Shown one piece after another: positions 1-64,000 of a DNA stretch of 64,000 bases; the stretch's first letter is position 1; each line of letters begins with the position of its first letter. Position numbers and translations under genes: made by a program. The stretch spans positions 85,306-149,305 of the forward strand of contig NZ_BMZG01000006.1 in assembly GCF_014652675.1 (NCBI RefSeq). Reading direction: 5' to 3'. Origin of the DNA: Formosimonas limnophila. GTDB lineage: Bacteria > Pseudomonadota > Gammaproteobacteria > Burkholderiales > Burkholderiaceae. The notes under the pieces were generated by a model. It saw nothing but the letters and a program-made list of their open reading frames with translations, made no database searches and had not been told where the DNA came from.

Positions 1-817
<817 letters not shown>

Positions 818-1516
818 ATGAAAAACTTCGTAAAAGTTGCTTCTTTGGCCGCAACACTGGCTCTCGCAGCCTGCCAAACCAACCCAAATACAACTGCTTA
901 CCCAAAAGAAGATCAAGTGGCAAGCCGCCACGTTGCTGATTCTCAAGATCAAATTTGGCTCAGCGGCGATTACGGTGCGCAAGCTGGTGGCGATAAACAC
1001 TGCTGGCAAACTGGCTACTACCCTGATGGCAATGCTGTTGTGGGTTGTGACGCCGTTGCTAAACAACCAGTTAAAGGCCCAGTGGCTTTGACTGCTGATG
1101 CGGGTGCATTGTTTGATTTTGATAAAGCCACTTTGCGTCCACAAGGCCAAACAACTTTGACAGCCATTGCTTCATTCTTGCGCTCAATTTCGTTCACTGA
1201 CTCAATCGTTGTTGGTCATACTGACTCGTTCGGTTCTGATGCTTACAATGATCGTTTGTCTGCACGTCGTGCAGAAGCAGTGAAAGCATTCTTGGTGTCT
1301 CAAGGTGTTTCTGCTGCAAAAATCCAAACCCAAGGCATGGGTAAGCGTGACTTGAAAGTTGATCCAGCAAATTGTAAAGGCAATCGCGCTGCTAAAATCG
1401 CTTGCGAACAACCTAACCGCCGTGTAGAAATTTCTATCGGTGGTGCAGAAGTTCCAGAGAATCAAGTGAGCCAATGGAAACAAACTTTGCAAGCTGCTGG
1501 CGTTAACGTTCGTTAA
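818..1516 (+). CDS. OmpA-family outer-membrane lipoprotein
   Basis: Outer-membrane lipoprotein with a C-terminal peptidoglycan-binding OmpA domain, tethering the outer membrane to the cell wall. The 232 aa protein starts with a signal peptide ending in LAAC (Cys19), a lipobox. The OmpA domain spans about residues 93-208 and contains GHTDSFGSDAYNDRLSARRA, with the Asp and Arg that contact diaminopimelate. The Cys pairs C62/C77 and C186/C196 could form disulfides, the latter as in many OmpA domains. Start chosen for the AGAGGAG just upstream. A strong terminator follows. The short N-terminal part (no full beta-barrel) makes it closer to a Pal/YfiB-type lipoprotein than to classical OmpA. Confidence 0.88.
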   Translation: MKNFVKVASLAATLALAACQTNPNTTAYPKEDQVASRHVADSQDQIWLSGDYGAQAGGDKHCWQTGYYPDGNAVVGCDAVAKQPVKGPVALTADAGALFDFDKATLRPQGQTTLTAIASFLRSISFTDSIVVGHTDSFGSDAYNDRLSARRAEAVKAFLVSQGVSAAKIQTQGMGKRDLKVDPANCKGNRAAKIACEQPNRRVEISIGGAEVPENQVSQWKQTLQAAGVNVR

Positions 1517-1530
1517 TCTTCAAAGTGTTT

Positions 1531-1557
1531 AAAAACCCTGCTTCGGCAGGGTTTTTT
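1531..1557 (+). terminator. Rho-independent terminator after the ompA-like gene
   Basis: AAAACCCTGC, TTCG tetraloop, GCAGGGTTTTTT: a GC-rich stem with a UUCG loop and a T tract, 14 bp after the stop codon. Confidence 0.9.
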
Positions 1558-1696
1558 GTTGTCGCACGCACGCCAAAATGAGCTGCCACTCGATGTCATG
1601 TGTGCTATTTTGCCTATTTTTTAATAAGTGGTGCAGGGTTTTGCCTTGAAAAATGTCATAATTCTACTCAAGCCCCAACTTAATTAGGACGTCATC

Positions 1697-2410
1697 ATGA
1701 ATGCCAATAATGTTACCACCAGTGAAATCGATAAGTTTAGCCAGCACGCTCACCAATGGTGGGATGAGCAAGGCCCGCTGAAAACCCTGCATCAAGTTAA
1801 TCCTGTGCGATTGGCTTGGATTGCCCAGCATTGTGCCCTTCATAATCAAATGATTGCAGACATCGGCTGCGGTGCGGGGATTTTGACGGAATCGTTGGCT
1901 AAGGCTGGTGCGAAACTCACGGGCGTTGATATGGCAATTGCGTCTATTGATGTGGCGCGCGAACATGCGGCTGAGCAGGGATTGTCCATCGATTATCAGG
2001 TGAAAACTGCTGAGGGCTTGGCTTCTGAGCGGTTGGGTCAATATGATATTGTGACCTGCATGGAGATGCTTGAGCATGTGCCCAGCCCAGCCGCAGTGAT
2101 TGAGAGTTGTGCGCAGCTAGTGAGGCCAGATGGTTGTGTGTTTTTTTCCACACTTAATCGACAGCCAAAATCGTTCTTGTTGGGTATTGTGGCGGCGGAA
2201 TACTTGCTCAATTGGATACCCAAAGGAACACATCAATACAGCAGTTTCATCAAGCCCAGTGAGTTGGCCAGTACTGCGCGGCAGTATGGTTTAGAAGTGG
2301 TGGATATTAAAGGTATTGTTTATCGGCCATGGGGGGGCTCGGAGCAGCCCTTTGCAATGAGTCGAGACGTGGGGGTTAATTATATGATGGCCTTTCGAAA
2401 GAAGGTTTGA
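1697..2410 (+). CDS. ubiG: Ubiquinone biosynthesis O-methyltransferase
   Basis: SAM-dependent methyltransferase that carries out both O-methylations in ubiquinone synthesis. The 237 aa protein matches the usual UbiG length. Motif I (IADIGCGAGI) is at residues 53-62, followed by an acidic GVDMA loop that binds the SAM ribose. The early FSQHAHQWWDEQGPLKTLH and the mid region VTCMEMLEHVP are characteristic UbiG signatures. The C-terminal part contains GTHQYSSFIKPSEL. gph begins 3 bp after its stop, an arrangement common in proteobacteria. Confidence 0.96.
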   Translation: MNANNVTTSEIDKFSQHAHQWWDEQGPLKTLHQVNPVRLAWIAQHCALHNQMIADIGCGAGILTESLAKAGAKLTGVDMAIASIDVAREHAAEQGLSIDYQVKTAEGLASERLGQYDIVTCMEMLEHVPSPAAVIESCAQLVRPDGCVFFSTLNRQPKSFLLGIVAAEYLLNWIPKGTHQYSSFIKPSELASTARQYGLEVVDIKGIVYRPWGGSEQPFAMSRDVGVNYMMAFRKKV

Positions 2411-2413
2411 GCG

Positions 2414-3079
2414 ATGACCTCTATTATTTTGGAGCGTACCGCGGCTGTTTTATTTGACTTAGACGGCACATTGGTTGATTCGGCGCCCGACTTAGCTGGT
2501 GCAGTGAACGCATTGCGCATCAGCAGAGGTCTTGAAGTACTGCCTTTGGCGCAACTTCGACCTTATGCTTCGCATGGTGCGCGAGGGCTGATTGGGGCTG
2601 GGTTGAGTGTGGTGCCTGAGCATCCTGAGTTTGATGCGTTGCGAAACGAGTTTTTGGATTATTATCAATCGCATGCCTGCGTCGAAACAGCACTATTTGA
2701 TGGTATGGAGCACGTGTTGCAAACGCTTGAAGCGCATCGAATACCATGGGGAATCGTGACCAACAAGCATGAGCGATTCACAAAGCCACTGCTCGAGCAG
2801 CTTAATTTGACCAACCGCGCAGCGGTCATCATCAGCGGCGATACTGCGGAGCACGCTAAACCCCACCCCGCTCCCTTGTTATTGGCAGCTGAGCGATTGG
2901 GTCTGTCACCAGAAAAATTGGTTTATGTTGGCGACGATCAGCGTGATATCCAATCAGCGAAAGCGGCTAATTATCAGCTGTCTATTGCGGCTGCCTATGG
3001 CTACTGCCAAGCTGACGAGGTTTCGTTGTGGCAGGCTGACTTTATTGTCCAGCAGCCTGAAGAATTGCTGGTGATTTGA
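2414..3079 (+). CDS. gph: Phosphoglycolate phosphatase (HAD superfamily)
   Basis: Hydrolyses 2-phosphoglycolate, a by-product of DNA repair, to glycolate. The 221 aa HAD protein has motif I DLDGTL, with the nucleophile Asp15 and acid/base Asp17. The motif II Thr lies in GIVTNKHERFTK, the motif III Lys near AKPHPAPLL, and motif IV in VGDDQRDIQSA. The alpha-helical cap lies between motifs I and II. It sits 3 bp behind ubiG and is probably translated from the same message. Other HAD phosphatases have similar motifs, but the ubiG neighbour favours Gph. Confidence 0.92.
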   Translation: MTSIILERTAAVLFDLDGTLVDSAPDLAGAVNALRISRGLEVLPLAQLRPYASHGARGLIGAGLSVVPEHPEFDALRNEFLDYYQSHACVETALFDGMEHVLQTLEAHRIPWGIVTNKHERFTKPLLEQLNLTNRAAVIISGDTAEHAKPHPAPLLLAAERLGLSPEKLVYVGDDQRDIQSAKAANYQLSIAAAYGYCQADEVSLWQADFIVQQPEELLVI

Positions 3080-3130
3080 GCGCTCTCGCAGTCGGGTGCT
3101 CTCCAGATTATGCGATGGCAAAGTGTTGTT

Positions 3131-3160
3131 TTTACACAATTTACACACTATTTTTACGCA
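3131..3160 (+). promoter_or_regulatory. Direct repeats TTTACACA upstream of the first porin
   Basis: TTTACACA occurs at 3131-3138 and again at 3140-3147, and TTTACGCA follows at 3153-3160, just before an A/T-rich TATAAA at 3174-3179. Repeated TTTAC/GTAAA half-sites resemble OmpR/CpxR-class response-regulator sites. No regulator is encoded next to them, so the role is inferred only. Confidence 0.35.
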
Positions 3161-3300
3161 TTTGTCACACTTTTATAAAATAAACATCCTACAATGTCTC
3201 GATTAAATGATTTCGCAGAAAATCAAGAATCACCCGACAGCGTGGGGGCGTGACAAGATTGGTATCTGTCATTGATTAAAAATCTTAACAGGAGCAAAGC

Positions 3301-4422
3301 ATGAAAAAAAGTTTAGTGGCTTTAGCAGTATTGTCTTCAGTAGTAGGTGTGGCGCAGGCGGCGTCAAGTGTGACGTTGTATGGTCGTGTTGATATTGGGT
3401 ATGAAAAAGTGAGCGGCAGTGGTTCTGTGGTGCAAGAACGAGTAAATGTATTTACCGGTGCGGGTAGAAGTAACTCTGGTAACACACGCTTGGGTCTCCG
3501 CGGTGAGGAGGATTTGGGTAATGGTATGGCCGCTACCTTTCGCTTAGAGGGGCGTTTCGATACCGACACGGGTTCAAAAGACTCAAGCCGCACATTCTTC
3601 GACCGTGAGTCAACAGTTGGTTTGAAATTTGGTAGCGGTGTCCATCATGTCCGATTTGGCCGCTCAATTTCAGCATTTGAACAGGGTATCAGCGATATTG
3701 ATATCGGCAATCGTTTTAGTGCTTACTCTGTTTACAATGAAAATTGGGGTGTTGCAACCCGTCACAGCAACGCTATGTTCTATAACTTTTCAAAAGGCCC
3801 CTTCTCTGCTGGTTTTGATGTAACTACCAAAGGTGGCTACAATGATGGTGTGTCCACAGCAGAAGGTGCGCCTGACTCTAAAGTAGGTTGGGCGGCATTT
3901 GCACAGTATAAAGCCAATGGCCTGAAGGTTGCCTTGGCATATCAAGATGATGGCGCTGTGGACAAAAGTTATTCAGCCGCAAAAGCAACTTCAGGTACTA
4001 CAACATTAAGTTCATTGGCTAGTGCTACCATTCGCAAAGAGTGGGGTATTGGTGCTTCGTATGAGTTCAAGCCTGTAATAGTTGGTTTGTCTTACGCCCA
4101 AGGCAAGGATGACCGAGCGAATGGTGAGTCAAAGGTAAGAAACTACGGTATGTATATCAAAGGCGATTTAACCGCAACAGATTCGTTGATGGCGTTGTAT
4201 CGCCGTGAAGATTTAAAATCAACAGTTGTGGGTACTTCATCAGTTGCAAGCTACAAAGACCAAGTTACTCGCTATGGTCTTGGTTATGTTCACAAATTCA
4301 GCAAGCGCACTTCGGTTTACGCTGACATTTCAAGAACGAAATATGACGCTTCGAAAAGTAGCAGCTACAGCTATTCTAAAAGCTTTACTGGCTACGATAT
4401 TGCACTCCGCCATTTTTTCTGA
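3301..4422 (+). CDS. Burkholderiales-type outer-membrane porin (copy 1)
   Basis: Trimeric 16-strand beta-barrel porin for diffusion of small solutes across the outer membrane. The 373 aa protein has a 20-residue Sec signal peptide ending VAQA, followed by SSVTLYGRVDIGYE, the hallmark first strand of this porin family. RLGLRGEEDLGNGMAATF and the terminal strand ending in Phe (ALRHFF, the BAM recognition signal) are also typical. SD AGGAG lies 8 bp before the ATG. It is the first of three paralogues in tandem; the substrate cannot be told from sequence. A strong terminator follows, so it is probably monocistronic. Confidence 0.95.
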   Translation: MKKSLVALAVLSSVVGVAQAASSVTLYGRVDIGYEKVSGSGSVVQERVNVFTGAGRSNSGNTRLGLRGEEDLGNGMAATFRLEGRFDTDTGSKDSSRTFFDRESTVGLKFGSGVHHVRFGRSISAFEQGISDIDIGNRFSAYSVYNENWGVATRHSNAMFYNFSKGPFSAGFDVTTKGGYNDGVSTAEGAPDSKVGWAAFAQYKANGLKVALAYQDDGAVDKSYSAAKATSGTTTLSSLASATIRKEWGIGASYEFKPVIVGLSYAQGKDDRANGESKVRNYGMYIKGDLTATDSLMALYRREDLKSTVVGTSSVASYKDQVTRYGLGYVHKFSKRTSVYADISRTKYDASKSSSYSYSKSFTGYDIALRHFF

Positions 4423-4446
4423 TCATAAGCCAGATTTAATTTAAAC

Positions 4447-4477
4447 AAAAAGCGCGACGGCATCGTCGCGCTTTTTG
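4447..4477 (+). terminator. Rho-independent terminator after porin copy 1
   Basis: AAAAAGCGCGACG, loop GCAT, CGTCGCGCTTTTT: a 13-bp stem followed by a T tract. Confidence 0.9.
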
Positions 4478-4705
4478 TTACGACTATAAAATCCACATCA
4501 AAAAAGTGTTGTTTTTTTCATGAAAAAAGTTGTTGTTTCCTTGCTGTTTTACCGCAACGTAATAGAAAAGGTAGACAAAAACCACTACGGATAGAATAAT
4601 AGGCACATCGATAGGCGTTTAACAACTATGGCCTATGGAGGGGCTCTGTAAAGAGTGGTCAAACTCGTTGTTTGGCAAATGTTTAATTTATCTGGGGATA
4701 AACAA

Positions 4706-5770
4706 ATGAAAAAATCTTTAGTTGCATTAGCAGTATTGGGTTCATTCGCAGGCGCAGCTTCTGCTGCCAACAGCGTCACTTTGTATGGCCGTGTTGACGT
4801 TGGTTACCAAAAATTTAGCCATGAGTTTGATAATGACGGCTTCAATCAGTCAGGCAATGGCGAGACTCGCTTAGGTATCAAGGGCGAAGAAGACTTGGGT
4901 AACGGCTTGGCTGCAACCTTTCAATTGGAAGGTCGTTTTGATGGGGACACTGGTAGCAAAACTGAAAAAGACGATGGCAGTCAATTGGCTTTCTTCGATC
5001 GTGAATCAACGGTCGGTTTAAAAGGCTCTTTTGGTCATGTTCGTTTTGGTCGTTCAGTTGCTGCTATGGACAAAGCTTTGGATCGCTATGTGGTTGGTGA
5101 GCGTGTAGCTACTTTGTGGGATCCGTATGCTTCTAGCACACGCCACAGCAATACTATGTTCTACGATTTTGCCTCTGGTGGCTTTGATGGCGGTTTCCAC
5201 GTTTCTACTAAGGGTGGTGCTGTAGGCGATACGACTGAAGGTAAAGATGGCGAAAAAATCGGTTATGGTGTGTTTGCAGGTTACACTGTAGCGGGCTTCA
5301 CTGTGTCTGCTGCTTACCAAGCTGATAAAGCACAGTTCGCAAGACCGAATTTGACCCAAAATATATCTGCCATCGGTGAATTTGCTGCGGACAAAGAGTG
5401 GGGCGTTGGTATGTCTTATCAGTACAACCCAGTTAAATTCAGCGTCACATATGCAGAAGCTAAGTCGCGTCAACAAAATTCGTCTTATAAGGCAAAATTG
5501 AAGACTTGGACTACTGCACTTTCTGCTGATGTGACTGCAAACGACAATGTTTATGTGAAGTACATGGAGAAGCGTTTTTCTGACAATTACAGCGCATCGT
5601 TGCAAAAAGAGAAAGGTAGATACTTCGGTTTGGGCTATTCTCATGCTCTGAGCAAGCGTACTTCTGTTTATGCTGATGTGGGTCGTTATGACGTGAAGCA
5701 GACAGTCGGTCGTGCAACATACAAAAACGATGGTACTGCATTTGACATCGCTTTGCGTCACAACTTCTAA
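4706..5770 (+). CDS. Burkholderiales-type outer-membrane porin (copy 2)
   Basis: Second tandem porin, 354 aa from ATG 4706. The signal peptide MKKSLVALAVLGSFAGAASA is nearly that of copy 1, followed by NSVTLYGRVDVGYQKF. It shares the RLGIKGEEDLGNGLAATFQLEGRFDGDTGS block and ends ALRHNF with the terminal Phe needed for outer-membrane assembly. The reading frame is open back to 4655, but the signal peptide and the GGGGATAA ribosome-binding stretch fix the start at 4706. The surface-loop regions differ strongly from copies 1 and 3, as expected of duplicated porins with different selectivity. Confidence 0.95.
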   Translation: MKKSLVALAVLGSFAGAASAANSVTLYGRVDVGYQKFSHEFDNDGFNQSGNGETRLGIKGEEDLGNGLAATFQLEGRFDGDTGSKTEKDDGSQLAFFDRESTVGLKGSFGHVRFGRSVAAMDKALDRYVVGERVATLWDPYASSTRHSNTMFYDFASGGFDGGFHVSTKGGAVGDTTEGKDGEKIGYGVFAGYTVAGFTVSAAYQADKAQFARPNLTQNISAIGEFAADKEWGVGMSYQYNPVKFSVTYAEAKSRQQNSSYKAKLKTWTTALSADVTANDNVYVKYMEKRFSDNYSASLQKEKGRYFGLGYSHALSKRTSVYADVGRYDVKQTVGRATYKNDGTAFDIALRHNF

Positions 5771-5810
5771 TTTGAGTTAGGTGTTTAACCTAATAAATTA
5801 ATTAGACACT

Positions 5811-5847
5811 AAAACCCCCTTTCTTATTATAAAGAGAGGGGTTTTTT
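5811..5847 (+). terminator. Terminator after porin copy 2
   Basis: AAAACCCC and GGGGTTTTTT arms flank an imperfect TTTCTT/AAGAGA extension; a T tract follows directly. It lies just outside the left end of the IS element. Confidence 0.75.
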
Positions 5848-5856
5848 ATTTATAAC

Positions 5857-5873
5857 GAGACCTTTGCACAACC
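5857..5873 (+). repeat. IS5-family terminal inverted repeat, left
   Basis: GAGACCTTTGCACAACC; its reverse complement matches 14 of 17 bases at 7052-7068 by direct comparison. Confidence 0.8.
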
Positions 5874-6023
5874 TCCACCTAAAAGCCGAGGAGTTGCGTA
5901 AAATTAAAAAACGCATCGAACGATTGAATTACCTCCAAAAATCAGTCAAGCGACTTCAAATTCAAGCAAAAGCGGCCTGAATTACCGCCTAAAGCCCCTC
6001 ACAGTTTTGAGCAAAAGATGGAT

Positions 6024-6992
6024 TTATCCCACACAAAGCGCATTGACCTTCGCTGTACGTTTTAAATTGTATGCCATTACCACTATACACAGACGCGCAT
6101 GATTGCGAGCTTAGGCCTAAATACTTGGTTTTCGCCATGCCCAAATGCAGTTTAAGCACGCCAAACACACGCTCAACGGTCGAGCGCACCGACGCGTTTA
6201 AGCGGTTTTGCTCTTTCTGCGCTTGGGTAAAAGGTTTGTTGCGGTACGCGCGTTTTATCATTCGATTGTCAATGCCGCAGGCTTTTAACCACATGTCGCG
6301 CATGAGGCTGGCATAGGCACTGTCTGCGTAAACACGCGCGGTGTCCTGCGGAATGATTTGCTCAAACACTTGAGAGTCGTACACATTGCCAGCCGTCACG
6401 GCAAGGTGGGTGATGAAGCCGTCTCCTTCAACATTAAGGTGGTTCTTAAACCCATAGGTGTGGGTTTGTTTGCCATTGGCGACGGTCTTGACGTTATGCC
6501 CTGCTTCTGGGCTTGTGTATTATTGCCGTCAGAACCTTTGCGTGGGCGAGCGCAATGTGCTTGGGTGACAGTGGCATCGATGATGCTGATTTGCCCCAGT
6601 TTGAGGATGATCGATTGTGCGGTCAATTGCTGATTGATTTCGTTAAACAACACCTCGAATAAGCCATGCTGGCGCAGAGTTGCACGAAAGCGCACAAATA
6701 TGGTGTGATGCGGCACCGCATCAGATATTCCCATGCCGGCAAAGCGGCGAAACACTAAATCACGCGCCAATTGACTTGCTAATTGAGGGTCGGAGAGCTG
6801 ATGCCATGTTTGACAGCAGGGTTTTGAATTTCATCAGCGGCGGATAAGCCAGATTACCAACCTCAGAGGCGTGTATGCCATCCATCAGGGCATCTATCCG
6901 CGACCAGTCAATGAGTGCGTGGATATCGCCTAATGCTCGCAAGGCTTTGTGCTCTATCAGTAAACTGTCTTGTCGGGTTTTTTGTGTGCCAT
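6024..6992 (-). pseudogene. IS5-family transposase, broken by four frameshifts
   Basis: Cut-and-paste DDE transposase remnant. Reading from ATG 6992 (MAHKKPDKTV) and changing frame when needed restores a full-length protein of about 320 aa. Frame breaks lie near 6958, near 6817 (after FKTLL, resuming QTWHQLSDPQLASQLARDL), near 6504 (after NNTQAQK, resuming GHNVKTVANGKQTHTYGFKN), and near 6110 (after YLGLS, resuming NHARLCIVVMAYNLKR, stop at 6024). The middle Asp is in ISIIDATV, the second Asp in VYADSAYAS, and the Glu in RSTVERVFG. With four independent shifts no functional protein is expected. Confidence 0.88.
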
Positions 6993-7051
6993 GAGTTCAA
7001 TTCTCGGGTGATGGGGGGATTGCGGTATTTTATAGCGTTTGTCGGAGCTGG

Positions 7052-7068
7052 GGTTGTACAGAAGTCTC
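7052..7068 (-). repeat. IS5-family terminal inverted repeat, right
   Basis: GGTTGTACAGAAGTCTC on the plus strand; pairs 14/17 with the left end at 5857-5873. The differences are three transitions, consistent with drift. Confidence 0.75.
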
Positions 7069-7311
7069 ACATTAACGATTTTAGTTGGTGGAGAGATTTG
7101 TAAAAATGATACATTTTTTAGGGTGTACATCTGCTTCACAAGTAATTTGTATTCTTGATGGACAAAAAGTCACACTTCATCAATAATGTAGTCAGCGATT
7201 TTCTTATTGATTTGTGCCTTTTGCGCAGAATCATAAGAAATATAGCTGGTGCCCAGTGAAAGGGCTCTGGGTACTTAAATAATAACTCTCAATTAAGTGT
7301 GAGGAAGACAA

Positions 7312-8430
7312 ATGAAAAAATCATTATTGGCATTGATAGTTCTGGGTGTTTTTACGGGTGCAGCATCAGCAGCAAGTAGCGTAACTTTGTATGGTACCGC
7401 TGAAGTGGCTTATCAAGACGCTTCTAAAGACGGCACCAGTTTGCGTCAAGCTGCGCCTGGTGAGTCTCGTGTTGGTTTTAAAGGCAATGAAGATTTGGGT
7501 AATGGGGTGGCGGCCTTTTTCCAAATGGAGTCACGGTTTAATATAGACACGGGTGCTAATACAGGGACGGAGAGTGGTACGGGCTTTTTTGATGAGAAGT
7601 CAATAGTGGGTTTGAGCTTTGCCAATGGGGCGCACAAAGTATACTTTGGAAAGTCTAACTCACCTATTGACCGAATTGGCAATAATGTGGGGCATTTAGC
7701 CAACGATTTAGCAGTTAAGTCATCAGCCGGCGGCTGGCGCAATGGTGCATACTATGACTACGACATGGGTGGGCTAAAAGCGGGCGTGGCCATTACCACC
7801 AAGGGTGGTGCACCTGGTAATAGTAACACCGCAACATTTACCTCAGGTGCAATAACCAGCAGTACCAGCCAAACCGAAGGGCAGTCGGGTACTAAGTCTT
7901 CGTATGGTTTGTATGCTCGTTATGATGCAGCTAATTGGTACGCTGGTGCTGCATGGCAAGCGGATAACGATGTCAATGCTGTAGGAGGCTCGTTGGCTGG
8001 TCTGATGGGGATTAAGAATGAATGGTTGCTTGTGGCTGGCTATACATTTAACCCTGTGACGATTGGTGCTTCTTATGCGCGTGCAAAGTTATACGAAGAT
8101 GTCTTAGGTACTGTAGAGAAAGGTGGGAAACGCACAATTTGGCAGGCTCATGTTTCTGCTGCTTTAACGCCAAAGGACACTGTGTTTGTTAACTACAACA
8201 GCATCAAGGGTACGGGTGATAGCGGCACTGTGTATGAGAAGCAGGCAACATGGGGCTTGGGTTACAATCACAGCTTGAGTAAACGCACCTCGGTATTTGC
8301 GGGTGTGGCGCGGGTTGATACCAAGATTGGCTCAAGTTTATCAACAGATTCAGATGGTGATTTGATATTGGGTGGCACAGGCACAGGTAAAGTGACTAAG
8401 TGGGATGTCGGTTTCAAGCACACATTCTAA
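7312..8430 (+). CDS. Burkholderiales-type outer-membrane porin (copy 3)
   Basis: Third porin of the array, 372 aa. The signal peptide ends ASA, followed by ASSVTLYGTAEVAYQD. The family block RVGFKGNEDLGNGVAAFFQMESRF is present and the last strand ends KHTF with the terminal Phe. SD GTGAGGAAG lies just upstream of the ATG. It is the most divergent of the three: VGFKG replaces LGLRG or LGIKG, the loops are Gly/Thr/Ser-rich, and the first strand has TAEV instead of RVDV. The IS element between copies 2 and 3 did not damage it. A symmetrical terminator follows. Confidence 0.95.
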   Translation: MKKSLLALIVLGVFTGAASAASSVTLYGTAEVAYQDASKDGTSLRQAAPGESRVGFKGNEDLGNGVAAFFQMESRFNIDTGANTGTESGTGFFDEKSIVGLSFANGAHKVYFGKSNSPIDRIGNNVGHLANDLAVKSSAGGWRNGAYYDYDMGGLKAGVAITTKGGAPGNSNTATFTSGAITSSTSQTEGQSGTKSSYGLYARYDAANWYAGAAWQADNDVNAVGGSLAGLMGIKNEWLLVAGYTFNPVTIGASYARAKLYEDVLGTVEKGGKRTIWQAHVSAALTPKDTVFVNYNSIKGTGDSGTVYEKQATWGLGYNHSLSKRTSVFAGVARVDTKIGSSLSTDSDGDLILGGTGTGKVTKWDVGFKHTF

Positions 8431-8445
8431 TTAATCTTGCTCGGG

Positions 8446-8472
8446 AAAAAGCTCTGCAGAAGCAGAGCTTTT
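8446..8472. terminator. Bidirectional terminator between porin 3 and the Nif3-like gene
   Basis: AAAAAGCTCTGC, loop AGAA, GCAGAGCTTTTT: a perfect 12-bp stem with A and T tracts on both sides, between two converging genes. Confidence 0.9.
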
Positions 8473-8488
8473 TCTATTGAAGGTTCTT

Positions 8489-9232
8489 TCAAACGGGATT
8501 CGTTTCGTCAAAAAAACGATATTCAAGTGAATATTGATCACGCAAGTATTCTCCTAATGCTTGTATGCCATAACGCTCAGTGGCGTGGTGGCCGCAGGCT
8601 AAATAAGCGACTCCCAGTTCGTGGGCCTCATGGTAGGTGCGCTCTGAGACTTCTCCTGAAAAATATGTGTTAAGCCCAAATGCTGCAGCATCTGCTAAGT
8701 AGCCTTGTGCACCACCAGTGCACCAACCAATGCGACCGACTGGTGTGTCTGGATTGCCGATCATTAACGGCGTGCGATTCAGTGCTCTCTCTGCACGCGT
8801 GGCTAAGTCTTTGAGTGTCAAATCCTCGGCGGTGCCGTGCCACACCAGTGGCTCGGTGGGTAATTGCCCATGTGTGGTCAAGCCCAATTTGAGGGCAAGT
8901 TGGGCATTGTTGCCTAAAGTTGGGTGGGCGTCGAGTGGCAGGTGATAGGCGATTAAATTCATGTTGTGACGAATCAGGCTGGCGATGCGCTCAAACTTCA
9001 TGCCTGTTAATGGTGCATCTTCACCTTTCCAGAAATAACCGTGGTGTACGAGCAACACATGAGCGCCCCACTCGGCCGCGGCGTCAATCACCGCGCGGCT
9101 CGCGGTGACAGCGGTTGCGATTCGCGTTATACTGTCACAGCCCTGTATTTGCAAGCCGTTTGGGCAGTAATCCTTATAAGCGCTGGGGGTGAGTAGCGCG
9201 TCGAGTTCATTTAATAATAGAGTGCGATTCAT
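8489..9232 (-). CDS. Nif3-like dinuclear metal-centre protein
   Basis: Member of the Nif3/YbgI family: toroidal hexamers with two metal ions per subunit. Its physiological role is unclear; some relatives are labelled GTP cyclohydrolase 1 type 2. The 247 aa protein shows YCPNGLQIQG near the N-terminus and LLVHHGYFWKGE, whose paired His bind metal. Further ligands are in YHLPLDAHPTLGNNAQLA, ending with YLACGHHATERYG near the C-terminus. Its start codon (9230-9232 read backwards) overlaps the start codon of the divergent protease in the palindrome CATG, so each gene's promoter must lie in the other's coding region. Confidence 0.9.
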   Translation of the reverse strand: MNRTLLLNELDALLTPSAYKDYCPNGLQIQGCDSITRIATAVTASRAVIDAAAEWGAHVLLVHHGYFWKGEDAPLTGMKFERIASLIRHNMNLIAYHLPLDAHPTLGNNAQLALKLGLTTHGQLPTEPLVWHGTAEDLTLKDLATRAERALNRTPLMIGNPDTPVGRIGWCTGGAQGYLADAAAFGLNTYFSGEVSERTYHEAHELGVAYLACGHHATERYGIQALGEYLRDQYSLEYRFFDETNPV

Positions 9233-10412
9233 GTTAAAACGCTTTTGGTTGATGTTGGCTCAAATCATCACGGTGCTGGTGTTGGGGACTTTTGTGGTCA
9301 AAACGCTCAAACCACAGTGGTTGCCGAGTGCGTTGTCGAATCTTTTTGGCGCAGGCAAAACTCCCTCCGTTGTTGGCGACAAAACTCCCATTGCCCCCCG
9401 CGAAGCACCGCGAAACATATCGGGTCTATCCTACCATGATGCGGTGAAAACTGCATTGCCATCGGTGGTCAGAATTTACACGTCGCGGTTGGTACAAAAA
9501 AGCCCATTTTCCGACCCAATACTTGATCAGATGTATAACCAAAATCAAGCACCTGGCTCCGAGAGTGGTTTGGGTTCTGGCGTGATTATCGATGCGCAGG
9601 GGTATATTGTGACCAATCACCATGTGGTTGATAGTGCGGATCAAATTGAAGTGGCTTTGAGTGATGGACGTCGTGCATCTGCTGTGGTGGTCGGGTCTGA
9701 TCCTGATACAGACGTGGCGGTCTTAAAAATTGATTTGCCGAATCTGCCCAACATCACTTTGGGGCATGATGATGAGTTGATGGTGGGTGATGTGGTGTTG
9801 GCGATTGGTAACCCGTTTGGTGTGGGTCAGAGCGTGACGATGGGGATTGTGTCCGCTTTGCATCGAAGCCAGCTGGGTATCAATACATTTGAAAACTTTA
9901 TTCAAACAGATGCGGCGATTAACCCAGGCAATTCGGGCGGTGCTTTGGTGGATTCAAATGGACACTTGATTGGCATCAATACGGCCATTGTGACGGGTAA
10001 CGCCTCTGGCGAGGGAGCGAATGCGGGGATTGGTTTTGCCATCCCTGTGTCGGTCATGAAGCAGGTTGTCGATGAGTTGATTGCTACGGGCACGGTGACA
10101 CGAGGCTACATTGGCGTTTCATCGCAAAATGTGACGCCAGAAATGGCGAGGACATTTAATTTGGCTAGTCAAGATGGCGTTATCGTTGCCAGTGTTCGCC
10201 CTGACGGCCCTGCTGCGCAGGCCGGTATTCTTGTGGGGGATATTTTGACCCAAGTGGGTGATGCACCGATTAAGGACACGGCCAGTATGCTGACCGAAGT
10301 GGCTAAAGTCAAACCAGGTGTACAGACCATGGTTAAAATCTTACGAAATGGTCAAGAGATGAGTCTGAATGTGACCATCGGCACGCGCCCAAGCGCAGTG
10401 CAACCTCGCTAA
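9231..10412 (+). CDS. Membrane-anchored DegS/DegQ-like serine protease with one PDZ domain
   Basis: Periplasmic trypsin-like protease of the HtrA family, acting in envelope quality control or as a regulatory site-1 protease. The 393 aa protein has one N-terminal membrane helix (about residues 6-24). The protease domain's catalytic triad reads His131 (VTNHHVV), Asp161 (PDTDVAVLKI) and Ser235 (NPGNSGGAL). One PDZ domain follows (GYIGVSSQNVTPEM onward). A single PDZ with a membrane anchor fits the DegS-like architecture. The frame is open to 9189, but ATG 9231 begins the membrane anchor. Its divergent neighbour shares the start palindrome. Confidence 0.93.
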   Translation: MLKRFWLMLAQIITVLVLGTFVVKTLKPQWLPSALSNLFGAGKTPSVVGDKTPIAPREAPRNISGLSYHDAVKTALPSVVRIYTSRLVQKSPFSDPILDQMYNQNQAPGSESGLGSGVIIDAQGYIVTNHHVVDSADQIEVALSDGRRASAVVVGSDPDTDVAVLKIDLPNLPNITLGHDDELMVGDVVLAIGNPFGVGQSVTMGIVSALHRSQLGINTFENFIQTDAAINPGNSGGALVDSNGHLIGINTAIVTGNASGEGANAGIGFAIPVSVMKQVVDELIATGTVTRGYIGVSSQNVTPEMARTFNLASQDGVIVASVRPDGPAAQAGILVGDILTQVGDAPIKDTASMLTEVAKVKPGVQTMVKILRNGQEMSLNVTIGTRPSAVQPR

Positions 10413-10427
10413 TGGAGTGCGACAGAC

Positions 10428-11393
10428 ATGAAACACACAAAATTGCTATTTGAACATCGCTTGACTGTATTGGGTCACCAACTCACTGAGGCGGCTTTGC
10501 AAAAAAGCCCTGCGGTTTGGTTGCACGAAAATGGTGGGCGTACCAGCGTGTTTTATTTAGAGGGTATGTGTCGCATGTTGGGTGCGGCGCACAATGACGA
10601 GCGCTTCGCTAAGCTTAATGACAAATTCAAACGGCTCGAAGATGCCCTGGGTGCTTTTGATTATTACGATGCGTGGCTCAAAGAATTTAATGCAAATCCC
10701 CAAATCTCTGATGATGTGGGTATGTTGTGTGATCATGAGAGGGACTTGGCGGAGCTCAAACTCAACGGCTTGCTCAAACAAGAAGGCTGGTTACCCAACA
10801 AGGGACAGCGCTTACTCAAAATCAAAAAACAGCTGAAAAAAATCGACTGGCAAAGTGATAAAGACTTTGTTAAACACGCACGTCAGTTTTATCAAAAAAA
10901 CATTGAGAAGCTCACGCAACAGCTGGGTCAACCCATGACGGATATAGAGGCACATGTCCATGAATTGCGTCGGGATGTGCGTTGGCTGAGTATTTATCCA
11001 CAAGCATTTAAAGGGTTCTTTGCCTTAGAAACTGCGCGCGTGACGGCGAAAAAATTTGATAAATACCTCAGTGCAGAGGTGGTCAATTCGCCATTTAACC
11101 AGCTCACACAGGTGAGCGACATCGAGCCATTATTGTTCCACCAAAATCACTTTGTTGCCATGAGTTGGCTGATCGCTGCACTTGGGTTATTAAAAGACCA
11201 AGGGTTGCGTTTGGAGGAGTTGAGCTATGCCTTACAAACCGTTGAAGGCTTAACAGATGAAGAGGCTGATGCTAAGGCGCAATCGATTCTGGGTTCAGGT
11301 CAGGCCAGCCAAGCGCAGTTGCTGAGCGCGGCGCAGTCTGTGGCGAAGACGTTTAAGGCGGATGCCATCCTGTCTGGTTTGCTGGTGCGTTAA
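10428..11393 (+). CDS. Uncharacterised helical protein, possibly CHAD-like
   Basis: I do not recognise this 321 aa protein with confidence. It is soluble by appearance, without signal peptide or membrane helix. It is rich in Lys, His and Glu helices. RTSVFYLEGMCRMLGAAHND and VHELRRDVRWLSIYPQAFKG resemble the helical repeats of CHAD domains (phosphate- or polyphosphate-binding bundles with conserved His/Arg/Lys). RLEDALGAFDYYDAW resembles the segment where CHAD proteins read L..LG..RD.D. It follows the protease by 15 bp and may share its transcript. A strong terminator closes the unit. Function is unknown; the CHAD assignment is inference. Confidence 0.7.
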   Translation: MKHTKLLFEHRLTVLGHQLTEAALQKSPAVWLHENGGRTSVFYLEGMCRMLGAAHNDERFAKLNDKFKRLEDALGAFDYYDAWLKEFNANPQISDDVGMLCDHERDLAELKLNGLLKQEGWLPNKGQRLLKIKKQLKKIDWQSDKDFVKHARQFYQKNIEKLTQQLGQPMTDIEAHVHELRRDVRWLSIYPQAFKGFFALETARVTAKKFDKYLSAEVVNSPFNQLTQVSDIEPLLFHQNHFVAMSWLIAALGLLKDQGLRLEELSYALQTVEGLTDEEADAKAQSILGSGQASQAQLLSAAQSVAKTFKADAILSGLLVR

Positions 11394-11416
11394 AGTGTTC
11401 GGTGTGGTTCCGTGAT

Positions 11417-11446
11417 AAAAAGGCTTGATGAATCAAGCCTTTTTTA
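11417..11446 (+). terminator. Rho-independent terminator
   Basis: AAAAAGGCTTGAT and ATCAAGCCTTTTTT form a long stem with a T tract, closing the protease/CHAD-like unit. Confidence 0.9.
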
Positions 11447-11480
11447 CATGATGCTAACGATTAAATCGTGCGTGTCACGA

Positions 11481-11530
11481 TGGCAAACTTGCCAAAAAAT
11501 CAGCCGCCTTCATGCCAGCTGGCATACAAT
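11481..11530 (+). promoter_or_regulatory. Two inverted repeats over the putative lapA promoter
   Basis: TGGCAA-AC-TTGCCA (11481-11494) and a perfect 14-bp palindrome ATGCCAGCTGGCAT (11512-11525) have centres 31 bp apart, three helical turns. The second overlaps a TACAAT -10-like box at 11525-11530. The arrangement suggests a dimeric repressor binding on one face of the DNA; the regulator is unknown. Confidence 0.45.
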
Positions 11531-11563
11531 GCAGTCATTGTGTTTTTCATTAAGGAGTATGTT

Positions 11564-11878
11564 ATGGCTGTTCTCACTTGGACCATTCGTGTTGTGATAC
11601 TGTTGTTGCTGATTTGGTTGGCGATACAAAACACGGAGTTGGCAACTTTTTCATTGACGAGTGACATCCGTTTTCCATTGCCGTTGATTGTTTTGCTCTT
11701 TGGCTTTTTTGCTCTAGGGTTGTTGATGGGGGTGGCGATTTTATTACCCAAAAATTGGGGCTTGCGTTGGGAGATACGCAAGTTGCGTAAAGAAACGGAA
11801 CAACAAAAAGCCCAATTGGACAAAGCAGGTGTGATACCCGAAGCTCCAGTGGTTGATGTGCCGCCCATCACTATGTAA
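11564..11878 (+). CDS. lapA: LapA-domain inner-membrane protein
   Basis: Small inner-membrane protein acting with LapB in control of lipopolysaccharide assembly and LpxC turnover. The 104 aa protein has two membrane helices (about 4-21 and 41-62). The sequence between and after them (LLIWLAIQNTELATFSL, then LLFGFFALGLLMGV) is typical of LapA, followed by a basic/acidic coiled stretch WEIRKLRKETEQQKAQLDKA. Start set at ATG 11564 by AAGGAG at 11552-11557; the frame continues upstream without support. lapB begins 15 bp downstream, the usual order. Confidence 0.9.
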   Translation: MAVLTWTIRVVILLLLIWLAIQNTELATFSLTSDIRFPLPLIVLLFGFFALGLLMGVAILLPKNWGLRWEIRKLRKETEQQKAQLDKAGVIPEAPVVDVPPITM

Positions 11879-11893
11879 CGGTGAGAGGTCAAC

Positions 11894-13096
11894 ATGGATT
11901 TTGAAGCATGGTGGTGGTTGGTGTTGCCGTTGTTTTTTGGCTTGGGCTGGCTGGCTCGAAGCTCGGACGCGCGTCGCCAAATCAAAGAAACACAAGAGCT
12001 GCCCAAGTCGTATTTTAAGGGGTTGAATCACTTGTTGAACGAAGAGCCAGATCAAGCCATTGATGCTTTGATCGACGTGGCTCGGGTGGATACGGGCACG
12101 ATTGACTTGTATTTTGCGCTGGGTAATTTATTCACCACGCGTGGCGAAATTGAGCGTGCGATTCGGGTCTATCAAAGCTTATTGGATCGTCCTGACTTAC
12201 CCGATGATTCGCGCGAGGCAGCGATGTCAAAATTAGGCACGGCTTTTTTAAACGGTGGTTTGTTTGATCGCGCAGAGGCCACATTCAAAGCACTTTTGGA
12301 TGACCCGAAAGCATCAACGATGCGGGCGCACGCGCAAGCCCAATTGCTGCATATTTATCAATCACAACAAGAATGGCAGCAAGCGATTGGCGTGGCGCGT
12401 ACCATGAATCGAGCCGTGGAACAAACCATTGCACTGTCCCACTTTCATTGTGAGTTGGCGATTGAAGCGATGGCGCGTCAGGATTACTTGATGGCAGAGG
12501 GTGAGCTCGATGCGGCACTTGAGTTGCGCCCGTCGAGTATTCGCGGATTTGTGTTGCGCGGTCGCTGGTATAGTGCGCAAGGGCGCGTGTCGGAAGGCTT
12601 GGCTGTTTGGTTAGGCTTAGCCAAATCACAGCCTGCTGCTGTGCCGTTGTTGGTGTCTGATGTGATGTCTGCGTATGAGTCATTGGGTACGCCACAGCAA
12701 GGTCTACATTTTTTATATGAAGAGTTAATGAGCACAGGTTCGGTTGATGTGCTCAATACATGGTTAACTGCACACGCGAAGCATGGTCAAGCTCCAGAAC
12801 TATTGCCGCAATTATCAGCGGTGTTTGCGGCACATCCGTCGCTCAATGCGTTGGATAAGTTACTCAGTCAACGACTGAGCGATGATGCTTCATCAGAGGC
12901 GGCACGCGAAGATGCGCTGATTCAGCAACTCATCAAAAAGCAAGTGCAGCAATTATCCAAATACCGTTGCGCACATTGTGGCTTTGAAGCAGCGCGTTAT
13001 TATTGGCAATGCCCCGCTTGTAGCCGCTGGGAAAGCTACCCACCCAAACGACTTGAAGAGTTAAACAAACGCGAACGATCGCGTGTGCAGATGTGA
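11894..13096 (+). CDS. lapB: Lipopolysaccharide assembly protein B (TPR protein with rubredoxin-type metal site)
   Basis: LapB (YciM) couples lipopolysaccharide synthesis to transport and helps FtsH degrade LpxC. The 400 aa protein has an N-terminal membrane anchor (DFEAWWWLVLPLFFGLGWLA). Several TPR repeats follow, covering about residues 40-340. A C-terminal rubredoxin-like site, YRCAHCGFEA and WQCPACSRW, supplies two CxxC pairs for metal. This order and length match the family closely. It is cotranscribed with lapA. Confidence 0.95.
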   Translation: MDFEAWWWLVLPLFFGLGWLARSSDARRQIKETQELPKSYFKGLNHLLNEEPDQAIDALIDVARVDTGTIDLYFALGNLFTTRGEIERAIRVYQSLLDRPDLPDDSREAAMSKLGTAFLNGGLFDRAEATFKALLDDPKASTMRAHAQAQLLHIYQSQQEWQQAIGVARTMNRAVEQTIALSHFHCELAIEAMARQDYLMAEGELDAALELRPSSIRGFVLRGRWYSAQGRVSEGLAVWLGLAKSQPAAVPLLVSDVMSAYESLGTPQQGLHFLYEELMSTGSVDVLNTWLTAHAKHGQAPELLPQLSAVFAAHPSLNALDKLLSQRLSDDASSEAAREDALIQQLIKKQVQQLSKYRCAHCGFEAARYYWQCPACSRWESYPPKRLEELNKRERSRVQM

Positions 13097-13115
13097 CGAA
13101 AATTAGGAGGAGACG

Positions 13116-13385
13116 ATGCGACTGCGACGATATCTTGCTTTGGGATGGCTGTCATGTGCTGTGGCGACTTCAGTGCAGGCCGCTGATGTGAATCGAGCCA
13201 CTGCCTTTCAGCTTGAGGCGGTTGGTGGGATTGGTGAGCAGATGGCTGCAGACATCGTCGCTGAACGGGTAGCTCATGGGCGCTTTGTCAGTTGGGATGA
13301 CTTCCGACAACGCGTCAAAGGTGTCGGTGAGCATAATCTAAAAATCATGCAAAAAGATGGATTGACCCTCAATGCAAACCCATAA
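13116..13385 (+). CDS. Exported ComEA-like helix-hairpin-helix protein
   Basis: Small exported DNA-binding-type protein of 89 aa with a signal peptide ending VQAA. One helix-hairpin-helix domain follows: VNRATAFQLEAVGGIGEQMAADIVAERVAHGRF, then FRQRVKGVGEHNLKIMQ. ComEA proteins bind incoming DNA in the periplasm during transformation, but single-domain relatives of this size are widespread and often uncharacterised. SD AGGAGG lies just before the ATG. Its last codons overlap the start of the sigma-factor gene by 14 bp, so the two are likely translationally linked. Confidence 0.85.
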   Translation: MRLRRYLALGWLSCAVATSVQAADVNRATAFQLEAVGGIGEQMAADIVAERVAHGRFVSWDDFRQRVKGVGEHNLKIMQKDGLTLNANP

Positions 13386-13944
13386 CGATATTTGGCAAGA
13401 GCTTGCCACACACCATGGTTATTTGCTCAAAGTGGCTCGTCGGCTCACGCCGAATGATGCTTTGGCTCAAGATGTGGTGCAAGACACTTTGCTGGCCGCG
13501 TGCGAAAAATTCAATCAATTCCAAGGCAAGTCCAGCTTACGCACATGGCTCACCACGATTCTTAAAAATCGCTTGCGAGACACATGGCGGGCAGACAAAC
13601 GTTGGGTGGCGCCGCTCACGCAAGGTGAGGATGGCGTTGAGGATTTTGACGCCTTGTTTAGAGGCGACGGGCATTGGGAAAAAGAAACCTTTGTCCAGTG
13701 GCTCAGCCCAGAGCAGTTGGTGTCCGAGCAGCAATTTATCGCTGTGCTGGATGACTGCATGAAAAAATTACCAGCCAAAACAGGGCAGGTATTCATGATG
13801 AGCCAAGTGTTAGAGATGAGCACGGATGAGATTCGGGTTGAGCTGGGCATCACAGCCAGCCATCTGTGGGTGCTGCTCTACCGTGCACGCATGACGCTCA
13901 AGTTATGCCTTGAAAAAAACTGGCTCGGTTTGGCCTCTGCCTAA
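13372..13944 (+). CDS. ECF-family RNA polymerase sigma factor
   Basis: Alternative sigma factor that probably drives the downstream bufferin operon. The 190 aa protein has region 2 at about residues 15-70, with DALAQDVVQDTLLAACEKF and SSLRTWLTTILKNRLRDTWR. Region 4 (LDDCMKKLPAKTGQVFMMSQVLEMSTDEI, then LGITASHLWVLLYRARMTLK) covers the last third. The linker between them is long and acidic. ECF sigma factors next to DUF2282/DUF692/DUF2063 genes are a known arrangement in proteobacteria. A candidate ECF-type promoter lies 40-70 bp after its stop. Confidence 0.93.
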   Translation: MQTHNDIWQELATHHGYLLKVARRLTPNDALAQDVVQDTLLAACEKFNQFQGKSSLRTWLTTILKNRLRDTWRADKRWVAPLTQGEDGVEDFDALFRGDGHWEKETFVQWLSPEQLVSEQQFIAVLDDCMKKLPAKTGQVFMMSQVLEMSTDEIRVELGITASHLWVLLYRARMTLKLCLEKNWLGLASA

Positions 13945-13982
13945 ATTATTTTTCAAGCCATCAAAAATTATTTCAATTACTT

Positions 13983-14014
13983 TGTAAGGGCTGGTGGCGT
14001 CGCTGCGTCTAAAG
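13983..14014 (+). promoter_or_regulatory. Candidate ECF sigma-factor promoter of the bufferin operon
   Basis: TGTAAGGG at 13983-13990 and CGTCTAAAG at 14006-14014, 15 bp apart, lie between the sigma factor gene and the anti-sigma gene. GTAA-type -35 and CGTC-type -10 elements are typical of several ECF groups. The element is not repeated elsewhere that I noticed, and use by the adjacent sigma factor is inferred. Confidence 0.45.
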
Positions 14015-14088
14015 GGTACAGGATGCGAAAACATCACGGATGTGCCGCCGTAATCTTGTCAAAGATGACTGCGAAAGGAGAAGCAACT

Positions 14089-14274
14089 GTGTTTCAATTC
14101 AAGTGTAAAGATGCCTCGATGCTGATGGCGCGCTCTCAGGATGAATCGTTGCCTTGGTGCAAGCGGGTTCAGCTGCGAGCACACTTAATGATGTGTCATC
14201 GTTGCCGTGGGTTTAACCGACAGATGCAGACCCTTTCACAAGGCGTTCGGAAGTGGAAAGAGCAATCTGATTGA
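14089..14274 (+). CDS. Short zinc-finger anti-sigma-like protein
   Basis: A 61 aa soluble protein starting at GTG 14089, set by GAAAGGAG at 14073-14080. The frame is open from 14023, but that longer start lacks an SD. It holds the ZAS/zf-HC2 pattern: an early Cys (FKCKDAS), then LRAHLMMCHRCRGFNRQM with the HxxxCxxC zinc site that many anti-sigma factors use. There is no membrane helix, unlike many anti-sigma factors, so control would be cytoplasmic and could be redox- or metal-responsive. It sits directly after the ECF sigma gene. Identity as its anti-sigma partner is inference from motif and position. Confidence 0.75.
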   Translation: MFQFKCKDASMLMARSQDESLPWCKRVQLRAHLMMCHRCRGFNRQMQTLSQGVRKWKEQSD

Positions 14275-14327
14275 GCCAAAGATGGCTTTTGATTTTTTAA
14301 TTTTTCACCAAATTTTAGAGTAAGACA

Positions 14328-14624
14328 ATGAAAAAATACAACATGATGATGGCCGCAGCCGTGGCAAGTTTGACTTTGGCCGCGTGCTCAAAGCCCGCTG
14401 AAGCGCCGAAAGCCGACGCCACAGCAAAAGCTGATGCGAAAACCGCAGCAGACCCCGCCAAAAGTGAAAAGTGCTACGGCATCGCCATGGCGGGTAAGAA
14501 TGACTGCGCCAATAAAACTGGCACGCACTCATGTGCAGGCCAAGCCAAAACAGACAATGACCCGAACGAATGGAAGTATGTGGACAAAGGCACTTGCGCG
14601 GGTTTGGGTGGAAAAACCGCTTAA
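14328..14624 (+). CDS. bufA1: DUF2282 bufferin-type RiPP precursor with lipobox (BufA-like)
   Basis: Precursor of a ribosomally made, post-translationally modified copper-binding peptide of the bufferin type. The 98 aa protein has a signal peptide ending LAAC (Cys20), a lipobox that would lipidate it. A disordered Ala/Lys/Asp/Pro linker spans residues 21-47. The DUF2282 core has four cysteines at 49, 60, 69 and 90 ([23 protein letters not shown]). In studied bufferins, core Cys are oxidised by the DUF692/DUF2063 pair to copper-binding heterocycles. The maturases are encoded downstream. Lipidation plus a long linker would tether the metallophore to a membrane; that is inference. Confidence 0.88.
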
Positions 14625-14714
14625 ATCCCCGTCGCTAATGGCATTCATGCCATAGTGCACTATCACTTTATTTAATTTAATCAATATCAGTTAATCTCTA
14701 ACAGGAGAAATACC

Positions 14715-14966
14715 ATGAATAAGTCACAACTTTTGATGAGCGCAGCCTTGACCAGTTTGATGCTCGTCGGCACTGCCCAAGCCCAAACGTCTATGGGCAA
14801 AGAAAAATAAAAATGCTACGGCGTGGCCAAAGCTGGCCAAAACGACTGCGCCAGCAAAACAGGCAGTCACTCGTGCGCAGGTCAAGCCAAAAAAGACAAT
14901 GATGCTAACGAATGGAAATACGTGGCCAAAGGCACTTGCGCGACCATGGGTGGTCAACTTAAATAA
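14715..14966 (+). pseudogene. bufA2: Second DUF2282 bufferin precursor, interrupted by an in-frame TAA
   Basis: From ATG 14715 (SD AGGAG at 14703) the frame gives a type I signal peptide MNKSQLLMSAALTSLMLVGTAQAQ, then TSMGKEK and a TAA at 14808-14810. The same frame then continues through a full DUF2282 core to TAA 14964. Core cysteines 34, 45, 54 and 75 have exactly the spacing of the first copy (11, 9, 21). Over 51 core residues 38 are identical between copies (counted by eye). The stop falls between signal peptide and core. Either this is a very recent nonsense mutation, a sequencing error, or a readthrough product; no ATG restart exists before the core. It has no lipobox, unlike copy 1. 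Confidence 0.85.
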
Positions 14967-15005
14967 ACGACGAACGACGTCACTGATTTTTTCATGTTGT
15001 TGTTT

Positions 15006-15044
15006 GGCGTGCACCCGTGGTTGGGTGTACGCCCCCCTCTTTTT
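15006..15044 (+). terminator. Attenuator-like hairpin between precursor and maturase genes
   Basis: GGCGTGCACCC (15006-15016), loop GTGGTT, GGGTGTACGCC (15023-15033): an 11-bp stem with one G-T pair, followed after a C-run by CTCTTTTT. It is placed to let most transcripts stop after the precursor genes, so that peptide exceeds enzyme. Confidence 0.6.
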
Positions 15045-15101
15045 AAGAGGTTTTTGAGAGGTGAGCAGCAAAATGAGTGTGACGGTCAATGGGAAAATAC
15101 G

Positions 15102-15923
15102 ATGAGCATCGGCTTTGGCGTCGGACTGCGAACACCACATTACCGTGAGTTTCTGGAAAACAAACCCGCTGTGGATTGGCTGGAGGTGCATTCAGAGAAC
15201 TACTTTGGTGACGGTGGCTGGGACATGCATGTCTTGATGACTTTGCGCGAAACCTATCCCATCAGTTTGCATGGCGTGGGTTTGGGTTTGGGCTCAGCCA
15301 ACGGTATTTCGAGTGCGCATTTGGCAAAAATCAAAGCGTTGGCGGACAGGGTGCAGCCTGAGTTGGTCTCTGAGCATCTGTGTTGGGGTAATGTTTCTGG
15401 GCGTGTGCTCAATGATTTGTTGCCGCTGCCTTATACAGAAGAAGTCTTGGCGGTGATTGCCGCCCATGTGCGGCAGATGCAGGATGTGTTGGGGCGGCAA
15501 GTCTTGATTGAAAACCTCAGCAGCTACGTGCAGTTTGCCAGCAGCACCTTGTCTGAAGCGGCTTTTTTGAATGAGCTGGTTGCACAGACCGGTTGTGGGT
15601 TGTTATTGGATGTGAACAATGTTTATGTCAATCAATGCAATCACGGTATATCGGCGCTGGATACGATTCACGCACTGAATCTGGATGCGGTCAAAGAAAT
15701 TCATCTGGCGGGTCACTGCGTGCTCGATGATGTGGTGATTGACCATCACGGTGATGTGGTCGCCGATGAGGTGTGGGACTTGTACCGCATTGTGGTGGCG
15801 CGGATGGGACACGTTTCTACATTGATTGAGTGGGATACTGATGTGCCCGATTTATCGGTTTTGTTGGCGCAGTCTGATAAAGCGCGTGGCGTGGCGCACC
15901 AAGCATCGCAGGTGTTGGTATGA
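15102..15923 (+). CDS. bufB: DUF692 (MNIO) maturase, BufB-like
   Basis: Multinuclear non-haem iron-dependent oxidase that modifies cysteines of the bufferin precursor together with its DUF2063 partner; MbnB of methanobactin synthesis is the best-known relative. The 273 aa TIM-barrel protein shows the family landmarks in order: [74 protein letters not shown] and IEWD. The His, Glu and Asp residues in these segments are the iron ligands. Start chosen at ATG 15102, where homology begins, though the frame is open upstream. A 10-codon ORF (15073) ends in overlap with this ATG. Confidence 0.93.
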
Positions 15924-16693
15924 GTCTACATTATGAACAAGCGCGATTTGCTCGCTGGGTGACGCAACTGGCGACTGATGAAGCACAGACGGGTGAAGCC
16001 TTGGTTTCAGGTTCTGTCACCGTGGCGCGTGGTTTGGCCGCTTATCAAAATAATCTGCGTTTGGCATGGCGCAATGCCTTGGCCGCGACATTTCCTGTCA
16101 TGGTGCAGTTGATTGGCGAAGATGGGTTTACGTTGTCCGCGCGGGATTACGCTCAGGCTTATCCTTCTCAGAGTGGTGATTTGAATGAGTTTGGTCAGTA
16201 TTTTCCCCAATTCATGGCGGACTATGAACCACTGGCCGCGTATCCGTATTTATCAGATGTTGCTCGACTGGAGTGGTTGTGGCATGGTGCACATTATGCT
16301 GCGAATCACACTTCGCTGCGTGTTGAGGATTTGATGGCGCATGGCGCGGAGGATTGGTTGTCGGCACAGGTTCGGTTTGCGCCCAGCGCTTGTTTGTTTG
16401 AGGCGAATCACGCAGCAGTCAGTATTTGGTTGGCGCATCAAGCGCAGGCTGATTTGAGCTCGTTACAGGTGCATCAGCGCGAATTTGCCATCGTGTATCG
16501 TCCTGTATGGCGTGTTGAGGTACGATTGATTGATGAAGCTGCATTTGTGTTTTTGCAAGCGTTGCGCGCTGGGGCGACGTTTGAAGAGGCCTTTGCGATG
16601 GTCGATGAGATGAATTTATCGCTGGACGTTGTGGCTCTGCTGCCCGTGTTGATTGACGCGGGCATCTGGTGTGACATCGTTTGGACGAACTAA
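15920..16693 (+). CDS. bufC: DUF2063 partner protein, BufC-like
   Basis: Substrate-recognition partner of the DUF692 oxidase; MbnC is the functional analogue. The 257 aa protein begins [15 protein letters not shown], followed by [32 protein letters not shown] and the [20 protein letters not shown] stretch, all typical of DUF2063 N-terminal domains (often labelled putative DNA-binding). Its ATG overlaps the bufB stop by 4 bp (ATGA), so the two are translationally coupled, as expected for a stoichiometric complex. Confidence 0.92.
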
Positions 16694-16706
16694 AAAAGGA
16701 AATAAC

Positions 16707-17171
16707 ATGAAAACGAATCGTGTATTGAGCCGCTTGATGTGGCATGGCAACGATGATGTGGTGTCAAAGTCACTGGCAGATTTGCTATTACTGGCGTTGC
16801 GATGGTTTATCGCATGGCAATTTTTAAAAGCGGGTTTGGTCAAGCTCGATGACTGGTCATCGACTCTGGCTTTGTTTGAAAGTGAATACCAAGTACCGTT
16901 GCTCTCGCCTGTGTTGGCGGCGTATTTTGGTACAGCGGGTGAATTGGTGTTCCCAATTTTGCTGATGGCGGGTTTGTTCACACGGTGGGCCGCACTTGGC
17001 TTGTTTGCGGTGAATGCGATGGCGGTGATTTCGTATCCGCAGTTATTCACATTCAATTGCCCCGCAGCCATCAATGACCACAAGTATTGGGCGGTGATTT
17101 TGGCGGTGATTTTTGTCTTTGGTGCTGGCCGATTGTCTGTGGATGCCTTGTTTGGACGTAAAACGGCTTAA
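16707..17171 (+). CDS. DoxX-family membrane protein of the bufferin operon
   Basis: Inner-membrane protein of 154 aa, DoxX family, with four predicted helices (LLLLALRWFIAWQFLKAGLVKL, the AAYFGTAGELVFPILLMAGLF region, WAALGLFAVNAMAVISY, and WAVILAVIFVFGAGRL). DoxX genes close many DUF2282/DUF692/DUF2063 operons. The function there is not settled; a role in redox or peptide handling is only a guess. SD AAAGGAAA precedes ATG 16707, and the frame upstream overlaps bufC and is not used. A strong terminator follows, ending the operon. Confidence 0.9.
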   Translation: MKTNRVLSRLMWHGNDDVVSKSLADLLLLALRWFIAWQFLKAGLVKLDDWSSTLALFESEYQVPLLSPVLAAYFGTAGELVFPILLMAGLFTRWAALGLFAVNAMAVISYPQLFTFNCPAAINDHKYWAVILAVIFVFGAGRLSVDALFGRKTA

Positions 17172-17190
17172 GAAGCTGATTAAGAAAACC

Positions 17191-17220
17191 AAGCCATGAT
17201 AAACTCATGGCTTGTTTTTT
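17191..17220 (+). terminator. Terminator of the bufferin operon
   Basis: AAGCCATGA, loop TAAAC, TCATGGCTT, then GTTTTTT: a perfect 9-bp stem followed by a T tract. Confidence 0.9.
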
Positions 17221-17236
17221 ATGCGATTGTTGACCT

Positions 17237-17458
17237 ATGTCTTTTTACACCCCGCCGATTTGGCACAAACCTGATGGCACACCATTGGCCTGTGTAGAAA
17301 AAATCAAAGTGCTGAACGAAAACATCGAGGAACTTGGCCAGTTGGCGCAAGATGCCATTGATGATGCTGTTTTGATGGGTGGCACGCAAGCGCAGGTTAA
17401 AGCCGCCTTGCATGAGCTGATAGACAGTTTGGTGGCTGGATATCCTGAGCAGGATTGA
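17237..17458 (+). CDS. Small conserved hypothetical protein
   Basis: A 73 aa soluble protein: FYTPPIWHKPDGTPLACVEKI near the N-terminus, then amphipathic helices with NENIEELGQLAQDAIDDAVLMG and KAALHELIDSLV. From memory, short proteins of this pattern occur in Burkholderiales near metX, but I know of no function. Oddly, the ATG lies only 17 bp after the T tract of the bufferin terminator and has no clear SD (TTGACCT precedes it). It may therefore depend on readthrough or a promoter inside the terminator region. The SAM-II-like riboswitch of metX starts shortly after its stop. Confidence 0.65.
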   Translation: MSFYTPPIWHKPDGTPLACVEKIKVLNENIEELGQLAQDAIDDAVLMGGTQAQVKAALHELIDSLVAGYPEQD

Positions 17459-17494
17459 GATTCGTTTGGGGTTGTGATACATTACAGCCTTGTT

Positions 17495-17554
17495 GTACGC
17501 GCCGATTTGTATCAGCTTGCGGGCGCGACCTATTCTGGTCAAAACGGCTAAATG
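17495..17554 (+). promoter_or_regulatory. SAM-II-like riboswitch upstream of metX
   Basis: The sequence follows the SAM-II pattern in order. The P1 5' strand CGCGCC is at 17498-17503. GATTT (17504-17508) and TTGC (17517-17520) lie in the loop, the P1 3' strand GGCGCG is at 17522-17527, and a downstream GCTAAA is at 17547-17552 for the pseudoknot. The gene controlled, homoserine acyltransferase, is a classic SAM-II target. The linker between P1 and GCTAAA (19 nt) is longer than in the alphaproteobacterial example I remember, so a covariance-model match is still to be shown. Confidence 0.72.
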
Positions 17555-17557
17555 ATG

Positions 17558-17603
17558 AACCCAAGGGGTGACGCATTGGCTGCGTGACTGACTTGGGTTT
17601 TTT
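17558..17603 (+). terminator. Conditional terminator in the metX leader
   Basis: AACCCAAG (17558-17565) pairs with CTTGGGTT (17592-17599) and runs into TTTTTT at 17598-17603. A smaller ACGCA/TGCGT helix sits inside. It lies directly behind the riboswitch and 11 bp before the metX ATG, so SAM binding probably decides termination. Confidence 0.75.
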
Positions 17604-17614
17604 ACTGGGGTTTT

Positions 17615-18751
17615 ATGACAGACTCATCCGACACACTGGGCGTTGTGACGCCACAAACCATGAATTTTGATGTCGCTTTGCCTCTGCAAAGTGGTGCGGT
17701 GCTACGCGACTATACGCTGATGTACGAGACGTATGGCACACTCAATGCGGCACGAGACAATGCGGTACTCATTTGTCATGCGCTCAATGCATCGCATCAT
17801 GTGGCCGGTGTCTCGCCATCGGGTGATGTGGGTTGGTGGGACAATATGGTCGGGCCGGGTAAGCCTGTCGATACCAATCGCTTCTTTGTGGTCGGCATTA
17901 ATAATCTTGGTTCCTGTTTTGGCTCCACAGGGCCGATGCATCTGAATCCTGAAACAGGCAAAATTTATGGTGCGGATTTCCCGTTTGTCACCGTTGAGGA
18001 TTGGGTGGACGCACAGTACCGTTTGATGAATGCCTTGGGTATTTCGCAGTGGGCGGCTGTGATGGGCGGCAGTTTGGGCGGCATGCAGGCGCTGGCGTGG
18101 AGCATTCGCTATCCCGCCGCGCTGCGTCACTGTGTGGTGATTGCCTCTACCCCCAAATTATCAGCGCAGAACATCGCATTTAATGATGTGGCGCGACAAG
18201 CGATTTTGACAGACCCCGATTTTCACGGCGGGCATTTTTATGAGCACGGCACATTGCCACGACGCGGATTGCGTGTGGCTCGGATGATTGGGCACATCAC
18301 GTATTTGTCGGACGACGACATGGCGGAGAAATTTGGTCGTGATTTGCGAGAGCGAGACGACTATGGTTTTGGCTATGGGGTGGATTTTGAGATTGAGTCC
18401 TACTTGCGTTATCAGGGGGATAAATTCGCCGATTATTTTGATGCTAATACCTACCTGCTCATTACCAAGGCTTTGGATTACTTCGACCCTGCCCGTTTGT
18501 TTGAGGGGGATTTGAGCCGTGCGTTGGCCAGCACGCAGGCGCAGTATTTGATTGCGTCATTTTCGACGGATTGGCGATTCTCGCCTGAGCGCTCGCGCGA
18601 AATGGTGCAAGCGTTGGTGAAGAATCGGCGAACGGTGTCTTATGCTGAGATTGACGCCAAACATGGTCACGATGCATTTTTGCTCAACGATCCGCGCTAT
18701 CACAATGTGGTGCGTGCGTACTTTGCACGAATTTCAGGAGAGCTATCATGA
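17615..18751 (+). CDS. metX: Homoserine O-acyltransferase
   Basis: Alpha/beta-hydrolase that acylates homoserine, the first committed step of methionine synthesis in these bacteria. The acyl donor is acetyl- or succinyl-CoA and cannot be decided here. The 378 aa protein has the nucleophile elbow [12 protein letters not shown]. The catalytic Asp is in [10 protein letters not shown] and the catalytic His in [10 protein letters not shown]. The oxyanion/homoserine-binding stretch [12 protein letters not shown] and [12 protein letters not shown] are also as in MetX. It overlaps metW by 4 bp and is controlled by a SAM-II-like leader. Confidence 0.95.
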
Positions 18752-19380
18752 GCCAAACCGCACATGCAGCGATTAATGCCGCGAGCTTATTGGCAGGTGA
18801 GCAACGTCCAGACTTTGATGTCATCACGCGTTGGGTGCCTAAAGGGGCTCATGTCTTGGATTTGGGGTGTGGTGATGGCAGGTTGTTGGCCAAATTGCGA
18901 GACGAGAAGCGAGTCACTGGTTATGGCGTTGAACTTCGTGATGACAACGTTCATGCGTGTGTGAAAAAAGGCTTGAATGTCTTGCAACAAGACTTAGAGG
19001 GTGGCTTGTCGTGGTTTGAAGACAAAAGTTTTGACATCGCCATCCTATCGCTCACACTACAAGCAGTGCATAAAACCGAAGAAATGATGCGCGAAATTGC
19101 CCGCGTCGGCAAAACTTGCATTGTCTCCGTGCCTAACTTTGGTCACTGGCCGCATCGCTTGTCGGTGCTCAGAGGTCGTATGCCTGTGTCAAAAACCTTG
19201 CCTTACGAGTGGTACAACACGCCGAATGTGCGGGTGCTGACTATTCCTGACTTTAAGCGACTCGCTGACGATGTGGGTTGTCGCATTGTGGAGCAGGTCG
19301 TATTGCGCGAAGACCGTGAGGTGAAATGGCTGAGCAATCTGCGCGGTAATTTGGCCTTGTTTAAATTGGAGTCTAAATAA
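18748..19380 (+). CDS. metW: Methionine biosynthesis protein MetW
   Basis: Methyltransferase-fold partner of MetX; in relatives it activates or stabilises homoserine acyltransferase. The 210 aa protein carries motif [16 protein letters not shown] and a following acidic GVEL. The family segments [29 protein letters not shown] and [16 protein letters not shown] are present. The ATG overlaps the metX stop (ATGA) with GGAGAG upstream, so the two are coupled and share the riboswitch. A bidirectional terminator follows. Confidence 0.95.
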
Positions 19381-19409
19381 AAAAGATGCTCGTTTGAGCA
19401 TCTTTTTTA
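19381..19409. terminator. Bidirectional terminator between metW and the gluconolactonase-like gene
   Basis: AAAAGATGCTC, loop GTTT, GAGCATCTTTTTT: an 11-bp stem with A and T tracts, between converging genes. Confidence 0.9.
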
Positions 19410-19417
19410 TGACGTGT

Positions 19418-20371
19418 TTACTTTGCGCGATAGCGTCGCGTCGGTAACCCCGCGACATCTACGCGTAATTTCAAAATAAAGCCATTGGCGGGAAACTGGG
19501 CTAATTCCTCATCTGGTCGATTGCCTGTTGTGGTAATGATGAGTGTTTTTAAATCCGAGCCGCCGAAGCACAACATGGTCGGGCATTTGGCTGGTAACGC
19601 AATGCGCTGCAAAATCTCACCTGTGGGCGCGAATTGAATCACTTGTCCGCCCTCAAACTGCGCGCTCCAGTAGTTGCCAGCGCTGTCTACCGCTGCACCA
19701 TCGGGACGACCTTGGTACGGCACATCAGCATCTTTCGAGGCTTGTTGGTTCAGCGTTTGGTAAAACACGCTGCGATTAGATAGTCCATCAACCGCAGCTA
19801 CACTACTGTCGTAGGTGTAGCGGTAAATAGCGTGCGCTTGCGTGTCTGAATGATACATTTTCTGACCGTCGGGTGTGGTTGCCCAACCATTGCTGGTGGT
19901 GATGCCCCAGTCTTGGTGTCGTACCGCGTGCTCACCAACGACGGCGTGTAATTCGCCTTTGTCTAAACAAAACAGCGATGCGCCAGCTCGTGTTTTGGGG
20001 GCAAATAGTGTCCCGATCCAGAAACGCCCTTGTGTGTCCACACCGCCGTCATTGAATCGAATGTTGTTCGTGTCATACGGTGCAGTGATAAAAGGTGTCA
20101 GGCTAATGTCACCCGCAGGTGTTGCGACGTCAAACAACGCGATGCCTGAGCGCAACGCCACCACCAAATCACTTGACTCACTCAAGGCAATCGCTCCCGG
20201 ATCGTTGGATGTGTCATCGGGTAGCTGCCAGAGCGTGTGCGCATTGTCCATCGCGTGACGATGAATGCGACGATTGGGGATGTCAATCCAATAAAAACAC
20301 TGCGCCTCATCATCCCAAACGGGTGATTCGGCCAGTCCTGCGCGTTCGGTATAGATTGTTTCGATATTCAT
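19418..20371 (-). CDS. SMP-30/gluconolactonase-family protein
   Basis: Six-bladed beta-propeller lactonase-type enzyme, probably hydrolysing gluconolactone or another sugar lactone to feed the Entner-Doudoroff route encoded next door. The 317 aa protein shows LAESPVWDDEAQCFYWIDIPNRRIHRH with the metal-binding Glu, FNDGGVDTQGRFWIGTL with Asn/Asp ligands, TSNGWATTPDGQKMYHSDTQ with the central Asn and Asp, and PDGAAVDSAGNYWSAQF. No signal peptide is seen, so it is cytoplasmic. It lies 15 bp downstream of eda on the same strand. A 6-phosphogluconolactonase role is possible but not proven. Confidence 0.88.
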   Translation of the reverse strand: MNIETIYTERAGLAESPVWDDEAQCFYWIDIPNRRIHRHAMDNAHTLWQLPDDTSNDPGAIALSESSDLVVALRSGIALFDVATPAGDISLTPFITAPYDTNNIRFNDGGVDTQGRFWIGTLFAPKTRAGASLFCLDKGELHAVVGEHAVRHQDWGITTSNGWATTPDGQKMYHSDTQAHAIYRYTYDSSVAAVDGLSNRSVFYQTLNQQASKDADVPYQGRPDGAAVDSAGNYWSAQFEGGQVIQFAPTGEILQRIALPAKCPTMLCFGGSDLKTLIITTTGNRPDEELAQFPANGFILKLRVDVAGLPTRRYRAK

Positions 20372-20386
20372 ATTTTTTGTGTCGAT

Positions 20387-21028
20387 TTAAACAGAAATAA
20401 GGCCGTTGGCTGCGTCATGCGCTTCGCGCGCGAGCTTTTCGATGGCGGCAAAATCGCCCGCTTCGAGCAATGTTGGCGGCACAATCCAAGTGCCACCGAC
20501 AGCAGCGACGTTAGGTTGTGCGGCGTATTCGGCGACTTTCGCGAGCGTTACGCCACCTGTGGGCATGAATTTGATGTGTGGCAGTGGTGCGGCCATGGAT
20601 TTGAGCATGTTCAAACCGCCGATGACTTCGGCTGGGAACAATTTAACCACTTCAAAACCGTGTTCGGCCAAGGTCATGGCTTCGGATGGTGTGGCGCAGC
20701 CGGGGATGAAGTTCCAGCCGCTGGCCAAAATCGCTTCACGCAACGCCACGCTTGTACCGGGTGACACACCGAAATTTGCCCCCGCATCGCGTGCTTGTTG
20801 TAGGTGTTGTGCGTTGAGCACCGTGCCCGCACCCGTTACTAGATCAGGACGCGCTTTGACCATTTCGCTAATCACATTGAGCGCGGCAGGCGTGCGCATG
20901 GTGACCTCAACGACGGTTAAACCGCTGTTGGCGAGGGCATTGGCCAGCGGTGCAGCGTGCGCGACGTCTTTAACGACGACGACGGGGACGATTTTGCATT
21001 TGGTGAGGGCCGTTTTGAGTTGTTGCAT
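20387..21028 (-). CDS. eda: KDPG aldolase
   Basis: Class I aldolase that splits 2-keto-3-deoxy-6-phosphogluconate into pyruvate and glyceraldehyde-3-phosphate. The 213 aa protein has the catalytic Glu41 in VVEVTMRT and the Schiff-base Lys129 in EVVKLFPAEVIGG. The phosphate-binding Gly-rich loop is in KFMPTGGVTL. Length fits the family. edd would normally be adjacent; here a foreign-looking 209 aa gene separates them. Confidence 0.95.
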   Translation of the reverse strand: MQQLKTALTKCKIVPVVVVKDVAHAAPLANALANSGLTVVEVTMRTPAALNVISEMVKARPDLVTGAGTVLNAQHLQQARDAGANFGVSPGTSVALREAILASGWNFIPGCATPSEAMTLAEHGFEVVKLFPAEVIGGLNMLKSMAAPLPHIKFMPTGGVTLAKVAEYAAQPNVAAVGGTWIVPPTLLEAGDFAAIEKLAREAHDAANGLISV

Positions 21029-21046
21029 GATATGTCCTTCGAAATT

Positions 21047-21676
21047 TTATTTTGAAATGCTGTTTATTTGCGTAATCTGGTCTGTGCTTAGGTTTTTGGT
21101 GATTTCGTGGCTGATATCGTTAATTTTATTTTGAACCCATTTTTGAGCAGTGGATACACAGGATTGTATTTTTGGAATCTGCAAGTTTTTTGACATGGTG
21201 GCTCTTATAACCTGGCCACTAGTGTTCAAAATTATGGTGCTGTTTTTTGGCTCTTGAATGACATATAGCTTATGATGGTTTATCCCAAGTTCACGATGCG
21301 CGAAGAACTTATTTCTCAAAGACATTATTTCTGCGTGAGATTCACTATCTGCGGAGCCTTTTGGGAAAACGTTGCTTTTCTCTAATTGTGTAAATCCATT
21401 TGAATTGGTAAAAGCCTTGGCATATTTAACCACAGCCCCGTAGATTAAATCGTCAGCAATAGCAGTTGGAGTGCCGTGAAGGAGTTTGCAAACTTCTTTG
21501 GTAGTTTTCATCTTGTTAAAATGCTCAACGCGCTCCAATGTCGTATAGACCTCATTTAAATCCGAACAAATTTCAATATAACTCTCAATTTGTCTAATTT
21601 TACCTTGAAGAGACTGATCTGAAAACAGAGAAAGGGTTGAGGGAAAAGGTACACCAACTAAATCAGACACAGCCAT
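21047..21676 (-). CDS. AT-rich hypothetical protein with HEPN-type R-N-x4-H motif, inserted between edd and eda
   Basis: I do not recognise the family. The 209 aa protein is mostly helical, without signal or membrane segments. SLRNKFFAHRELG at about 119-131 gives Arg121-Asn122-x4-His127, the catalytic pattern of HEPN ribonucleases (Rx4-6H). HEPN proteins are common in toxin-antitoxin and phage-defence systems, but no nucleotidyltransferase or antitoxin partner lies beside it. Composition differs from its neighbours: bases 21241-21300 have 23 G+C of 60, against 41 of 60 at 22021-22080 in edd. This suggests acquired DNA. The motif is short, so function is unproven. Confidence 0.65.
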   Translation of the reverse strand: MAVSDLVGVPFPSTLSLFSDQSLQGKIRQIESYIEICSDLNEVYTTLERVEHFNKMKTTKEVCKLLHGTPTAIADDLIYGAVVKYAKAFTNSNGFTQLEKSNVFPKGSADSESHAEIMSLRNKFFAHRELGINHHKLYVIQEPKNSTIILNTSGQVIRATMSKNLQIPKIQSCVSTAQKWVQNKINDISHEITKNLSTDQITQINSISK

Positions 21677-21728
21677 AATTTTTTCCTGTTTTTCAAGTTT
21701 GAAATGAAAAATGTAGAACCTACAAAGC

Positions 21729-23561
21729 TCATATCTCTACATCCTTAATCAACCAAGTCGCCCCCAGCTCCGCTCGTCCCACATTCGCTCGAGCCACAGC
21801 GAAAAAGTCGAGCCAGTTTTCAGTGTCCATGTCGGGGCGTTGCGCGGGTGTGCGTACGGTGAGTTCTTCGGTGCTGACTTCGAGTTGCAGCACGCCTGTG
21901 TTGGCATCCACGGTTATGATGTCGCCGTTTTGGATTTTAGCGATTAGGCCGCCATCTAATGCTTCGGGGGAGACGTGGATGGCGGCGGGGACTTTACCTG
22001 ATGCGCCTGACATGCGGCCATCGGTGACGAGGGCGACGTGTTGGCCGCGGTCTTGCAAGACGCCGAGCGGTGGGGTGAGTTTGTGCAGCTCTGGCATGCC
22101 GAGAGCCTTCGGGCCTTGGAAGCGAACGACGGCGACGAAGTCTTTGCAATCGAGTTTGCCTTCTTTGAAGGCGTGTTGTAATTCGGATTGATCCTCAAAC
22201 ACCATGGCGGGCGCACGGATGACGCGGTGATTTTCGCCAACGGCGGAGGTTTTTATCACCGCGCGGCCTAAGTTGCCTTGTAGAAGTTTGAGTCCGCCAT
22301 CGGGCGCGAATGGATTGTCGATGGGGCGTACGATGGACTCGTCAAGTGAGTGTGGTGTGCCTGCGCGCCACGCGAGTTGGCCATTGTGAAAATACGGTTC
22401 TTGCGTGTAGGCCGCCATGCCTTTGCCGAATCGGTTGGAGACAACCGTGTCGACGTCGTCATGGAGCAAGCCTTGGCTACGCAACTGGCCAATCACGTAG
22501 CCGAGTCCACCTGCGGCGTGAAACTGATTCACATCCGCCGAGCCGTTTGGATAAACTCGGGCAAGCAATGGAATGATTTGGCCAAGCTCATCCATGTCTT
22601 CCCAGCGTAATTCAATTCCCGCGGCGCGCGCGATGGCGACAATGTGCAGTGTGTGGTTGGTTGAGCCACCTGTCGCGAGTAGACCGATGACGCCGTTGAT
22701 GATGGACTTTTCGTTGAGCAACTGCGCGATGCTGTATTCGGGGTGGTTCGCGATGGAGAGTGCTTGTGTAACGGCCTCTTCATCCAATGCAGCGCGCAAT
22801 TCGGTCGATGGATTGACGAAGGCACTGCCAGGCAACATCAAGCCCATGAATTCGAGCATCATTTGGTTTGAATTGGCTGTGCCATAAAATGTGCACGTGC
22901 CCTCGCTGTGATAGGCTTTGAGTTCGGAGTCGAGTAGCTCTTCGCGTGTCGCATCGCCCGTGGCAAAACGTTGACGCACGCGAGCTTTGTCTTTATTCGA
23001 AATACCTGTGGTCATCGGGCCTGCGGGGACGAATAATGCGGGCAAATGGCCAAATGCTGCCGCACCCATGAGCAAACCTGGCACGATTTTGTCACACACG
23101 CCAAGTAGAAGCGCCGCGTCGAATACCTGATGCGACAGCCCAATCACCGTGGACTGCGCAATCGCGTCGCGAGAAAACAACGATAGCTCCATCCCTGCAT
23201 AACCCTGCGTCACACCATCGCACATCGCGGCGGTTGCGCCTGCGACTTGCGCGGTGGCACCGAGTGAGCGCGCTTTAGCTTTGAGGCGGGGAGGGTAATG
23301 TTCGTAGGGTTGATGTGCCGAGAGCATGTCATTAAACGAGGTGATGATGCCGATGTTGGGTTGACGTTCAACCCGCAGTCTGAATTGGTCTTGCCCTGCC
23401 GCCGCGTAAGCGTGTGCGAGGTTGGCGCAACCCATGTGGTCACGTGAGGGTTTGAGCTTGCCGCTGGCGTTGATGCGGGCAAAGTAACGAGCCCGTGAGG
23501 CGCGTGAACGCTCGATGAGCCGCTCGGTAATTTTGACAATGGTGGGGTGCAGTTGGGGCAT
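21729..23561 (-). CDS. edd: 6-Phosphogluconate dehydratase
   Basis: Iron-sulfur dehydratase converting 6-phosphogluconate to KDPG in the Entner-Doudoroff pathway. The 610 aa protein is the normal length. It has [15 protein letters not shown] and [18 protein letters not shown] near the N-terminus, [14 protein letters not shown] with a cluster Cys, [22 protein letters not shown] with another, and the C-terminal [18 protein letters not shown]. It is divergent from zwf, and the intervening 227 bp hold HexR-like sites. The gene downstream on the same strand is the HEPN-motif insertion, then eda. Confidence 0.96.
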
Positions 23562-23633
23562 GGCGTGTTCCCTGAGGTAAAGTTTGTCTCGTTGTGTTTT
23601 AATAGCGACGTGTCTTGAGCTGTTTTATTTGAT

Positions 23634-23648
23634 TGTAGTAAAACTAAA
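23634..23648 (+). promoter_or_regulatory. HexR-like operator, site 1
   Basis: TGTAGTAAAACTAAA fits the remembered HexR consensus TGTARTWWWAYTACA at 14 of 15 positions. It lies in the edd-zwf divergent region, and hexR is encoded just downstream of zwf. HexR releases DNA when KDPG accumulates. Confidence 0.6.
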
Positions 23649-23666
23649 AAAAATAGTCAAAACATA

Positions 23667-23681
23667 TTTACTTTTCCTACA
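23667..23681 (-). promoter_or_regulatory. HexR-like operator, site 2 (weaker)
   Basis: TTTACTTTTCCTACA, read on the minus strand, matches the HexR consensus at about 12 of 15 positions. Its centre is 33 bp from site 1, close to three helical turns. Confidence 0.4.
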
Positions 23682-23788
23682 TTTTGCGGCATATTCTCGT
23701 TCATCGTGTTGAAAATGGGCGGATTGTTGGTACCAAATGATGCACTCACCTCGCACAAAACCATCAAAATAAACAAAAGGATGTCCTC

Positions 23789-25234
23789 ATGAGCTCACCC
23801 AAATTTTCATTAGTCATGTTCGGCGGTACAGGCGATTTGGCTATGCGCAAATTATTGCCAGCGTTATATCAAAGCTATATTGATGATGGCTTTCAGTCAA
23901 CCTCGCGTGTCATCTGTGCGGCACGAACGGTCTATACCAGCGAACAATACCGTGAATGGATGAATGAGTCTGTCAAAAAACACGTCTCCGAGCGTTTGGA
24001 TGATGTTAAATGGAGCGGGTTTTTGCAGCGCATCGAATACCATCCGCTCAACGCCACAGATGCGAACTGCTATGTGGATTTAAAGAATATTTTGGATCAA
24101 AACGACAACGAGCGCGTTTATTACCTCGCGACGTCACCGTCGATTTTTGAGCCGATTTGCCAGGGCTTGGCATCACAGGGTTTGAATAAAAATTCGCGTA
24201 TTGTGGTGGAAAAGCCACTCGGCCACGACCTTGCCTCATGCCAAGAAATCAACGATGTCATCGGTAGCTGCTTCGAAGAAAATCAAATTTACCGTATTGA
24301 CCACTACTTGGGCAAAGAGTCAGTACAAAACCTCATGGCGTTGCGTTTTGGCAACAGTTTTTTTGAGCCAATTTGGCGTCGTGAGCGCATCGATAATGTG
24401 CAAATTACTATCTCGGAAGAGTTAGGCGTTGAGAAACGCGCCGAGTTTTATGATGAAACAGGCGCGTTGCGTGACATGGTACAAAACCATTTGTTGCAAT
24501 TGCTTTGTATCGTCGCCATGGATCCACCCGCCTCAATGGATGCGGATGCCGTGCGTGATGCCAAATTAGCCGTACTTCGTTCACTCAAACCGATGAGCGA
24601 AACGGAAGTATTAAACAACGTCGTGCGCGGGCAATACAATACTGGCACGGTGTTGGGAAAAGACGTTCCCGCGTACACAGGAGAAGAGGGTGTTAAAAAC
24701 GGCAGTGTGACAGAAACATATGTTGCATTAAAAGCCGAAATCAATAACTGGCGCTTCGCGGGCGTGCCATTTTACTTGCGCACTGGCAAGCGCATGCCCA
24801 AACGCATGGCGGAAATCGTCGTGCAATTCAAACCCGTTGCTTATGAGCTGCTCGGCAAAATGCCGCAAGGCTCAAATCGACTCGTGATTCAGCTGCAGCC
24901 CGAAGAATCCATGCGCATGTACTGCTTGGCCAAACGACCTGGCAACACCATGCGTTTGGGGCCTGTTCACTTGGACATGGACTCAGATGACTTTTTTACC
25001 GAGCGTCGTATGGATGGCTACGAGCGTTTGCTGCTCGATGCGATTCACGGAAACTTGTCGTTGTTTGTTCGTCGTGACGAACAAGAGGCCGCATGGCGCT
25101 GGGTTGAGCCGATCATGAATACATGGCGTGATCAAAACGTCACGCCAAAGCTTTACACGGCAGGCACATGGGGGCCTCCAGCCGCGAATGCACTCGTGGC
25201 ACGTGATGGTTTTAACTGGCACGAAGAACTGTAA
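23789..25234 (+). CDS. zwf: Glucose-6-phosphate 1-dehydrogenase
   Basis: Oxidises glucose-6-phosphate to 6-phosphogluconolactone, the entry to the Entner-Doudoroff and pentose phosphate routes. The 481 aa protein has the nucleotide-binding FGGTGDLAMRKLLPALY. The active-site signature RIDHYLGKESVQNLMALRFGN contains the catalytic His region, and the substrate-binding Lys is in VVEKPLGHDL. The C-terminal WRWVEPIMNTWRD and AGTWGP are typical. SD AAAGGATG precedes the ATG. Divergent from edd and followed by hexR. Confidence 0.97.
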   Translation: MSSPKFSLVMFGGTGDLAMRKLLPALYQSYIDDGFQSTSRVICAARTVYTSEQYREWMNESVKKHVSERLDDVKWSGFLQRIEYHPLNATDANCYVDLKNILDQNDNERVYYLATSPSIFEPICQGLASQGLNKNSRIVVEKPLGHDLASCQEINDVIGSCFEENQIYRIDHYLGKESVQNLMALRFGNSFFEPIWRRERIDNVQITISEELGVEKRAEFYDETGALRDMVQNHLLQLLCIVAMDPPASMDADAVRDAKLAVLRSLKPMSETEVLNNVVRGQYNTGTVLGKDVPAYTGEEGVKNGSVTETYVALKAEINNWRFAGVPFYLRTGKRMPKRMAEIVVQFKPVAYELLGKMPQGSNRLVIQLQPEESMRMYCLAKRPGNTMRLGPVHLDMDSDDFFTERRMDGYERLLLDAIHGNLSLFVRRDEQEAAWRWVEPIMNTWRDQNVTPKLYTAGTWGPPAANALVARDGFNWHEEL

Positions 25235-25313
25235 TCATGCAAAAATTCGCGGCTTGGCCGCGAAAGTTTTCAGTGATAGTCCATGATGTACTGAACAACA
25301 CTAGGCCACAATC

Positions 25314-26135
25314 ATGATGCGAAGCGAAAAAAATACCAGTAGCAACAGCGAAAACCAAGCAGGCGCATGGCTCGCACGCATCCGCAATGCTCGTCTACAT
25401 CTAAGCCGCTCAGAAGCCCAAGTCGCCGACTGGGTACTTGAGCAGCCGCATGTTTTTGTGAATAGCCCTATTGCGGATATTGCCAAAAGCGTTCAAGTGA
25501 GCCAGCCGACCGTTATTCGATTTTGTCGCAGCGTGGGTTGTGAGGGGCTGCAAGACCTCAAGCTCAAGCTATCTGGCTCACTCAACGGTGAGTCCTCAAT
25601 TCAGTTTAATCAAATAGAGCAAGGTGATTCGATTGCTGATATCAGCGATAAAGTGCTTGGTAACACTGCCAGTGCACTGCTCACTTTGCGCCAAGAAGTC
25701 AAACCCGAGGTGATTGGTGACGCTATTGCTGTATTGCAAGCGGCGCGACGTGTGGATGTGTTTGCATTGGGTTCATCATCGTCTGTCGCTGACGATGCTC
25801 AGTACAAACTCATTCGCGCGGGCATCAGCGCCGCCGCACGAACCGATGCGTACATGATGAATTTGTGTGCTGCGCGATTGACTGCGGGTGATGTGGCACT
25901 GTTTATTTCTCGCTCAGGCAAGACGCCTGAGCTCATCGAAGCGGCTAATCTTGCCGTTGAACAAGGTGCAACGATCCTTGCTCTTGCACCATCAAACACC
26001 CCATTGGCGAAAAAAGCCGATGTGCTGATTGTTATCAATACTGATGAGCAGCGTCAGACAAAACCCGCTATGCTCACGCGGATTTTGCAGTTGGCATTGA
26101 TTGATGTTTTGGCTGTGGGTTTAAGACAGATCTAG
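25314..26135 (+). CDS. hexR: HexR-type RpiR-family transcriptional regulator
   Basis: Repressor of Entner-Doudoroff genes that senses KDPG. The 273 aa protein has an N-terminal RpiR helix-turn-helix (LSRSEAQVADWVLEQPHVF, then IAKSVQVSQPTVIRFCRSVGCEGLQDLKLKL). A C-terminal SIS sugar-phosphate domain follows (VDVFALGSSSSVADDAQYKLIRAG, then LFISRSGKTPELIEAANLAVEQGA). Two adjacent ATGs (25314, 25317) are possible starts. Position after zwf and the operator-like sites upstream of zwf support the name HexR over other RpiR regulators. Confidence 0.9.
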   Translation: MMRSEKNTSSNSENQAGAWLARIRNARLHLSRSEAQVADWVLEQPHVFVNSPIADIAKSVQVSQPTVIRFCRSVGCEGLQDLKLKLSGSLNGESSIQFNQIEQGDSIADISDKVLGNTASALLTLRQEVKPEVIGDAIAVLQAARRVDVFALGSSSSVADDAQYKLIRAGISAAARTDAYMMNLCAARLTAGDVALFISRSGKTPELIEAANLAVEQGATILALAPSNTPLAKKADVLIVINTDEQRQTKPAMLTRILQLALIDVLAVGLRQI

Positions 26136-26184
26136 ATTTATTTTCTTGGCGTACCTTATGGCAGGTGCTTTTTCTGTGTATATT

Positions 26185-26213
26185 AAAAAGGGCGGTTCAT
26201 AAACCGCCCTTTT
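26185..26213. terminator. Bidirectional terminator after hexR
   Basis: AAAAGGGCGGTT, loop CATA, AACCGCCCTTTT: a strong symmetrical stem between converging genes. Confidence 0.9.
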
Positions 26214-26232
26214 ACCAGTTGTTGGATTTGAC

Positions 26233-26526
26233 TCAATCGTCATCCAGCGTGATTTCGATACCGCCCAAGTATTTGGCTAGAAAATTATAAACCAGTGAAA
26301 TGAGCATTGAGATAATGAATGCCACGGCGATGTTGAGCAGCGCGCCCGCCAATAAAACATCAGCTTCACGGGACAAAACGGCGAGAAGGCTTTCGTTGTG
26401 TTCACCAAACAAAGCCATGAGCACTGCACCGAATATCACCACGATGGCTGCAACGAGGCAGTAGATTAGTGTCAATAAAATACTGGTGTGCAATGGTGCG
26501 ATGCGAACGATGTGGCGTGTGGACAT
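26233..26526 (-). CDS. Two-helix hypothetical membrane protein
   Basis: A 97 aa protein with two predicted membrane helices, about residues 16-40 (ILLTLIYCLVAAIVVIFGAV) and 58-86 (LAGALLNIAVAFIISMLISLVYNFL). A short acidic end follows (GGIEITLDDD). The layout loosely resembles small DUF3566-like membrane proteins, but I cannot assign a family. It converges on hexR and shares the terminator. argS begins divergently about 205 bp away. Confidence 0.7.
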   Translation of the reverse strand: MSTRHIVRIAPLHTSILLTLIYCLVAAIVVIFGAVLMALFGEHNESLLAVLSREADVLLAGALLNIAVAFIISMLISLVYNFLAKYLGGIEITLDDD

Positions 26527-26731
26527 GGTATTAATCAGTCAAAAAATAGAAAAATTTAAGAGCCGTTATTGTGTCTTAAATCTATGGTCTTGCGTGAAAT
26601 TTTGTGCATCAAATGGCGAAAAAGCAGCGTTTGGCGAGGGGTGGGGGTATAATGCGGATTGATTTTATTTCATTTTTGCAACACCGCGCGCCCTTCTCGT
26701 GCTCTATTTTGATTAAAGATTAACTACTCTC

Positions 26732-28396
26732 ATGTTAGCCACCATTAAAAACAGCATTACCCAATCTTTCACCGCTGCTTTACAAGCTGTTGCGCCCGAT
26801 GTGGTGCATCCCATTACGTTGGAGCGTCCACGTGATACGGCTCATGGCGATGTGGCGTGTAATATGGCCATGCAGTTGGCCAAGAAAGTGGGGACGAACC
26901 CACGCGCATTGGCTGAAAGCTTGATTGCCCATTTGCCCGTTAATCCAGATATTGCAGCAGTGGAGATTGCAGGACCAGGTTTTATGAACATTCGCCTGAC
27001 CGATGCGGCCAAACAGCGTGTAGTGACCGAGGTTTTGCGTCATCCTAGCACCTATGGTCAGTCACAAGCCCACAAAGGTGAACGCGTCATGCTCGAATTC
27101 GTCAGCGCGAATCCGACAGGGCCTTTGCATGTCGGGCATGCGCGCCAAGCGGCGTTGGGCGACACGCTGGGCGCGGTGTTGGCCAGTCAAGGTTATGATG
27201 TCCACCGAGAGTTTTATTACAATGACGCTGGGCAGCAGATTGCCAATTTGGCGATTTCGGTGCAGGCGCGTGCCAAAGGTTTGGGCGTCGATGCCCCGAG
27301 TTTTCCCGCCGATGGTTATCGCGGTGATTACATCATGGATATTGCTGAGGCATTTGTTCAAAAACAGAGTGTCAATGGTGTGACCGCAACAGGTAATATC
27401 GAAAGCCTCGATGAGATTCGTGACTTTGCTGTGGCGTATTTACGCCGTGAGCAGGATTTAGATTTACAAGCGTTTGGTGTGGTGTTTGACAACTACTTCT
27501 TGGAATCCTCTTTGTACACCAGCGGTGACGTTGAAAAAACCGTCAGCCGTTTGACGGAGTTAGGACACACTTACGAAGAAGGTGGCGCACTTTGGTTCCG
27601 CAGCACGGATTACGGCGACGACAAAGACCGTGTGATGCGCAAAGCCGAAGGGGGGTATACCTATTTCGTCCCTGACGTTGCTTACCATGTCAACAAATGG
27701 CAGCGCGGCTTCACCAAAGTCATCAACATTCAAGGCACAGACCACCATGGCACGATTGCACGCGTGCGCGCCGGTGTGAAAGCCTGCGATGTGGGTGTTG
27801 CAGATGGTTATCCTGACTATGTGCTGCACAAAATGGTCATGGTCATGAAAGACGGTGCAGAGGTAAAGCTATCAAAGCGTGCAGGCTCGTATGTGACATT
27901 GCGTGATTTGGTGGAGTGGACGAACAAAGACGCTGCGCGATTCTTGCTGATTTCGCGCAAAGCCGATACAGAGTTTGTTTTTGATGTTGACATGGCGGTG
28001 AGTCAATCGGACGAGAATCCTGTGTACTACGTACAATACGCTCATGCGCGGATTAGCTCGATTTTGGATAAAGCCGAGGTTGCTGTGAATTCAACCATTG
28101 ATTTGGCAGCGCTTGCGTCGCTGACTGCCAGTACAGAGACTCATTTAATGAAATTGATGTCTGAATACCCCGACGCTTTGACGGCGGCAGCGACTGAGTT
28201 AGCGCCGCATCATGTGGTGTATTATCTGAAAGATTTGGCGGGGGCTGTACATGGTTTTTGTGGTTCAAAAACCGAGCGTGTCCTCACCGATGATGTGGTT
28301 GTTAAAACCGCACGCGTTCACTTACTGGCGGCAGCGCGGGAGGTGCTGGCGAGCGGCTTAAATTTATTGGGTGTTTCAGCACCTATGCGCATGTAA
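26732..28396 (+). CDS. argS: Arginyl-tRNA synthetase
   Basis: Class I aminoacyl-tRNA synthetase charging tRNA-Arg. The 554 aa protein has the N-terminal Add-1 tRNA-D-loop domain (about 1-110). The HIGH-type motif is [12 protein letters not shown] after VSANPTGP, and the KMSKS-type motif is [18 protein letters not shown] anticodon-binding domain ends with [15 protein letters not shown]. All are typical. The downstream genes (FtsN-like protein and dsbA) follow the usual Burkholderiales order. Confidence 0.97.
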
Positions 28397-28476
28397 TGCG
28401 TTATTATCGTTAAAAAATGCCGATTTTGGTCGTAATATCATTAAACCACTGTTGTTAGTTATTATTTGAGCACATC

Positions 28477-29016
28477 ATGAACACAACCAAACATACTCTT
28501 CGCGCCCAATTAAACCATCGCCAAAGCGGTGGTATGCTACTCAATATTGGCATTGGTATTGTTTTGGGGCTTTTAGCGGCGTTGCTTGCCGTGTTTCTCA
28601 TCATGAATGGTGATGGTGGACCTTTTAAAAACAACAACAATACCAATACCTTGGACAATGCTGGGCAATCAACTGACCCGAACGCCCCTTTGTATGGTGC
28701 ACCAGCGCCAACGCTTGACCCCAATACCAATGTAGAGGCCTCTCCTGGTGATGGAGCTGACGTATTGACGGGCAGCGGTGCCGCAACCACAGCAGCCCGG
28801 AAAACAGGCAAGCCCGCTGCGGTGAAAACCCCAGAAAGTGATCCGCTTGCCAGTATCATCAAAGGCAGCAGCGACAAAGCAGAGGTTAAGCCTACTGATA
28901 AACCAGCCGACAAGCCCGCCACTCAGCCTATCTCTCAGCCTATTTCTCAGCCTGCAGATAAACCTGTCGCGGTCCCAAAGCCTGTCACACCAAAGCCAGC
29001 TCCAGATGCCAACTAA
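28477..29016 (+). CDS. FtsN-like membrane protein lacking a SPOR domain
   Basis: A 179 aa protein with a short cytoplasmic N-terminus containing RQSGGMLLNIGIGI and one membrane helix (about 20-47). A periplasmic tail of Asn, Thr, Pro, Ala and Lys low-complexity sequence follows, with repeated QPISQPISQPADKP. In related Burkholderiales the gene between argS and dsbA ends with a peptidoglycan-binding SPOR domain. Here the frame stops after PKPAPDAN and no SPOR sequence follows in any frame before dsbA. It may have lost the domain or evolved a pure tether. The stop overlaps the possible first ATG of dsbA (29006). Confidence 0.75.
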   Translation: MNTTKHTLRAQLNHRQSGGMLLNIGIGIVLGLLAALLAVFLIMNGDGGPFKNNNNTNTLDNAGQSTDPNAPLYGAPAPTLDPNTNVEASPGDGADVLTGSGAATTAARKTGKPAAVKTPESDPLASIIKGSSDKAEVKPTDKPADKPATQPISQPISQPADKPVAVPKPVTPKPAPDAN

Positions 29017-29023
29017 CTTTATT

Positions 29024-29701
29024 ATGAGCCCCTCTTTGAGTCTGCGTCGTCATCGATTGGTCGCTAACTTATTGCGATTGTTTGTGTTGTGGTTGTCGAT
29101 GGCCTTATTGATTTTGCTTCCTCGACTGAGCTGGGCAGTTGAGTCTGAGGTGCTCGCTGATGTCAATACCCTTGAGTCTGTCAGCGCCCCTGGTCGCGTG
29201 CAGCCAGTTGGTGATGTTGAAGTGGTTGAGTTTTTTTGGTATGGCTGCGCTCATTGCAATGCGGTGCATCGTCAGCTTGATGGTTGGGCAAGTACATTGC
29301 CTGCTAACGTTCGCTATGTTCGGATGCCTGTTAACTTGACTGGGCGTGATGAACTACAGCAACGACTGTATTACACGCTCGAAGCACTAGATCGTATGGA
29401 TTTACATCACCTTGTGTTTGATGACATCCATTTTGGCAAAAAGAAACTGACCACTTCGGCCAATATCGCGGTTTGGGCACGTAGCAAAGGTATCTTGTCC
29501 AATAGTTGGCAAACCGCTTTTAATAGCGCCGAGGTGCGTCAAAAAGTCATGGCTGCGCAAGCTGCTTTTGCGCGATTTGGCTTGAATGGTGTGCCTGCTC
29601 TTGTGGTTAATGGTCGTTACGCACTGCCAGCGGGTAATCTTAATTATGCTGTTCCTCGTGCCAATTCACTGATTACCCAAGAATTAAAGGTCGCGAAGTA
29701 G
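29024..29701 (+). CDS. dsbA: DsbA-type thiol:disulfide interchange protein
   Basis: Periplasmic oxidoreductase introducing disulfide bonds. From ATG 29024 the protein has 225 aa with a long signal sequence (about 1-38, LFVLWLSMALLILLPRLSWA). The thioredoxin active site FFWYGCAHC has Cys75 and Cys78, and the cis-Pro loop is GVPALVVNGRY. CAHC differs from the CPHC of classical DsbA and would alter redox potential. ATG 29006 is an alternative start overlapping the upstream gene; neither has a clear SD, so translational coupling is likely. Confidence 0.85.
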   Translation: MSPSLSLRRHRLVANLLRLFVLWLSMALLILLPRLSWAVESEVLADVNTLESVSAPGRVQPVGDVEVVEFFWYGCAHCNAVHRQLDGWASTLPANVRYVRMPVNLTGRDELQQRLYYTLEALDRMDLHHLVFDDIHFGKKKLTTSANIAVWARSKGILSNSWQTAFNSAEVRQKVMAAQAAFARFGLNGVPALVVNGRYALPAGNLNYAVPRANSLITQELKVAK

Positions 29702-29901
29702 GTGGGAGATGATGTTTGAGGCTGGGTGTGCTTATTGACCTTCTCGTTCATTGTTTTTAGCAAAAGCTGATGATATACAAGTTTTGTCGTATTTTCTCTG
29801 ACAAAATCTTCATTTTTGATTGCGGCCAATTGCTGTTAGTATGAAAGTCGATTAACAGCGTTCATGGCTGGCCATTGTTTTAACCCTGTAAGGAAACCAA
29901 G

Positions 29902-30684
29902 ATGACATTCTCTGTGAATTTTTTAAAACCCTTCATCATTACTGCTGCCGTATTGGCTTTGGCTGCTTGTGGCAAAGACGTGCCATCTACACAGGCCAGT
30001 GCTAAAATCACACAAGCAGTTACTTATACTGCTGATATGTTCAAAACCGATGGACTTACGCTGGTGGCGGGGCAGGATTACAAGTTCGTTCCCAATCCTC
30101 AGCCAGTTACGTCAGGTAAAGTCGAGGTGACAGAGTTTTTTTGGTACGGTTGCCCTCACTGTTATCGTTTAGAGCCTGCATTACAAGCTTGGTCAAAAAC
30201 TTTGCCTGCTGATGTGCAATTGACCCGTTTGCATGTGAATCTGGGTGAACCGACCAACATTCATCAAAAAGTTTACTTTGCCCTCAAAACACTCAAACAA
30301 AACGAAGCGCTCGATCAAAAAGCATTTGATGCGCTCGCTTTTAATGTAAAAGCCATGAACGACGACGAAGCGGCCAAAGCATTTGCTGTCAAAAATGGCA
30401 TTGATGCCGCTGCTTGGGACAAAGCCTACAATGGCTTTGACACCAAAACAGGCATCGCCACCGCAGATAGCCTCGTGAAAACCTATGGTATTCAAGGTGT
30501 GCCCACGATTATCGTTAATGGAAAATACGCGGTTGGTGGTGAGGCGGTGCGTACTTTGCAAGTGGTCAACAAGCTCATTGAACAAGAGCGTGCTGCCTCA
30601 GGTGCGCAACCTGCCGCGACTGGCGCGCCAAAAACCGATGACAAAGCGGCCAAGCCTGCCGCCGCCCCAGTTTCTAAGCCTTGA
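29902..30684 (+). CDS. DsbA-like lipoprotein with C-terminal low-complexity tail
   Basis: Second DsbA-type protein, 260 aa, with a lipobox LAAC (Cys23). It is therefore probably anchored to a membrane rather than free in the periplasm. The active site FFWYGCPHC (Cys84, Cys87) is the classical CPHC, and the cis-Pro loop reads GVPTIIVNGKYAVGG. The last 30 residues are Ala/Pro/Lys-rich (TGAPKTDDKAAKPAAAPVSKP) and look disordered. SD AAGGAAACC precedes the ATG. A terminator follows. Together with the gene at 29024 this gives two DsbA paralogues side by side. Confidence 0.9.
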   Translation: MTFSVNFLKPFIITAAVLALAACGKDVPSTQASAKITQAVTYTADMFKTDGLTLVAGQDYKFVPNPQPVTSGKVEVTEFFWYGCPHCYRLEPALQAWSKTLPADVQLTRLHVNLGEPTNIHQKVYFALKTLKQNEALDQKAFDALAFNVKAMNDDEAAKAFAVKNGIDAAAWDKAYNGFDTKTGIATADSLVKTYGIQGVPTIIVNGKYAVGGEAVRTLQVVNKLIEQERAASGAQPAATGAPKTDDKAAKPAAAPVSKP

Positions 30685-30702
30685 AACTGAACAAGCGTTC
30701 AT

Positions 30703-30729
30703 AAAAAAGCGTGCATGGCACGCTTTTTT
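30703..30729 (+). terminator. Terminator after the DsbA-like lipoprotein
   Basis: AAAAAAGCGTGC, loop ATG, GCACGCTTTTTT: a 12-bp stem with a T tract. Confidence 0.9.
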
Positions 30730-30810
30730 ATTGTACTGTCTCATCTGAAAAATACCAGTCCTGCCTTGCAACAGTTGGGGCGCATTGGTTGGAACACACA
30801 AAGGACAAAC

Positions 30811-31569
30811 ATGAAAGTATTCATCACAGGCGCTTCAAGCGGTATCGGCCTCGCACTTGCCCAACAATTCGCTCAAAACGGTGCCACGCTGGGTCTGGTT
30901 GGTCGTCGCTTGGATGCGCTTGAGGCTTTGCGCGCCAAGCTGCCAGGGCATCATGAAGTCTACGCCGTTGATGTCAACGATGAAGTCAATCTACACAACT
31001 GTGCGCGTCACTTTATCAGCTTGTACGGCGCACCTGATGTTGTGATCGCAGGCGCAGGCATTTCGGTGGGTACGCTCACGGAGCAGTATGAAGATTTAGA
31101 GCAAATTCGCCGTGTCGTGAGCACGAACTTATTTGCCACCGCCAGCACCTTCCACCCCTTTATCGAGTCCATGAAAGCAGCGGGGAAAGGCACGCTTGTC
31201 GGCATCGCCAGCGTCGCTGCCATCCGTGGTTTACCAGGAGCGGGTGCTTACTGTGCCTCAAAGGCTGGGGTGGTTCAGTATTGCGAAAGTTTGCGGGTTG
31301 AGTTGCACGGCACGGGTGTTAAAGTCACCACGATTTTACCAGGCTTCATCGACACACCAATGACCAAAGCGAATCCCTACAAAATGCCTTTTCTCATGCC
31401 CGTAGAGGACTTCGCCGCGCAAGCAGTGCGCGCCATCGAAAAGCAAGTCTCGTACAGGGTCATCCCATGGCAAATGGGCGTGCTCGCGAAAATCATGCGA
31501 CTCGTGCCAAACGCGTTGTATGACAAAATTGTTTCGACTCGCAAACGCAAACCGCGGGCTGGTGAGTAA
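30811..31569 (+). CDS. Short-chain dehydrogenase/reductase
   Basis: NAD(P)-dependent oxidoreductase, 252 aa from ATG 30811; the frame is open back to 30715 without support. It has the nucleotide-binding FITGASSGIGLALAQQF, with RR at 32-33 region (VGRRLD) favouring NADP. The active-site Ser is in GIASVAAIRG and the YxxxK in AYCASKAG. The substrate is unknown. The C-terminal basic stretch RKRKPRAGE may contact the membrane. The reverse transcriptase gene starts at the very next base after its stop codon. Confidence 0.9.
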   Translation: MKVFITGASSGIGLALAQQFAQNGATLGLVGRRLDALEALRAKLPGHHEVYAVDVNDEVNLHNCARHFISLYGAPDVVIAGAGISVGTLTEQYEDLEQIRRVVSTNLFATASTFHPFIESMKAAGKGTLVGIASVAAIRGLPGAGAYCASKAGVVQYCESLRVELHGTGVKVTTILPGFIDTPMTKANPYKMPFLMPVEDFAAQAVRAIEKQVSYRVIPWQMGVLAKIMRLVPNALYDKIVSTRKRKPRAGE

Positions 31570-33093
31570 ATGAGTATATTAACCGATGATTCTTTAGAGT
31601 TTGCAAAAGCACATATCATTAAGTTTTATGATTCTGATTTTTTCCCGAGAGCATTTGAGTTTGAAGCCATTTGGCATTCATGGGATGAGGTAAAGAGAGA
31701 CCTCTGCTCAAGAAACGTAAAATCATTGCAAGTTGTTACACCACGAACGATGACATCAATGAAACCCAAGTTTGGTTTTCGTGTGGTTCAACAACTTGAC
31801 CCACTAAATACGCTCATATATACCGCTCTTGTTTATTTAGTTGCAAACCAAATTGAAGCTGCTAGAGCACCTAAAGACTCCTTTATTGCTTGTTCTTATC
31901 GAATTGATCTAGGAAATGGCAGTTTGTTTTCTTATGGGAATGGTTTTGCTGAATTTGTTTCTCAATCTGAAAGTCTTTCGAAACAATACCAGTATGTTCT
32001 TGCAACGGATATTACGGATTTTTATAACCAAGTCTATTTGCATAGGTTAAGTAACGCTATTGAGTCAGCCGATCATAATTTAAAAGCCTTGGCTGGCGAT
32101 ATAGAAGATTTTCTTTCTAGATTAAATCAAAAAGCATCTCAGGGGGTGCCTGTCGGGCCTGCTGCCAGCATAGTCTTGGCTGAGGGGGTTTTAATTGACA
32201 TTGACTCTTTTCTTGTAAGCAAAGGTGTTTTTCATACTAGGTATGTAGATGATTTTAGAATATTTTCGAATTCAGAGAGTAAGCTGTTTTCTATTTTAGA
32301 AGAGCTGACACTTTATATGTATGAGAACCATCGATTAACCTTGTCTTCTGAGAAAACTAAATTGATAGGAACGCGTGAATATGCAGATGAAATTCTTCAT
32401 AATCAATATGAGTTGGAAAGAATCGAGTTGTTTGAGATGCTTGAAATGTTTAATCCATATTCAGGCGAGTTAGAGGAAGTGCCTGTTCCAATTGATGATG
32501 AAGAAACTCTTGCAAATGCTCAAATATCAATACTTGCAGCAAAAGTTTTGGAAAGAAAAGCTCTTGACCTTGGGCTGTCTCGTGCACTAATTAGAAAAGC
32601 TAAAAAATTTAAAATCGATGGCCTTGCACAAATTTTGTTGGAAAAAATTGATTTTTTTGCGCCAGTAATAAATGATGTTTGCCTGTATTTAAATGCGGTT
32701 TCATCGCCTGATTTCATAGAAAAGCATCAGTTTCTTGTAGTAGATCTTTCTCGCTCCGCTCTTATGGAGAGAGGCCTTGTTCGATTGTGGGTTGAGTGGT
32801 ATATCACTAGTAATAAAGCATTGCTGTCGAATCGTGATTTGGCAGAGTTTATACGCTCAAGTCCAAATTTAGCAAGTCAAGCATGTTTAGCTATAGCCTT
32901 AAGAGACATATCTTGGGTTCGCACTCACAAATCCAGATTAAATCACGTTGGCGACTGGGAGCGACGATCTATTATTAGAGCCTCACAAGTACTACCAAGT
33001 GATGAAAAAAAGCACTGGTTAAAGCAAGTGGAGAGAGAGGCTTTATCAAATTTGGATAAATACGTTGCTAAATGGATCAGAGAAACAACTTAA
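31570..33093 (+). CDS. Stand-alone reverse transcriptase (candidate phage-defence RT)
   Basis: RNA-directed DNA polymerase of 507 aa. Visible RT motifs: RVVQQLDPLNTLIYTALVYL (fingers), LATDITDFYNQVYLHRL with catalytic Asp147, QGVPVGPAASIVLAEG (motif B), RYVDDFRIF with Asp227 and Asp228, and LSSEKTKL (motif D). Residues from about 255 on form a long helical region like that of AbiK/AbiA and other 'unknown group' RTs linked to phage defence. There is no maturase domain, no integrase, and no room for a retron-type ncRNA upstream, because ATG follows the SDR stop directly. The gene is AT-rich (17 G+C of 60 at 32221-32280). Class and function are not proven. Confidence 0.88.
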   Translation: MSILTDDSLEFAKAHIIKFYDSDFFPRAFEFEAIWHSWDEVKRDLCSRNVKSLQVVTPRTMTSMKPKFGFRVVQQLDPLNTLIYTALVYLVANQIEAARAPKDSFIACSYRIDLGNGSLFSYGNGFAEFVSQSESLSKQYQYVLATDITDFYNQVYLHRLSNAIESADHNLKALAGDIEDFLSRLNQKASQGVPVGPAASIVLAEGVLIDIDSFLVSKGVFHTRYVDDFRIFSNSESKLFSILEELTLYMYENHRLTLSSEKTKLIGTREYADEILHNQYELERIELFEMLEMFNPYSGELEEVPVPIDDEETLANAQISILAAKVLERKALDLGLSRALIRKAKKFKIDGLAQILLEKIDFFAPVINDVCLYLNAVSSPDFIEKHQFLVVDLSRSALMERGLVRLWVEWYITSNKALLSNRDLAEFIRSSPNLASQACLAIALRDISWVRTHKSRLNHVGDWERRSIIRASQVLPSDEKKHWLKQVEREALSNLDKYVAKWIRETT

Positions 33094-34856
33094 CAACTTC
33101 ATGGAATAAGAAATTGACACAATCACCCGCCCAACTCCTCGCTTCCCAAATCCTCAATGGTTTTAACCGCCACTACGCCCGCTTTCGTGAGTGTGCACGT
33201 GCGGCGAAGGTGGCGTTTGAGCAAGCCGATTGGTTGCAGATTCAAAAACTCTCGGCAGAACGGATTGCGTTTTATGACGAACGCGTGGCCGAGACGGTGG
33301 CGATTATTCAAGAAAATGCCGCTCTGCCCTATGATGATAAGGATTTTTTGCAGGATGTGAAGACGCACTATGTGGAGTTACTGATGGATCATCATCAGCC
33401 TGAGTGTGCGGAGACGTTCTTTAATTCGGTGTCGACCAAGGTGTTGCGACGAGAGTATTTTGACAATGATTTTATTTTTGTGCGCCCTGTGATTTCGACG
33501 GAGTACATTGATTCGGAGTCGGCCACGTACAGCAGTTATTATCCGCATCGTGATGGTTGGGAAACCGCATTGACGCAGATGTTTGTCGATTTGGGTTTGA
33601 ATCGACCGTTCACGGATTTGTCGCGCGATGTGATGTACATCATTGAACGATTGAAGCAAGCGTCGCAGGGTTTGTTTGTTGAAAAGCCGAATTTACAGAT
33701 TCAGGCTGTGCGTTCGTTGTTTTATCGAAATAAGGGCGCGTATTTGTTGGGTAAAATCATCAACGGGCATCGTGAGTATCCTTTTGCGATTCCCATTTTG
33801 CACGATGAGCAAGGTGGTTTGTGTGCGGACACGATTTTGCTTGAGGGGCGACACTTGGGCGCGTTGTTTTCGTTCAATCGAGCGTACTTCATGATTGATT
33901 GTGAAGTGCCTTCTGCATTGGTGCAGTTTTTGCAAACGGTGTTGCCACAAAAGCCGAAGGCCGAGCTGTACAGCATGATTGGTTTGCAAAAACACGGCAA
34001 GGCGCTTTTTTACCGAGATTTCAAACACCATCAAAAACACTCAACGGACGACTTCATTCTCGCGCCAGGGATTAAAGGTTTGGTGATGCTGGTGTTCACG
34101 CTGCCGTCGTATCCGTATGTGTTTAAACTCATTAAAGACGTGATTTCGCCGCCGAAAGAGGTGGATAAAGACATCGTCGAGAAAAAATACCAGTTGGTCA
34201 AACGACATGATCGCGTCGGACGCATGGCCGATACGCTGGAGTTCTCTAATGTTGCGTTTCCGCGCGCGCGATTCACTCAAGAATTGATCGATGAAATCGA
34301 AAAGCTCGCGCCAACCGAAATCGCTTATGAAGGTGACTCGGTCATCATCAAACACGTATACATCGAGCGACGGATGATGCCGCTTAATATGTATTTGCAA
34401 GATGCAACAGATCGAGGTGACAAGGAGTGCAAAGACAATGCGGTCATTGAATACGGTAATGCGATTAAAGACATGGTAGCGGCGAATATTTTCCCTGGTG
34501 ACATGCTGTTTAAAAACTTCGGTGTGACGCGCGGTGGTCGGGTGGTGTTTTATGACTATGACGAGATTGAGTATTTGACTGATTGTAAATTCCGCCCGAT
34601 TCCGAAGCGTTATGACGACGAGGATGACATGGGCGACGTTTGGTATTCAGTGGACAGATTTGATGTGTTTCCTGAGGAGTTTGAGAAATTTTTATTGACC
34701 GACCCCGAGGTGAAGGATGTCTTTATGCGCTATCATGCCAACTTGCTCGACTGGAAGTACTGGCAAAGCCACCAAGAACGGATTCGCGCGGGGCATATTG
34801 AGGCTTTTTATCCGTATCCGCATCATTTGCGATTTGCTCAAATGCATCATGAGTAA
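33072..34856 (+). CDS. aceK: Isocitrate dehydrogenase kinase/phosphatase
   Basis: Bifunctional enzyme that phosphorylates and dephosphorylates isocitrate dehydrogenase to route carbon into the glyoxylate shunt. The 594 aa protein contains AQLLASQILNGFNRHYARFR at the N-terminus and VYFDY-type C-terminal signatures (LFKNFGVTRGGRVVFYDYDEIEYLTDCKFR). Length is normal. ATG 33072 overlaps the RT 3' end by 22 bp; TTG 33114, just before the conserved start, may be the original start before the RT inserted. No aceA or aceB is in the window. Confidence 0.94.
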   Translation: MDQRNNLTTSWNKKLTQSPAQLLASQILNGFNRHYARFRECARAAKVAFEQADWLQIQKLSAERIAFYDERVAETVAIIQENAALPYDDKDFLQDVKTHYVELLMDHHQPECAETFFNSVSTKVLRREYFDNDFIFVRPVISTEYIDSESATYSSYYPHRDGWETALTQMFVDLGLNRPFTDLSRDVMYIIERLKQASQGLFVEKPNLQIQAVRSLFYRNKGAYLLGKIINGHREYPFAIPILHDEQGGLCADTILLEGRHLGALFSFNRAYFMIDCEVPSALVQFLQTVLPQKPKAELYSMIGLQKHGKALFYRDFKHHQKHSTDDFILAPGIKGLVMLVFTLPSYPYVFKLIKDVISPPKEVDKDIVEKKYQLVKRHDRVGRMADTLEFSNVAFPRARFTQELIDEIEKLAPTEIAYEGDSVIIKHVYIERRMMPLNMYLQDATDRGDKECKDNAVIEYGNAIKDMVAANIFPGDMLFKNFGVTRGGRVVFYDYDEIEYLTDCKFRPIPKRYDDEDDMGDVWYSVDRFDVFPEEFEKFLLTDPEVKDVFMRYHANLLDWKYWQSHQERIRAGHIEAFYPYPHHLRFAQMHHE

Positions 34857-35160
34857 AACCAATCAGTCTGCATTGGTGGTGTATGAGGACAGTGCGTATC
34901 CACTGTATCAATTTACCTGCACAGAATACAACTGGACGCAGATGGTTGCAACAAAAGATGCACCGCTCATTCAGCAATGTTCTTGGTGTGGTTGGGTGGA
35001 TGGATTGGTTGTTGTGGTGCAGGGGGTGTTTGCAGCGTTCAATTGTGATGTGCATGACTCGGTCGCTGTGCTCATTACCAACGAACACATCCAAGTCGAT
35101 GATTTCATGCCTTTGTATTGCCCTCATTGCCAAGACACACGTTGGTTTGTCAACCAATGA
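34849..35160 (+). CDS. Small hypothetical protein with two CxxC pairs
   Basis: A 103 aa protein whose ATG overlaps the last codons of aceK, suggesting coupled translation. Two CxxC pairs (QCSWCGW near residue 45, LYCPHCQD near 93) could bind zinc as a split ribbon. Between them lies an amphipathic region with CDVHDSVAVLITNEHIQVDDFMPLYC. The longer frame back to 34717 is inside aceK and rejected. I do not recognise the family; it ends about 40 bp before mltB. Confidence 0.6.
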   Translation: MSKTNQSALVVYEDSAYPLYQFTCTEYNWTQMVATKDAPLIQQCSWCGWVDGLVVVVQGVFAAFNCDVHDSVAVLITNEHIQVDDFMPLYCPHCQDTRWFVNQ

Positions 35161-35201
35161 CGGAATGGCTTGTTAAGAACAAACCAAAATCAGGAGCTTT
35201 T

Positions 35202-36224
35202 ATGACTCAAATATTTAAAAAACTCAGTATTGCAGTGGCTCTCACTGGTGTTTTTGCTGGTGTAGCGCATGCGCAAGACATCAACAACTACGCTGAGCGT
35301 TCGGAGGTCAAAAAATTCGTGCAAATGATGCATGATAAATATGACTACAACCAAGAAGACTTGCTCAAAGCGTTTGGCAATGCTGAAAAACTTGACCGTG
35401 TTTTGGCGCAGCTTGAAAAAGACAGACCGAATCAGAACTTTAAGAAAAACTGGGAAGCGTACCGCAAGCGTTACATCGAGCCGATTCGTATTAAGGCTGG
35501 CGTGGATTTTTGGAACAAAAACGCCGCGACGCTCAGTAAAGCCACTAAGCAATACGGTGTGCCGGAGTACATCATCGTCGGCATCATTGGTGTAGAAACA
35601 ATTTATGGTCAATACATGGGTGAGTCCAATGTTTTTGACGTGCTCACGACGCTTTCGTTCGACTATCCGCGTCGCTCGGACGAGTACAAAAACTTTCTGG
35701 AAGAATACATTGTCCTGACCAAAGAAAACAAAATGCCGCTTCGCTCGGTCAAAGGCTCATACGCGGGTGCGATCGGTATTCCTCAATTCATGCCTGACTC
35801 ATGGCGCGATTATGGTGTCGATTTTGATGGTGATGGCAAAGTTGATTTGCGCAACAGCACGGCGGATGCGATTGGTTCGGTCGCGAACTTTCTCAAGCAA
35901 AAAGGCGGCTGGGTCAATGGCTTGGATGTTGTCTATAACGTCTCGTACTTGAATGACGCGCCGAAAATCAAAGACTTGCTGGCCAAGCCGATTCAACCAT
36001 CGATGACATTAAAGCAAATCAAAGAATATGGCATCGGTTCGGATGATGTCATCAAGCCTGATGTTAAGCTGTCATTGATTGACCTGCCCAATGGTGATAA
36101 AGCCACTTCGTATGTGCTCGGCTCACAAAATTTCTATGCGATTACGCGCTACAACAAAAGTTATATGTATGCCATGAGTGTGTACGATTTGGGCTCGGCA
36201 GTGATGGCTAAGCGTGGTAAGTAA
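35202..36224 (+). CDS. mltB: Lytic murein transglycosylase B
   Basis: Periplasmic enzyme that cleaves peptidoglycan glycan strands to 1,6-anhydro-muropeptides. The 340 aa protein from ATG 35202 (SD AGGAG) has a signal peptide ending AHA; there is no lipobox, so unlike E. coli MltB it is probably soluble. The catalytic Glu is in IIGVETIYGQYMG. SYAGAIGIPQFMPDSWRDYGVDFDGDGKVDL includes an EF-hand-like calcium site. Family resemblance is strong over the full length. Confidence 0.93.
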   Translation: MTQIFKKLSIAVALTGVFAGVAHAQDINNYAERSEVKKFVQMMHDKYDYNQEDLLKAFGNAEKLDRVLAQLEKDRPNQNFKKNWEAYRKRYIEPIRIKAGVDFWNKNAATLSKATKQYGVPEYIIVGIIGVETIYGQYMGESNVFDVLTTLSFDYPRRSDEYKNFLEEYIVLTKENKMPLRSVKGSYAGAIGIPQFMPDSWRDYGVDFDGDGKVDLRNSTADAIGSVANFLKQKGGWVNGLDVVYNVSYLNDAPKIKDLLAKPIQPSMTLKQIKEYGIGSDDVIKPDVKLSLIDLPNGDKATSYVLGSQNFYAITRYNKSYMYAMSVYDLGSAVMAKRGK

Positions 36225-36357
36225 GGCTGTTGGCAGATTTGCATTATTTTGGTGCTTTTGCTGTTTTTTGAGTGATGTCAAAGCGGGCTGTGTTCTTTGT
36301 TTGGATACAAGCACTTACGGTGAAATGTCACAAAAATCAATGTCTGACTTGTCATAA

Positions 36358-36386
36358 GCCCTTGTTTCGACAAGGGTTTTTATTTT
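36358..36386 (+). terminator. Rho-independent terminator upstream of nrdJ
   Basis: CCCTTGT, loop TTCG, ACAAGGG, TTTTTATTTT: a stem with a UUCG tetraloop and T tract. Confidence 0.85.
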
Positions 36387-36469
36387 GCGCTGCAGTAGAA
36401 AGATTCTGTTCGATTCAAGCGCGTGCGCACTTTTTTCGGTATGATGACGGTTATTCAATATTCATCTCA

Positions 36470-36505
36470 GATGACGAAGTGATTTGGTTCGTCATCTTTT
36501 CTCTC
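36470..36505 (+). terminator. Hairpin with T-rich tail just before nrdJ (possible attenuator)
   Basis: GATGACGAA and TTCGTCATC pair over 9 bp with a 9-nt loop; TTTTCTCTCTTTC follows. It lies about 37 bp before the nrdJ GTG, so it could attenuate nrdJ or mark a short RNA. Confidence 0.5.
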
Positions 36506-36541
36506 TTTCAAAATAAAACCCATTCAATCAAGGAGTCCTCT

Positions 36542-39406
36542 GTGAAAATCGACAATATCGCCGCCCTCGCTGAACAAGATATCTGCCGCGAGGTGTTATT
36601 GGAGAAATACGCCAAAGGCGATGAAAAAAACGTCGATGATGTTCGCCGTCGCGTCGCGCGTGCACTGGCGCAGTGTGAGAAACCCGAAGACATTGAAAAA
36701 TTCTCAGATTTGTTTTTTAAGACTTTGGACGGCGGTTTCATCCCCGGTGGTCGGATTAATTCAGCAGCGGGCACTGATTTACGCGCGACATTGATTAATT
36801 GCTTTGTACAGCCTGTCGGTGATTCTGTTTCCGAGGTGGATGCAGATGGCAAGCCTGGCATTTATTCTGCGTTGTTGCAAGCGGCCGAAACCATGCGTCG
36901 TGGCGGTGGTGTTGGCTATAATTTTTCTAAAATTCGTCCTAAAGGGGCGGCGGTTAAAGGCACCAACAGCTTGGCCTCAGGCCCGGTCTCATACATGCGC
37001 GTCTTTGACCGCTCATGCGAAACCGTCGAGTCAGCGGGCGCGCGCCGTGGTGCGCAAATGGGCGTGTTGGATTGCGATCACCCTGATATTGAAGAGTTCA
37101 TCCACGCCAAAGACGAAGGTGATTTGCGCAACTTCAATATCTCGGTGGGTGTGTCTGACGCGTTTATGCAAGCAGTCATGGATGACGCTGAGTGGGAATT
37201 GGTTCACGAAAAAATCCCTGACGCAGCGGCATTCCAAGGATTTTATCAGCGCAATGATGGCAAATGGGTGTATCGCAAGATTCGTGCGAAAGACTTGTGG
37301 CAACAAATCATGGAGTCTACGTACGATCATGCCGAACCAGGCGTGTTGTTCATGAGTAAAATCAACCGCGACAATAATTTGTCGTATATCGAAGACATTG
37401 AGTCAACCAATCCTTGCGGTGAGCAGCCTTTACCTGATTACGGTTGCTGTGATTTGGGCTCGATTAATCTGTGCAAATTTGTGCGCGATCCGTTTGGTTC
37501 GAACCCATGGTTTGACTTCGACGCATTTGCTGCCAATACAGCCTTATCGATTCGCATGCTCGATAACGTGCTGGATTTAACGGTTTGGCCATTACCAGAA
37601 CAGTATCGTGAAGCGCAAAACAAACGCCGCGTTGGTTTGGGTTTCACAGGCTTGGGCGATACACTGATCATGATGAAGCTCAAATATAATTCGCAAGAAG
37701 GCCGCGACATGGCCGCAAAAATCTCTGAAGTCATGCGCAACGCCGCTTATGATGCGTCCGTAGACATCGCGATTGATAAAGGGGCGTTCCCATTGTTTGA
37801 CGCGGACAAGTATTTGGCAGAGCCGCACTGCGCCAGCCGCTTGCCTGAGCACATTAAAGCACGCATTCGTCAGCATGGCATTCGCAATTCACATTTGCTC
37901 TCTATTGCGCCGACGGGCACGATTTCGTTGGCTTTTGCCGACAATGCGTCAAACGGTATTGAGCCACCATTTAGCTGGTTCTACACCCGCAAAAAGCGCA
38001 TGCAAGATGGTTCAAAGCAAGAGTATCAAGTCGAAGATCATGCTTATCGCCTCTACCGCTTGATGGGTGGCGATGTGAAGAAGTTGCCTGACTACTTTGT
38101 TTCCGCGCTGGATATGAGCGCAGAAGATCACATGCTCATGTGTACCGCTGTCGGACCTTTTGTTGATACAGCGATTTCTAAAACTGTGAATGTGCCCGTT
38201 GATTACCCATTCGCTGAGTTTGAAAATCTATACATGGCGGCTTGGAAAGCGGGCTTGAAAGGTATCACGACGTATCGCCCTAACAGCGTTCTTGGTTCGG
38301 TTTTGTCTGTTGAACCATCCAAAGAAACGCCGCAAGATTTATCCGGCACATTCATCGGTTTAGAAAACGACACAGAGCGTCGCATCAGCTTGCAGTCTGC
38401 ACCAACTCCTGCCTTGGCCAGTTTGAAATACCCACATCGCCCTAAAGCGCGCGGTGGTAATCCATCGTGGACCTACATGGTAGAACACAGCGAGGGTGGC
38501 TTTGCGGTGTTCGTCGGTCATTTGGATAGCGAATCACAGCCATTTGAATGTTGGGTCAATGGTAATCACCCGCGTGGTTTGGGCGCGGTGGCGAAAACAC
38601 TGTCGATGGACATGCGTTGCCAAGACAAGGCATGGTTGGCCATGAAGCTGGATTCGTTGGCGCGCACGTTTGGTGACCATGATTATTCGGTAGAGCTTGG
38701 CGAGGATGAAGAAGCCAAAGCCAGCTCGGCATCGGCGATTTTGGCGAAAGTCTTGCGTCACCGTATTGCGCAAATCACCACGGTTGATACGGGTGACGTT
38801 GTTGAAACGACACCTGTGCTTGATGCCATGTTTGCCCGCAAAGAGCCAAAATCAGGCACCGATGGTACGATTAGCTGGTCTGTGGATGTCAATAATCCAC
38901 AAACGGGGGATGACTTTGTGCTGTTCCTCAAAGAATTGGTGTTGCCAAATGGCGCGCGCCGCCCATACTCTATGTGGATGGCAGGCACGTATCCGCGAGA
39001 GTTAGATGGCCTATGCAAAATGCTCTCGCATGACATGCGTGTGATTGACCCTGCTTGGATTGGCATGAAGTTGCGTAAGTTGCTTAATTATGCTGAAGCG
39101 CAAGGTGATTTTTTTGCTCGCGTGCCTGGCACGGAAAAATCACAAAGCTGGCCATCGACTGTTGCTTACATGGCGCGCCTTGTGATTCATCGTTACGCCA
39201 TGCTGGGCATTTTAACGGATGAGGGCTTCCCCGTTGAAAACATGGGCGTCATGATGCCAGAGCAAGGTGATTTGTTTGCTGAGCCCGTACAAAAAGTCGC
39301 GCCGATTGCTGGCAAACCTTGTCCTGAGTGCGGCAACCACGCCGTGATTAAGAAAGATGGCTGTGAGTTTTGTACGGCTTGTGGTCACGTGGGTGCTTGT
39401 GGTTGA
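36542..39406 (+). CDS. nrdJ: Adenosylcobalamin-dependent ribonucleotide reductase (class II)
   Basis: Makes deoxyribonucleotides using a coenzyme-B12-derived radical, independent of oxygen. The 954 aa protein starts at GTG 36542 with AAGGAG just upstream; the frame continues to 36272 without support. Markers include [24 protein letters not shown] with active-site Cys, the phosphate-binding [15 protein letters not shown], and a substrate-binding [19 protein letters not shown]. Two C-terminal TSCPD-type repeats and a zinc ribbon [22 protein letters not shown] follow. It implies the cell makes or imports B12. A strong terminator ends the gene. Confidence 0.95.
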
Positions 39407-39421
39407 TTGAATAATTGATGT

Positions 39422-39455
39422 AAAAAACCGCGACCTTCATGGTCGCGGTTTTTTT
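39422..39455 (+). terminator. Terminator after nrdJ
   Basis: AAAAAACCGCGACC, loop TTCAT, GGTCGCGGTTTTTTT: a 14-bp stem with T tract. It also suits the converging mnmE. Confidence 0.9.
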
Positions 39456-39507
39456 GCTTTGATTCAATGGCTTCTTTATATGGCTATCAAAAGCAAGGCG
39501 GCTGGAT

Positions 39508-40893
39508 TTATTTGCCGATGCAAAAACTTGAAAAAATCACACCCAGCAAATCGTCAGAAGTGAATGCTCCTGTGATGAGGTTCAGCGATTCTTGAGCGAG
39601 GCGTAATTCTTCTGCAAATAAGTCCAATGCGTCCGCCTGCGTGAGCGCGTGTGCGTAGGCCGCTTGCAAATGTTCATCAGCAGTACGCAGCGCATCGAGG
39701 TGGCGCTCACGGGCGATGAATGTATCTGTCTGCGTTTTTTCGAAGCCAACAATTTGTAATAAACGCTCTCGCAGCGCGGCCAAACCGTCTCCGGTTTTGG
39801 CGCTGATGGACAGGTGATTGTCGTCGTGGTTTAGTAACTGTTGCTGAGTCGTATTCATCAAATCAACTTTGTTAAACAACGTGAGCACAGGCGTATCCTT
39901 GGGTAATTGCTTTTGTATGGAGAGCAGCATTTGAGTAGTATCTGTCATTTGACTGGCATCTTGCAAATGCAGAACCACATCAGCTTTACTGATTGCCGCC
40001 CAAGTTCTCTCAATACCCATTTGTTCAACAATGTCGTCCGTTTCCCGCAGGCCTGCTGTGTCGATGATGTTCAGCGGTACGCCGTCAATCTGAATCGCTT
40101 GTGTTACGGTGTCGCGAGTGGTGCCAGCGATGGCGGTGACGATGGCTATGTCTTGACCCGCCAAAGCGTTGAGTAGTGAGGATTTGCCGACATTTGGCTG
40201 ACCGACCAGTACCACGTTGATGCCGTCACGTAACAGCGCACCTTGTTTGGCTGTCGCTAGAACTGTGGCTAACTGGCTTTGTATGCGTTCGAGCTGGCCG
40301 AAAGCATCGGCTTTTTCAAGAAAATTAATCTCCTCTTCGGGAAAATCCAGCGTCGCTTCCACCAACATACGCAAATGCACGACTTGCTGCACCAGTGTGT
40401 GGATTTTGGTGGAAAATTCGCCAGAGAGTGATTTGACTGCACTCTTCGCAGCCGCTTCAGTGGCCGCTTCAATCAAGTCAGAGACAGCTTCAGCTTGCGC
40501 CAAGTCCATCTTATCATTGAGAAATGCTCGCTCAGTAAACTCTCCTGCTTGCGCCATGCGGACATTGAAGCGGGCGCCCACTTGAAGGCAGCGGCGCAGC
40601 AAAAGCTGCATGACCACAGGGCCGCCGTGTCCTTGGAGTTCAAGCACATGCTCGCCTGTGTACGAGTGCGGGGCATTAAAATAAATGGCAATGCCATGAT
40701 CAATCGGGTTGCCCTCATCACTTATGAATGCACCATAAGTCGCTTGACGTGGTATGAGCGAGTGGCCACAAATTTGAGTCATCAGTGTGCCGATGGCGGA
40801 AATGTCGCCAGAAATACGCACAATGCCGACCCCGCCCCGCCCTGCTGCTGTTGCTATGGCTACGATGGTGTCACGTGAAAGGGTGGCTGTCAT
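39508..40893 (-). CDS. mnmE: tRNA modification GTPase MnmE
   Basis: GTPase that with MnmG modifies wobble uridine 34 of tRNAs. The 461 aa protein from ATG 40893 ([16 protein letters not shown]) has the N-terminal tetrahydrofolate-binding domain and a helical domain. The inserted G domain has [14 protein letters not shown] (G1), [10 protein letters not shown] (G3) and LFNKVDL (G4). The C-terminal CIGK holds the catalytic Cys. The frame continues upstream to 41079, but the extension ([13 protein letters not shown]) is unlike MnmE. Divergent from glmU. Confidence 0.95.
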
Positions 40894-41138
40894 AGTGAAT
40901 GTCTTGTCAGGATTAAAGCCGTTATAATACACCTGATTGCGTTTTGCCTTGGATACGTGACGAGCTTGGGGGGCGGTGATGCAAAAAAATGTTGTTGAAA
41001 CAGCCTGTTTCACCAATTCAGACAGGAAATCATCGATTTCGGTTGTTTTATGGTGCATAAGTGTGCTATCCTCGTACAATTTTTTGCGTAATATTACTTA
41101 ATTATTATGGGTTATTTACTGTTTACTTGGATAGTCTT

Positions 41139-42503
41139 ATGTTGAATGTGGTTGTACTGGCTGCGGGCAAAGGCACGCGAATGCGCTCAAAATTGCCGAA
41201 GGTGTTGCATTCGCTGGCTGGTAAGCCTTTGTTGCATCATGTTTTGGATGCTGCGCGTGCATTGGAAGCGTCAAAGCTCTGTATCGTTGTGGGGCATGAG
41301 TCGGCACAAGTTCGTGTCTCTGCACAAGCTCAGGATGTTGTGTTCGTTGAGCAAACGCCGCAGTTGGGCACGGGGCACGCCTTGCAACTGGCTGCACCAT
41401 TTTTGGATGATGCGTATCCGACATTGGTGTTGTATGGTGACGTGCCATTAACCCGTGTAGAAACGTTGCGTGCGCTGGTGGAACTGGCCAAAGGCGGTGG
41501 TATGGGTTTGTTGACTGTGAATTTGGCTGATCCGACAGGGTATGGCCGAATCGTTCGAGATGACGCTGGGCGTGTTTTGAAAAACGTCGAGCACAAAGAT
41601 GCCTCGGATGAAGAGCGACGGATACAAGAGGTCAACACTGGTGTGCTGGTGGCTTCGACAATCGCACTCAAACAGTGGTTGGCTAAGTTGTCAAACAACA
41701 ATGCCCAAGGCGAATATTACCTGACGGATGTCATTGGCATGGCTGTCGCTGATGGTGTGCAGGTCAACACGTCGCAGCCCACATATGAGTGGGAAACCTT
41801 GGGTGTGAATAGCAAAGCCCAGCTGGCGCAATTAGAGGGCATTGTGCGTTACACCACATCGCAGGCGTTGCTTGAGTCTGGTGTGACGCTGGCCGATCCG
41901 ATGCGGATTGATGTGCGCGGTGAGTTACAGTGCGGTATGGATGTCAGTATTGATGTGGGCTGTGTGTTTGAAGGCTTGGTGGTGTTGGGTGACGATGTGC
42001 GCATTGCGCCGTACTGTGTCATAAAAAACAGTACGATTGCTGCGGGTACTCAGGTCGCTGCGTTTTCGTACATTGATGGCGCGACGGTGGGTGAGTCGGC
42101 AAAAATTGGCCCGTTTGCTCGTTTGCGCCCAGAGGCAGTTTTAGCCAGCGATACCCACATTGGTAATTTTGTTGAAATCAAAAAATCCACCGTTGGGCGT
42201 GGTTCAAAGGTGAATCACTTATCCTATGTGGGTGATGCAAAGGTGGGTGCGGGTGTCAATATCGGCGCAGGTGTTATTACTTGTAATTACGATGGTGTCA
42301 ACAAATTCGAAACAGTGATTGGTGACGGGGCTTTTATTGGCTCGGACACGCAACTTGTGGCCCCCATCACGATTGGCGCTAATGCGACAATTGGTGCGGG
42401 CTCAACCATTACCAAGGATGCCGCAGACAATGCGCTGACCCTTTCGAGGGCGAAGCAAGTGACCTTGGCTGAATGGCGTCGTCCAGTTAAAATAACCAAG
42501 TAA
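41139..42503 (+). CDS. glmU: Bifunctional GlcN-1-P acetyltransferase / GlcNAc-1-P uridyltransferase
   Basis: Makes UDP-N-acetylglucosamine for peptidoglycan and lipopolysaccharide. The 454 aa protein from ATG 41139 has the N-terminal uridyltransferase domain ([20 protein letters not shown], then LYGDVPL and YDLV-type NTG). A C-terminal left-handed beta-helix of hexapeptide repeats carries the acetyltransferase, with NFVEIKKS and the catalytic His region in [28 protein letters not shown] is typical. The upstream extension to 41061 is not supported. glmS lies 3 kb downstream with a two-component pair in between. Confidence 0.96.
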
Positions 42504-42550
42504 ATGCATGACTTTGCTTGGTACAAGAAGCATGTTTGTTTTTGAAAAAT

Positions 42551-42570
42551 AGGTGCAAGCACCTGCTTTT
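42551..42570 (+). terminator. Weak terminator after glmU
   Basis: AGGTG, loop CAAG, CACCT, then GCTTTT. The stem is only 5 bp, so termination is probably inefficient. Confidence 0.4.
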
Positions 42571-42716
42571 CGACTAGTCAAGTAAGGCACTATAAATGAT
42601 ACAGTGCTTGCCAAAATAAGAACCTTTACTGCGCATCTACCTTTCTTGATGCAACAGAAGGCAAGGGATTTAAGGTACTTTCATGGAGGCATTGCCTCAG
42701 TTCTAAAGGAAATAAA

Positions 42717-43415
42717 ATGAGCGAGAAAATTTTAATTGTTGATGATCATGGCTTAGTGCGTTCGGGTTTGAAGCCGATATTGCAGGCGGTTCTCAGCCAA
42801 AACTACATAATTTTAGAGGCAGAAACATTGGTGGAGACGTTGGACATCATTCGTGCACATAATGATATTGACTTGGTGTTACTTGATTTGACATTGCCTG
42901 ATGCTCATGGATTGTCGGCTCTTGAAACGGTGCGTGCGCAGTTCCCAAGTGTGCCTGTTGCGGTGTTGTCTGGCCAAGAGGACTTGCATCTGATTCAGTC
43001 AGCGTATCGCCACAATATCTCAGGATTTGTGGTTAAAAACGTGCGTGCCGAGGTTTTGGTCTCTGCCGTACGCCTGATTCTCTCTGGTGGTGTTTATGTG
43101 CCGCCTGAGTTACTGACTGCAGCGATGACTGGCGGTAGCGAACGTAAGCGCTCACGCGCCGATCGTGGTGCTATCAACAGTGGTTCACAACTGACACCGC
43201 GTCAGCAAGAGGTCTTGTATCTCATCACCAAGGGGTGTTCAAACCAAGAAATCAGTGACTCGGTGGGTGCGACGATTGGTACAGTTAAGAGTCATGTGGT
43301 GGGTATTTTGCGTGCGTTGGGCGTGCATTCTCGTACACAGGCGATTAGCTTGGTGCACGACAATCCAGATTTATTGGGGCAATATAAGCCTCAAGTGGGA
43401 CGTCCCACCGAGTAA
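42717..43415 (+). CDS. NarL-family response regulator
   Basis: DNA-binding response regulator of 232 aa. The receiver domain is at about 1-120, with the acidic pair in IVDDHG, the phosphoryl-acceptor Asp in LVLLDLTLPDAHG and the conserved Lys in FVVKNVRAE. A LuxR/NarL helix-turn-helix lies at about 155-215 (LTPRQQEVLYLITKGCSNQEI, then IGTVKSHVVGILRALGV). Its likely partner is the hybrid kinase 200 bp downstream. SD AAAGGAA precedes the ATG, just after a small palindrome GAGGCATTGCCTC. The regulated genes are unknown. Confidence 0.92.
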   Translation: MSEKILIVDDHGLVRSGLKPILQAVLSQNYIILEAETLVETLDIIRAHNDIDLVLLDLTLPDAHGLSALETVRAQFPSVPVAVLSGQEDLHLIQSAYRHNISGFVVKNVRAEVLVSAVRLILSGGVYVPPELLTAAMTGGSERKRSRADRGAINSGSQLTPRQQEVLYLITKGCSNQEISDSVGATIGTVKSHVVGILRALGVHSRTQAISLVHDNPDLLGQYKPQVGRPTE

Positions 43416-43615
43416 TCGGATTTATGTCATGGCCGATGTTGCGCCATGAAACTCTGGCGCAGTCGCTCATTGGTAAGTTTGATGGGGGCTGCGCGTTTTT
43501 ATTGGTGTTGTATTGTACCGCCACTCAGAATCAATTTTTTCACTGGTCGCATGATTGAAATTCGAGTTTTTATGGGTTTTCACCATTATTCTATCAAGCC
43601 AAAGGATGGTTTGTG

Positions 43616-45412
43616 ATGTCTCTACAGTCTCTTGCTTGGCGATTGTTTTTACCCCCCAAAGACCGCATTCATTATGATGCACAGTCGCGTATGCTGCAGC
43701 AGAACTCACCACTTTTTTTGCTGATTAATTTCCTGTGTTACTGCTTTTGTGTTTTGATTTTTTGGAGAAGTTTAAACTTCGCGACACATTTGTTTCTGGG
43801 TGTGGTTCTGCTTTTGATTACAGTGGTGACGTTGTATGTGATTAAGCGGGTTGTGACGCAGAGTGTTCTTGTTCCTCCATATGGCTTTTGGCAATTGTTT
43901 TCGATTGGTTGGATGACGGTGCTGTGGTGGAATGTTTATGGGGCTTTATTAATAGCAACAGTTGATGAGCGTGTGGTTCAACAATTTTTTTTGATTCTGT
44001 GCATGGTTTGTTTGGCGGGTATTGCTCTGGTTGGTTCTTTTGGGCGGGCCTATGCCACGTATTTACTAATAACCGCGATACACATACTTCTTTCTTTATG
44101 GACGTGGGGTACAGATGCGTCGATGCTTCTTGTTGAGCAGTTTCTTATTGGATTGTTAGCGCAGTTGTTCTTTTTGAGAATATTTAATGACACAATAATT
44201 CGGTTACTGCATGTTCGCCATGAAAATAGTGAATTGGTTCAGGCATTGCAACAAAAAAACACGGCTTTAGAACAAGCAAATTTATCACAATCTCGGTACT
44301 TGTCGGCAGCCAGCCATGATTTGCGTCAACCGCTGCACGCTTTAGCACTTTTGACCAACGATGCTCAGCGCAAAAACCAAGTACCAGAAGTGGGCGAAAC
44401 TTTAAAAAAGATTGAGTTGGCGATTGACTCATTGAGTCAATCATTTAATGCCATGCTGAACCTCTCGCGGTTGGATGCGGGTGTGGTCAAACCCCAGTTT
44501 TCTCGCTTTCCGATTCAGCGGCTGTTTCATAGATTGCACATTGAGTATGAGGAAGTGGCTGCCAGCAAAGGTCTGTCTTTGACAATCGTGCCGTCGAAAG
44601 TGTGGGTTCTGTCTGATGAAGGGATGCTGTACAGTATTTTGAGTAATTTCGTCAGTAATGCTCTGCGTTATACAGATACGGGTGGCGTTGCTTTGGGTGT
44701 TCGTCATGCGGGCGAAGACAGTGCGCGTTTGATGGTTTATGACACAGGCAGTGGCGTGCCCACCGAAAAAGCACGCCAAATATTTCAGGAGTATTTGCGG
44801 TTAGAAAATGCACAACAGCGTGTTCAAGGCGGTGTTGGGTTGGGTTTGGCAATCTCTGAACGTATGGCGCGCTTGCTGGGGGCGACCTTGTTGGTGCAGT
44901 CTGTGGTGAATCAAGGCAGTAGTTTTGGGTTGGTTGTCTCAAAAGTGCCCGCACAAGAGCAAATCACTGAAACCACGGTACAGCATGCGGCTGCTGAAGA
45001 GGCTTTGACTGGTTTGCGTGTAGCAATCATCGATGACGATGAAACAGTCTTAATGAGTTTGGAAGAGTTATTAGAAAGCTGGGGCATGGATGTGACTGTG
45101 GTGTTGTCGGTAGAAATGCTCAAAGAGGCCATTGTTGATGAGGGTGCTTTTGATTTAGTGATTGCTGACTATCATTTGAGTGTTCCAGAAGAAACGGGAT
45201 TGGATGTGTTGTCAGCCGCACGTGAAATGCTTGGCATGAATCAGGCGATTTGCATGTTGCTCACGGGTGACACCAGTACGGAATTGGCCACTCAAGCGCA
45301 TAGTATGGATGTGATCGTTTGGTACAAACCATTGCGGCCTGCTCGTTTGCGTGCTTATTTAAATACTTTATGGAGTAAATTCCACGCAGCCACCGTGTCC
45401 GCTTCGGAGTGA
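43616..45412 (+). CDS. Membrane hybrid histidine kinase
   Basis: Sensor kinase of 598 aa with a C-terminal receiver. The N-terminal third holds about five membrane helices with little periplasmic sequence, so the signal is probably sensed in or at the membrane. The H-box is in LSAASHDLRQPLHALALL, the N-box in LSNFVSNALRYTDTGG, and G-boxes in DTGSGVP and GVGLGLAISERMA. The receiver (RVAIIDDDETVLMSLEELL, Asp in LVIADYHLS, Lys in WYKPLRP) is complete. ATG 43616 follows GTG 43613. It probably phosphorylates the upstream NarL-type regulator; the signal is unknown. Confidence 0.92.
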   Translation: MSLQSLAWRLFLPPKDRIHYDAQSRMLQQNSPLFLLINFLCYCFCVLIFWRSLNFATHLFLGVVLLLITVVTLYVIKRVVTQSVLVPPYGFWQLFSIGWMTVLWWNVYGALLIATVDERVVQQFFLILCMVCLAGIALVGSFGRAYATYLLITAIHILLSLWTWGTDASMLLVEQFLIGLLAQLFFLRIFNDTIIRLLHVRHENSELVQALQQKNTALEQANLSQSRYLSAASHDLRQPLHALALLTNDAQRKNQVPEVGETLKKIELAIDSLSQSFNAMLNLSRLDAGVVKPQFSRFPIQRLFHRLHIEYEEVAASKGLSLTIVPSKVWVLSDEGMLYSILSNFVSNALRYTDTGGVALGVRHAGEDSARLMVYDTGSGVPTEKARQIFQEYLRLENAQQRVQGGVGLGLAISERMARLLGATLLVQSVVNQGSSFGLVVSKVPAQEQITETTVQHAAAEEALTGLRVAIIDDDETVLMSLEELLESWGMDVTVVLSVEMLKEAIVDEGAFDLVIADYHLSVPEETGLDVLSAAREMLGMNQAICMLLTGDTSTELATQAHSMDVIVWYKPLRPARLRAYLNTLWSKFHAATVSASE

Positions 45413-45499
45413 TTCGCGCTATAATTATGCTTATTCTTCCCGTTTTTTTCACGAGGACAACGGCTTGTTTGACCCTCATGATTTCTTTAAGGACTTCCC

Positions 45500-47353
45500 A
45501 TGTGTGGCATCGTCGCAGCTGTAGGCAGTAATAACGTCATTCCATTGCTTATTGATGGCTTAAAAAAATTAGAATACCGCGGTTACGACTCCACCGGCAT
45601 CGGCTATATCACCGCCTTAGGTGACGTGGGCACAGAACGCTCGCTTGAACGCGTCGCCCAACTCGAAGCTCAAATCTTGGCGAAACATCTCGAAGCAACG
45701 GTTGGTATTGCTCACACCCGTTGGGCGACACACGGCGCACCTGCGTTGCGCAACGCCCATCCAATGACCAGCAACAGTGAAGGTGTTAGTTTGTGTTTGG
45801 TTCACAACGGCATCATCGAGAATTTTGAAGAAATCAAAGCCGAGTTGCTCGCGGCGGGTTACACATTCACTTCTGACACAGACACCGAAGTCATGACGCA
45901 CCTGATTCACCAATACTGTGTTGGTGGGCTTGACTTGTACGAGGCGGTGTTTACTGCAACCAAACGCCTCAAAGGGCTATACGCCATCGCCGTGATGCGT
46001 GCTGACGAGCCACATCGAATCATCGGCGCACGCCAAGGCGCGCCCATGCTCATCGGTGTTGGTGAGCGTGGTAACTACATTGCATCGGACACTGCTGCCT
46101 TGCTGTCTGAGACGCGTGATGTGATTTATCTCGAAGAAGGCGACGTCGTTGAAATCACCGTTGATAGCCACCGCATTCGCACTGCTGCGGGTGAGTTTGT
46201 CGAGCGCACCATCCACACCAGTGAGTTGTCTGCCGACGCGGTCAGCCTCGGTTTGTTTGATCATTACATGCAAAAAGAAACCTTCGAGCAGCCTGAAGTC
46301 GTCGCCAACACCCTCGAAATGGTCAGCGGGGCACAATCCATCAGCCCGCAATTGTTCGGCGCGAGTGCGCTTGAGTTGTTTCCCAAAATCACCAACATTC
46401 TCATCCTTGCCTGCGGTACCAGCTATCACGCAGGTATGGTGGCTCGTTATTGGTTAGAGGACGTTGCTGGCATTCCTGTCAATGTCGAAATCGCTTCTGA
46501 GTATCGCTATCGAAAAAGCGTTGCCCAGTCGAATACCCTCATCATCACCATTTCACAATCTGGCGAAACCGCTGACACCATCGCGGCACTACAACACGCC
46601 AAAGAGCTGCACAACGGCTTATCCGCTGTCACGCTTTCGATTTGCAATGCCCCCGAATCTGCGCTCACGCGTCAAAGCCAGCTCAAATTCCTCACGCGAG
46701 CCGGTCCTGAAATCGGCGTTGCCTCAACCAAAGCGTTCACCACTCAGCTCTCATCGTTGTTTGTGCTCACTCTAGTACTTGCCAAGGTCAATGGCCATCT
46801 GTCTGTGGCGCAAGAGGCAGACTACCTCAAGCAGCTGCGTCACTTGCCCGCGGCCATGCAGCAAGTGTTGCTGTTGGAGGATCAAATCAAACCGTGGGCA
46901 AAAGCCTTTGCTGACAAAGACCATGCGCTCTTTCTCGGTCGTGGCATCCATTGGCCAGTCGCCATGGAGGGCGCACTCAAGCTCAAAGAGATCACCTACA
47001 TTCACGCAGAAAGCTATGCGGCAGGAGAACTCAAACACGGCCCGCTGGCACTGGTCGATGAAAAAATGCCCGTCATCGCCATCGCGCCAAACGATGGATT
47101 GATTGAAAAACTCAAATCGAATTTGCAAGAAGTTCGCGCGCGTTCAGGTGAGCTGTACATCTTCGCTGATCGTGATACCCAGATTGAAACAGGCGAAGGC
47201 GTGCACGTCATCAATCTGCCAGACCACGCGGGCTTGCTCTCACCGATTTTACACACGTTGCCGTTACAACTGCTGTCGTACCACACCGCACTTGAGCGTG
47301 GTACGGACGTGGATAAACCACGTAACTTAGCGAAATCGGTCACTGTAGAGTAA
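45500..47353 (+). CDS. glmS: Glutamine-fructose-6-phosphate aminotransferase (isomerising)
   Basis: First step of amino-sugar synthesis: transfers the glutamine amide to fructose-6-phosphate. The 617 aa protein begins MCGIVAAVG; Cys2 is the glutaminase nucleophile after Met removal. It has THTRWATHG-like IAHTRWATHGAPALRNAHP. Two SIS domains follow (ILACGTSYHAG with ISQSGETADTIAAL, and LFLGRGIHWPVAMEGALKLKEITYIHAESYAAGELKHGPLAL). It ends DKPRNLAKSVTVE as usual. No glmS ribozyme is visible upstream; a TATAAT at 45420 could be its -10. Confidence 0.97.
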   Translation: MCGIVAAVGSNNVIPLLIDGLKKLEYRGYDSTGIGYITALGDVGTERSLERVAQLEAQILAKHLEATVGIAHTRWATHGAPALRNAHPMTSNSEGVSLCLVHNGIIENFEEIKAELLAAGYTFTSDTDTEVMTHLIHQYCVGGLDLYEAVFTATKRLKGLYAIAVMRADEPHRIIGARQGAPMLIGVGERGNYIASDTAALLSETRDVIYLEEGDVVEITVDSHRIRTAAGEFVERTIHTSELSADAVSLGLFDHYMQKETFEQPEVVANTLEMVSGAQSISPQLFGASALELFPKITNILILACGTSYHAGMVARYWLEDVAGIPVNVEIASEYRYRKSVAQSNTLIITISQSGETADTIAALQHAKELHNGLSAVTLSICNAPESALTRQSQLKFLTRAGPEIGVASTKAFTTQLSSLFVLTLVLAKVNGHLSVAQEADYLKQLRHLPAAMQQVLLLEDQIKPWAKAFADKDHALFLGRGIHWPVAMEGALKLKEITYIHAESYAAGELKHGPLALVDEKMPVIAIAPNDGLIEKLKSNLQEVRARSGELYIFADRDTQIETGEGVHVINLPDHAGLLSPILHTLPLQLLSYHTALERGTDVDKPRNLAKSVTVE

Positions 47354-47375
47354 TACCGGTGATGCGCTGATGGAT

Positions 47376-47408
47376 AAAAAAACCGTGCCTTGTGAGGCAC
47401 GGTTTTTT
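47376..47408. terminator. Bidirectional terminator between glmS and trmL
   Basis: AAAAAACCGTGCCT, loop TGTG, AGGCACGGTTTTTT: a 14-bp stem. Its 3' end overlaps the trmL stop codon. Confidence 0.9.
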
Positions 47409-47877
47409 ATTCGCCACCGACAAAGCCGCATTGTCGCCATGCTTCATAGATGATGATGGCGGCGGTATTGGATAAGTTCAAGCTGCGGTTGTTCGGCATC
47501 ATGGGTAATCGGATGCGCTGCTGTGTGTGGAAAGACTCACGGATCTCGTCAGGCAGGCCGCGTGTTTCGGAACCGAGAATAAACCAGTCGCCTGCTTGAA
47601 AGGTGGTTTTGCTCAAAACATGCGAGCCTTTGGTGGTCAGTGCAAACATGCGTGTTGGGTCGGGTTGCTCATCCGCCATAAAGTCAGCCCATGACTCGTG
47701 GGCTTTGAGTTTAGAAAATTCATGGTAGTCCAGACCTGCGCGGCGCATACGGGCATCATCAAGCGGAAAACCAAGCGGCTTGATGAGGTGCAACTGCGCA
47801 CCTGTATTGGCACACAGGCGAATGATGTTGCCTGTGTTTGGTGGGATTTCGGGATGGACGAGAACGATGTTGAACAT
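47407..47877 (-). CDS. trmL: tRNA (cytidine/uridine-34 2'-O)-methyltransferase
   Basis: SPOUT-family enzyme methylating the wobble ribose of tRNA-Leu isoacceptors. The 156 aa protein fits the family length. It has FNIVLVHPEIPPNTGNIIRLCANTG at the N-terminus, the knot elements LGSETRGLPDEI and RLPMMPNNRSLNLSNTAAIIIYEAWRQ, and the KPLGFPLDDARMRRAGLDY segment. It follows comF on the same strand with a 25 bp gap. Confidence 0.95.
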   Translation of the reverse strand: MFNIVLVHPEIPPNTGNIIRLCANTGAQLHLIKPLGFPLDDARMRRAGLDYHEFSKLKAHESWADFMADEQPDPTRMFALTTKGSHVLSKTTFQAGDWFILGSETRGLPDEIRESFHTQQRIRLPMMPNNRSLNLSNTAAIIIYEAWRQCGFVGGE

Positions 47878-47902
47878 AATGAGTGAGTCGGTTGAGGAGG
47901 TG

Positions 47903-48631
47903 CTATTTTAACCACTTCCCTCGAGCGAGGACGAGGCATTTGATGCTTTTTGCCCCTGCTTGCTGGCAAGCTTTCGCGGCTTCATTAAGTGTCGCTCCCG
48001 TGGTGTAGACGTCATCAACGAGCACAATGTCGGTATCGCTAAGGTCGCACGTGGCAGCGAATGCGCCTTTGATTTGACGGCGGCGTTGCTCGGCAGTGGC
48101 TGAGACTTGGAGGTTTCTGTGATGAATGCGCATCAGTGCGTCGGGCGCAAAATGACCGTCGATGTCGGTTTGCTTCAAAATATGCCAAAGGGGAATAAAG
48201 CCACGAGATTGCGTGGTCTCAAACATCTGTGGAATCGGGATGATGAGCGATTGTTTGGGCGCTTGCCGCAGCAGCACGGTGAAAAGGTCGGCGAGCAATG
48301 GTGCAAATTTAAGCTGGTGGTGAAACTTATACGCGAGAATCATGTGCTGCAATGCGCCCTCATAATCAGCGAAGGCCTGTGTACTTTGGAATGAGAGCGG
48401 GTTTTGTATGCAATCCAAACACAGTGCATCGTCTGTGGTCAGTCGCGTGGCGCAGCATGAACAGCGCAGGGTATCAAGTCCTGATAAGCTGTCAAAGCAG
48501 GTTTTACAGAGTCGAGGGCTGACATTGCTGCATCGGTGCGCGCCACAGCGAACACAGCCGCCGAGCCACGCGGCGAAGTGGTTGGCAGCTTTTGTTTTGA
48601 GTTGTCGTGTCCGTGTTAAAATGCGTTTCAT
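47903..48631 (-). CDS. ComF-family phosphoribosyltransferase-like protein
   Basis: Protein of 242 aa with an N-terminal cysteine-rich zinc region (CVRCGAHRCSNVSPRLCKTC, then CSCCATRL and LCLDC). A C-terminal phosphoribosyltransferase-type domain has the PRPP loop IVLVDDVYTTGATLNEAAKAC. ComF is needed for DNA uptake in naturally competent bacteria; the ComEA-like gene at 13116 is the only other competence-type gene in the window. Its start codon overlaps the upstream end of the divergent BioC-like gene if that gene begins at 48621. Confidence 0.93.
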   Translation of the reverse strand: MKRILTRTRQLKTKAANHFAAWLGGCVRCGAHRCSNVSPRLCKTCFDSLSGLDTLRCSCCATRLTTDDALCLDCIQNPLSFQSTQAFADYEGALQHMILAYKFHHQLKFAPLLADLFTVLLRQAPKQSLIIPIPQMFETTQSRGFIPLWHILKQTDIDGHFAPDALMRIHHRNLQVSATAEQRRRQIKGAFAATCDLSDTDIVLVDDVYTTGATLNEAAKACQQAGAKSIKCLVLARGKWLK

Positions 48632-49487
48632 CCGATTGGCCTTTTTGAGTGCATATTACGTGAATTTCCTTGTTAAGTCTAAGCCTTCATTGCCTGCCGC
48701 TTTGGTGCAGTACGCTGCGCGCGAGTTGATGACGCGCGCGGAGTCGATTAAGGTGAGTCGTCAAAAAGTGCACGAAATCAGCACCGCGCCGTTGCCACTC
48801 TCGGAGTGGAAATTGGCGTATCCAAACAGCCTGATTGAGCAAACACATGTGTGTAATGAGGCTGCTCACGAGATGAATTGGGTACAACGACTGAAAAAAG
48901 CCATGAGCGCGAGTGTGTCCAGCCGAATCAGTTGGTCGGAGCTCAGTGCGGCAGATTATGCGCCATCCCAAACGGCATTGGTCTTCGCTCCGATGGTGCT
49001 TGATGTGAGTGATGATGTGCTTGTTACCATGGCTGTGATGCCAAAATGGTTTTCGGCTGATGGGGTTTTGCTGTTTGCCACACTGGCCAATGGTAGTTTG
49101 CCTGAGCTGGTCAATGCACAGCCTGAGTGGCTGGATTTATTCACACACTGGCACAACATCATGGATGTGGGGGCGCGTTTGCAAGCACTTAGTTTTGGTT
49201 TACCTGTGTTGGATGTGGAAACACTCACCCTGTCGTACAGCGAGTTTGACACTTTATGGCAAGACCTTGTTGCTTTTCTGCCCGCGTTACAATCGAAATC
49301 TGATGAGGAAACCCAAGTTTGGTGGGACAAAGCGCATGGTTTATTCAACCAAGGGTTACGTCACATCAGTCTTGAAGTCTTGTATGGGCAAGTTTGGCAA
49401 CCCAATGTGAAAGCCGCCAAAACCGAGCACACGGTTTCACTCGAATCACTGGCCGATCAACTAACCAAACGAAATTACCCCTCATGA
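48621..49487 (+). CDS. BioC-like methyltransferase-fold protein with degenerate SAM site
   Basis: A 288 aa protein resembling the BioC-type methyltransferase fold in its second half: ALVFAPMVLDVSDDVLVTMAVMPKW, then GVLLFATLANGSLPELVNA and LSFGLPVLDVETLTLSYSEFDTLWQDL. The first half lacks the glycine-rich motif I (DxGxGxG) where SAM should bind, so activity is doubtful. BioC-like proteins are often encoded beside comF in Burkholderiales. GTG 48660 is an alternative start that would remove the 11 bp overlap with comF and fits a -10-like TTAAAA at 48615. No bio genes are nearby. Confidence 0.7.
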   Translation: MRFIRLAFLSAYYVNFLVKSKPSLPAALVQYAARELMTRAESIKVSRQKVHEISTAPLPLSEWKLAYPNSLIEQTHVCNEAAHEMNWVQRLKKAMSASVSSRISWSELSAADYAPSQTALVFAPMVLDVSDDVLVTMAVMPKWFSADGVLLFATLANGSLPELVNAQPEWLDLFTHWHNIMDVGARLQALSFGLPVLDVETLTLSYSEFDTLWQDLVAFLPALQSKSDEETQVWWDKAHGLFNQGLRHISLEVLYGQVWQPNVKAAKTEHTVSLESLADQLTKRNYPS

Positions 49488-50053
49488 TGAAACATACCTT
49501 TTTGACAGCGGGTCTGGTGGCTCTGCTCGCGGCTTGTCAGCCATCCGCACAATTTTTGAATAAAGACATCACAGGCAGTGGGCTCAAGACAGAGACTCCA
49601 CTCACTGCTGCCGATGGCGAAAATTTTCAGCTCAACCAAGCCAGTCCTCAAGTGACAGCCGTGTTTTTTGGTTTCACACAGTGCCCCGATGTTTGCCCAA
49701 CAACGATGGGGCAGATGAAGCTGGTAATGGATGAATTGGGGGCAGATGCTGATAAATTGCGCGTGGTTTTTGTTTCTGTTGACCCTGAGCGTGATACGCG
49801 AGAGATATTGAAACAATACACCAGTACTTTTAATCCCAAGTTCATTGGGGCATCCACGGATTTGGCCAACACCCAAAAGCTCGCACGTGACTACCAAATC
49901 ACCTTTGAGAAAGTCGGCACAGGGCCAAACTACATGGTCAACCACACAGCCAATAGCTACCTAATCGACAGAGCGGGTAAAACCCGTGTCAGTATTCCCT
50001 ACAATACCGACGCCAAAACCATTGCCCATGACATCAAACAACTATTGAAATAA
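49484..50053 (+). CDS. SCO1/SenC-family copper lipoprotein
   Basis: Copper chaperone or thioredoxin-like protein for cytochrome oxidase assembly. The 189 aa protein has a lipobox LAAC (Cys18), so it is membrane-anchored. The copper site Cys67-PDV-Cys71 (TQCPDVCPTTMGQ) and the distal His154 (MVNHTAN) are all present. VFVSVDPERDTREILKQYTSTF is characteristic. ATGATG at 49484 overlaps the stop of the upstream gene. It may connect functionally with the bufferin operon through copper, but it is 33 kb away. Confidence 0.93.
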   Translation: MMKHTFLTAGLVALLAACQPSAQFLNKDITGSGLKTETPLTAADGENFQLNQASPQVTAVFFGFTQCPDVCPTTMGQMKLVMDELGADADKLRVVFVSVDPERDTREILKQYTSTFNPKFIGASTDLANTQKLARDYQITFEKVGTGPNYMVNHTANSYLIDRAGKTRVSIPYNTDAKTIAHDIKQLLK

Positions 50054-50062
50054 ACCACATCC

Positions 50063-50653
50063 ATGACACATGCCACCAAACTCATTGTTGGTTTAGGTAA
50101 CCCCGGCGCAGAGTACGAAAACACTCGCCACAACGCAGGCTGGTGGTTACTCGAGGCCATCATGCGTCAATACAACGTCAGGCTTGCACCTGAGTCGAAA
50201 TTTCAAGGGTTGGCTGCCAAAGCACGCACGGCTGATGGCGATATTTGGTTTTTACAGCCCATGATGTACATGAATCGCTCAGGTGCTTCTATTAACGCAC
50301 TGGCTCAATTTTATAAAATCAATTCCCATGATATCCTTGTCTTGCATGATGAGCTGGATATCCCCGTGGGCACTGCTAAGCTCAAGTTGGGTGGTTCGAC
50401 GGGCGGCCACAATGGCCTCAAAGACACTCAAGCCAAGCTGGGCACCGATCAATTTTGGCGTTTACGCATTGGCATCGATCACCCTCGAAACAGCAGCATA
50501 CCGCTTCAGCCTGTTGTGGATTATGTTCTCAAGCCACCCAAACAGTCTGAGCGCAGCGCGATTGAGCAAGCGATGGACAAGGCGCAGCATATTTTGCCTG
50601 ATTGGCTTGACGGGCGTTTTGAGAAGGCTATGAGGGTATTGCATCAGAAGTGA
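50063..50653 (+). CDS. pth: Peptidyl-tRNA hydrolase
   Basis: Recycles peptidyl-tRNAs released during translation. The 196 aa protein has IVGLGNPGAEYENTRHNAGWW with catalytic His23 and PMMYMNRSG with a conserved Asn. VLHDELDIPVGTAKLKLGGSTGGHNGLKD contains the catalytic Asp, and FWRLRIGIDHP is present. Length is normal. It is followed by a very strong terminator. Confidence 0.96.
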   Translation: MTHATKLIVGLGNPGAEYENTRHNAGWWLLEAIMRQYNVRLAPESKFQGLAAKARTADGDIWFLQPMMYMNRSGASINALAQFYKINSHDILVLHDELDIPVGTAKLKLGGSTGGHNGLKDTQAKLGTDQFWRLRIGIDHPRNSSIPLQPVVDYVLKPPKQSERSAIEQAMDKAQHILPDWLDGRFEKAMRVLHQK

Positions 50654-50720
50654 AGGGCAATCAACTCACACATTCGATTTGTAGCAACGATATAATTTTC
50701 TAAATCGCCAATATGAGTAC

Positions 50721-50754
50721 AAAAAAATGACAGAGGTTTCTGTCATTTTTTTTT
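50721..50754 (+). terminator. Terminator after pth
   Basis: AAAAATGACAGA, loop GGTT, TCTGTCATTTTTTTTT: a 12-bp stem and nine T's. Confidence 0.9.
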
Positions 50755-50827
50755 GCCTATTTCTATTGAGACACAGGGTTTTTGGCATTTATCAACAATC
50801 GAGTCACGTGAAGTCTCATGAAGGGCA

Positions 50828-52758
50828 ATGCTGTTTCAGGGCTTTTATGTGGGGATTGATGACTACAGTTTGCAGCAGTTGGATCGATGGCCGTGGTCTC
50901 GTGAGATTCATACCCAGCTTTTTCATCAATTGGCTGAAGGGCAGCCGAAGGCGGTTTTTTTTGATTTTTTGTTGATTGAGCCTGTCGCGGTGCTGGCCGA
51001 GCAGGCCATGCTTGGACATATTTTGGTGCGACCCGATGTCTATGGTGTGCTCAGGCAAGTTGATTTGAGCGTGTCTGATGCGATGGGTCGTCCGTGGGCG
51101 TTGGCAACGAGACTGCTGGTTGATGATACGGCTTTGGCAAAGGTCAACCGTTTGCGCATCCCATTTAATGTCCCCAAAGATGACTATCCGACGATTTCCT
51201 ATGCTGGTGTTGTCAGCGGTGAAGTGCCGTTCTTTTCTTAAGGACAAGTACGTGCTCGTGGGCGCGACTGCTGTGAGTATGGGCGACCAATACACGACAC
51301 TGCAGTCAGGTTCAGCAGGTTTGATATCGGGGATAGAAATACATGCCAATATTTTGGACAGCTTGCTCTGTGGGCAGCAGATTGAGGAGCTGATTTCTCC
51401 GTGGCTGGTTGTGGTCAATTGGGTTGTGCCTTTATTGACTCTGATGCTTGCATTTTTTGGGTGCAGGAGCGTTATCATGCGCCGTCTGTGATGCTGCTGC
51501 TGGTTCTGGCTTATTTGTTGTGGAGCTGGCGAGCTTGTCTGTGGTGATTGGCTATGCGCAGGCTGGTTTGTCGCTCGCGCAGGCCGAGTGTTGGCCGCTT
51601 TTGGCTAGTGTCTCGACGAGCAGGCAGCGTTGGTTCGTGCCGCACTCGATTGAACCTGGAGTGCAGCAGATGCAACGGATGTATCAATTCACTTATGACA
51701 GCTTGGATCACATGTCGACCGTACTTTTGGTGGTGATGTCTGATGGGGAGATAATGCTGGTCAATCGTGATACTCAGCGGTTGTTTGATTCGGATGCGTC
51801 TGATTTGGCCACATTGTTGCAAGGCGTGGGTGCCAACTGGGCGAAGCCTGAATCGACCACATCGCCGCGGCTGAATCTGCAGCAGGGGATTGAGCTACAG
51901 CGCGATGATGGTCAGATATTTGTCTTGCATGTGACGACGGTGTCGTTTGAGACGATGGGGCTTAATGCGCAAGACTACGCGAACAAGCAAAATGATACGG
52001 TTTGGGTGATTCATTTCTTGGATTTTTCCGATGAGCGTTTGGCTCAGAGTCAACGCACTGATTTGATTGAGCTTTTATCACATGACTTGCGCTCACCTCG
52101 GTGGCTATTTTGTCTTTGCTCGCATTACAAAAATGCGACCCCCCGACTTTCAGAAGACGAACTGCACGCAAAAATCGCGGCATGTGTTCAGCATACATTG
52201 GATTAGGCGCATGACTTGGCGCGCATCTCGCATGCACGAGCGGGTCAGTATCGTTGGGATGACGTTGGTTTGGCTCTTTTGTTAAGCGATGCACTGGAGC
52301 AGCTCATGCCGCAGGCAACTGCTAAAAATATGAGTCTTCTCCTCGCTCATGATGAACGCTTCGCGGCAGAAGCTGCGTGGTTGCGCGCTGATGGTGAGTT
52401 GTTTGTGCTGACGTTTGTCAATTTGCTGTCAAATGGGGTTCGCTACAGTGCGGCGGGCAGTCGTATTTGGCTGCGGGTGCCACTTGAAGGCGAGCGGGTT
52501 CTGTGTCAATTTGTGGATGAGGGGTATGGTATGACCGCCGAGCAAATTGATGTCTTGCTACATGGTCATGAGTCGCTTGCGGGGCTGTCTGAGCGCAATC
52601 AACCAGATGAAGCACGCTGCATGGGCGTCGGCTTTGTCATAGCGCGCACCGTGATTAGCCGCCATGGTGGAACGGTTGATATCGAAAGCCAAGAGGGGGT
52701 GGGGACGACGGTTTCTGTGCGCTTACCACTGCTGTCGGCAGATTTAGTCGACGAGTGA
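50828..52758 (+). pseudogene. CHASE2-domain sensor histidine kinase, broken
   Basis: Remnant of a CHASE2 sensor kinase. A CHASE2 domain (VGIDDYSLQQLDRWPWSREIH) begins without its usual N-terminus and membrane helix at 50828. A frameshift near 51235 moves to KYVLVGATAVSMGD, and another near 51460 continues into a PAS-like region (LVVMSDGEIMLVNRDTQRLF). The H-box LIELLSHDLRSP at about 52062-52098 is followed by a compensated pair of shifts and an in-frame TAG at 52204-52206. The ATPase domain then runs intact (LLSNGVRYSAAGS, DEGYGMT, MGVGFVIARTVI) to 52758. No functional kinase is expected. No adjacent response regulator remains. Confidence 0.88.
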
Positions 52759-54621
52759 GGCGACCTTTGACCCGTACAGCGCATTGCACAAAATCACTTG
52801 GTCTGCCGCTCGTAAATCCTCCTCATGGAGGATTTTTTCTTGGGCGGATAGCTCAGTGATGAGCTGACCTCGCTGGATGCCTGCGAGCACACCGCACGAG
52901 ATGGGCGGTGTGTACCACAACCCATTTTTTTGGATGAATAAGTTACTGCGTGCGCCTTCGGTGAGCTGGCCTTTTTCGTTGAGGAATATCAGGTCAAATA
53001 GACCGCGTGATTTGGCTTGTGACAGTGCGGCATTGTACACGGCGCGTGCAGTGGTTTTATGAATCAGCAGCGGGTTGGTTGACTGTGTGCGTGACTTAGC
53101 CAAGCCAAAGTAAACAGGTTCGGCGATGGTCTCAGGCTTGGTGATGTGGATATTAATTTGCCCATCAGCAGTGAGAGATAGGCGCAGCCGCAGAAATGGC
53201 TCATGTGGGCATTCGGTATCATCAATCGCTTGATGAATGTGCTGATGAATCAGAGATATGTCAGGGGCAGGCCAGTTCATGGCCTTTGCGCTGCTGGTGA
53301 GGCGCGCCATGTGTGCTGCAAAAAGTGGAATGCTTGACGATGGCTCAACGCGCATGGTTTCAATCAGCTCGAATACTTGGGTGTGCTGAGTGAAAAACTT
53401 CGCTTTGAGCCATGACTCTTGCCATTCATCTTCTGGATTTGAGTCGAATGTGATACCCGCACCGACTGACAGACGCAACTGCCAATGTGCCAAGTGAGCA
53501 AAGTTCATCGTCGGTTGCACACAGGTTTCTATAGTACGAATCGGCACGGCAAAGGTGGCATTGATGAGGTTATTACCCGCAGGCTCGATGTGGCCAATCG
53601 CCCCGCAGTACGCGCCACGTTGGTGTGACTCAAGCTCGTCAATGATTTCAATCGTTCGTCGTTTCGGCGCGCCAGTGATGGAGCCGCAAGGAAATAATGC
53701 GTTAAATAATTCAGAGAGGCTGGGTTGATGTGTGAGGTGAGCCTTGACGGTGCTGGTCATTTGCAGCACGGTGCCGTAGCGTTTAACGTCAAATAACTTG
53801 GGCACGGTGACGCGACTGGTTTGCGGTAAGCGGGATAAGTCGTTGCGCATGAGGTCAACAATCATGAGGTTCTCTGCGCGATTCTTTGGGTCTGCCGCCA
53901 GCAGTGCGGCGCGGCGGGTGTTCTCAACGTCGTTATCCGCGACAGCGCCGGTGCCTTTCATCGGACGGCAGGTGAGCGCGGTCGGTGTCATTTCGACGAA
54001 TAACTCTGGCGAGAATGACAGCACGCTACTGTGTGGCAACATCAAAAAAGCCCCGTATGGAATCCGTAAATCCTGCGCCAACTGATGATAAACCGCGGCC
54101 AAAGCGGCGTCATCTGCCGTGTCGCTAATCAGCTCAGAGGTGAGCGGGAATGTGTAGTTGACCTGATACGTATCGCCTGCGGTGATGAGTGAGCGGATGG
54201 TGTGGATGTGCTCGACAAACGTTGCTTCATCGACCAATGATTTGACTGGGCACAAATGCGTGGTGGCTGAATTTGCTTGTCTGTGCAACCAGTCCAAGGC
54301 TTCTCTGCGGCTGAGTTGGGTGGGTGCGTTAAACTGTATGGCTTGCAACCATGGGGTGTCGTGAATGTGCGGCTTTTCGGACAATACTAATCCGTCGGCT
54401 ACTGAAAAAGCACGCCATGCGTCGTAGGACATAGACAGCACCACATCAGCGCCTTTTCGTGTGGCGTCATCAATTTCGCTCAATGCCTGATGAAGCGCGG
54501 CCACGCCATCTGTGGTGGTGACACACCAAGAATGTTGTCCACCGACAAACAAACGGCTGACCGCATCGGCGTGCGAGCCATCAAACAGTAAAGCGGAGCA
54601 GTCAGACAAGTGACGCATCAT
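52744..54621 (-). CDS. pabB: Aminodeoxychorismate synthase component I fused to aminodeoxychorismate lyase
   Basis: Folate-pathway fusion of 625 aa that converts chorismate to 4-aminobenzoate. The N-terminal PabB part (about 1-400) has TYQVNYTFPL, the chorismate-site block MKGTGAVADNDVENTRRAALLA with the active Lys, and GSITGAPKRRTIEIIDELE. The C-terminal PabC part is a class IV aminotransferase fold with the PLP Lys in HKTTARAVYNAAL and FLNEKGQLTEGARSNLFI. Such PabB-PabC fusions are known. The start at ATG 54621 is set by a GAGG SD; the frame is open to 54681. Its glutamine amidotransferase (PabA) is not in the window. Confidence 0.93.
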   Translation of the reverse strand: MMRHLSDCSALLFDGSHADAVSRLFVGGQHSWCVTTTDGVAALHQALSEIDDATRKGADVVLSMSYDAWRAFSVADGLVLSEKPHIHDTPWLQAIQFNAPTQLSRREALDWLHRQANSATTHLCPVKSLVDEATFVEHIHTIRSLITAGDTYQVNYTFPLTSELISDTADDAALAAVYHQLAQDLRIPYGAFLMLPHSSVLSFSPELFVEMTPTALTCRPMKGTGAVADNDVENTRRAALLAADPKNRAENLMIVDLMRNDLSRLPQTSRVTVPKLFDVKRYGTVLQMTSTVKAHLTHQPSLSELFNALFPCGSITGAPKRRTIEIIDELESHQRGAYCGAIGHIEPAGNNLINATFAVPIRTIETCVQPTMNFAHLAHWQLRLSVGAGITFDSNPEDEWQESWLKAKFFTQHTQVFELIETMRVEPSSSIPLFAAHMARLTSSAKAMNWPAPDISLIHQHIHQAIDDTECPHEPFLRLRLSLTADGQINIHITKPETIAEPVYFGLAKSRTQSTNPLLIHKTTARAVYNAALSQAKSRGLFDLIFLNEKGQLTEGARSNLFIQKNGLWYTPPISCGVLAGIQRGQLITELSAQEKILHEEDLRAADQVILCNALYGSKVASLVD

Positions 54622-54806
54622 AAAAGCCTCATTCCAATCAACGTTCGCATTATGCAGGCTTTCTTTAAAAAAGGCAGCCACATCTGAACTGTATTGGGTG
54701 ACTTTTTAAAGTGGTCAATGGCATAAAAACGGGTGCAAAAGTCTCTTTTAACCACACCACAATCGGCGTAGAATCAAGGGAGCTTTTTATAACGACGGAG
54801 ACCACC

Positions 54807-57119
54807 ATGACGCAACCCACGATGAATGACCAGTTTTGACAAGCCGCTCTTGATTATCACGAAAAACCCACGCCCGGTAAAATTTCCGTCACCCCCACCA
54901 AAAACCTCACCAATCAGCACGACCTCGCTTTGGCCTACTCGCCCGGTGTCGCTGTGGCGTGTGAGGAAATCGTCAAAGACCCCGCCAATGCAGTGCGCTA
55001 CACCGCGCGAGGCAATCTCGTCGGTGTGGTGACCAATGGCACGGCGGTGTTGGGGCTGGGTAATATTGGCCCGTTGGCAGGTAAGCCCGTGATGGAGGGC
55101 AAGGCGGTGTTGTTTAAAAAATTCGCAGGCATTGATGTGTTTGACATCGAGCTGGCGGAAAGCGACCCTGATAAACTGGTGGAAATCATCGCAGCCATGG
55201 AGCCGACCTTTGGTGGGATTAACCTTGAGGACATCAAAGCACCCGATTGTTTCATTGTTGAGCGAAAATTGCGTGCGCGGATGAATATCCCTGTGTTTCA
55301 CGATGACCAGCATGGTACAGCGATTGTCGTTGGCGCGGGGATTTTGAATGCCTTGGACATTGTAGGCAAAGACATTAAAGAGGTTAAGCTTGTGGCCTCT
55401 GGTGCGGGTGCAGCAGCGTTAGCCTGTTTGGATTTGTTGGTGGATTTGGGCTTGCCGTTAGAAAATATTTGGGTCACAGATTTGGCAGGTGTGGTCTACA
55501 AAGGCCGAGTTGAGTTGATGGATGAAGACAAAGAGCGCTTTGCCCAAGAGACAGACAAACGCACGTTGTCCGAAGTGATTGACGGTGCGGACATTTTACT
55601 CGGGCTGTCTGCGGCAGGTGTGGTTAAGCAGAGCATGGTGCAGCGTATGGCGCCGAATCCATTAGTGTTTGTCCTTGCGAACCCAACCCCAGAGATTTTG
55701 CCTGAGTTGGTCAAAGAAGTTCGTCCCGACGCCATCATTGCCACGGGACGCACGGATTATCCCAATCAAGTAAACAACGTGTTGTGTTTCCCGTTCATTT
55801 TCCGTGGTGCACTCGACGTGGGCGCAACCACCATCACACGCGAGATGGAAGTCGCGGCTGTGCGCGCTGTGGCTGATTTGGCTCGTCAAGAGCAATCCGA
55901 CGTGGTGGCATCTGCCTACGGCATTGCCAACATGAGTTTTGGGCGTGAGTATTTGATTCCCAAGCCATTTGACCCCCGTATGATTACCAAAATTGCTCCC
56001 GCTGTCGCTCAAGCAGCGATGGACAGCGGCGTGGCCAGGCGTCCCCTTGAAGACATGGCCGCTTATGTGGACTCATTGCAGCACTTCGTCTATCACAGCG
56101 GCACATTCATGAAGCCTGTGTTCTCATTGGCGAAAAAACACATGAAAGATGGCGGCAAAACCCGTGTGGTGTTCGCAGAAGGTGAAGATGAGCGGGTTTT
56201 GCGTGCCGTGCAGGTGATTGTTGATGAGGGCATTGCGCAGCCGATTTTGGTTGGGCGACCTGCGGTGCTGGCGCAACGCATTGAGCGGATTGGTTTGCGC
56301 ATTAAGCAAGGTGTGGATTTTGAAATCATCAACCAAGACTTTGATGAACGTTACCACGAATACTGGCAAAGCTACCACGAGCTGTCTGCTCGTCAAGGCG
56401 TCACGCGCAATTACGCACGCCTCGAAATGCGCCGTCGTGGCACACTCATCGGTGGCATGATGATACGCAATGGAGATGCCGATGCTATGATTTGCGGTAC
56501 ATTCGGTGCTACTGATGTACACATGAAATACATTGACCAAGTCATCGGCTACAAAGACGGAGCTAATGCCTATGCGGCCATGAATGGTTTGATGCTACCT
56601 GGCCGACAAATATTCCTCGTCGATACCCACATTAACTATGACCCAACGGCTGAGCAGCTCGCTGAAATCACACTGATGGCTGCCGAAGAAGTACGTCGCT
56701 TGGGCATCGTGCCGCGTGTTGCCTTGCTCTCGCATTCAAACTTTGGCACATCAAACCAACCATCGGCACTCAAAATGCGTGCGGCTTATGAGATTTTGCG
56801 TGAGCGTGCACCGGATTTAGAGGTTGATGGTGAAATGCACGGTGACGTTGCGCTTGATGTTGCCATGCGTAAAGACATCATGCCTTTCTCAACGCTCAAA
56901 GGTGAAGCCAACTTACTGGTTCTGCCCAATATTGATGCGGCTAATATCGCGTACAATTTACTCAAAACCTCGGCGGGCAACAATGTCGCCGTCGGTCCGA
57001 TTTTACTCGGGGCGAAACACCCAGCGCACATTTTGACCAGCTCATCGACTGTGCGACGTGTGGTGAATATGACCGCATTGGCAGTGGTCCAAGCCAATTT
57101 TGGCGAGATCAAAGCATAG
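54807..57119 (+). pseudogene. maeB: NADP-dependent malic enzyme with phosphotransacetylase-like domain; TGA at codon 11
   Basis: Malic enzyme of the MaeB type, decarboxylating malate to pyruvate. From ATG 54807 with GGAG at 54797-54800 the frame reads MTQPTMNDQF, then TGA at 54837-54839, then QAALDYHEKPTPGKISV and the full remaining protein. Relatives have an Arg codon there (FRQAALDYH), so a CGA to TGA change is likely. The intact frame resumes and is open from TTG 54930 (AYSPGVAVACEEI) to 57119, 729 aa, with HDDQHGTAIV, GAGAAALACLD and the C-terminal PTA-like domain. A start at TTG 54930 would lose about 40 conserved residues. It may therefore be inactive, re-initiated, or a sequencing error. 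Confidence 0.82.
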
Positions 57120-57235
57120 GTTGATAAAGCAGATTAGGTTTTGACGAGCGTGCAGCAAACCAATTTTTGCATTTTTGGTCGAAACACTTATACGCTGTAA
57201 TCAGACCTATAAACTAAATAGAAAGAACCCTGTCC

Positions 57236-58057
57236 ATGAACATCCCCCATTTTTGGCGCGATGAGCATCTGCCATTTATTGAGGCACGCTCAATTGAAAA
57301 CAGCCAAAAATTGGCGTATGACGAGCACAGTCACGATATGTTTTCGATTGGTGCGATTACGCATGGCGCAAACTTTTATCAAAACAGTTCGGTGCAATAT
57401 GAGGTCAGGGCAGGTTCGGTGGTGATTATTAATCCGCACGATGTCCATGCGTGTAAATCGGTGGCGGGTGCGCCTTGGTCGTATTTGATGCTGTTTGTCG
57501 ATACCGCTTGGATGACGCGCTTACAAAATGATTGGGGCATTCACGAGCGCTCCCAGTTTCAACCATTCAACACAAATTTGAGCACGGATACGCGACTCTT
57601 TCATGCCTTGGTGGGTTTTCACGCACTCTTAGTCGATGATGACCAAGATATTTTGTGCAAAGAAATTGCCTGCGTGGAATTTTTTGGTCTGTTGAATCAT
57701 TTATTGCACGAACACCTAAGCACGAGCGCCCCATTGCCCAACATCGCGCACCCGCGACTCAAAGATGCGGCGCATTTCATCGCCACACACTGCACAGAGT
57801 CTTTGCGTTTGGCTGATATTTGCGCATCGGCACATTTGAGTCCTTCGTATTTGGTGCGTGCGTTCAAGGCGCATTTTGGCTTGACCCCACACGCGTATTT
57901 ACTTAATCACCGCATATTGTTGGCGCAAAAATTACTCAAACAGGGCAAAGCATCTATCGACATTGCTCACGAATTGGGCTTTGCCGACCAAGCTCATTTT
58001 CAAAGGGTATTTAAACGCAAAGTGGCGGCAACGCCACGCCAATACGCCATGTTGTGA
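57236..58057 (+). CDS. AraC-family transcriptional regulator
   Basis: Regulator of 273 aa with an N-terminal cupin-type effector domain (DEHSHDMFSIGAITHGANFY, then VIINPHDVHACKSV). A C-terminal AraC double helix-turn-helix follows (LADICASAHLSPSYLVRAFKAHFGLTPHAYLL, then SIDIAHELGFADQAHFQRVFKRKVAATPRQY). It converges on a LysE-type exporter 10 bp away; AraC-LysE pairs of this kind usually control amino acid or small-molecule export. The effector is unknown. Confidence 0.92.
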   Translation: MNIPHFWRDEHLPFIEARSIENSQKLAYDEHSHDMFSIGAITHGANFYQNSSVQYEVRAGSVVIINPHDVHACKSVAGAPWSYLMLFVDTAWMTRLQNDWGIHERSQFQPFNTNLSTDTRLFHALVGFHALLVDDDQDILCKEIACVEFFGLLNHLLHEHLSTSAPLPNIAHPRLKDAAHFIATHCTESLRLADICASAHLSPSYLVRAFKAHFGLTPHAYLLNHRILLAQKLLKQGKASIDIAHELGFADQAHFQRVFKRKVAATPRQYAML

Positions 58058-58067
58058 GTTGATTGGA

Positions 58068-58667
58068 TTAAAAATTCTCCAACATTAAAAACCCTGCACT
58101 GACTAGCAACAAAACCGCCAAAGTCCGATTTAGCCAACGCAAATAAATCGGATTGCGCACATGACGCGCCAAGTAAGCACCCACATACGCCCACACCGCC
58201 AGCGAAAAATAACACACCACAAAATAAATCAATGCAAACTGCACCACCAAAGACAGCGAGCCATCAGAGGCATAAGCGCCCATGCCTGGGACGGATGCCA
58301 ACCACGCTTTGGGATTGAGCCACTGCATTAACGCACCCGATACGAACGATGGGCGGCGCATCTGCTCTGCATCACCGAGCTGCCCACTGTCGCACAGCAA
58401 CTGCCACGCCAAATACACTAAAAACACCACACCTGCCCACTGCAACCAGACCGTGAAATTTGGGAATACCAGCAATAATTCATTCAAACCCAAGCCAATA
58501 AACAGCAGCAACAAAGTAAAACCAAATGTCGCACCCGACACATGGCGCATGGTCGCGCGCAACCCATGGGTTGCGCCTGCTGATAAAGACACGATGTTCA
58601 CAGGACCAGAGGAAATTGATGCGGCTAAGGCAAAGGCGGAGATGGGTAAATAGAGGTGCAGATTCAT
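58068..58667 (-). CDS. LysE/RhtB-family amino acid exporter
   Basis: Inner-membrane exporter of 199 aa with about six membrane helices. Family landmarks include ISSGPVNIVSLSAGATHGLRATMRHVSGATFGF near the N-terminus, VFLVYLAWQLL in the middle, and FVSGALMQWLNPKAWLASVPGMGAY. Start set at ATG 58667, where homology begins; the frame is open to 58817. It converges with the AraC regulator. The substrate is unknown; amino acids are most common in the family. Confidence 0.92.
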   Translation of the reverse strand: MNLHLYLPISAFALAASISSGPVNIVSLSAGATHGLRATMRHVSGATFGFTLLLLFIGLGLNELLLVFPNFTVWLQWAGVVFLVYLAWQLLCDSGQLGDAEQMRRPSFVSGALMQWLNPKAWLASVPGMGAYASDGSLSLVVQFALIYFVVCYFSLAVWAYVGAYLARHVRNPIYLRWLNRTLAVLLLVSAGFLMLENF

Positions 58668-58840
58668 AGATGGCTTTCGATGATTGATTTGTGTTGTTAT
58701 ATTAAAGATGATTGTCTGCAAAGGATTGAATAAAATGCCCCTAGTAAATTGGGTGTCATGAGTGCTTGGGTTAGTGGTAAACAGCCAGATAAATGTACGT
58801 GGTAGAATGAACGCCAATACGAATTTTTAAAAGACACGCC

Positions 58841-59296
58841 ATGAAACGCATCAATTGGTTTTCCTTAGTGTTTGGTATTGTGCTCACGTTGGCCTTGGTG
58901 TCCGCGTGCAACATATTGCGAACGCGTAAGGCTGATGTCTCGCAGTCTATGATGACCTCACCGGTCGTAGACGAGTCAAAGTCACCCATGGCCAATGGTC
59001 TGATTGAGTACGCGCGGCTACCGCGCGAGGCGCAATCGGTGATTCAAATCATCAAGGCGCGCGGCCGGTTTCCGTACAGCAAAGACGGCTCGGTGTTTGG
59101 CAATCGAGAGGGGCTTTTGCCCAAACAGCCGCGTGGCTATTACCAAGAGTACACGGTCAAAACACCAAAGGTTGACAACCGTGGCGCACGCCGCATTGTC
59201 GCAGGAAAAGGCAAGACGGGCGATGTGGCCACCAGTGGGGAGTACTATTACACAGCGGATCACTACCGCACGTTTTATAGGGTTGTCGAAAAATGA
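58841..59296 (+). CDS. Barnase-type ribonuclease, lipoprotein-like
   Basis: Secreted guanyl-preferring ribonuclease of the barnase/RNase Sa family, 151 aa. A lipobox VSAC (Cys23) suggests membrane anchoring before or after export. The RNase core has FGNREGLLPKQPRGYYQEYTV with the likely general base Glu103 and ARRIVAGKG with a catalytic Arg. YYYTADHYRTFYRV holds His141, nearly the barnase TTDHYQTF. Its inhibitor gene overlaps by 4 bp (ATGA). Targets could be extracellular RNA or neighbouring cells; lipidation is unusual for barnase. Confidence 0.9.
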   Translation: MKRINWFSLVFGIVLTLALVSACNILRTRKADVSQSMMTSPVVDESKSPMANGLIEYARLPREAQSVIQIIKARGRFPYSKDGSVFGNREGLLPKQPRGYYQEYTVKTPKVDNRGARRIVAGKGKTGDVATSGEYYYTADHYRTFYRVVEK

Positions 59297-59682
59297 GCGA
59301 TGCTTTGTGGGTGGATGTCGCGGGCAAAATGCGTGACGTGGCATACGATGAGATTGGTCAATGTTTGAGTTTGTGCGTTGATGAGTGCTCTGCCGATGTT
59401 TTGACTGTTGACTTGCGTCATGCTGTGACGCAGCAGGACGTGCTGATGACGATGGCGAATCGATTGGGTTTTCCTGATTATTTTGGTGTGAATTTAGATG
59501 CGCTGTACGATGTGGTCAGTGAGCGATTGCTGCCCGAATACCTTATTTCACCGCCGCAAGTCTGGTTGTTCAAAAGTGATGTGGTGCAACAAAAAATGCT
59601 GTTTCCCATCAAAGACACCTTGCGAGATGTCATGACAGAAGCGGTTGATGTCCGCATCACCGTTTTGTGGTGGACGATTTAG
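59293..59682 (+). CDS. Barstar-family ribonuclease inhibitor
   Basis: Cytoplasmic inhibitor protecting the cell from the adjacent RNase. The 129 aa protein is longer than barstar itself (about 90 aa) because of an N-terminal extension. It has the conserved FPDYFGVNLDALYDVVSE segment that contains the barnase-binding Asp region, and a C-terminal strand ITVLWWTI. The ATG overlaps the RNase stop, ensuring matched translation. Confidence 0.9.
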   Translation: MSDALWVDVAGKMRDVAYDEIGQCLSLCVDECSADVLTVDLRHAVTQQDVLMTMANRLGFPDYFGVNLDALYDVVSERLLPEYLISPPQVWLFKSDVVQQKMLFPIKDTLRDVMTEAVDVRITVLWWTI

Positions 59683-59779
59683 AGAAGTTTTTGGTTGGTT
59701 TCGTCGCATTGGCGCCAGTTTGAGTGGGCAAATCATCAGCCCAGTATGTTCGGCCATCGATTTACGGTAAAATGCCGGC

Positions 59780-60391
59780 ATGAATACGAATCTTTCCAAA
59801 CCTCAAATCACAAACCTTAACGCACCAACCAATTTAGTCGGTCAATTCCTCATTGCCATGCCCAGTCAGCTGGGAGATGCGTTTGAGCGCACGGTGGTCT
59901 ATGTCTGCGAGCACAATGCCAGCGGGGCATTGGGCTTGGTAGTCAATCGCAGTGCCGATGTGACTATTTCTGATGTGCTGACCAAGCTGGATGTAGTCGA
60001 CGAAATGTCGATTCAGTACGCAGCGCATGCCAGCGAGTCTGTTTTGGTCGGTGGGCCTGTGCAAACGGAGCGCGGCTTTGTTTTGCACGCGCCTTTTCAC
60101 GAATACGCCGCCACCATTAAAATCAATGACAACGTGGGGCTGACCAGCTCGCGTGATATATTGGAAGACTTGGCGCGTGGTCAAGGCCCTGACAAAATGC
60201 TGCTCGCTCTGGGTTATGCAGGATGGAGTGCGGGTCAGCTCGAAGCTGAGTTGGCGCGAAACGCTTGGTTGACTGTGCCTGCCGATGAGCATGTGCTCTT
60301 TGAAACCTTGCCACGTGAGCGGTATCAACAAGCGATGCGTTTATTGGGCTTTGATGCGGCCATGCTGTCAGATCAAGCGGGGCACGCTTGA
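59780..60391 (+). CDS. YqgE/AlgH-family protein
   Basis: Conserved cytoplasmic protein of 203 aa, family YqgE (AlgH); its role is unresolved. It has FLIAMPSQLGDAFERTVVYVCEHNASGALGLVVNR, then VGGPVQTERGFVLHAP and LLALGYAGWSAGQLEAELARNAWLTVPA, all characteristic. It overlaps ruvX at its end, the standard gene order. No signal peptide. Confidence 0.95.
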   Translation: MNTNLSKPQITNLNAPTNLVGQFLIAMPSQLGDAFERTVVYVCEHNASGALGLVVNRSADVTISDVLTKLDVVDEMSIQYAAHASESVLVGGPVQTERGFVLHAPFHEYAATIKINDNVGLTSSRDILEDLARGQGPDKMLLALGYAGWSAGQLEAELARNAWLTVPADEHVLFETLPRERYQQAMRLLGFDAAMLSDQAGHA

Positions 60392-60801
60392 TGGCAGCGA
60401 CGCTTTTGGCAATTGATTATGGTAAAAAGCGTGTCGGCGTTGCGGTGGGCAATAACTTGACCAAAAGTGCGACGCCCTTGAGTATCATTACTCGCCAGAG
60501 TGATGCACAGGTATTGCAAGCAATAAAGGCGTTGGTGAATGAGTGGCAGGTGTCTGAGTTGGTCATTGGTATCCCACGACAGCCCGACTATACGCCGCAT
60601 GAGATGACAGCGGCGTGCGAGGTTTTTGCCCAGCGGTTGCGTGATGAATTTAATGTGGTGGTGCACGAAGTCGATGAGCGGTATTCATCGGCTGTTTTAA
60701 TGTCCCAATCAAAACGTCGTGCTGATGGTTCTGTGCGCGAAGTGCCGCAGGATGATAAGGCCGCCGCTGTTATATTGCAGCAGTTTTTGGACGAGTTGTG
60801 A
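60391..60801 (+). CDS. ruvX: Putative pre-16S rRNA nuclease / Holliday junction resolvase-like protein
   Basis: YqgF/RuvX family protein of 136 aa from ATG 60391 (TTG 60388 is one codon earlier). It has AIDYGKKRVGVAVGN at the start, LVIGIPRQPDYTPH in the middle, and VHEVDERYSSAVLMSQSKR, which carry the RNase H-fold acidic residues. Family members mature the 5' end of 16S rRNA. The ATG overlaps the yqgE TGA stop codon by one base. Confidence 0.93.
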   Translation: MAATLLAIDYGKKRVGVAVGNNLTKSATPLSIITRQSDAQVLQAIKALVNEWQVSELVIGIPRQPDYTPHEMTAACEVFAQRLRDEFNVVVHEVDERYSSAVLMSQSKRRADGSVREVPQDDKAAAVILQQFLDEL

Positions 60802-60874
60802 AGTAGTTGCGACGAATCGAGCGGGTTTGACTAGTTTTTATCTGGTTATATCAAAAATCAAATAATGGGATGTT

Positions 60875-61429
60875 ATGAACACAGAGTTTAACGCGCCAAC
60901 CAGCCGAATCCCTGATGCGGAACATTTATATATTCATCTCCTACGCGAAGTGCGTGCGCATGTGGCTGCCTTTAGTGTGCCGCCTGTCATCATTGGTGTG
61001 CATCGCGGTGGTGCTTGGGTGGCTGAGCGATTGCATCAAGACTTGGGTTTGAGCGAACCGCTATCGACGATTGATATTTCGTTTTATCGGGATGATTTTT
61101 CGACGACGGGGATTCGCACCAATGTCAAAACCACCGATGTGCCTGTTGATTTGGATGGGCGTGCGGTGATTTTGTGTGACGATATTCTCAATAGTGGTCG
61201 CAGCGTGAGAGCAGCGTTGAACGAGATTTTCGACTTTGGGCGACCAGCGCGGGTGGATTTGGCTGTGTTGTTTGACCGCGGCGGGCGAGAGTTGCCTATG
61301 GCTGCGCGGTTTGTCGGGGGGGGCAGCGAGTTTGATGCGGCTTATAAATTGGTGCTTGAACGCGACTCATCGAATCGTTTTTGTTTCCGCGTACCACTTC
61401 GCCAAAACGCAGCTGTGGAGGCATCATGA
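60875..61429 (+). CDS. pyrR: Bifunctional pyr operon regulator / uracil phosphoribosyltransferase-type protein
   Basis: PyrR-family protein of 184 aa: an RNA-binding attenuation regulator in Gram-positives and a PRTase-like protein in beta-proteobacteria. The PRPP loop [21 protein letters not shown] and the [14 protein letters not shown] segment are clear. [16 protein letters not shown] is also typical. Next are pyrB and pyrC', with 4 bp overlaps. No classical PyrR attenuator is visible in the 73 bp before it. Confidence 0.92.
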
Positions 61430-62448
61430 ATACCCAAACCTATACACCGCCTGCTGTGCCTTGGGCAGAATTGCGCAACGCGCGTAATCCACAGATGACC
61501 GCTGACGGTCGTTTGCAACATTTACTCACACTCGAAGGTGTCTCGTGCGACACGCTGCACCACATTCTCAATACCGCTGAGTCGTTTCTGTCGTTGTCTG
61601 ACCACGATGTCAAGAAAGTGCCTCTGCTGCGCGGTAAGTCGGTGTTCAATATTTTCTTTGAGAACTCCACCCGCACGCGAACCACGTTTGAAATTGCGGC
61701 TAAACGGCTGTCTGCTGACGTGGTCAATCTGAATATCGAAGCCTCCTCCACCTCGAAAGGCGAAACGCTGCTCGACACGATGGACAACCTTGCGGCGATG
61801 CATGCGGATATGTTTGTCGTGCGACACAATCAATCGGGTGCGCCGTATCTCATGGCGCAGCATCTGAATCGAATCGATCGTAAAGACATCCACATCATTA
61901 ACGCAGGCGACGGACGACACGCGCACCCGACACAGGGTTTGCTCGACATGCTGACGATTCGTCACTATAAAAAAGATTTCACTCTGTTGCGTGTCGCCAT
62001 CGTTGGCGATATTTTGCATTCACGTGTGGCGCGTTCAGACATTCACGCGTTGACCACGCTTGGCGTGCCTGAGGTGCGTGTGATTGGCCCACAAACTTTG
62101 CTGCCCAGTGGCTTGGCGCAAATGGGGGTGCATGTTTATCATGACATGCGAGAGGGACTGCGCGACGTTGATGTCATCATTATGCTGCGTTTGCAGAAAG
62201 AGCGGATGCACGGCGCATTGTTGCCCTCCGAGGCGGAATATTTCGCGCACTATGGTTTGACCACAGAGAAACTCGCTTATGCCAGACCTGATGCGATTGT
62301 GATGCATCCAGGACCGATTAATCGTGGGGTGGAGATTGCCTCTGATGTGGCCGATGGGTCGCAGGCAGTGATTTTGCCGCAGGTGAGTTTTGGTATCGCG
62401 GCGCGCATGGCTGTGATGGCGATTTTGGCGGGAGGGCATGGCGCATGA
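61426..62448 (+). CDS. pyrB: Aspartate carbamoyltransferase catalytic subunit
   Basis: Joins carbamoyl phosphate and aspartate in pyrimidine synthesis. The 340 aa protein from ATG 61426 has the carbamoyl-phosphate loop [13 protein letters not shown] and [36 protein letters not shown] and [12 protein letters not shown] are also characteristic. The frame continues upstream within pyrR and is not used. The following pyrC' overlaps by 4 bp; in this class the inactive dihydroorotase supports the ATCase. Confidence 0.96.
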
Positions 62449-63749
62449 ATGTACTGATTAAAAATGTGCGATTGGTGCATACAACGGATGTGGTGCATAC
62501 CGACAAAAACACCACCCATGTTTATGTGCAAGATGGTGTGATTGCTGGCATTGGCGAAATGCCTGCTGGGTTTGTCCCGCAGACGGTGATTGAAGGTGCA
62601 GGTGCTTGTATCAGTTTTGGCTTGGCCGACTTGGCGGTTCGATTGACGGAGAAGGGTGGCAAACATCACGGCGACGTGATGGCCGATGTCCTGAACGCGG
62701 CGGTTGCAGGTGGTGTGACGCATGTGGCGTGCTTGCCTGATGCCACGCCGATTTTGGATGAGCCCAGTTTGGTAACATTGCTCAAAAATCGCAGCGCAGC
62801 ACTGGGATTGGCTCATGTGTATCCAATTGGTGCACTCACGCAAGGGCTTGAGGGGGAAATGCTTGCGCCGATGGCGACGCTTGCCGAGCATGGCTGTGTG
62901 GCGTTTTCACAAGCCGATGTGAGCATTCAAAATACTCAGGTATTGGCGCGGGCGTTGCAATATGCGGCGAGTTTTGGCTTACCCGTTTGGTTGCGTGTTC
63001 AGGATTATTATCTCGGTGCGGGTGAGGAGGCTTATGCGGCATCGGGCGCTTACGCTTCGCGCTTGGGTCTATCGGGTGTGTCAGTTGCCGCTGAGACGAT
63101 TGCGTTATATACCTTGTTTGAATTGTTGCGCGGTATGGGGGATGCTGCACCACGGGTGCATATTTGCCGTGTGTCATCAAGCCGTGCGGTTGAGCTGATT
63201 CGTTCTGCCAAAAAAGATGGTTTGAATGTGACCTGTGATGTGAATATGCACCATTTGCATTTGGTGGATACCGACATGGGCTACTTTGATAGCCAATTTG
63301 TCTTTAATCCGCCACTGCGTACTTCGAGTGATCGTGCTGCGCTGCGTGCGGCAGTGATGGATGGCACGGTGGATGTGGTCGTGTCTGACCATGTGGCGGT
63401 TGATGCCGATGCGAAAGAATTGCCCGTTGGACAGGCTCAGGCAGGTGCTGTTGGCACACAGTGGTTGCTCTCGTTGTTGGTTAAGGTGGCTCAAGAGGAG
63501 CGTGTGGATGTTGCGGTTTTGCTCACGGCGGCTGTGTCACGTGCGTATCGTGTGCTCGGTTTGGCGGTGCCTGTTTGGCAAGTCGGCTGCTCAGCAAACT
63601 TTGTCGTGTTTGATGAGGCCAATGACTGGGCGGTGACGCCGCAGGTGATTCGTGGCGCGCATCGCAATACCCCATTTTTGCATCATGAATTGCCTGCGGT
63701 GGTTCATGCCACGTTGGTCGATGGGGTCGTTGTTTTTGGTAATCTATGA
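62445..63749 (+). CDS. Non-catalytic dihydroorotase-like protein (PyrC')
   Basis: A 434 aa amidohydrolase-fold protein in the place of PyrC' (PyrX). The metal-binding DxHxH is replaced by [11 protein letters not shown], and HIaH-type positions read VHICRVS. The barrel His is Arg in VWLRVQD, so the metal centre is lost. This matches the Pseudomonas-type inactive dihydroorotase that holds the ATCase dodecamer together. A true dihydroorotase must be elsewhere. Confidence 0.88.
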
Positions 63750-63788
63750 GACCGCTCTGGGTCGGTGTGACAAATTTTTGAGGTGTTT

Positions 63789-64000
63789 ATGCAAGTATTG
63801 GGTTGGTTGATTGCGCCACTGCGCTTGGTGGTTTTGTTGGTGCATATTTTGGTGGGTTTGTTGCTGACATTGTTGTTTTTTCGCTTTATGCCTTGGTCTG
63901 CGCGTCAGAGTATCATTCGGATTTGGTCAAGGGTTTTATTGATGGTTTTGGGCGTGCGACTCAATGTTGTCTCTGCGCCTGTGTGCTTGCCAATGCGCGG
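63789..64000 (+). CDS. 1-Acylglycerol-3-phosphate acyltransferase-like protein, N-terminal part (cut by window edge)
   Basis: The first about 70 residues of a PlsC-like acyltransferase: MQVLGWLIAPLRLVVLLV, a hydrophobic segment of about 30 residues, and RFMPWSARQSIIRIWSRVLLMVLGVRLNVV. This pattern of an N-terminal membrane segment followed by a WSR stretch before the HxxxxD motif is common in PlsC proteins. The catalytic motif lies beyond the edge. The pyrC' to plsC order supports the call. Confidence 0.75.
   Translation, partial: MQVLGWLIAPLRLVVLLVHILVGLLLTLLFFRFMPWSARQSIIRIWSRVLLMVLGVRLNVVSAPVCLPMR

Follow-up and report, generated by a model that had tools for sequence, protein, structure and literature searches.

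A bufferin (Buf1) operon in Formosimonas limnophila, probably governed by a sigma switch of the Neisseria sigma-E/MseR type

The ECF sigma factor sigma-E of Neisseria meningitidis is accompanied by NMB2145/MseR, described as a soluble short anti-sigma factor, and its published promoter consensus is GTMAGBWTT, 12-13 nt, then CGTCTAAH (PMC2893595). The same report gives sigma-E expression as unaffected by the oxidative stimuli it tested. The gonococcal operon is reported to hold a DUF2063 protein, NGO1945 (PMC11257400). The gigPABT operon of Cupriavidus metallidurans is described as induced by copper and gold; deletion of the sigma gene rpoQ is reported to raise gig expression in metal-treated cells, and RpoQ control of gig is presented there as an assumption (PMC10304878). 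For Caulobacter sigma-F, the account in PMC3511200 has the sigma factor dispensable for survival of chromium or cadmium and the system uninduced by agents generating reactive oxygen.

The window analysed here is a 64,000-nucleotide stretch of the F. limnophila genome. The original prediction placed a complete operon of seven genes, two of them precursors, at 13372-17171; the gene order and outer coordinates stood, while precursor 2 did not prove to be an intact gene, as it contains an in-frame stop codon. The features are:

13372-13944, forward strand: ECF sigma factor of the TIGR02943 family, 190 aa (open reading frame, profile match)
13984-14012, forward strand: sigma-E-type promoter by consensus match, with -35 GTAAGG (13984-13989), 16 nt, and -10 CGTCTAA (14006-14012)
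14089-14274, forward strand: 61-aa anti-sigma factor of the ZAS type, beginning with GTG and carrying Cys6, His32, Cys36 and Cys39
14328-14624, forward strand: 98-aa Buf1 (DUF2282) precursor 1, predicted to be a lipoprotein from its lipobox LAAC followed by Ser at +2
14715-14966, forward strand: Buf1 precursor 2, broken by a stop codon (signal peptide at 14715-14807, in-frame TAA at 14808-14810, and a core that looks intact at 14811-14963)
15006-15043, forward strand: 12-bp hairpin with T-rich tail in the gap between precursors and MNIO, a candidate partial terminator
15102-15923, forward strand: MNIO maturase (DUF692, BufB), 273 aa
15920-16693, forward strand: DUF2063 partner (BufC-like), 257 aa, overlapping the MNIO end by 4 nt
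16707-17171, forward strand: DoxX-family membrane protein, 154 aa
17190-17214, forward strand: terminator-like hairpin at the end of the operon

The first 14 nt of the sigma gene lie within the end of the helix-hairpin-helix gene before it (13116-13385). Using relatives' sequences and the ribosome site, the anti-sigma start was moved from ATG 14023 to GTG 14089; the MNIO start was moved from 14994 to ATG 15102, and sequence and relatives place the DoxX start at ATG 16707. The HMM searches proposed for DUF2282, DUF692 and DUF2063 all gave scores above the curated cut-offs. The MNIO scored 347.9 against PF05114 (cut-off 25) and 374.7 against the NF050167 BufB maturase profile (cut-off 310), the partner 65.6 against PF09836 (cut-off 27.2), and the membrane protein 59.6 against DoxX (cut-off 23.6). 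The DUF2063 protein stayed under the cut-off of NCBIfam HvfC (35.3 against 142) and retrieved no sequence match in the PDB, and the DoxX protein stayed under that of HvfX (61 against 80). As candidate iron ligands, residues N173, D214 and H216 of the MNIO seem to correspond to N175, D242 and H244 of HvfB site 3, a tentative comparison in which the 3bww numbering is shifted by one at the second and third residues and HvfB itself lay outside the alignment. Because of the family scores and the presence of the same cassette in genus-mates, the Buf1-type MNIO operon is beyond chance; the genes form a genuine operon whose product is a modified peptide that probably binds copper.

Of the two DUF2282 precursors predicted, precursor 1 held up (86.7 bits, cut-off 22.4), and precursor 2 (ATG 14715) is interrupted by its TAA between MNKSQLLMSAALTSLMLVGTAQAQTSMGKEK and the core, which on its own reaches 87 bits for DUF2282. 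The claimed four cysteines with identical spacing are indeed found at core positions 1, 12, 21 and 42 in both cores. The counterparts of precursor 2 in three genus-mates (G001, G003 and G004) are open and without the stop, and the core has a low dN relative to dS (dN 0.10-0.33, dS at least 0.93, five comparisons), so the stop looks recent. The open counterparts and conserved core would also suit a sequencing or assembly error in an intact gene; we consider this rather unlikely, as there is no general excess of stops, the PF00005 matches listed in six genomes of the genus all being uninterrupted. Readthrough or recoding of the TAA to give a full second precursor would fit both the low dN/dS of the core and the position of the stop at the junction of signal peptide and core, but TAA is an ordinary stop here, ending the sigma gene, and the relatives examined have no stop at that place, which leaves this reading extremely improbable. 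A separate codon-bias scan for other broken genes gave no hit at its threshold and was uninformative, known genes also falling below it.

Genus-mate G003 has a TAA within the reading frame of its sigma gene; together with the broken precursor 2, this could mean that the operon is decaying and losing its function in the genus, and no match to Buf1 was retrieved in genus-mates G002 and G005. Against decay, every other gene of the operon is open, the low dN of the precursor 2 core makes its stop look recent, and G005 has a Buf2 version instead; we regard decay as improbable.

Precursor 1 carries the lipobox SLTLAAC-S after a hydrophobic signal and, judging from this pattern, is probably tethered to a membrane. 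Across 104 distinct, though not independent, Buf1 sequences, a home-made pattern (not SignalP) flagged nine lipoboxes; six of these (TVNC) were discarded, their cysteine being core Cys I. The lipoprotein signal is rare for Buf1, the three sequences kept (3/104) being those of the window, G003 and L111 (Pelagibius).

The predicted ECF sigma factor belongs to TIGR02943 (187.1 bits, cut-off 162.2). The HxxxCxxC protein had been called anti-sigma-like, and its 61-aa form scores 60 bits against NF052368 antisigmaE (cut-off 50); on the longer 83-aa reading, it stayed under the cut-off of Pfam zf-HC2 (18.5 against 22.2). A Cys...HxxxCxxC motif is present at the MseR spacing, and the Cys/His spacing of 26-4-3 is the one given for NMB2145 and RsrA (PMC2893595). 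The protein is short and has no evident membrane segment, in keeping with the soluble anti-sigma proposed; this trait is not new, because meningococcal NMB2145/MseR is a soluble short anti-sigma factor as well. No NrsF match was found among the operon proteins scanned with Pfam and NCBIfam profiles. The ZAS family was matched in 132 of 300 genomes of the order (118 above the family cut-off), so ZAS alone is no marker of bufferin operons. A Buf1 or MNIO motif lay within about 1.5 kb on each side of 3 of the 30 ZAS loci given (L148, L150 and L164); at L164, the motif is on the other strand and a phmmer search found no MNIO.

The promoter at 13984-14012 is close to the published meningococcal consensus, with an exact -10, a spacer of 13 and a -35 of GTAAGGGCT with two mismatched positions, and it points at the anti-sigma gene and the rest of the operon. 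It lies downstream of sigma in F. limnophila, G001 and G004, and G003 has a contig end between the two. The scan of the F. limnophila genome found no strict site upstream of sigma. The sigma gene is thus outside the controlled unit and the anti-sigma gene inside it, and sigma does not sit in an autoregulated operon of its own.

The strict pattern occurs at two sites in this 2.2 Mb genome, at the operon and upstream of msrA, which encodes a single-domain MsrA; no copper gene lies behind a strict promoter, the msrA site being the only other one. The -10 of the msrA site ends 29 nt before the msrA ATG, and its -35 shares bases with the stop codon that closes the upstream gene, so part of this match may be constrained by coding. 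In 120 genomes, F. limnophila included, the strict pattern gave six matches in five genomes: four at Buf1 operons of the genus, one before the F. limnophila msrA and one before msrAB of a Neisseria-like genome (G114). The reversed-pattern control matched 19 times, in 16 genomes that all lie outside this genus. Among 80 named MNIO loci, there were four strict matches against zero reversed, each upstream of Buf1, in two genus-mates and in two other betaproteobacterial MAGs (L037 and L104). In the latter two, the distance from the end of the -10 to the first Met of Buf1 is 105 and 101 nt, and the locus gave no sigma match. The strict promoter was absent upstream of msrA in all five genus-mates compared; by eye, a weaker near-match (GTAAGT-N15-CGTCCAA) can be made out there in G001 and G004, and none in G002, G003 and G005. 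No promoter match was found upstream of the G005 Buf2 operon, which has sigma and ZAS, and no convincing one upstream at L055, L089, L113 and L148.

A strict terminator scan of the gap between precursor and MNIO tested six sources (two of them duplicates), its anchor having missed 78 of 84, and found only the hairpin of the window. A loosened scan used phmmer anchors in 82 sources, after removal of L034 (a duplicate of L033) and L035 (a duplicate of L032). Buf1 was upstream of the MNIO in 72 of the 82; 13 gaps were too short and 59 were tested, yielding six hits against 1.5 expected from shuffles. The hairpin was hit in all four Buf1 genomes of the genus (shuffle rates 0.22, 0.18, 0.10 and 0.05) and in 2 of 55 others. 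Because the criteria were changed after the data had been seen, the case for a conserved partial terminator between precursor and MNIO is suggestive.

Taken as a whole, these sequence features point to a bufferin operon that is probably under a Neisseria sigma-E/MseR-type switch. Transcription of the sigma gene would come from outside the regulated unit, while the 61-aa zinc anti-sigma would hold sigma in the cytoplasm until a thiol- or zinc-directed insult, with copper the leading candidate, disabled it through its Cys/His site. Freed sigma would then start the promoter at 13984-14012, leading to the anti-sigma, the precursors, the MNIO, the DUF2063 partner and DoxX, and also the promoter before msrA. 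The MNIO and its partner would convert the middle pair of cysteines in precursor 1 into thiooxazoles by oxidation, and the peptide would be exported by Sec, lipidated and retained in the envelope, where it may bind copper. Since the anti-sigma belongs to the induced unit and sigma does not, the loop would be expected to switch itself off. A copper response of the operon is plausible by analogy with relatives. Against this model stand the lack of a strict msrA promoter in the genus-mates, the fact that msrA is the sole other gene with the strict promoter, the want of a convincing promoter at L055, L089, L113 and L148, the unchanged meningococcal sigma-E under oxidative stimuli, the stops in precursor 2 and in the G003 sigma gene, and the negative findings for G005, Cupriavidus and Caulobacter; the promoter matches at L037 and L104 weigh the other way.

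The switch might instead answer oxidative or thiol stress, like RsrA-type ZAS proteins, with copper one trigger of several and the bufferin and MsrA forming a joint response to sulfur damage. The promoter common to the operon and msrA speaks for this, as do the ZAS Cys positions, which are those given for RsrA (PMC2893595), and the gonococcal ecf, msrAB and operon genes, reported as up with neutrophils and listed among H2O2-responsive genes (PMC11257400). On the other side, the oxidative stimuli reported for meningococcus left sigma-E expression unchanged (PMC2893595), the gonococcal ecf mutant is described as surviving neutrophils like its parent (PMC11257400), and the relatives are reported to answer copper and gold (PMC10304878) or, in Caulobacter, chromium and cadmium without induction by reactive-oxygen agents. 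We hold this alternative to be quite possible, though short of probable.

Returning to the sigma-E/MseR-type model, the locus ties the meningococcal sigma-E regulon to the copper-buffering bufferin family in another betaproteobacterial family, and this tie makes it testable whether the switch senses thiol damage or copper. If precursor 1 is indeed lipid-anchored, its copper buffering would take place on a membrane and not free in the periplasm. A further reading, less likely than not, is that a portable sigma/ZAS switch serves Betaproteobacteria more widely, joining methionine-sulfoxide repair to MNIO copper peptides that differ in class. In this genus, the switch would have been rewired so that it limits itself, inducing the anti-sigma but not sigma, and it would drive an outer-membrane lipoprotein bufferin beside a former soluble one, with the partial terminator setting the peptide-to-enzyme ratio. 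A literature search combining MNIO, methionine sulfoxide reductase and sigma factor, outside which most subscription journals lay, found nothing.

Among known systems, the meningococcal sigma-E operon (NMB2140-NMB2145) with MseR shares with this locus the ECF sigma and short ZAS, DoxX and the same promoter consensus, and its regulon, as described in PMC2893595 and PMC3240639, joins an MNIO-type operon with methionine sulfoxide reductase (msrA/msrB), as may be the case here. The Neisseria operon has DoxX as its first gene and sigma among its members, so that sigma amplifies itself there, whereas here sigma lies outside and the anti-sigma inside. The G114 cassette consists of the promoter, DoxX, an HvfA-type peptide, MNIO, sigma (TIGR02943) and ZAS (NF052368); it differs in that its precursor is HvfA-like, not DUF2282, and its msrAB, judged by eye, is fused to a thioredoxin-like part, unlike the single-domain MsrA of F. 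limnophila. In gigPABT, the small secreted four-Cys peptide, the DUF2063 protein GigB, the DoxX-like GigT and the adjoining ECF sigma resemble the present genes, and the metal-site protein GigA is taken here for the MNIO; in contrast, RsqA is predicted to be membrane-bound and the rpoQ/rsqA pair is divergent (PMC10304878). Caulobacter sigma-F/NrsF is likewise a metal-responsive ECF sigma system whose sigma is described as not strongly autoregulated, but it uses NrsF, with functionally important cysteines, instead of a ZAS and responds to chromium and cadmium (PMC3511200). Buf1 operons as surveyed in PMC12452194 share the DUF2282 precursor with four Cys, reported also in tandem, the MNIO, DUF2063 and DoxX. 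According to that survey, the anti-sigma in Buf1 clusters is NrsF, where a ZAS is found here, and about 16% of Buf2 have lipoprotein signals, where the signal here is on a Buf1; the G005 cluster, with Buf2, sigma and ZAS, departs from the published rule that sigma genes occur in Buf1 and not Buf2 clusters.

The bufferin operon at 13372-17171 lies in a genome of 2.2 Mb and 55 contigs (the window is G000:C6:85306-149305). Profile matches of its genes upheld the original prediction of a real operon of this family, with the gene order read from the window as listed here.

Elements of the bufferin operon
13372-17171: whole operon
Gene 1: ECF sigma factor, TIGR02943 family
Gene 2: zinc anti-sigma (ZAS), 61 aa, NF052368 at 60 bits against a cut-off of 50
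Gene 3: precursor 1, DUF2282
Gene 4: precursor 2, DUF2282, interrupted
15006-15033: hairpin with a 12-bp stem and a T-rich tail after it, before the MNIO gene
Gene 5: MNIO (DUF692 maturase), BufB type, 374.7 bits against a cut-off of 310
Last two genes: DUF2063 protein, then DoxX protein, by family profile matches
17190-17214: terminator-like hairpin closing the operon

The predicted soluble short anti-sigma was borne out as a ZAS, but the precedent for it had already been published. The meningococcal sigma-E consensus, as given in an excerpt of PMC2893595, consists of a -35 GTMAGBWTT, 12-13 nt, and a -10 CGTCTAAH. The window site, from 13984, reads GTAAGGGCT, 13 nt, CGTCTAAA, and its -35 shows two departures from that consensus. 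In the window, a looser promoter pattern matched a single time, against 0 of 100 dinucleotide shuffles; the strict pattern (GTAAGG-N15/16-CGTCTAA) has two sites genome-wide, namely the operon site and one before msrA, a gene that Neisseria papers had singled out ahead of the genome scan. The msrA product matches PF01625 at 199 bits, and the -10 of its site ends 29 nt 5' of the ATG; this site is somewhat weakened, since its -35 overlaps the upstream gene's stop codon. The window also holds, 3' of the operon (17615-19380), MetW (PF07021) and an alpha/beta hydrolase, presumably MetX, and similar MetW/hydrolase-type genes are also found 3' of the bufferin operon in genus-mate G003. That methionine synthesis genes adjoin an operon that shares its promoter type with msrA is possibly a coincidence.

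Across 120 genomes, the strict pattern gave six matches in five genomes: two in the window's own genome, one each in the Buf1 (DUF2282 precursor) operons of genus-mates G001, G003, and G004, and one in the Neisseria-like genome G114, preceding a gene that reads as thioredoxin-MsrA-MsrB. The reversed pattern, run as a control on the same genomes, gave 19 matches in 16 genomes (0 in the genus), so single strict matches elsewhere mean little; the weight is carried by the positions of the strict matches, not by their number. In the 772,390 bases of the 80 named MNIO loci, the strict pattern matched four times and the reversed pattern 0 times. All four matches lie upstream of Buf1, in two genus-mates and in two loci of betaproteobacterial MAGs, L037 (4520-4547) and L104 (4504-4531), 105 and 101 nt, respectively, from the first Met of Buf1. 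No sigma match was found in the L037 and L104 loci; the sigma would act there from elsewhere. When the msrA upstream regions of the five genus-mates were inspected by eye, GTAAGT-N15-CGTCCAA was seen in G001 and G004 and no promoter in G002, G003, or G005. The operon's Neisseria-type promoter, which recurs before msrA and before Buf1 in other betaproteobacteria, is worth following.

Two DUF2282 precursors had been predicted; precursor 1 is intact, and precursor 2 is broken by a stop codon. The ATG of precursor 2 at 14715 starts a signal peptide closed by a TAA at 14808-14810, after which the Cys core continues in frame and alone scores 87 bits for DUF2282; the DUF2282 family search placed one TAA within the precursor 2 match. 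In five comparisons, the core has a dN of 0.10-0.33 and a dS of at least 0.93, which argues for purifying selection until recently. None of the tandem Buf1 gene pairs in G001, G003, and G004 is interrupted, and no internal stops occur among the matches listed for ABC-transporter domains of six genus genomes, so in-gene stops are not general in the genus. In our reading, the precursor 2 TAA either arose recently by nonsense mutation or stems from misassembly. Separately, the G003 sigma gene (L129, G003:C273:3160-3720) has an in-frame TAA at the window's lysine codon, which may reflect a pseudogene or misassembly.

The N-terminus of precursor 1 (21 residues) reads as a lipobox, and its G003 counterpart has the lipobox VTAC-S. 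Credible lipoboxes were found in 3 of 104 distinct Buf1 sequences from the loci compared, with six further flags discarded as false; neither Buf1 precursor of G001 or G004 was flagged. Outside the genus, a Buf1 of Pelagibius marinus (L111) has the lipobox LSAC, which suggests that lipidated Buf1 may have arisen more than once. In section 14 of a published bufferin survey (PMC12452194), the lipoprotein share stated is that of Buf2 alone. The predicted lipoprotein signal of precursor 1 is a point worth following. The second Buf1 precursor of G004 (L031:5469-5933, minus strand; 154 aa) ends in a long tail rich in Met and His, which might provide additional copper binding; the second Buf1 frame of G001 is similarly long.

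The MNIO aligns with the 3bww and MbnB structures, and H57, H92, E137, D170, N173, H201, D214, H216, and E243, which we take to be iron ligands, are invariant in four genus MNIOs. N173, D214, and H216 tentatively match N175, D242, and H244 of HvfB, residues described as essential in an extract of PMC13419390. The 87-nt stretch around the hairpin before the MNIO has a fold z of -6.7 against shuffles. Under criteria loosened after a first strict scan, a terminator-like hairpin precedes the MNIO in each of the four genomes of the genus that have Buf1, and was found in 2 of 55 other loci tested; the hairpins of G003, of the G001/G004 pair, and of the window have unrelated sequences. Such a hairpin may keep the precursor at higher levels than the enzyme.

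The TIGR02943 sigma and ZAS accompany Buf1 in the genus, BufA2 in genus-mate G005 (85.4 bits against a cut-off of 60; ZAS at 34.4 for NF052368, under cut-off), and, in G114, a peptide of the HvfA type (NF050137 at 31.4 against 19.5; NF050188 at 37, under 95). The G005 Buf2 (NF050166) operon (L139:4325-7693, minus strand) runs precursor-MNIO-DUF2063-DoxX-sigma-ZAS, and is an exception to the survey's statement (PMC12452194) that Buf2 clusters, unlike Buf1 clusters, lack sigma genes. This operon gave no promoter match, and no convincing one was seen at L089, L113, and L148, where sigma, ZAS, and Buf1 occur together. The ZAS family is common in the order (132 of 300 genomes). Among 30 ZAS loci, viewed over some 3 kb each, 27 had no Buf1 or MNIO motif.

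As to the signal sensed by the switch, related systems would make copper our leading guess, with thiol or oxidative stress close behind. According to excerpts of the respective papers, gigPABT is induced by copper and gold, though gig expression did not fall when rpoQ was deleted (PMC10304878); the Caulobacter sigma-F system answers chromium and cadmium, though sigma-F is dispensable for survival of these metals (PMC3511200). The oxidants tested had no effect on meningococcal sigma-E (excerpt of PMC2893595), and gonococcal ecf genes are up with neutrophils, which an ecf mutant survives normally (excerpt of PMC11257400).

In the window, as in G001 and G004, the sigma gene comes before the promoter and the anti-sigma gene after it, which places the anti-sigma within the regulated unit and the sigma outside it; in G003, a contig end splits off the sigma gene, and the promoter precedes the anti-sigma. 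The window's sigma gene shares 14 nt with the gene before it. The G114 cluster takes in both sigma and ZAS, and its DoxX gene has a near-match promoter ahead of it. Meningococcal sigma-E, in contrast to the window's, is reported in the excerpt of PMC2893595 as a member of its own autoregulated operon. The loop would then be self-limiting in the window's genus and self-amplifying in Neisseria.
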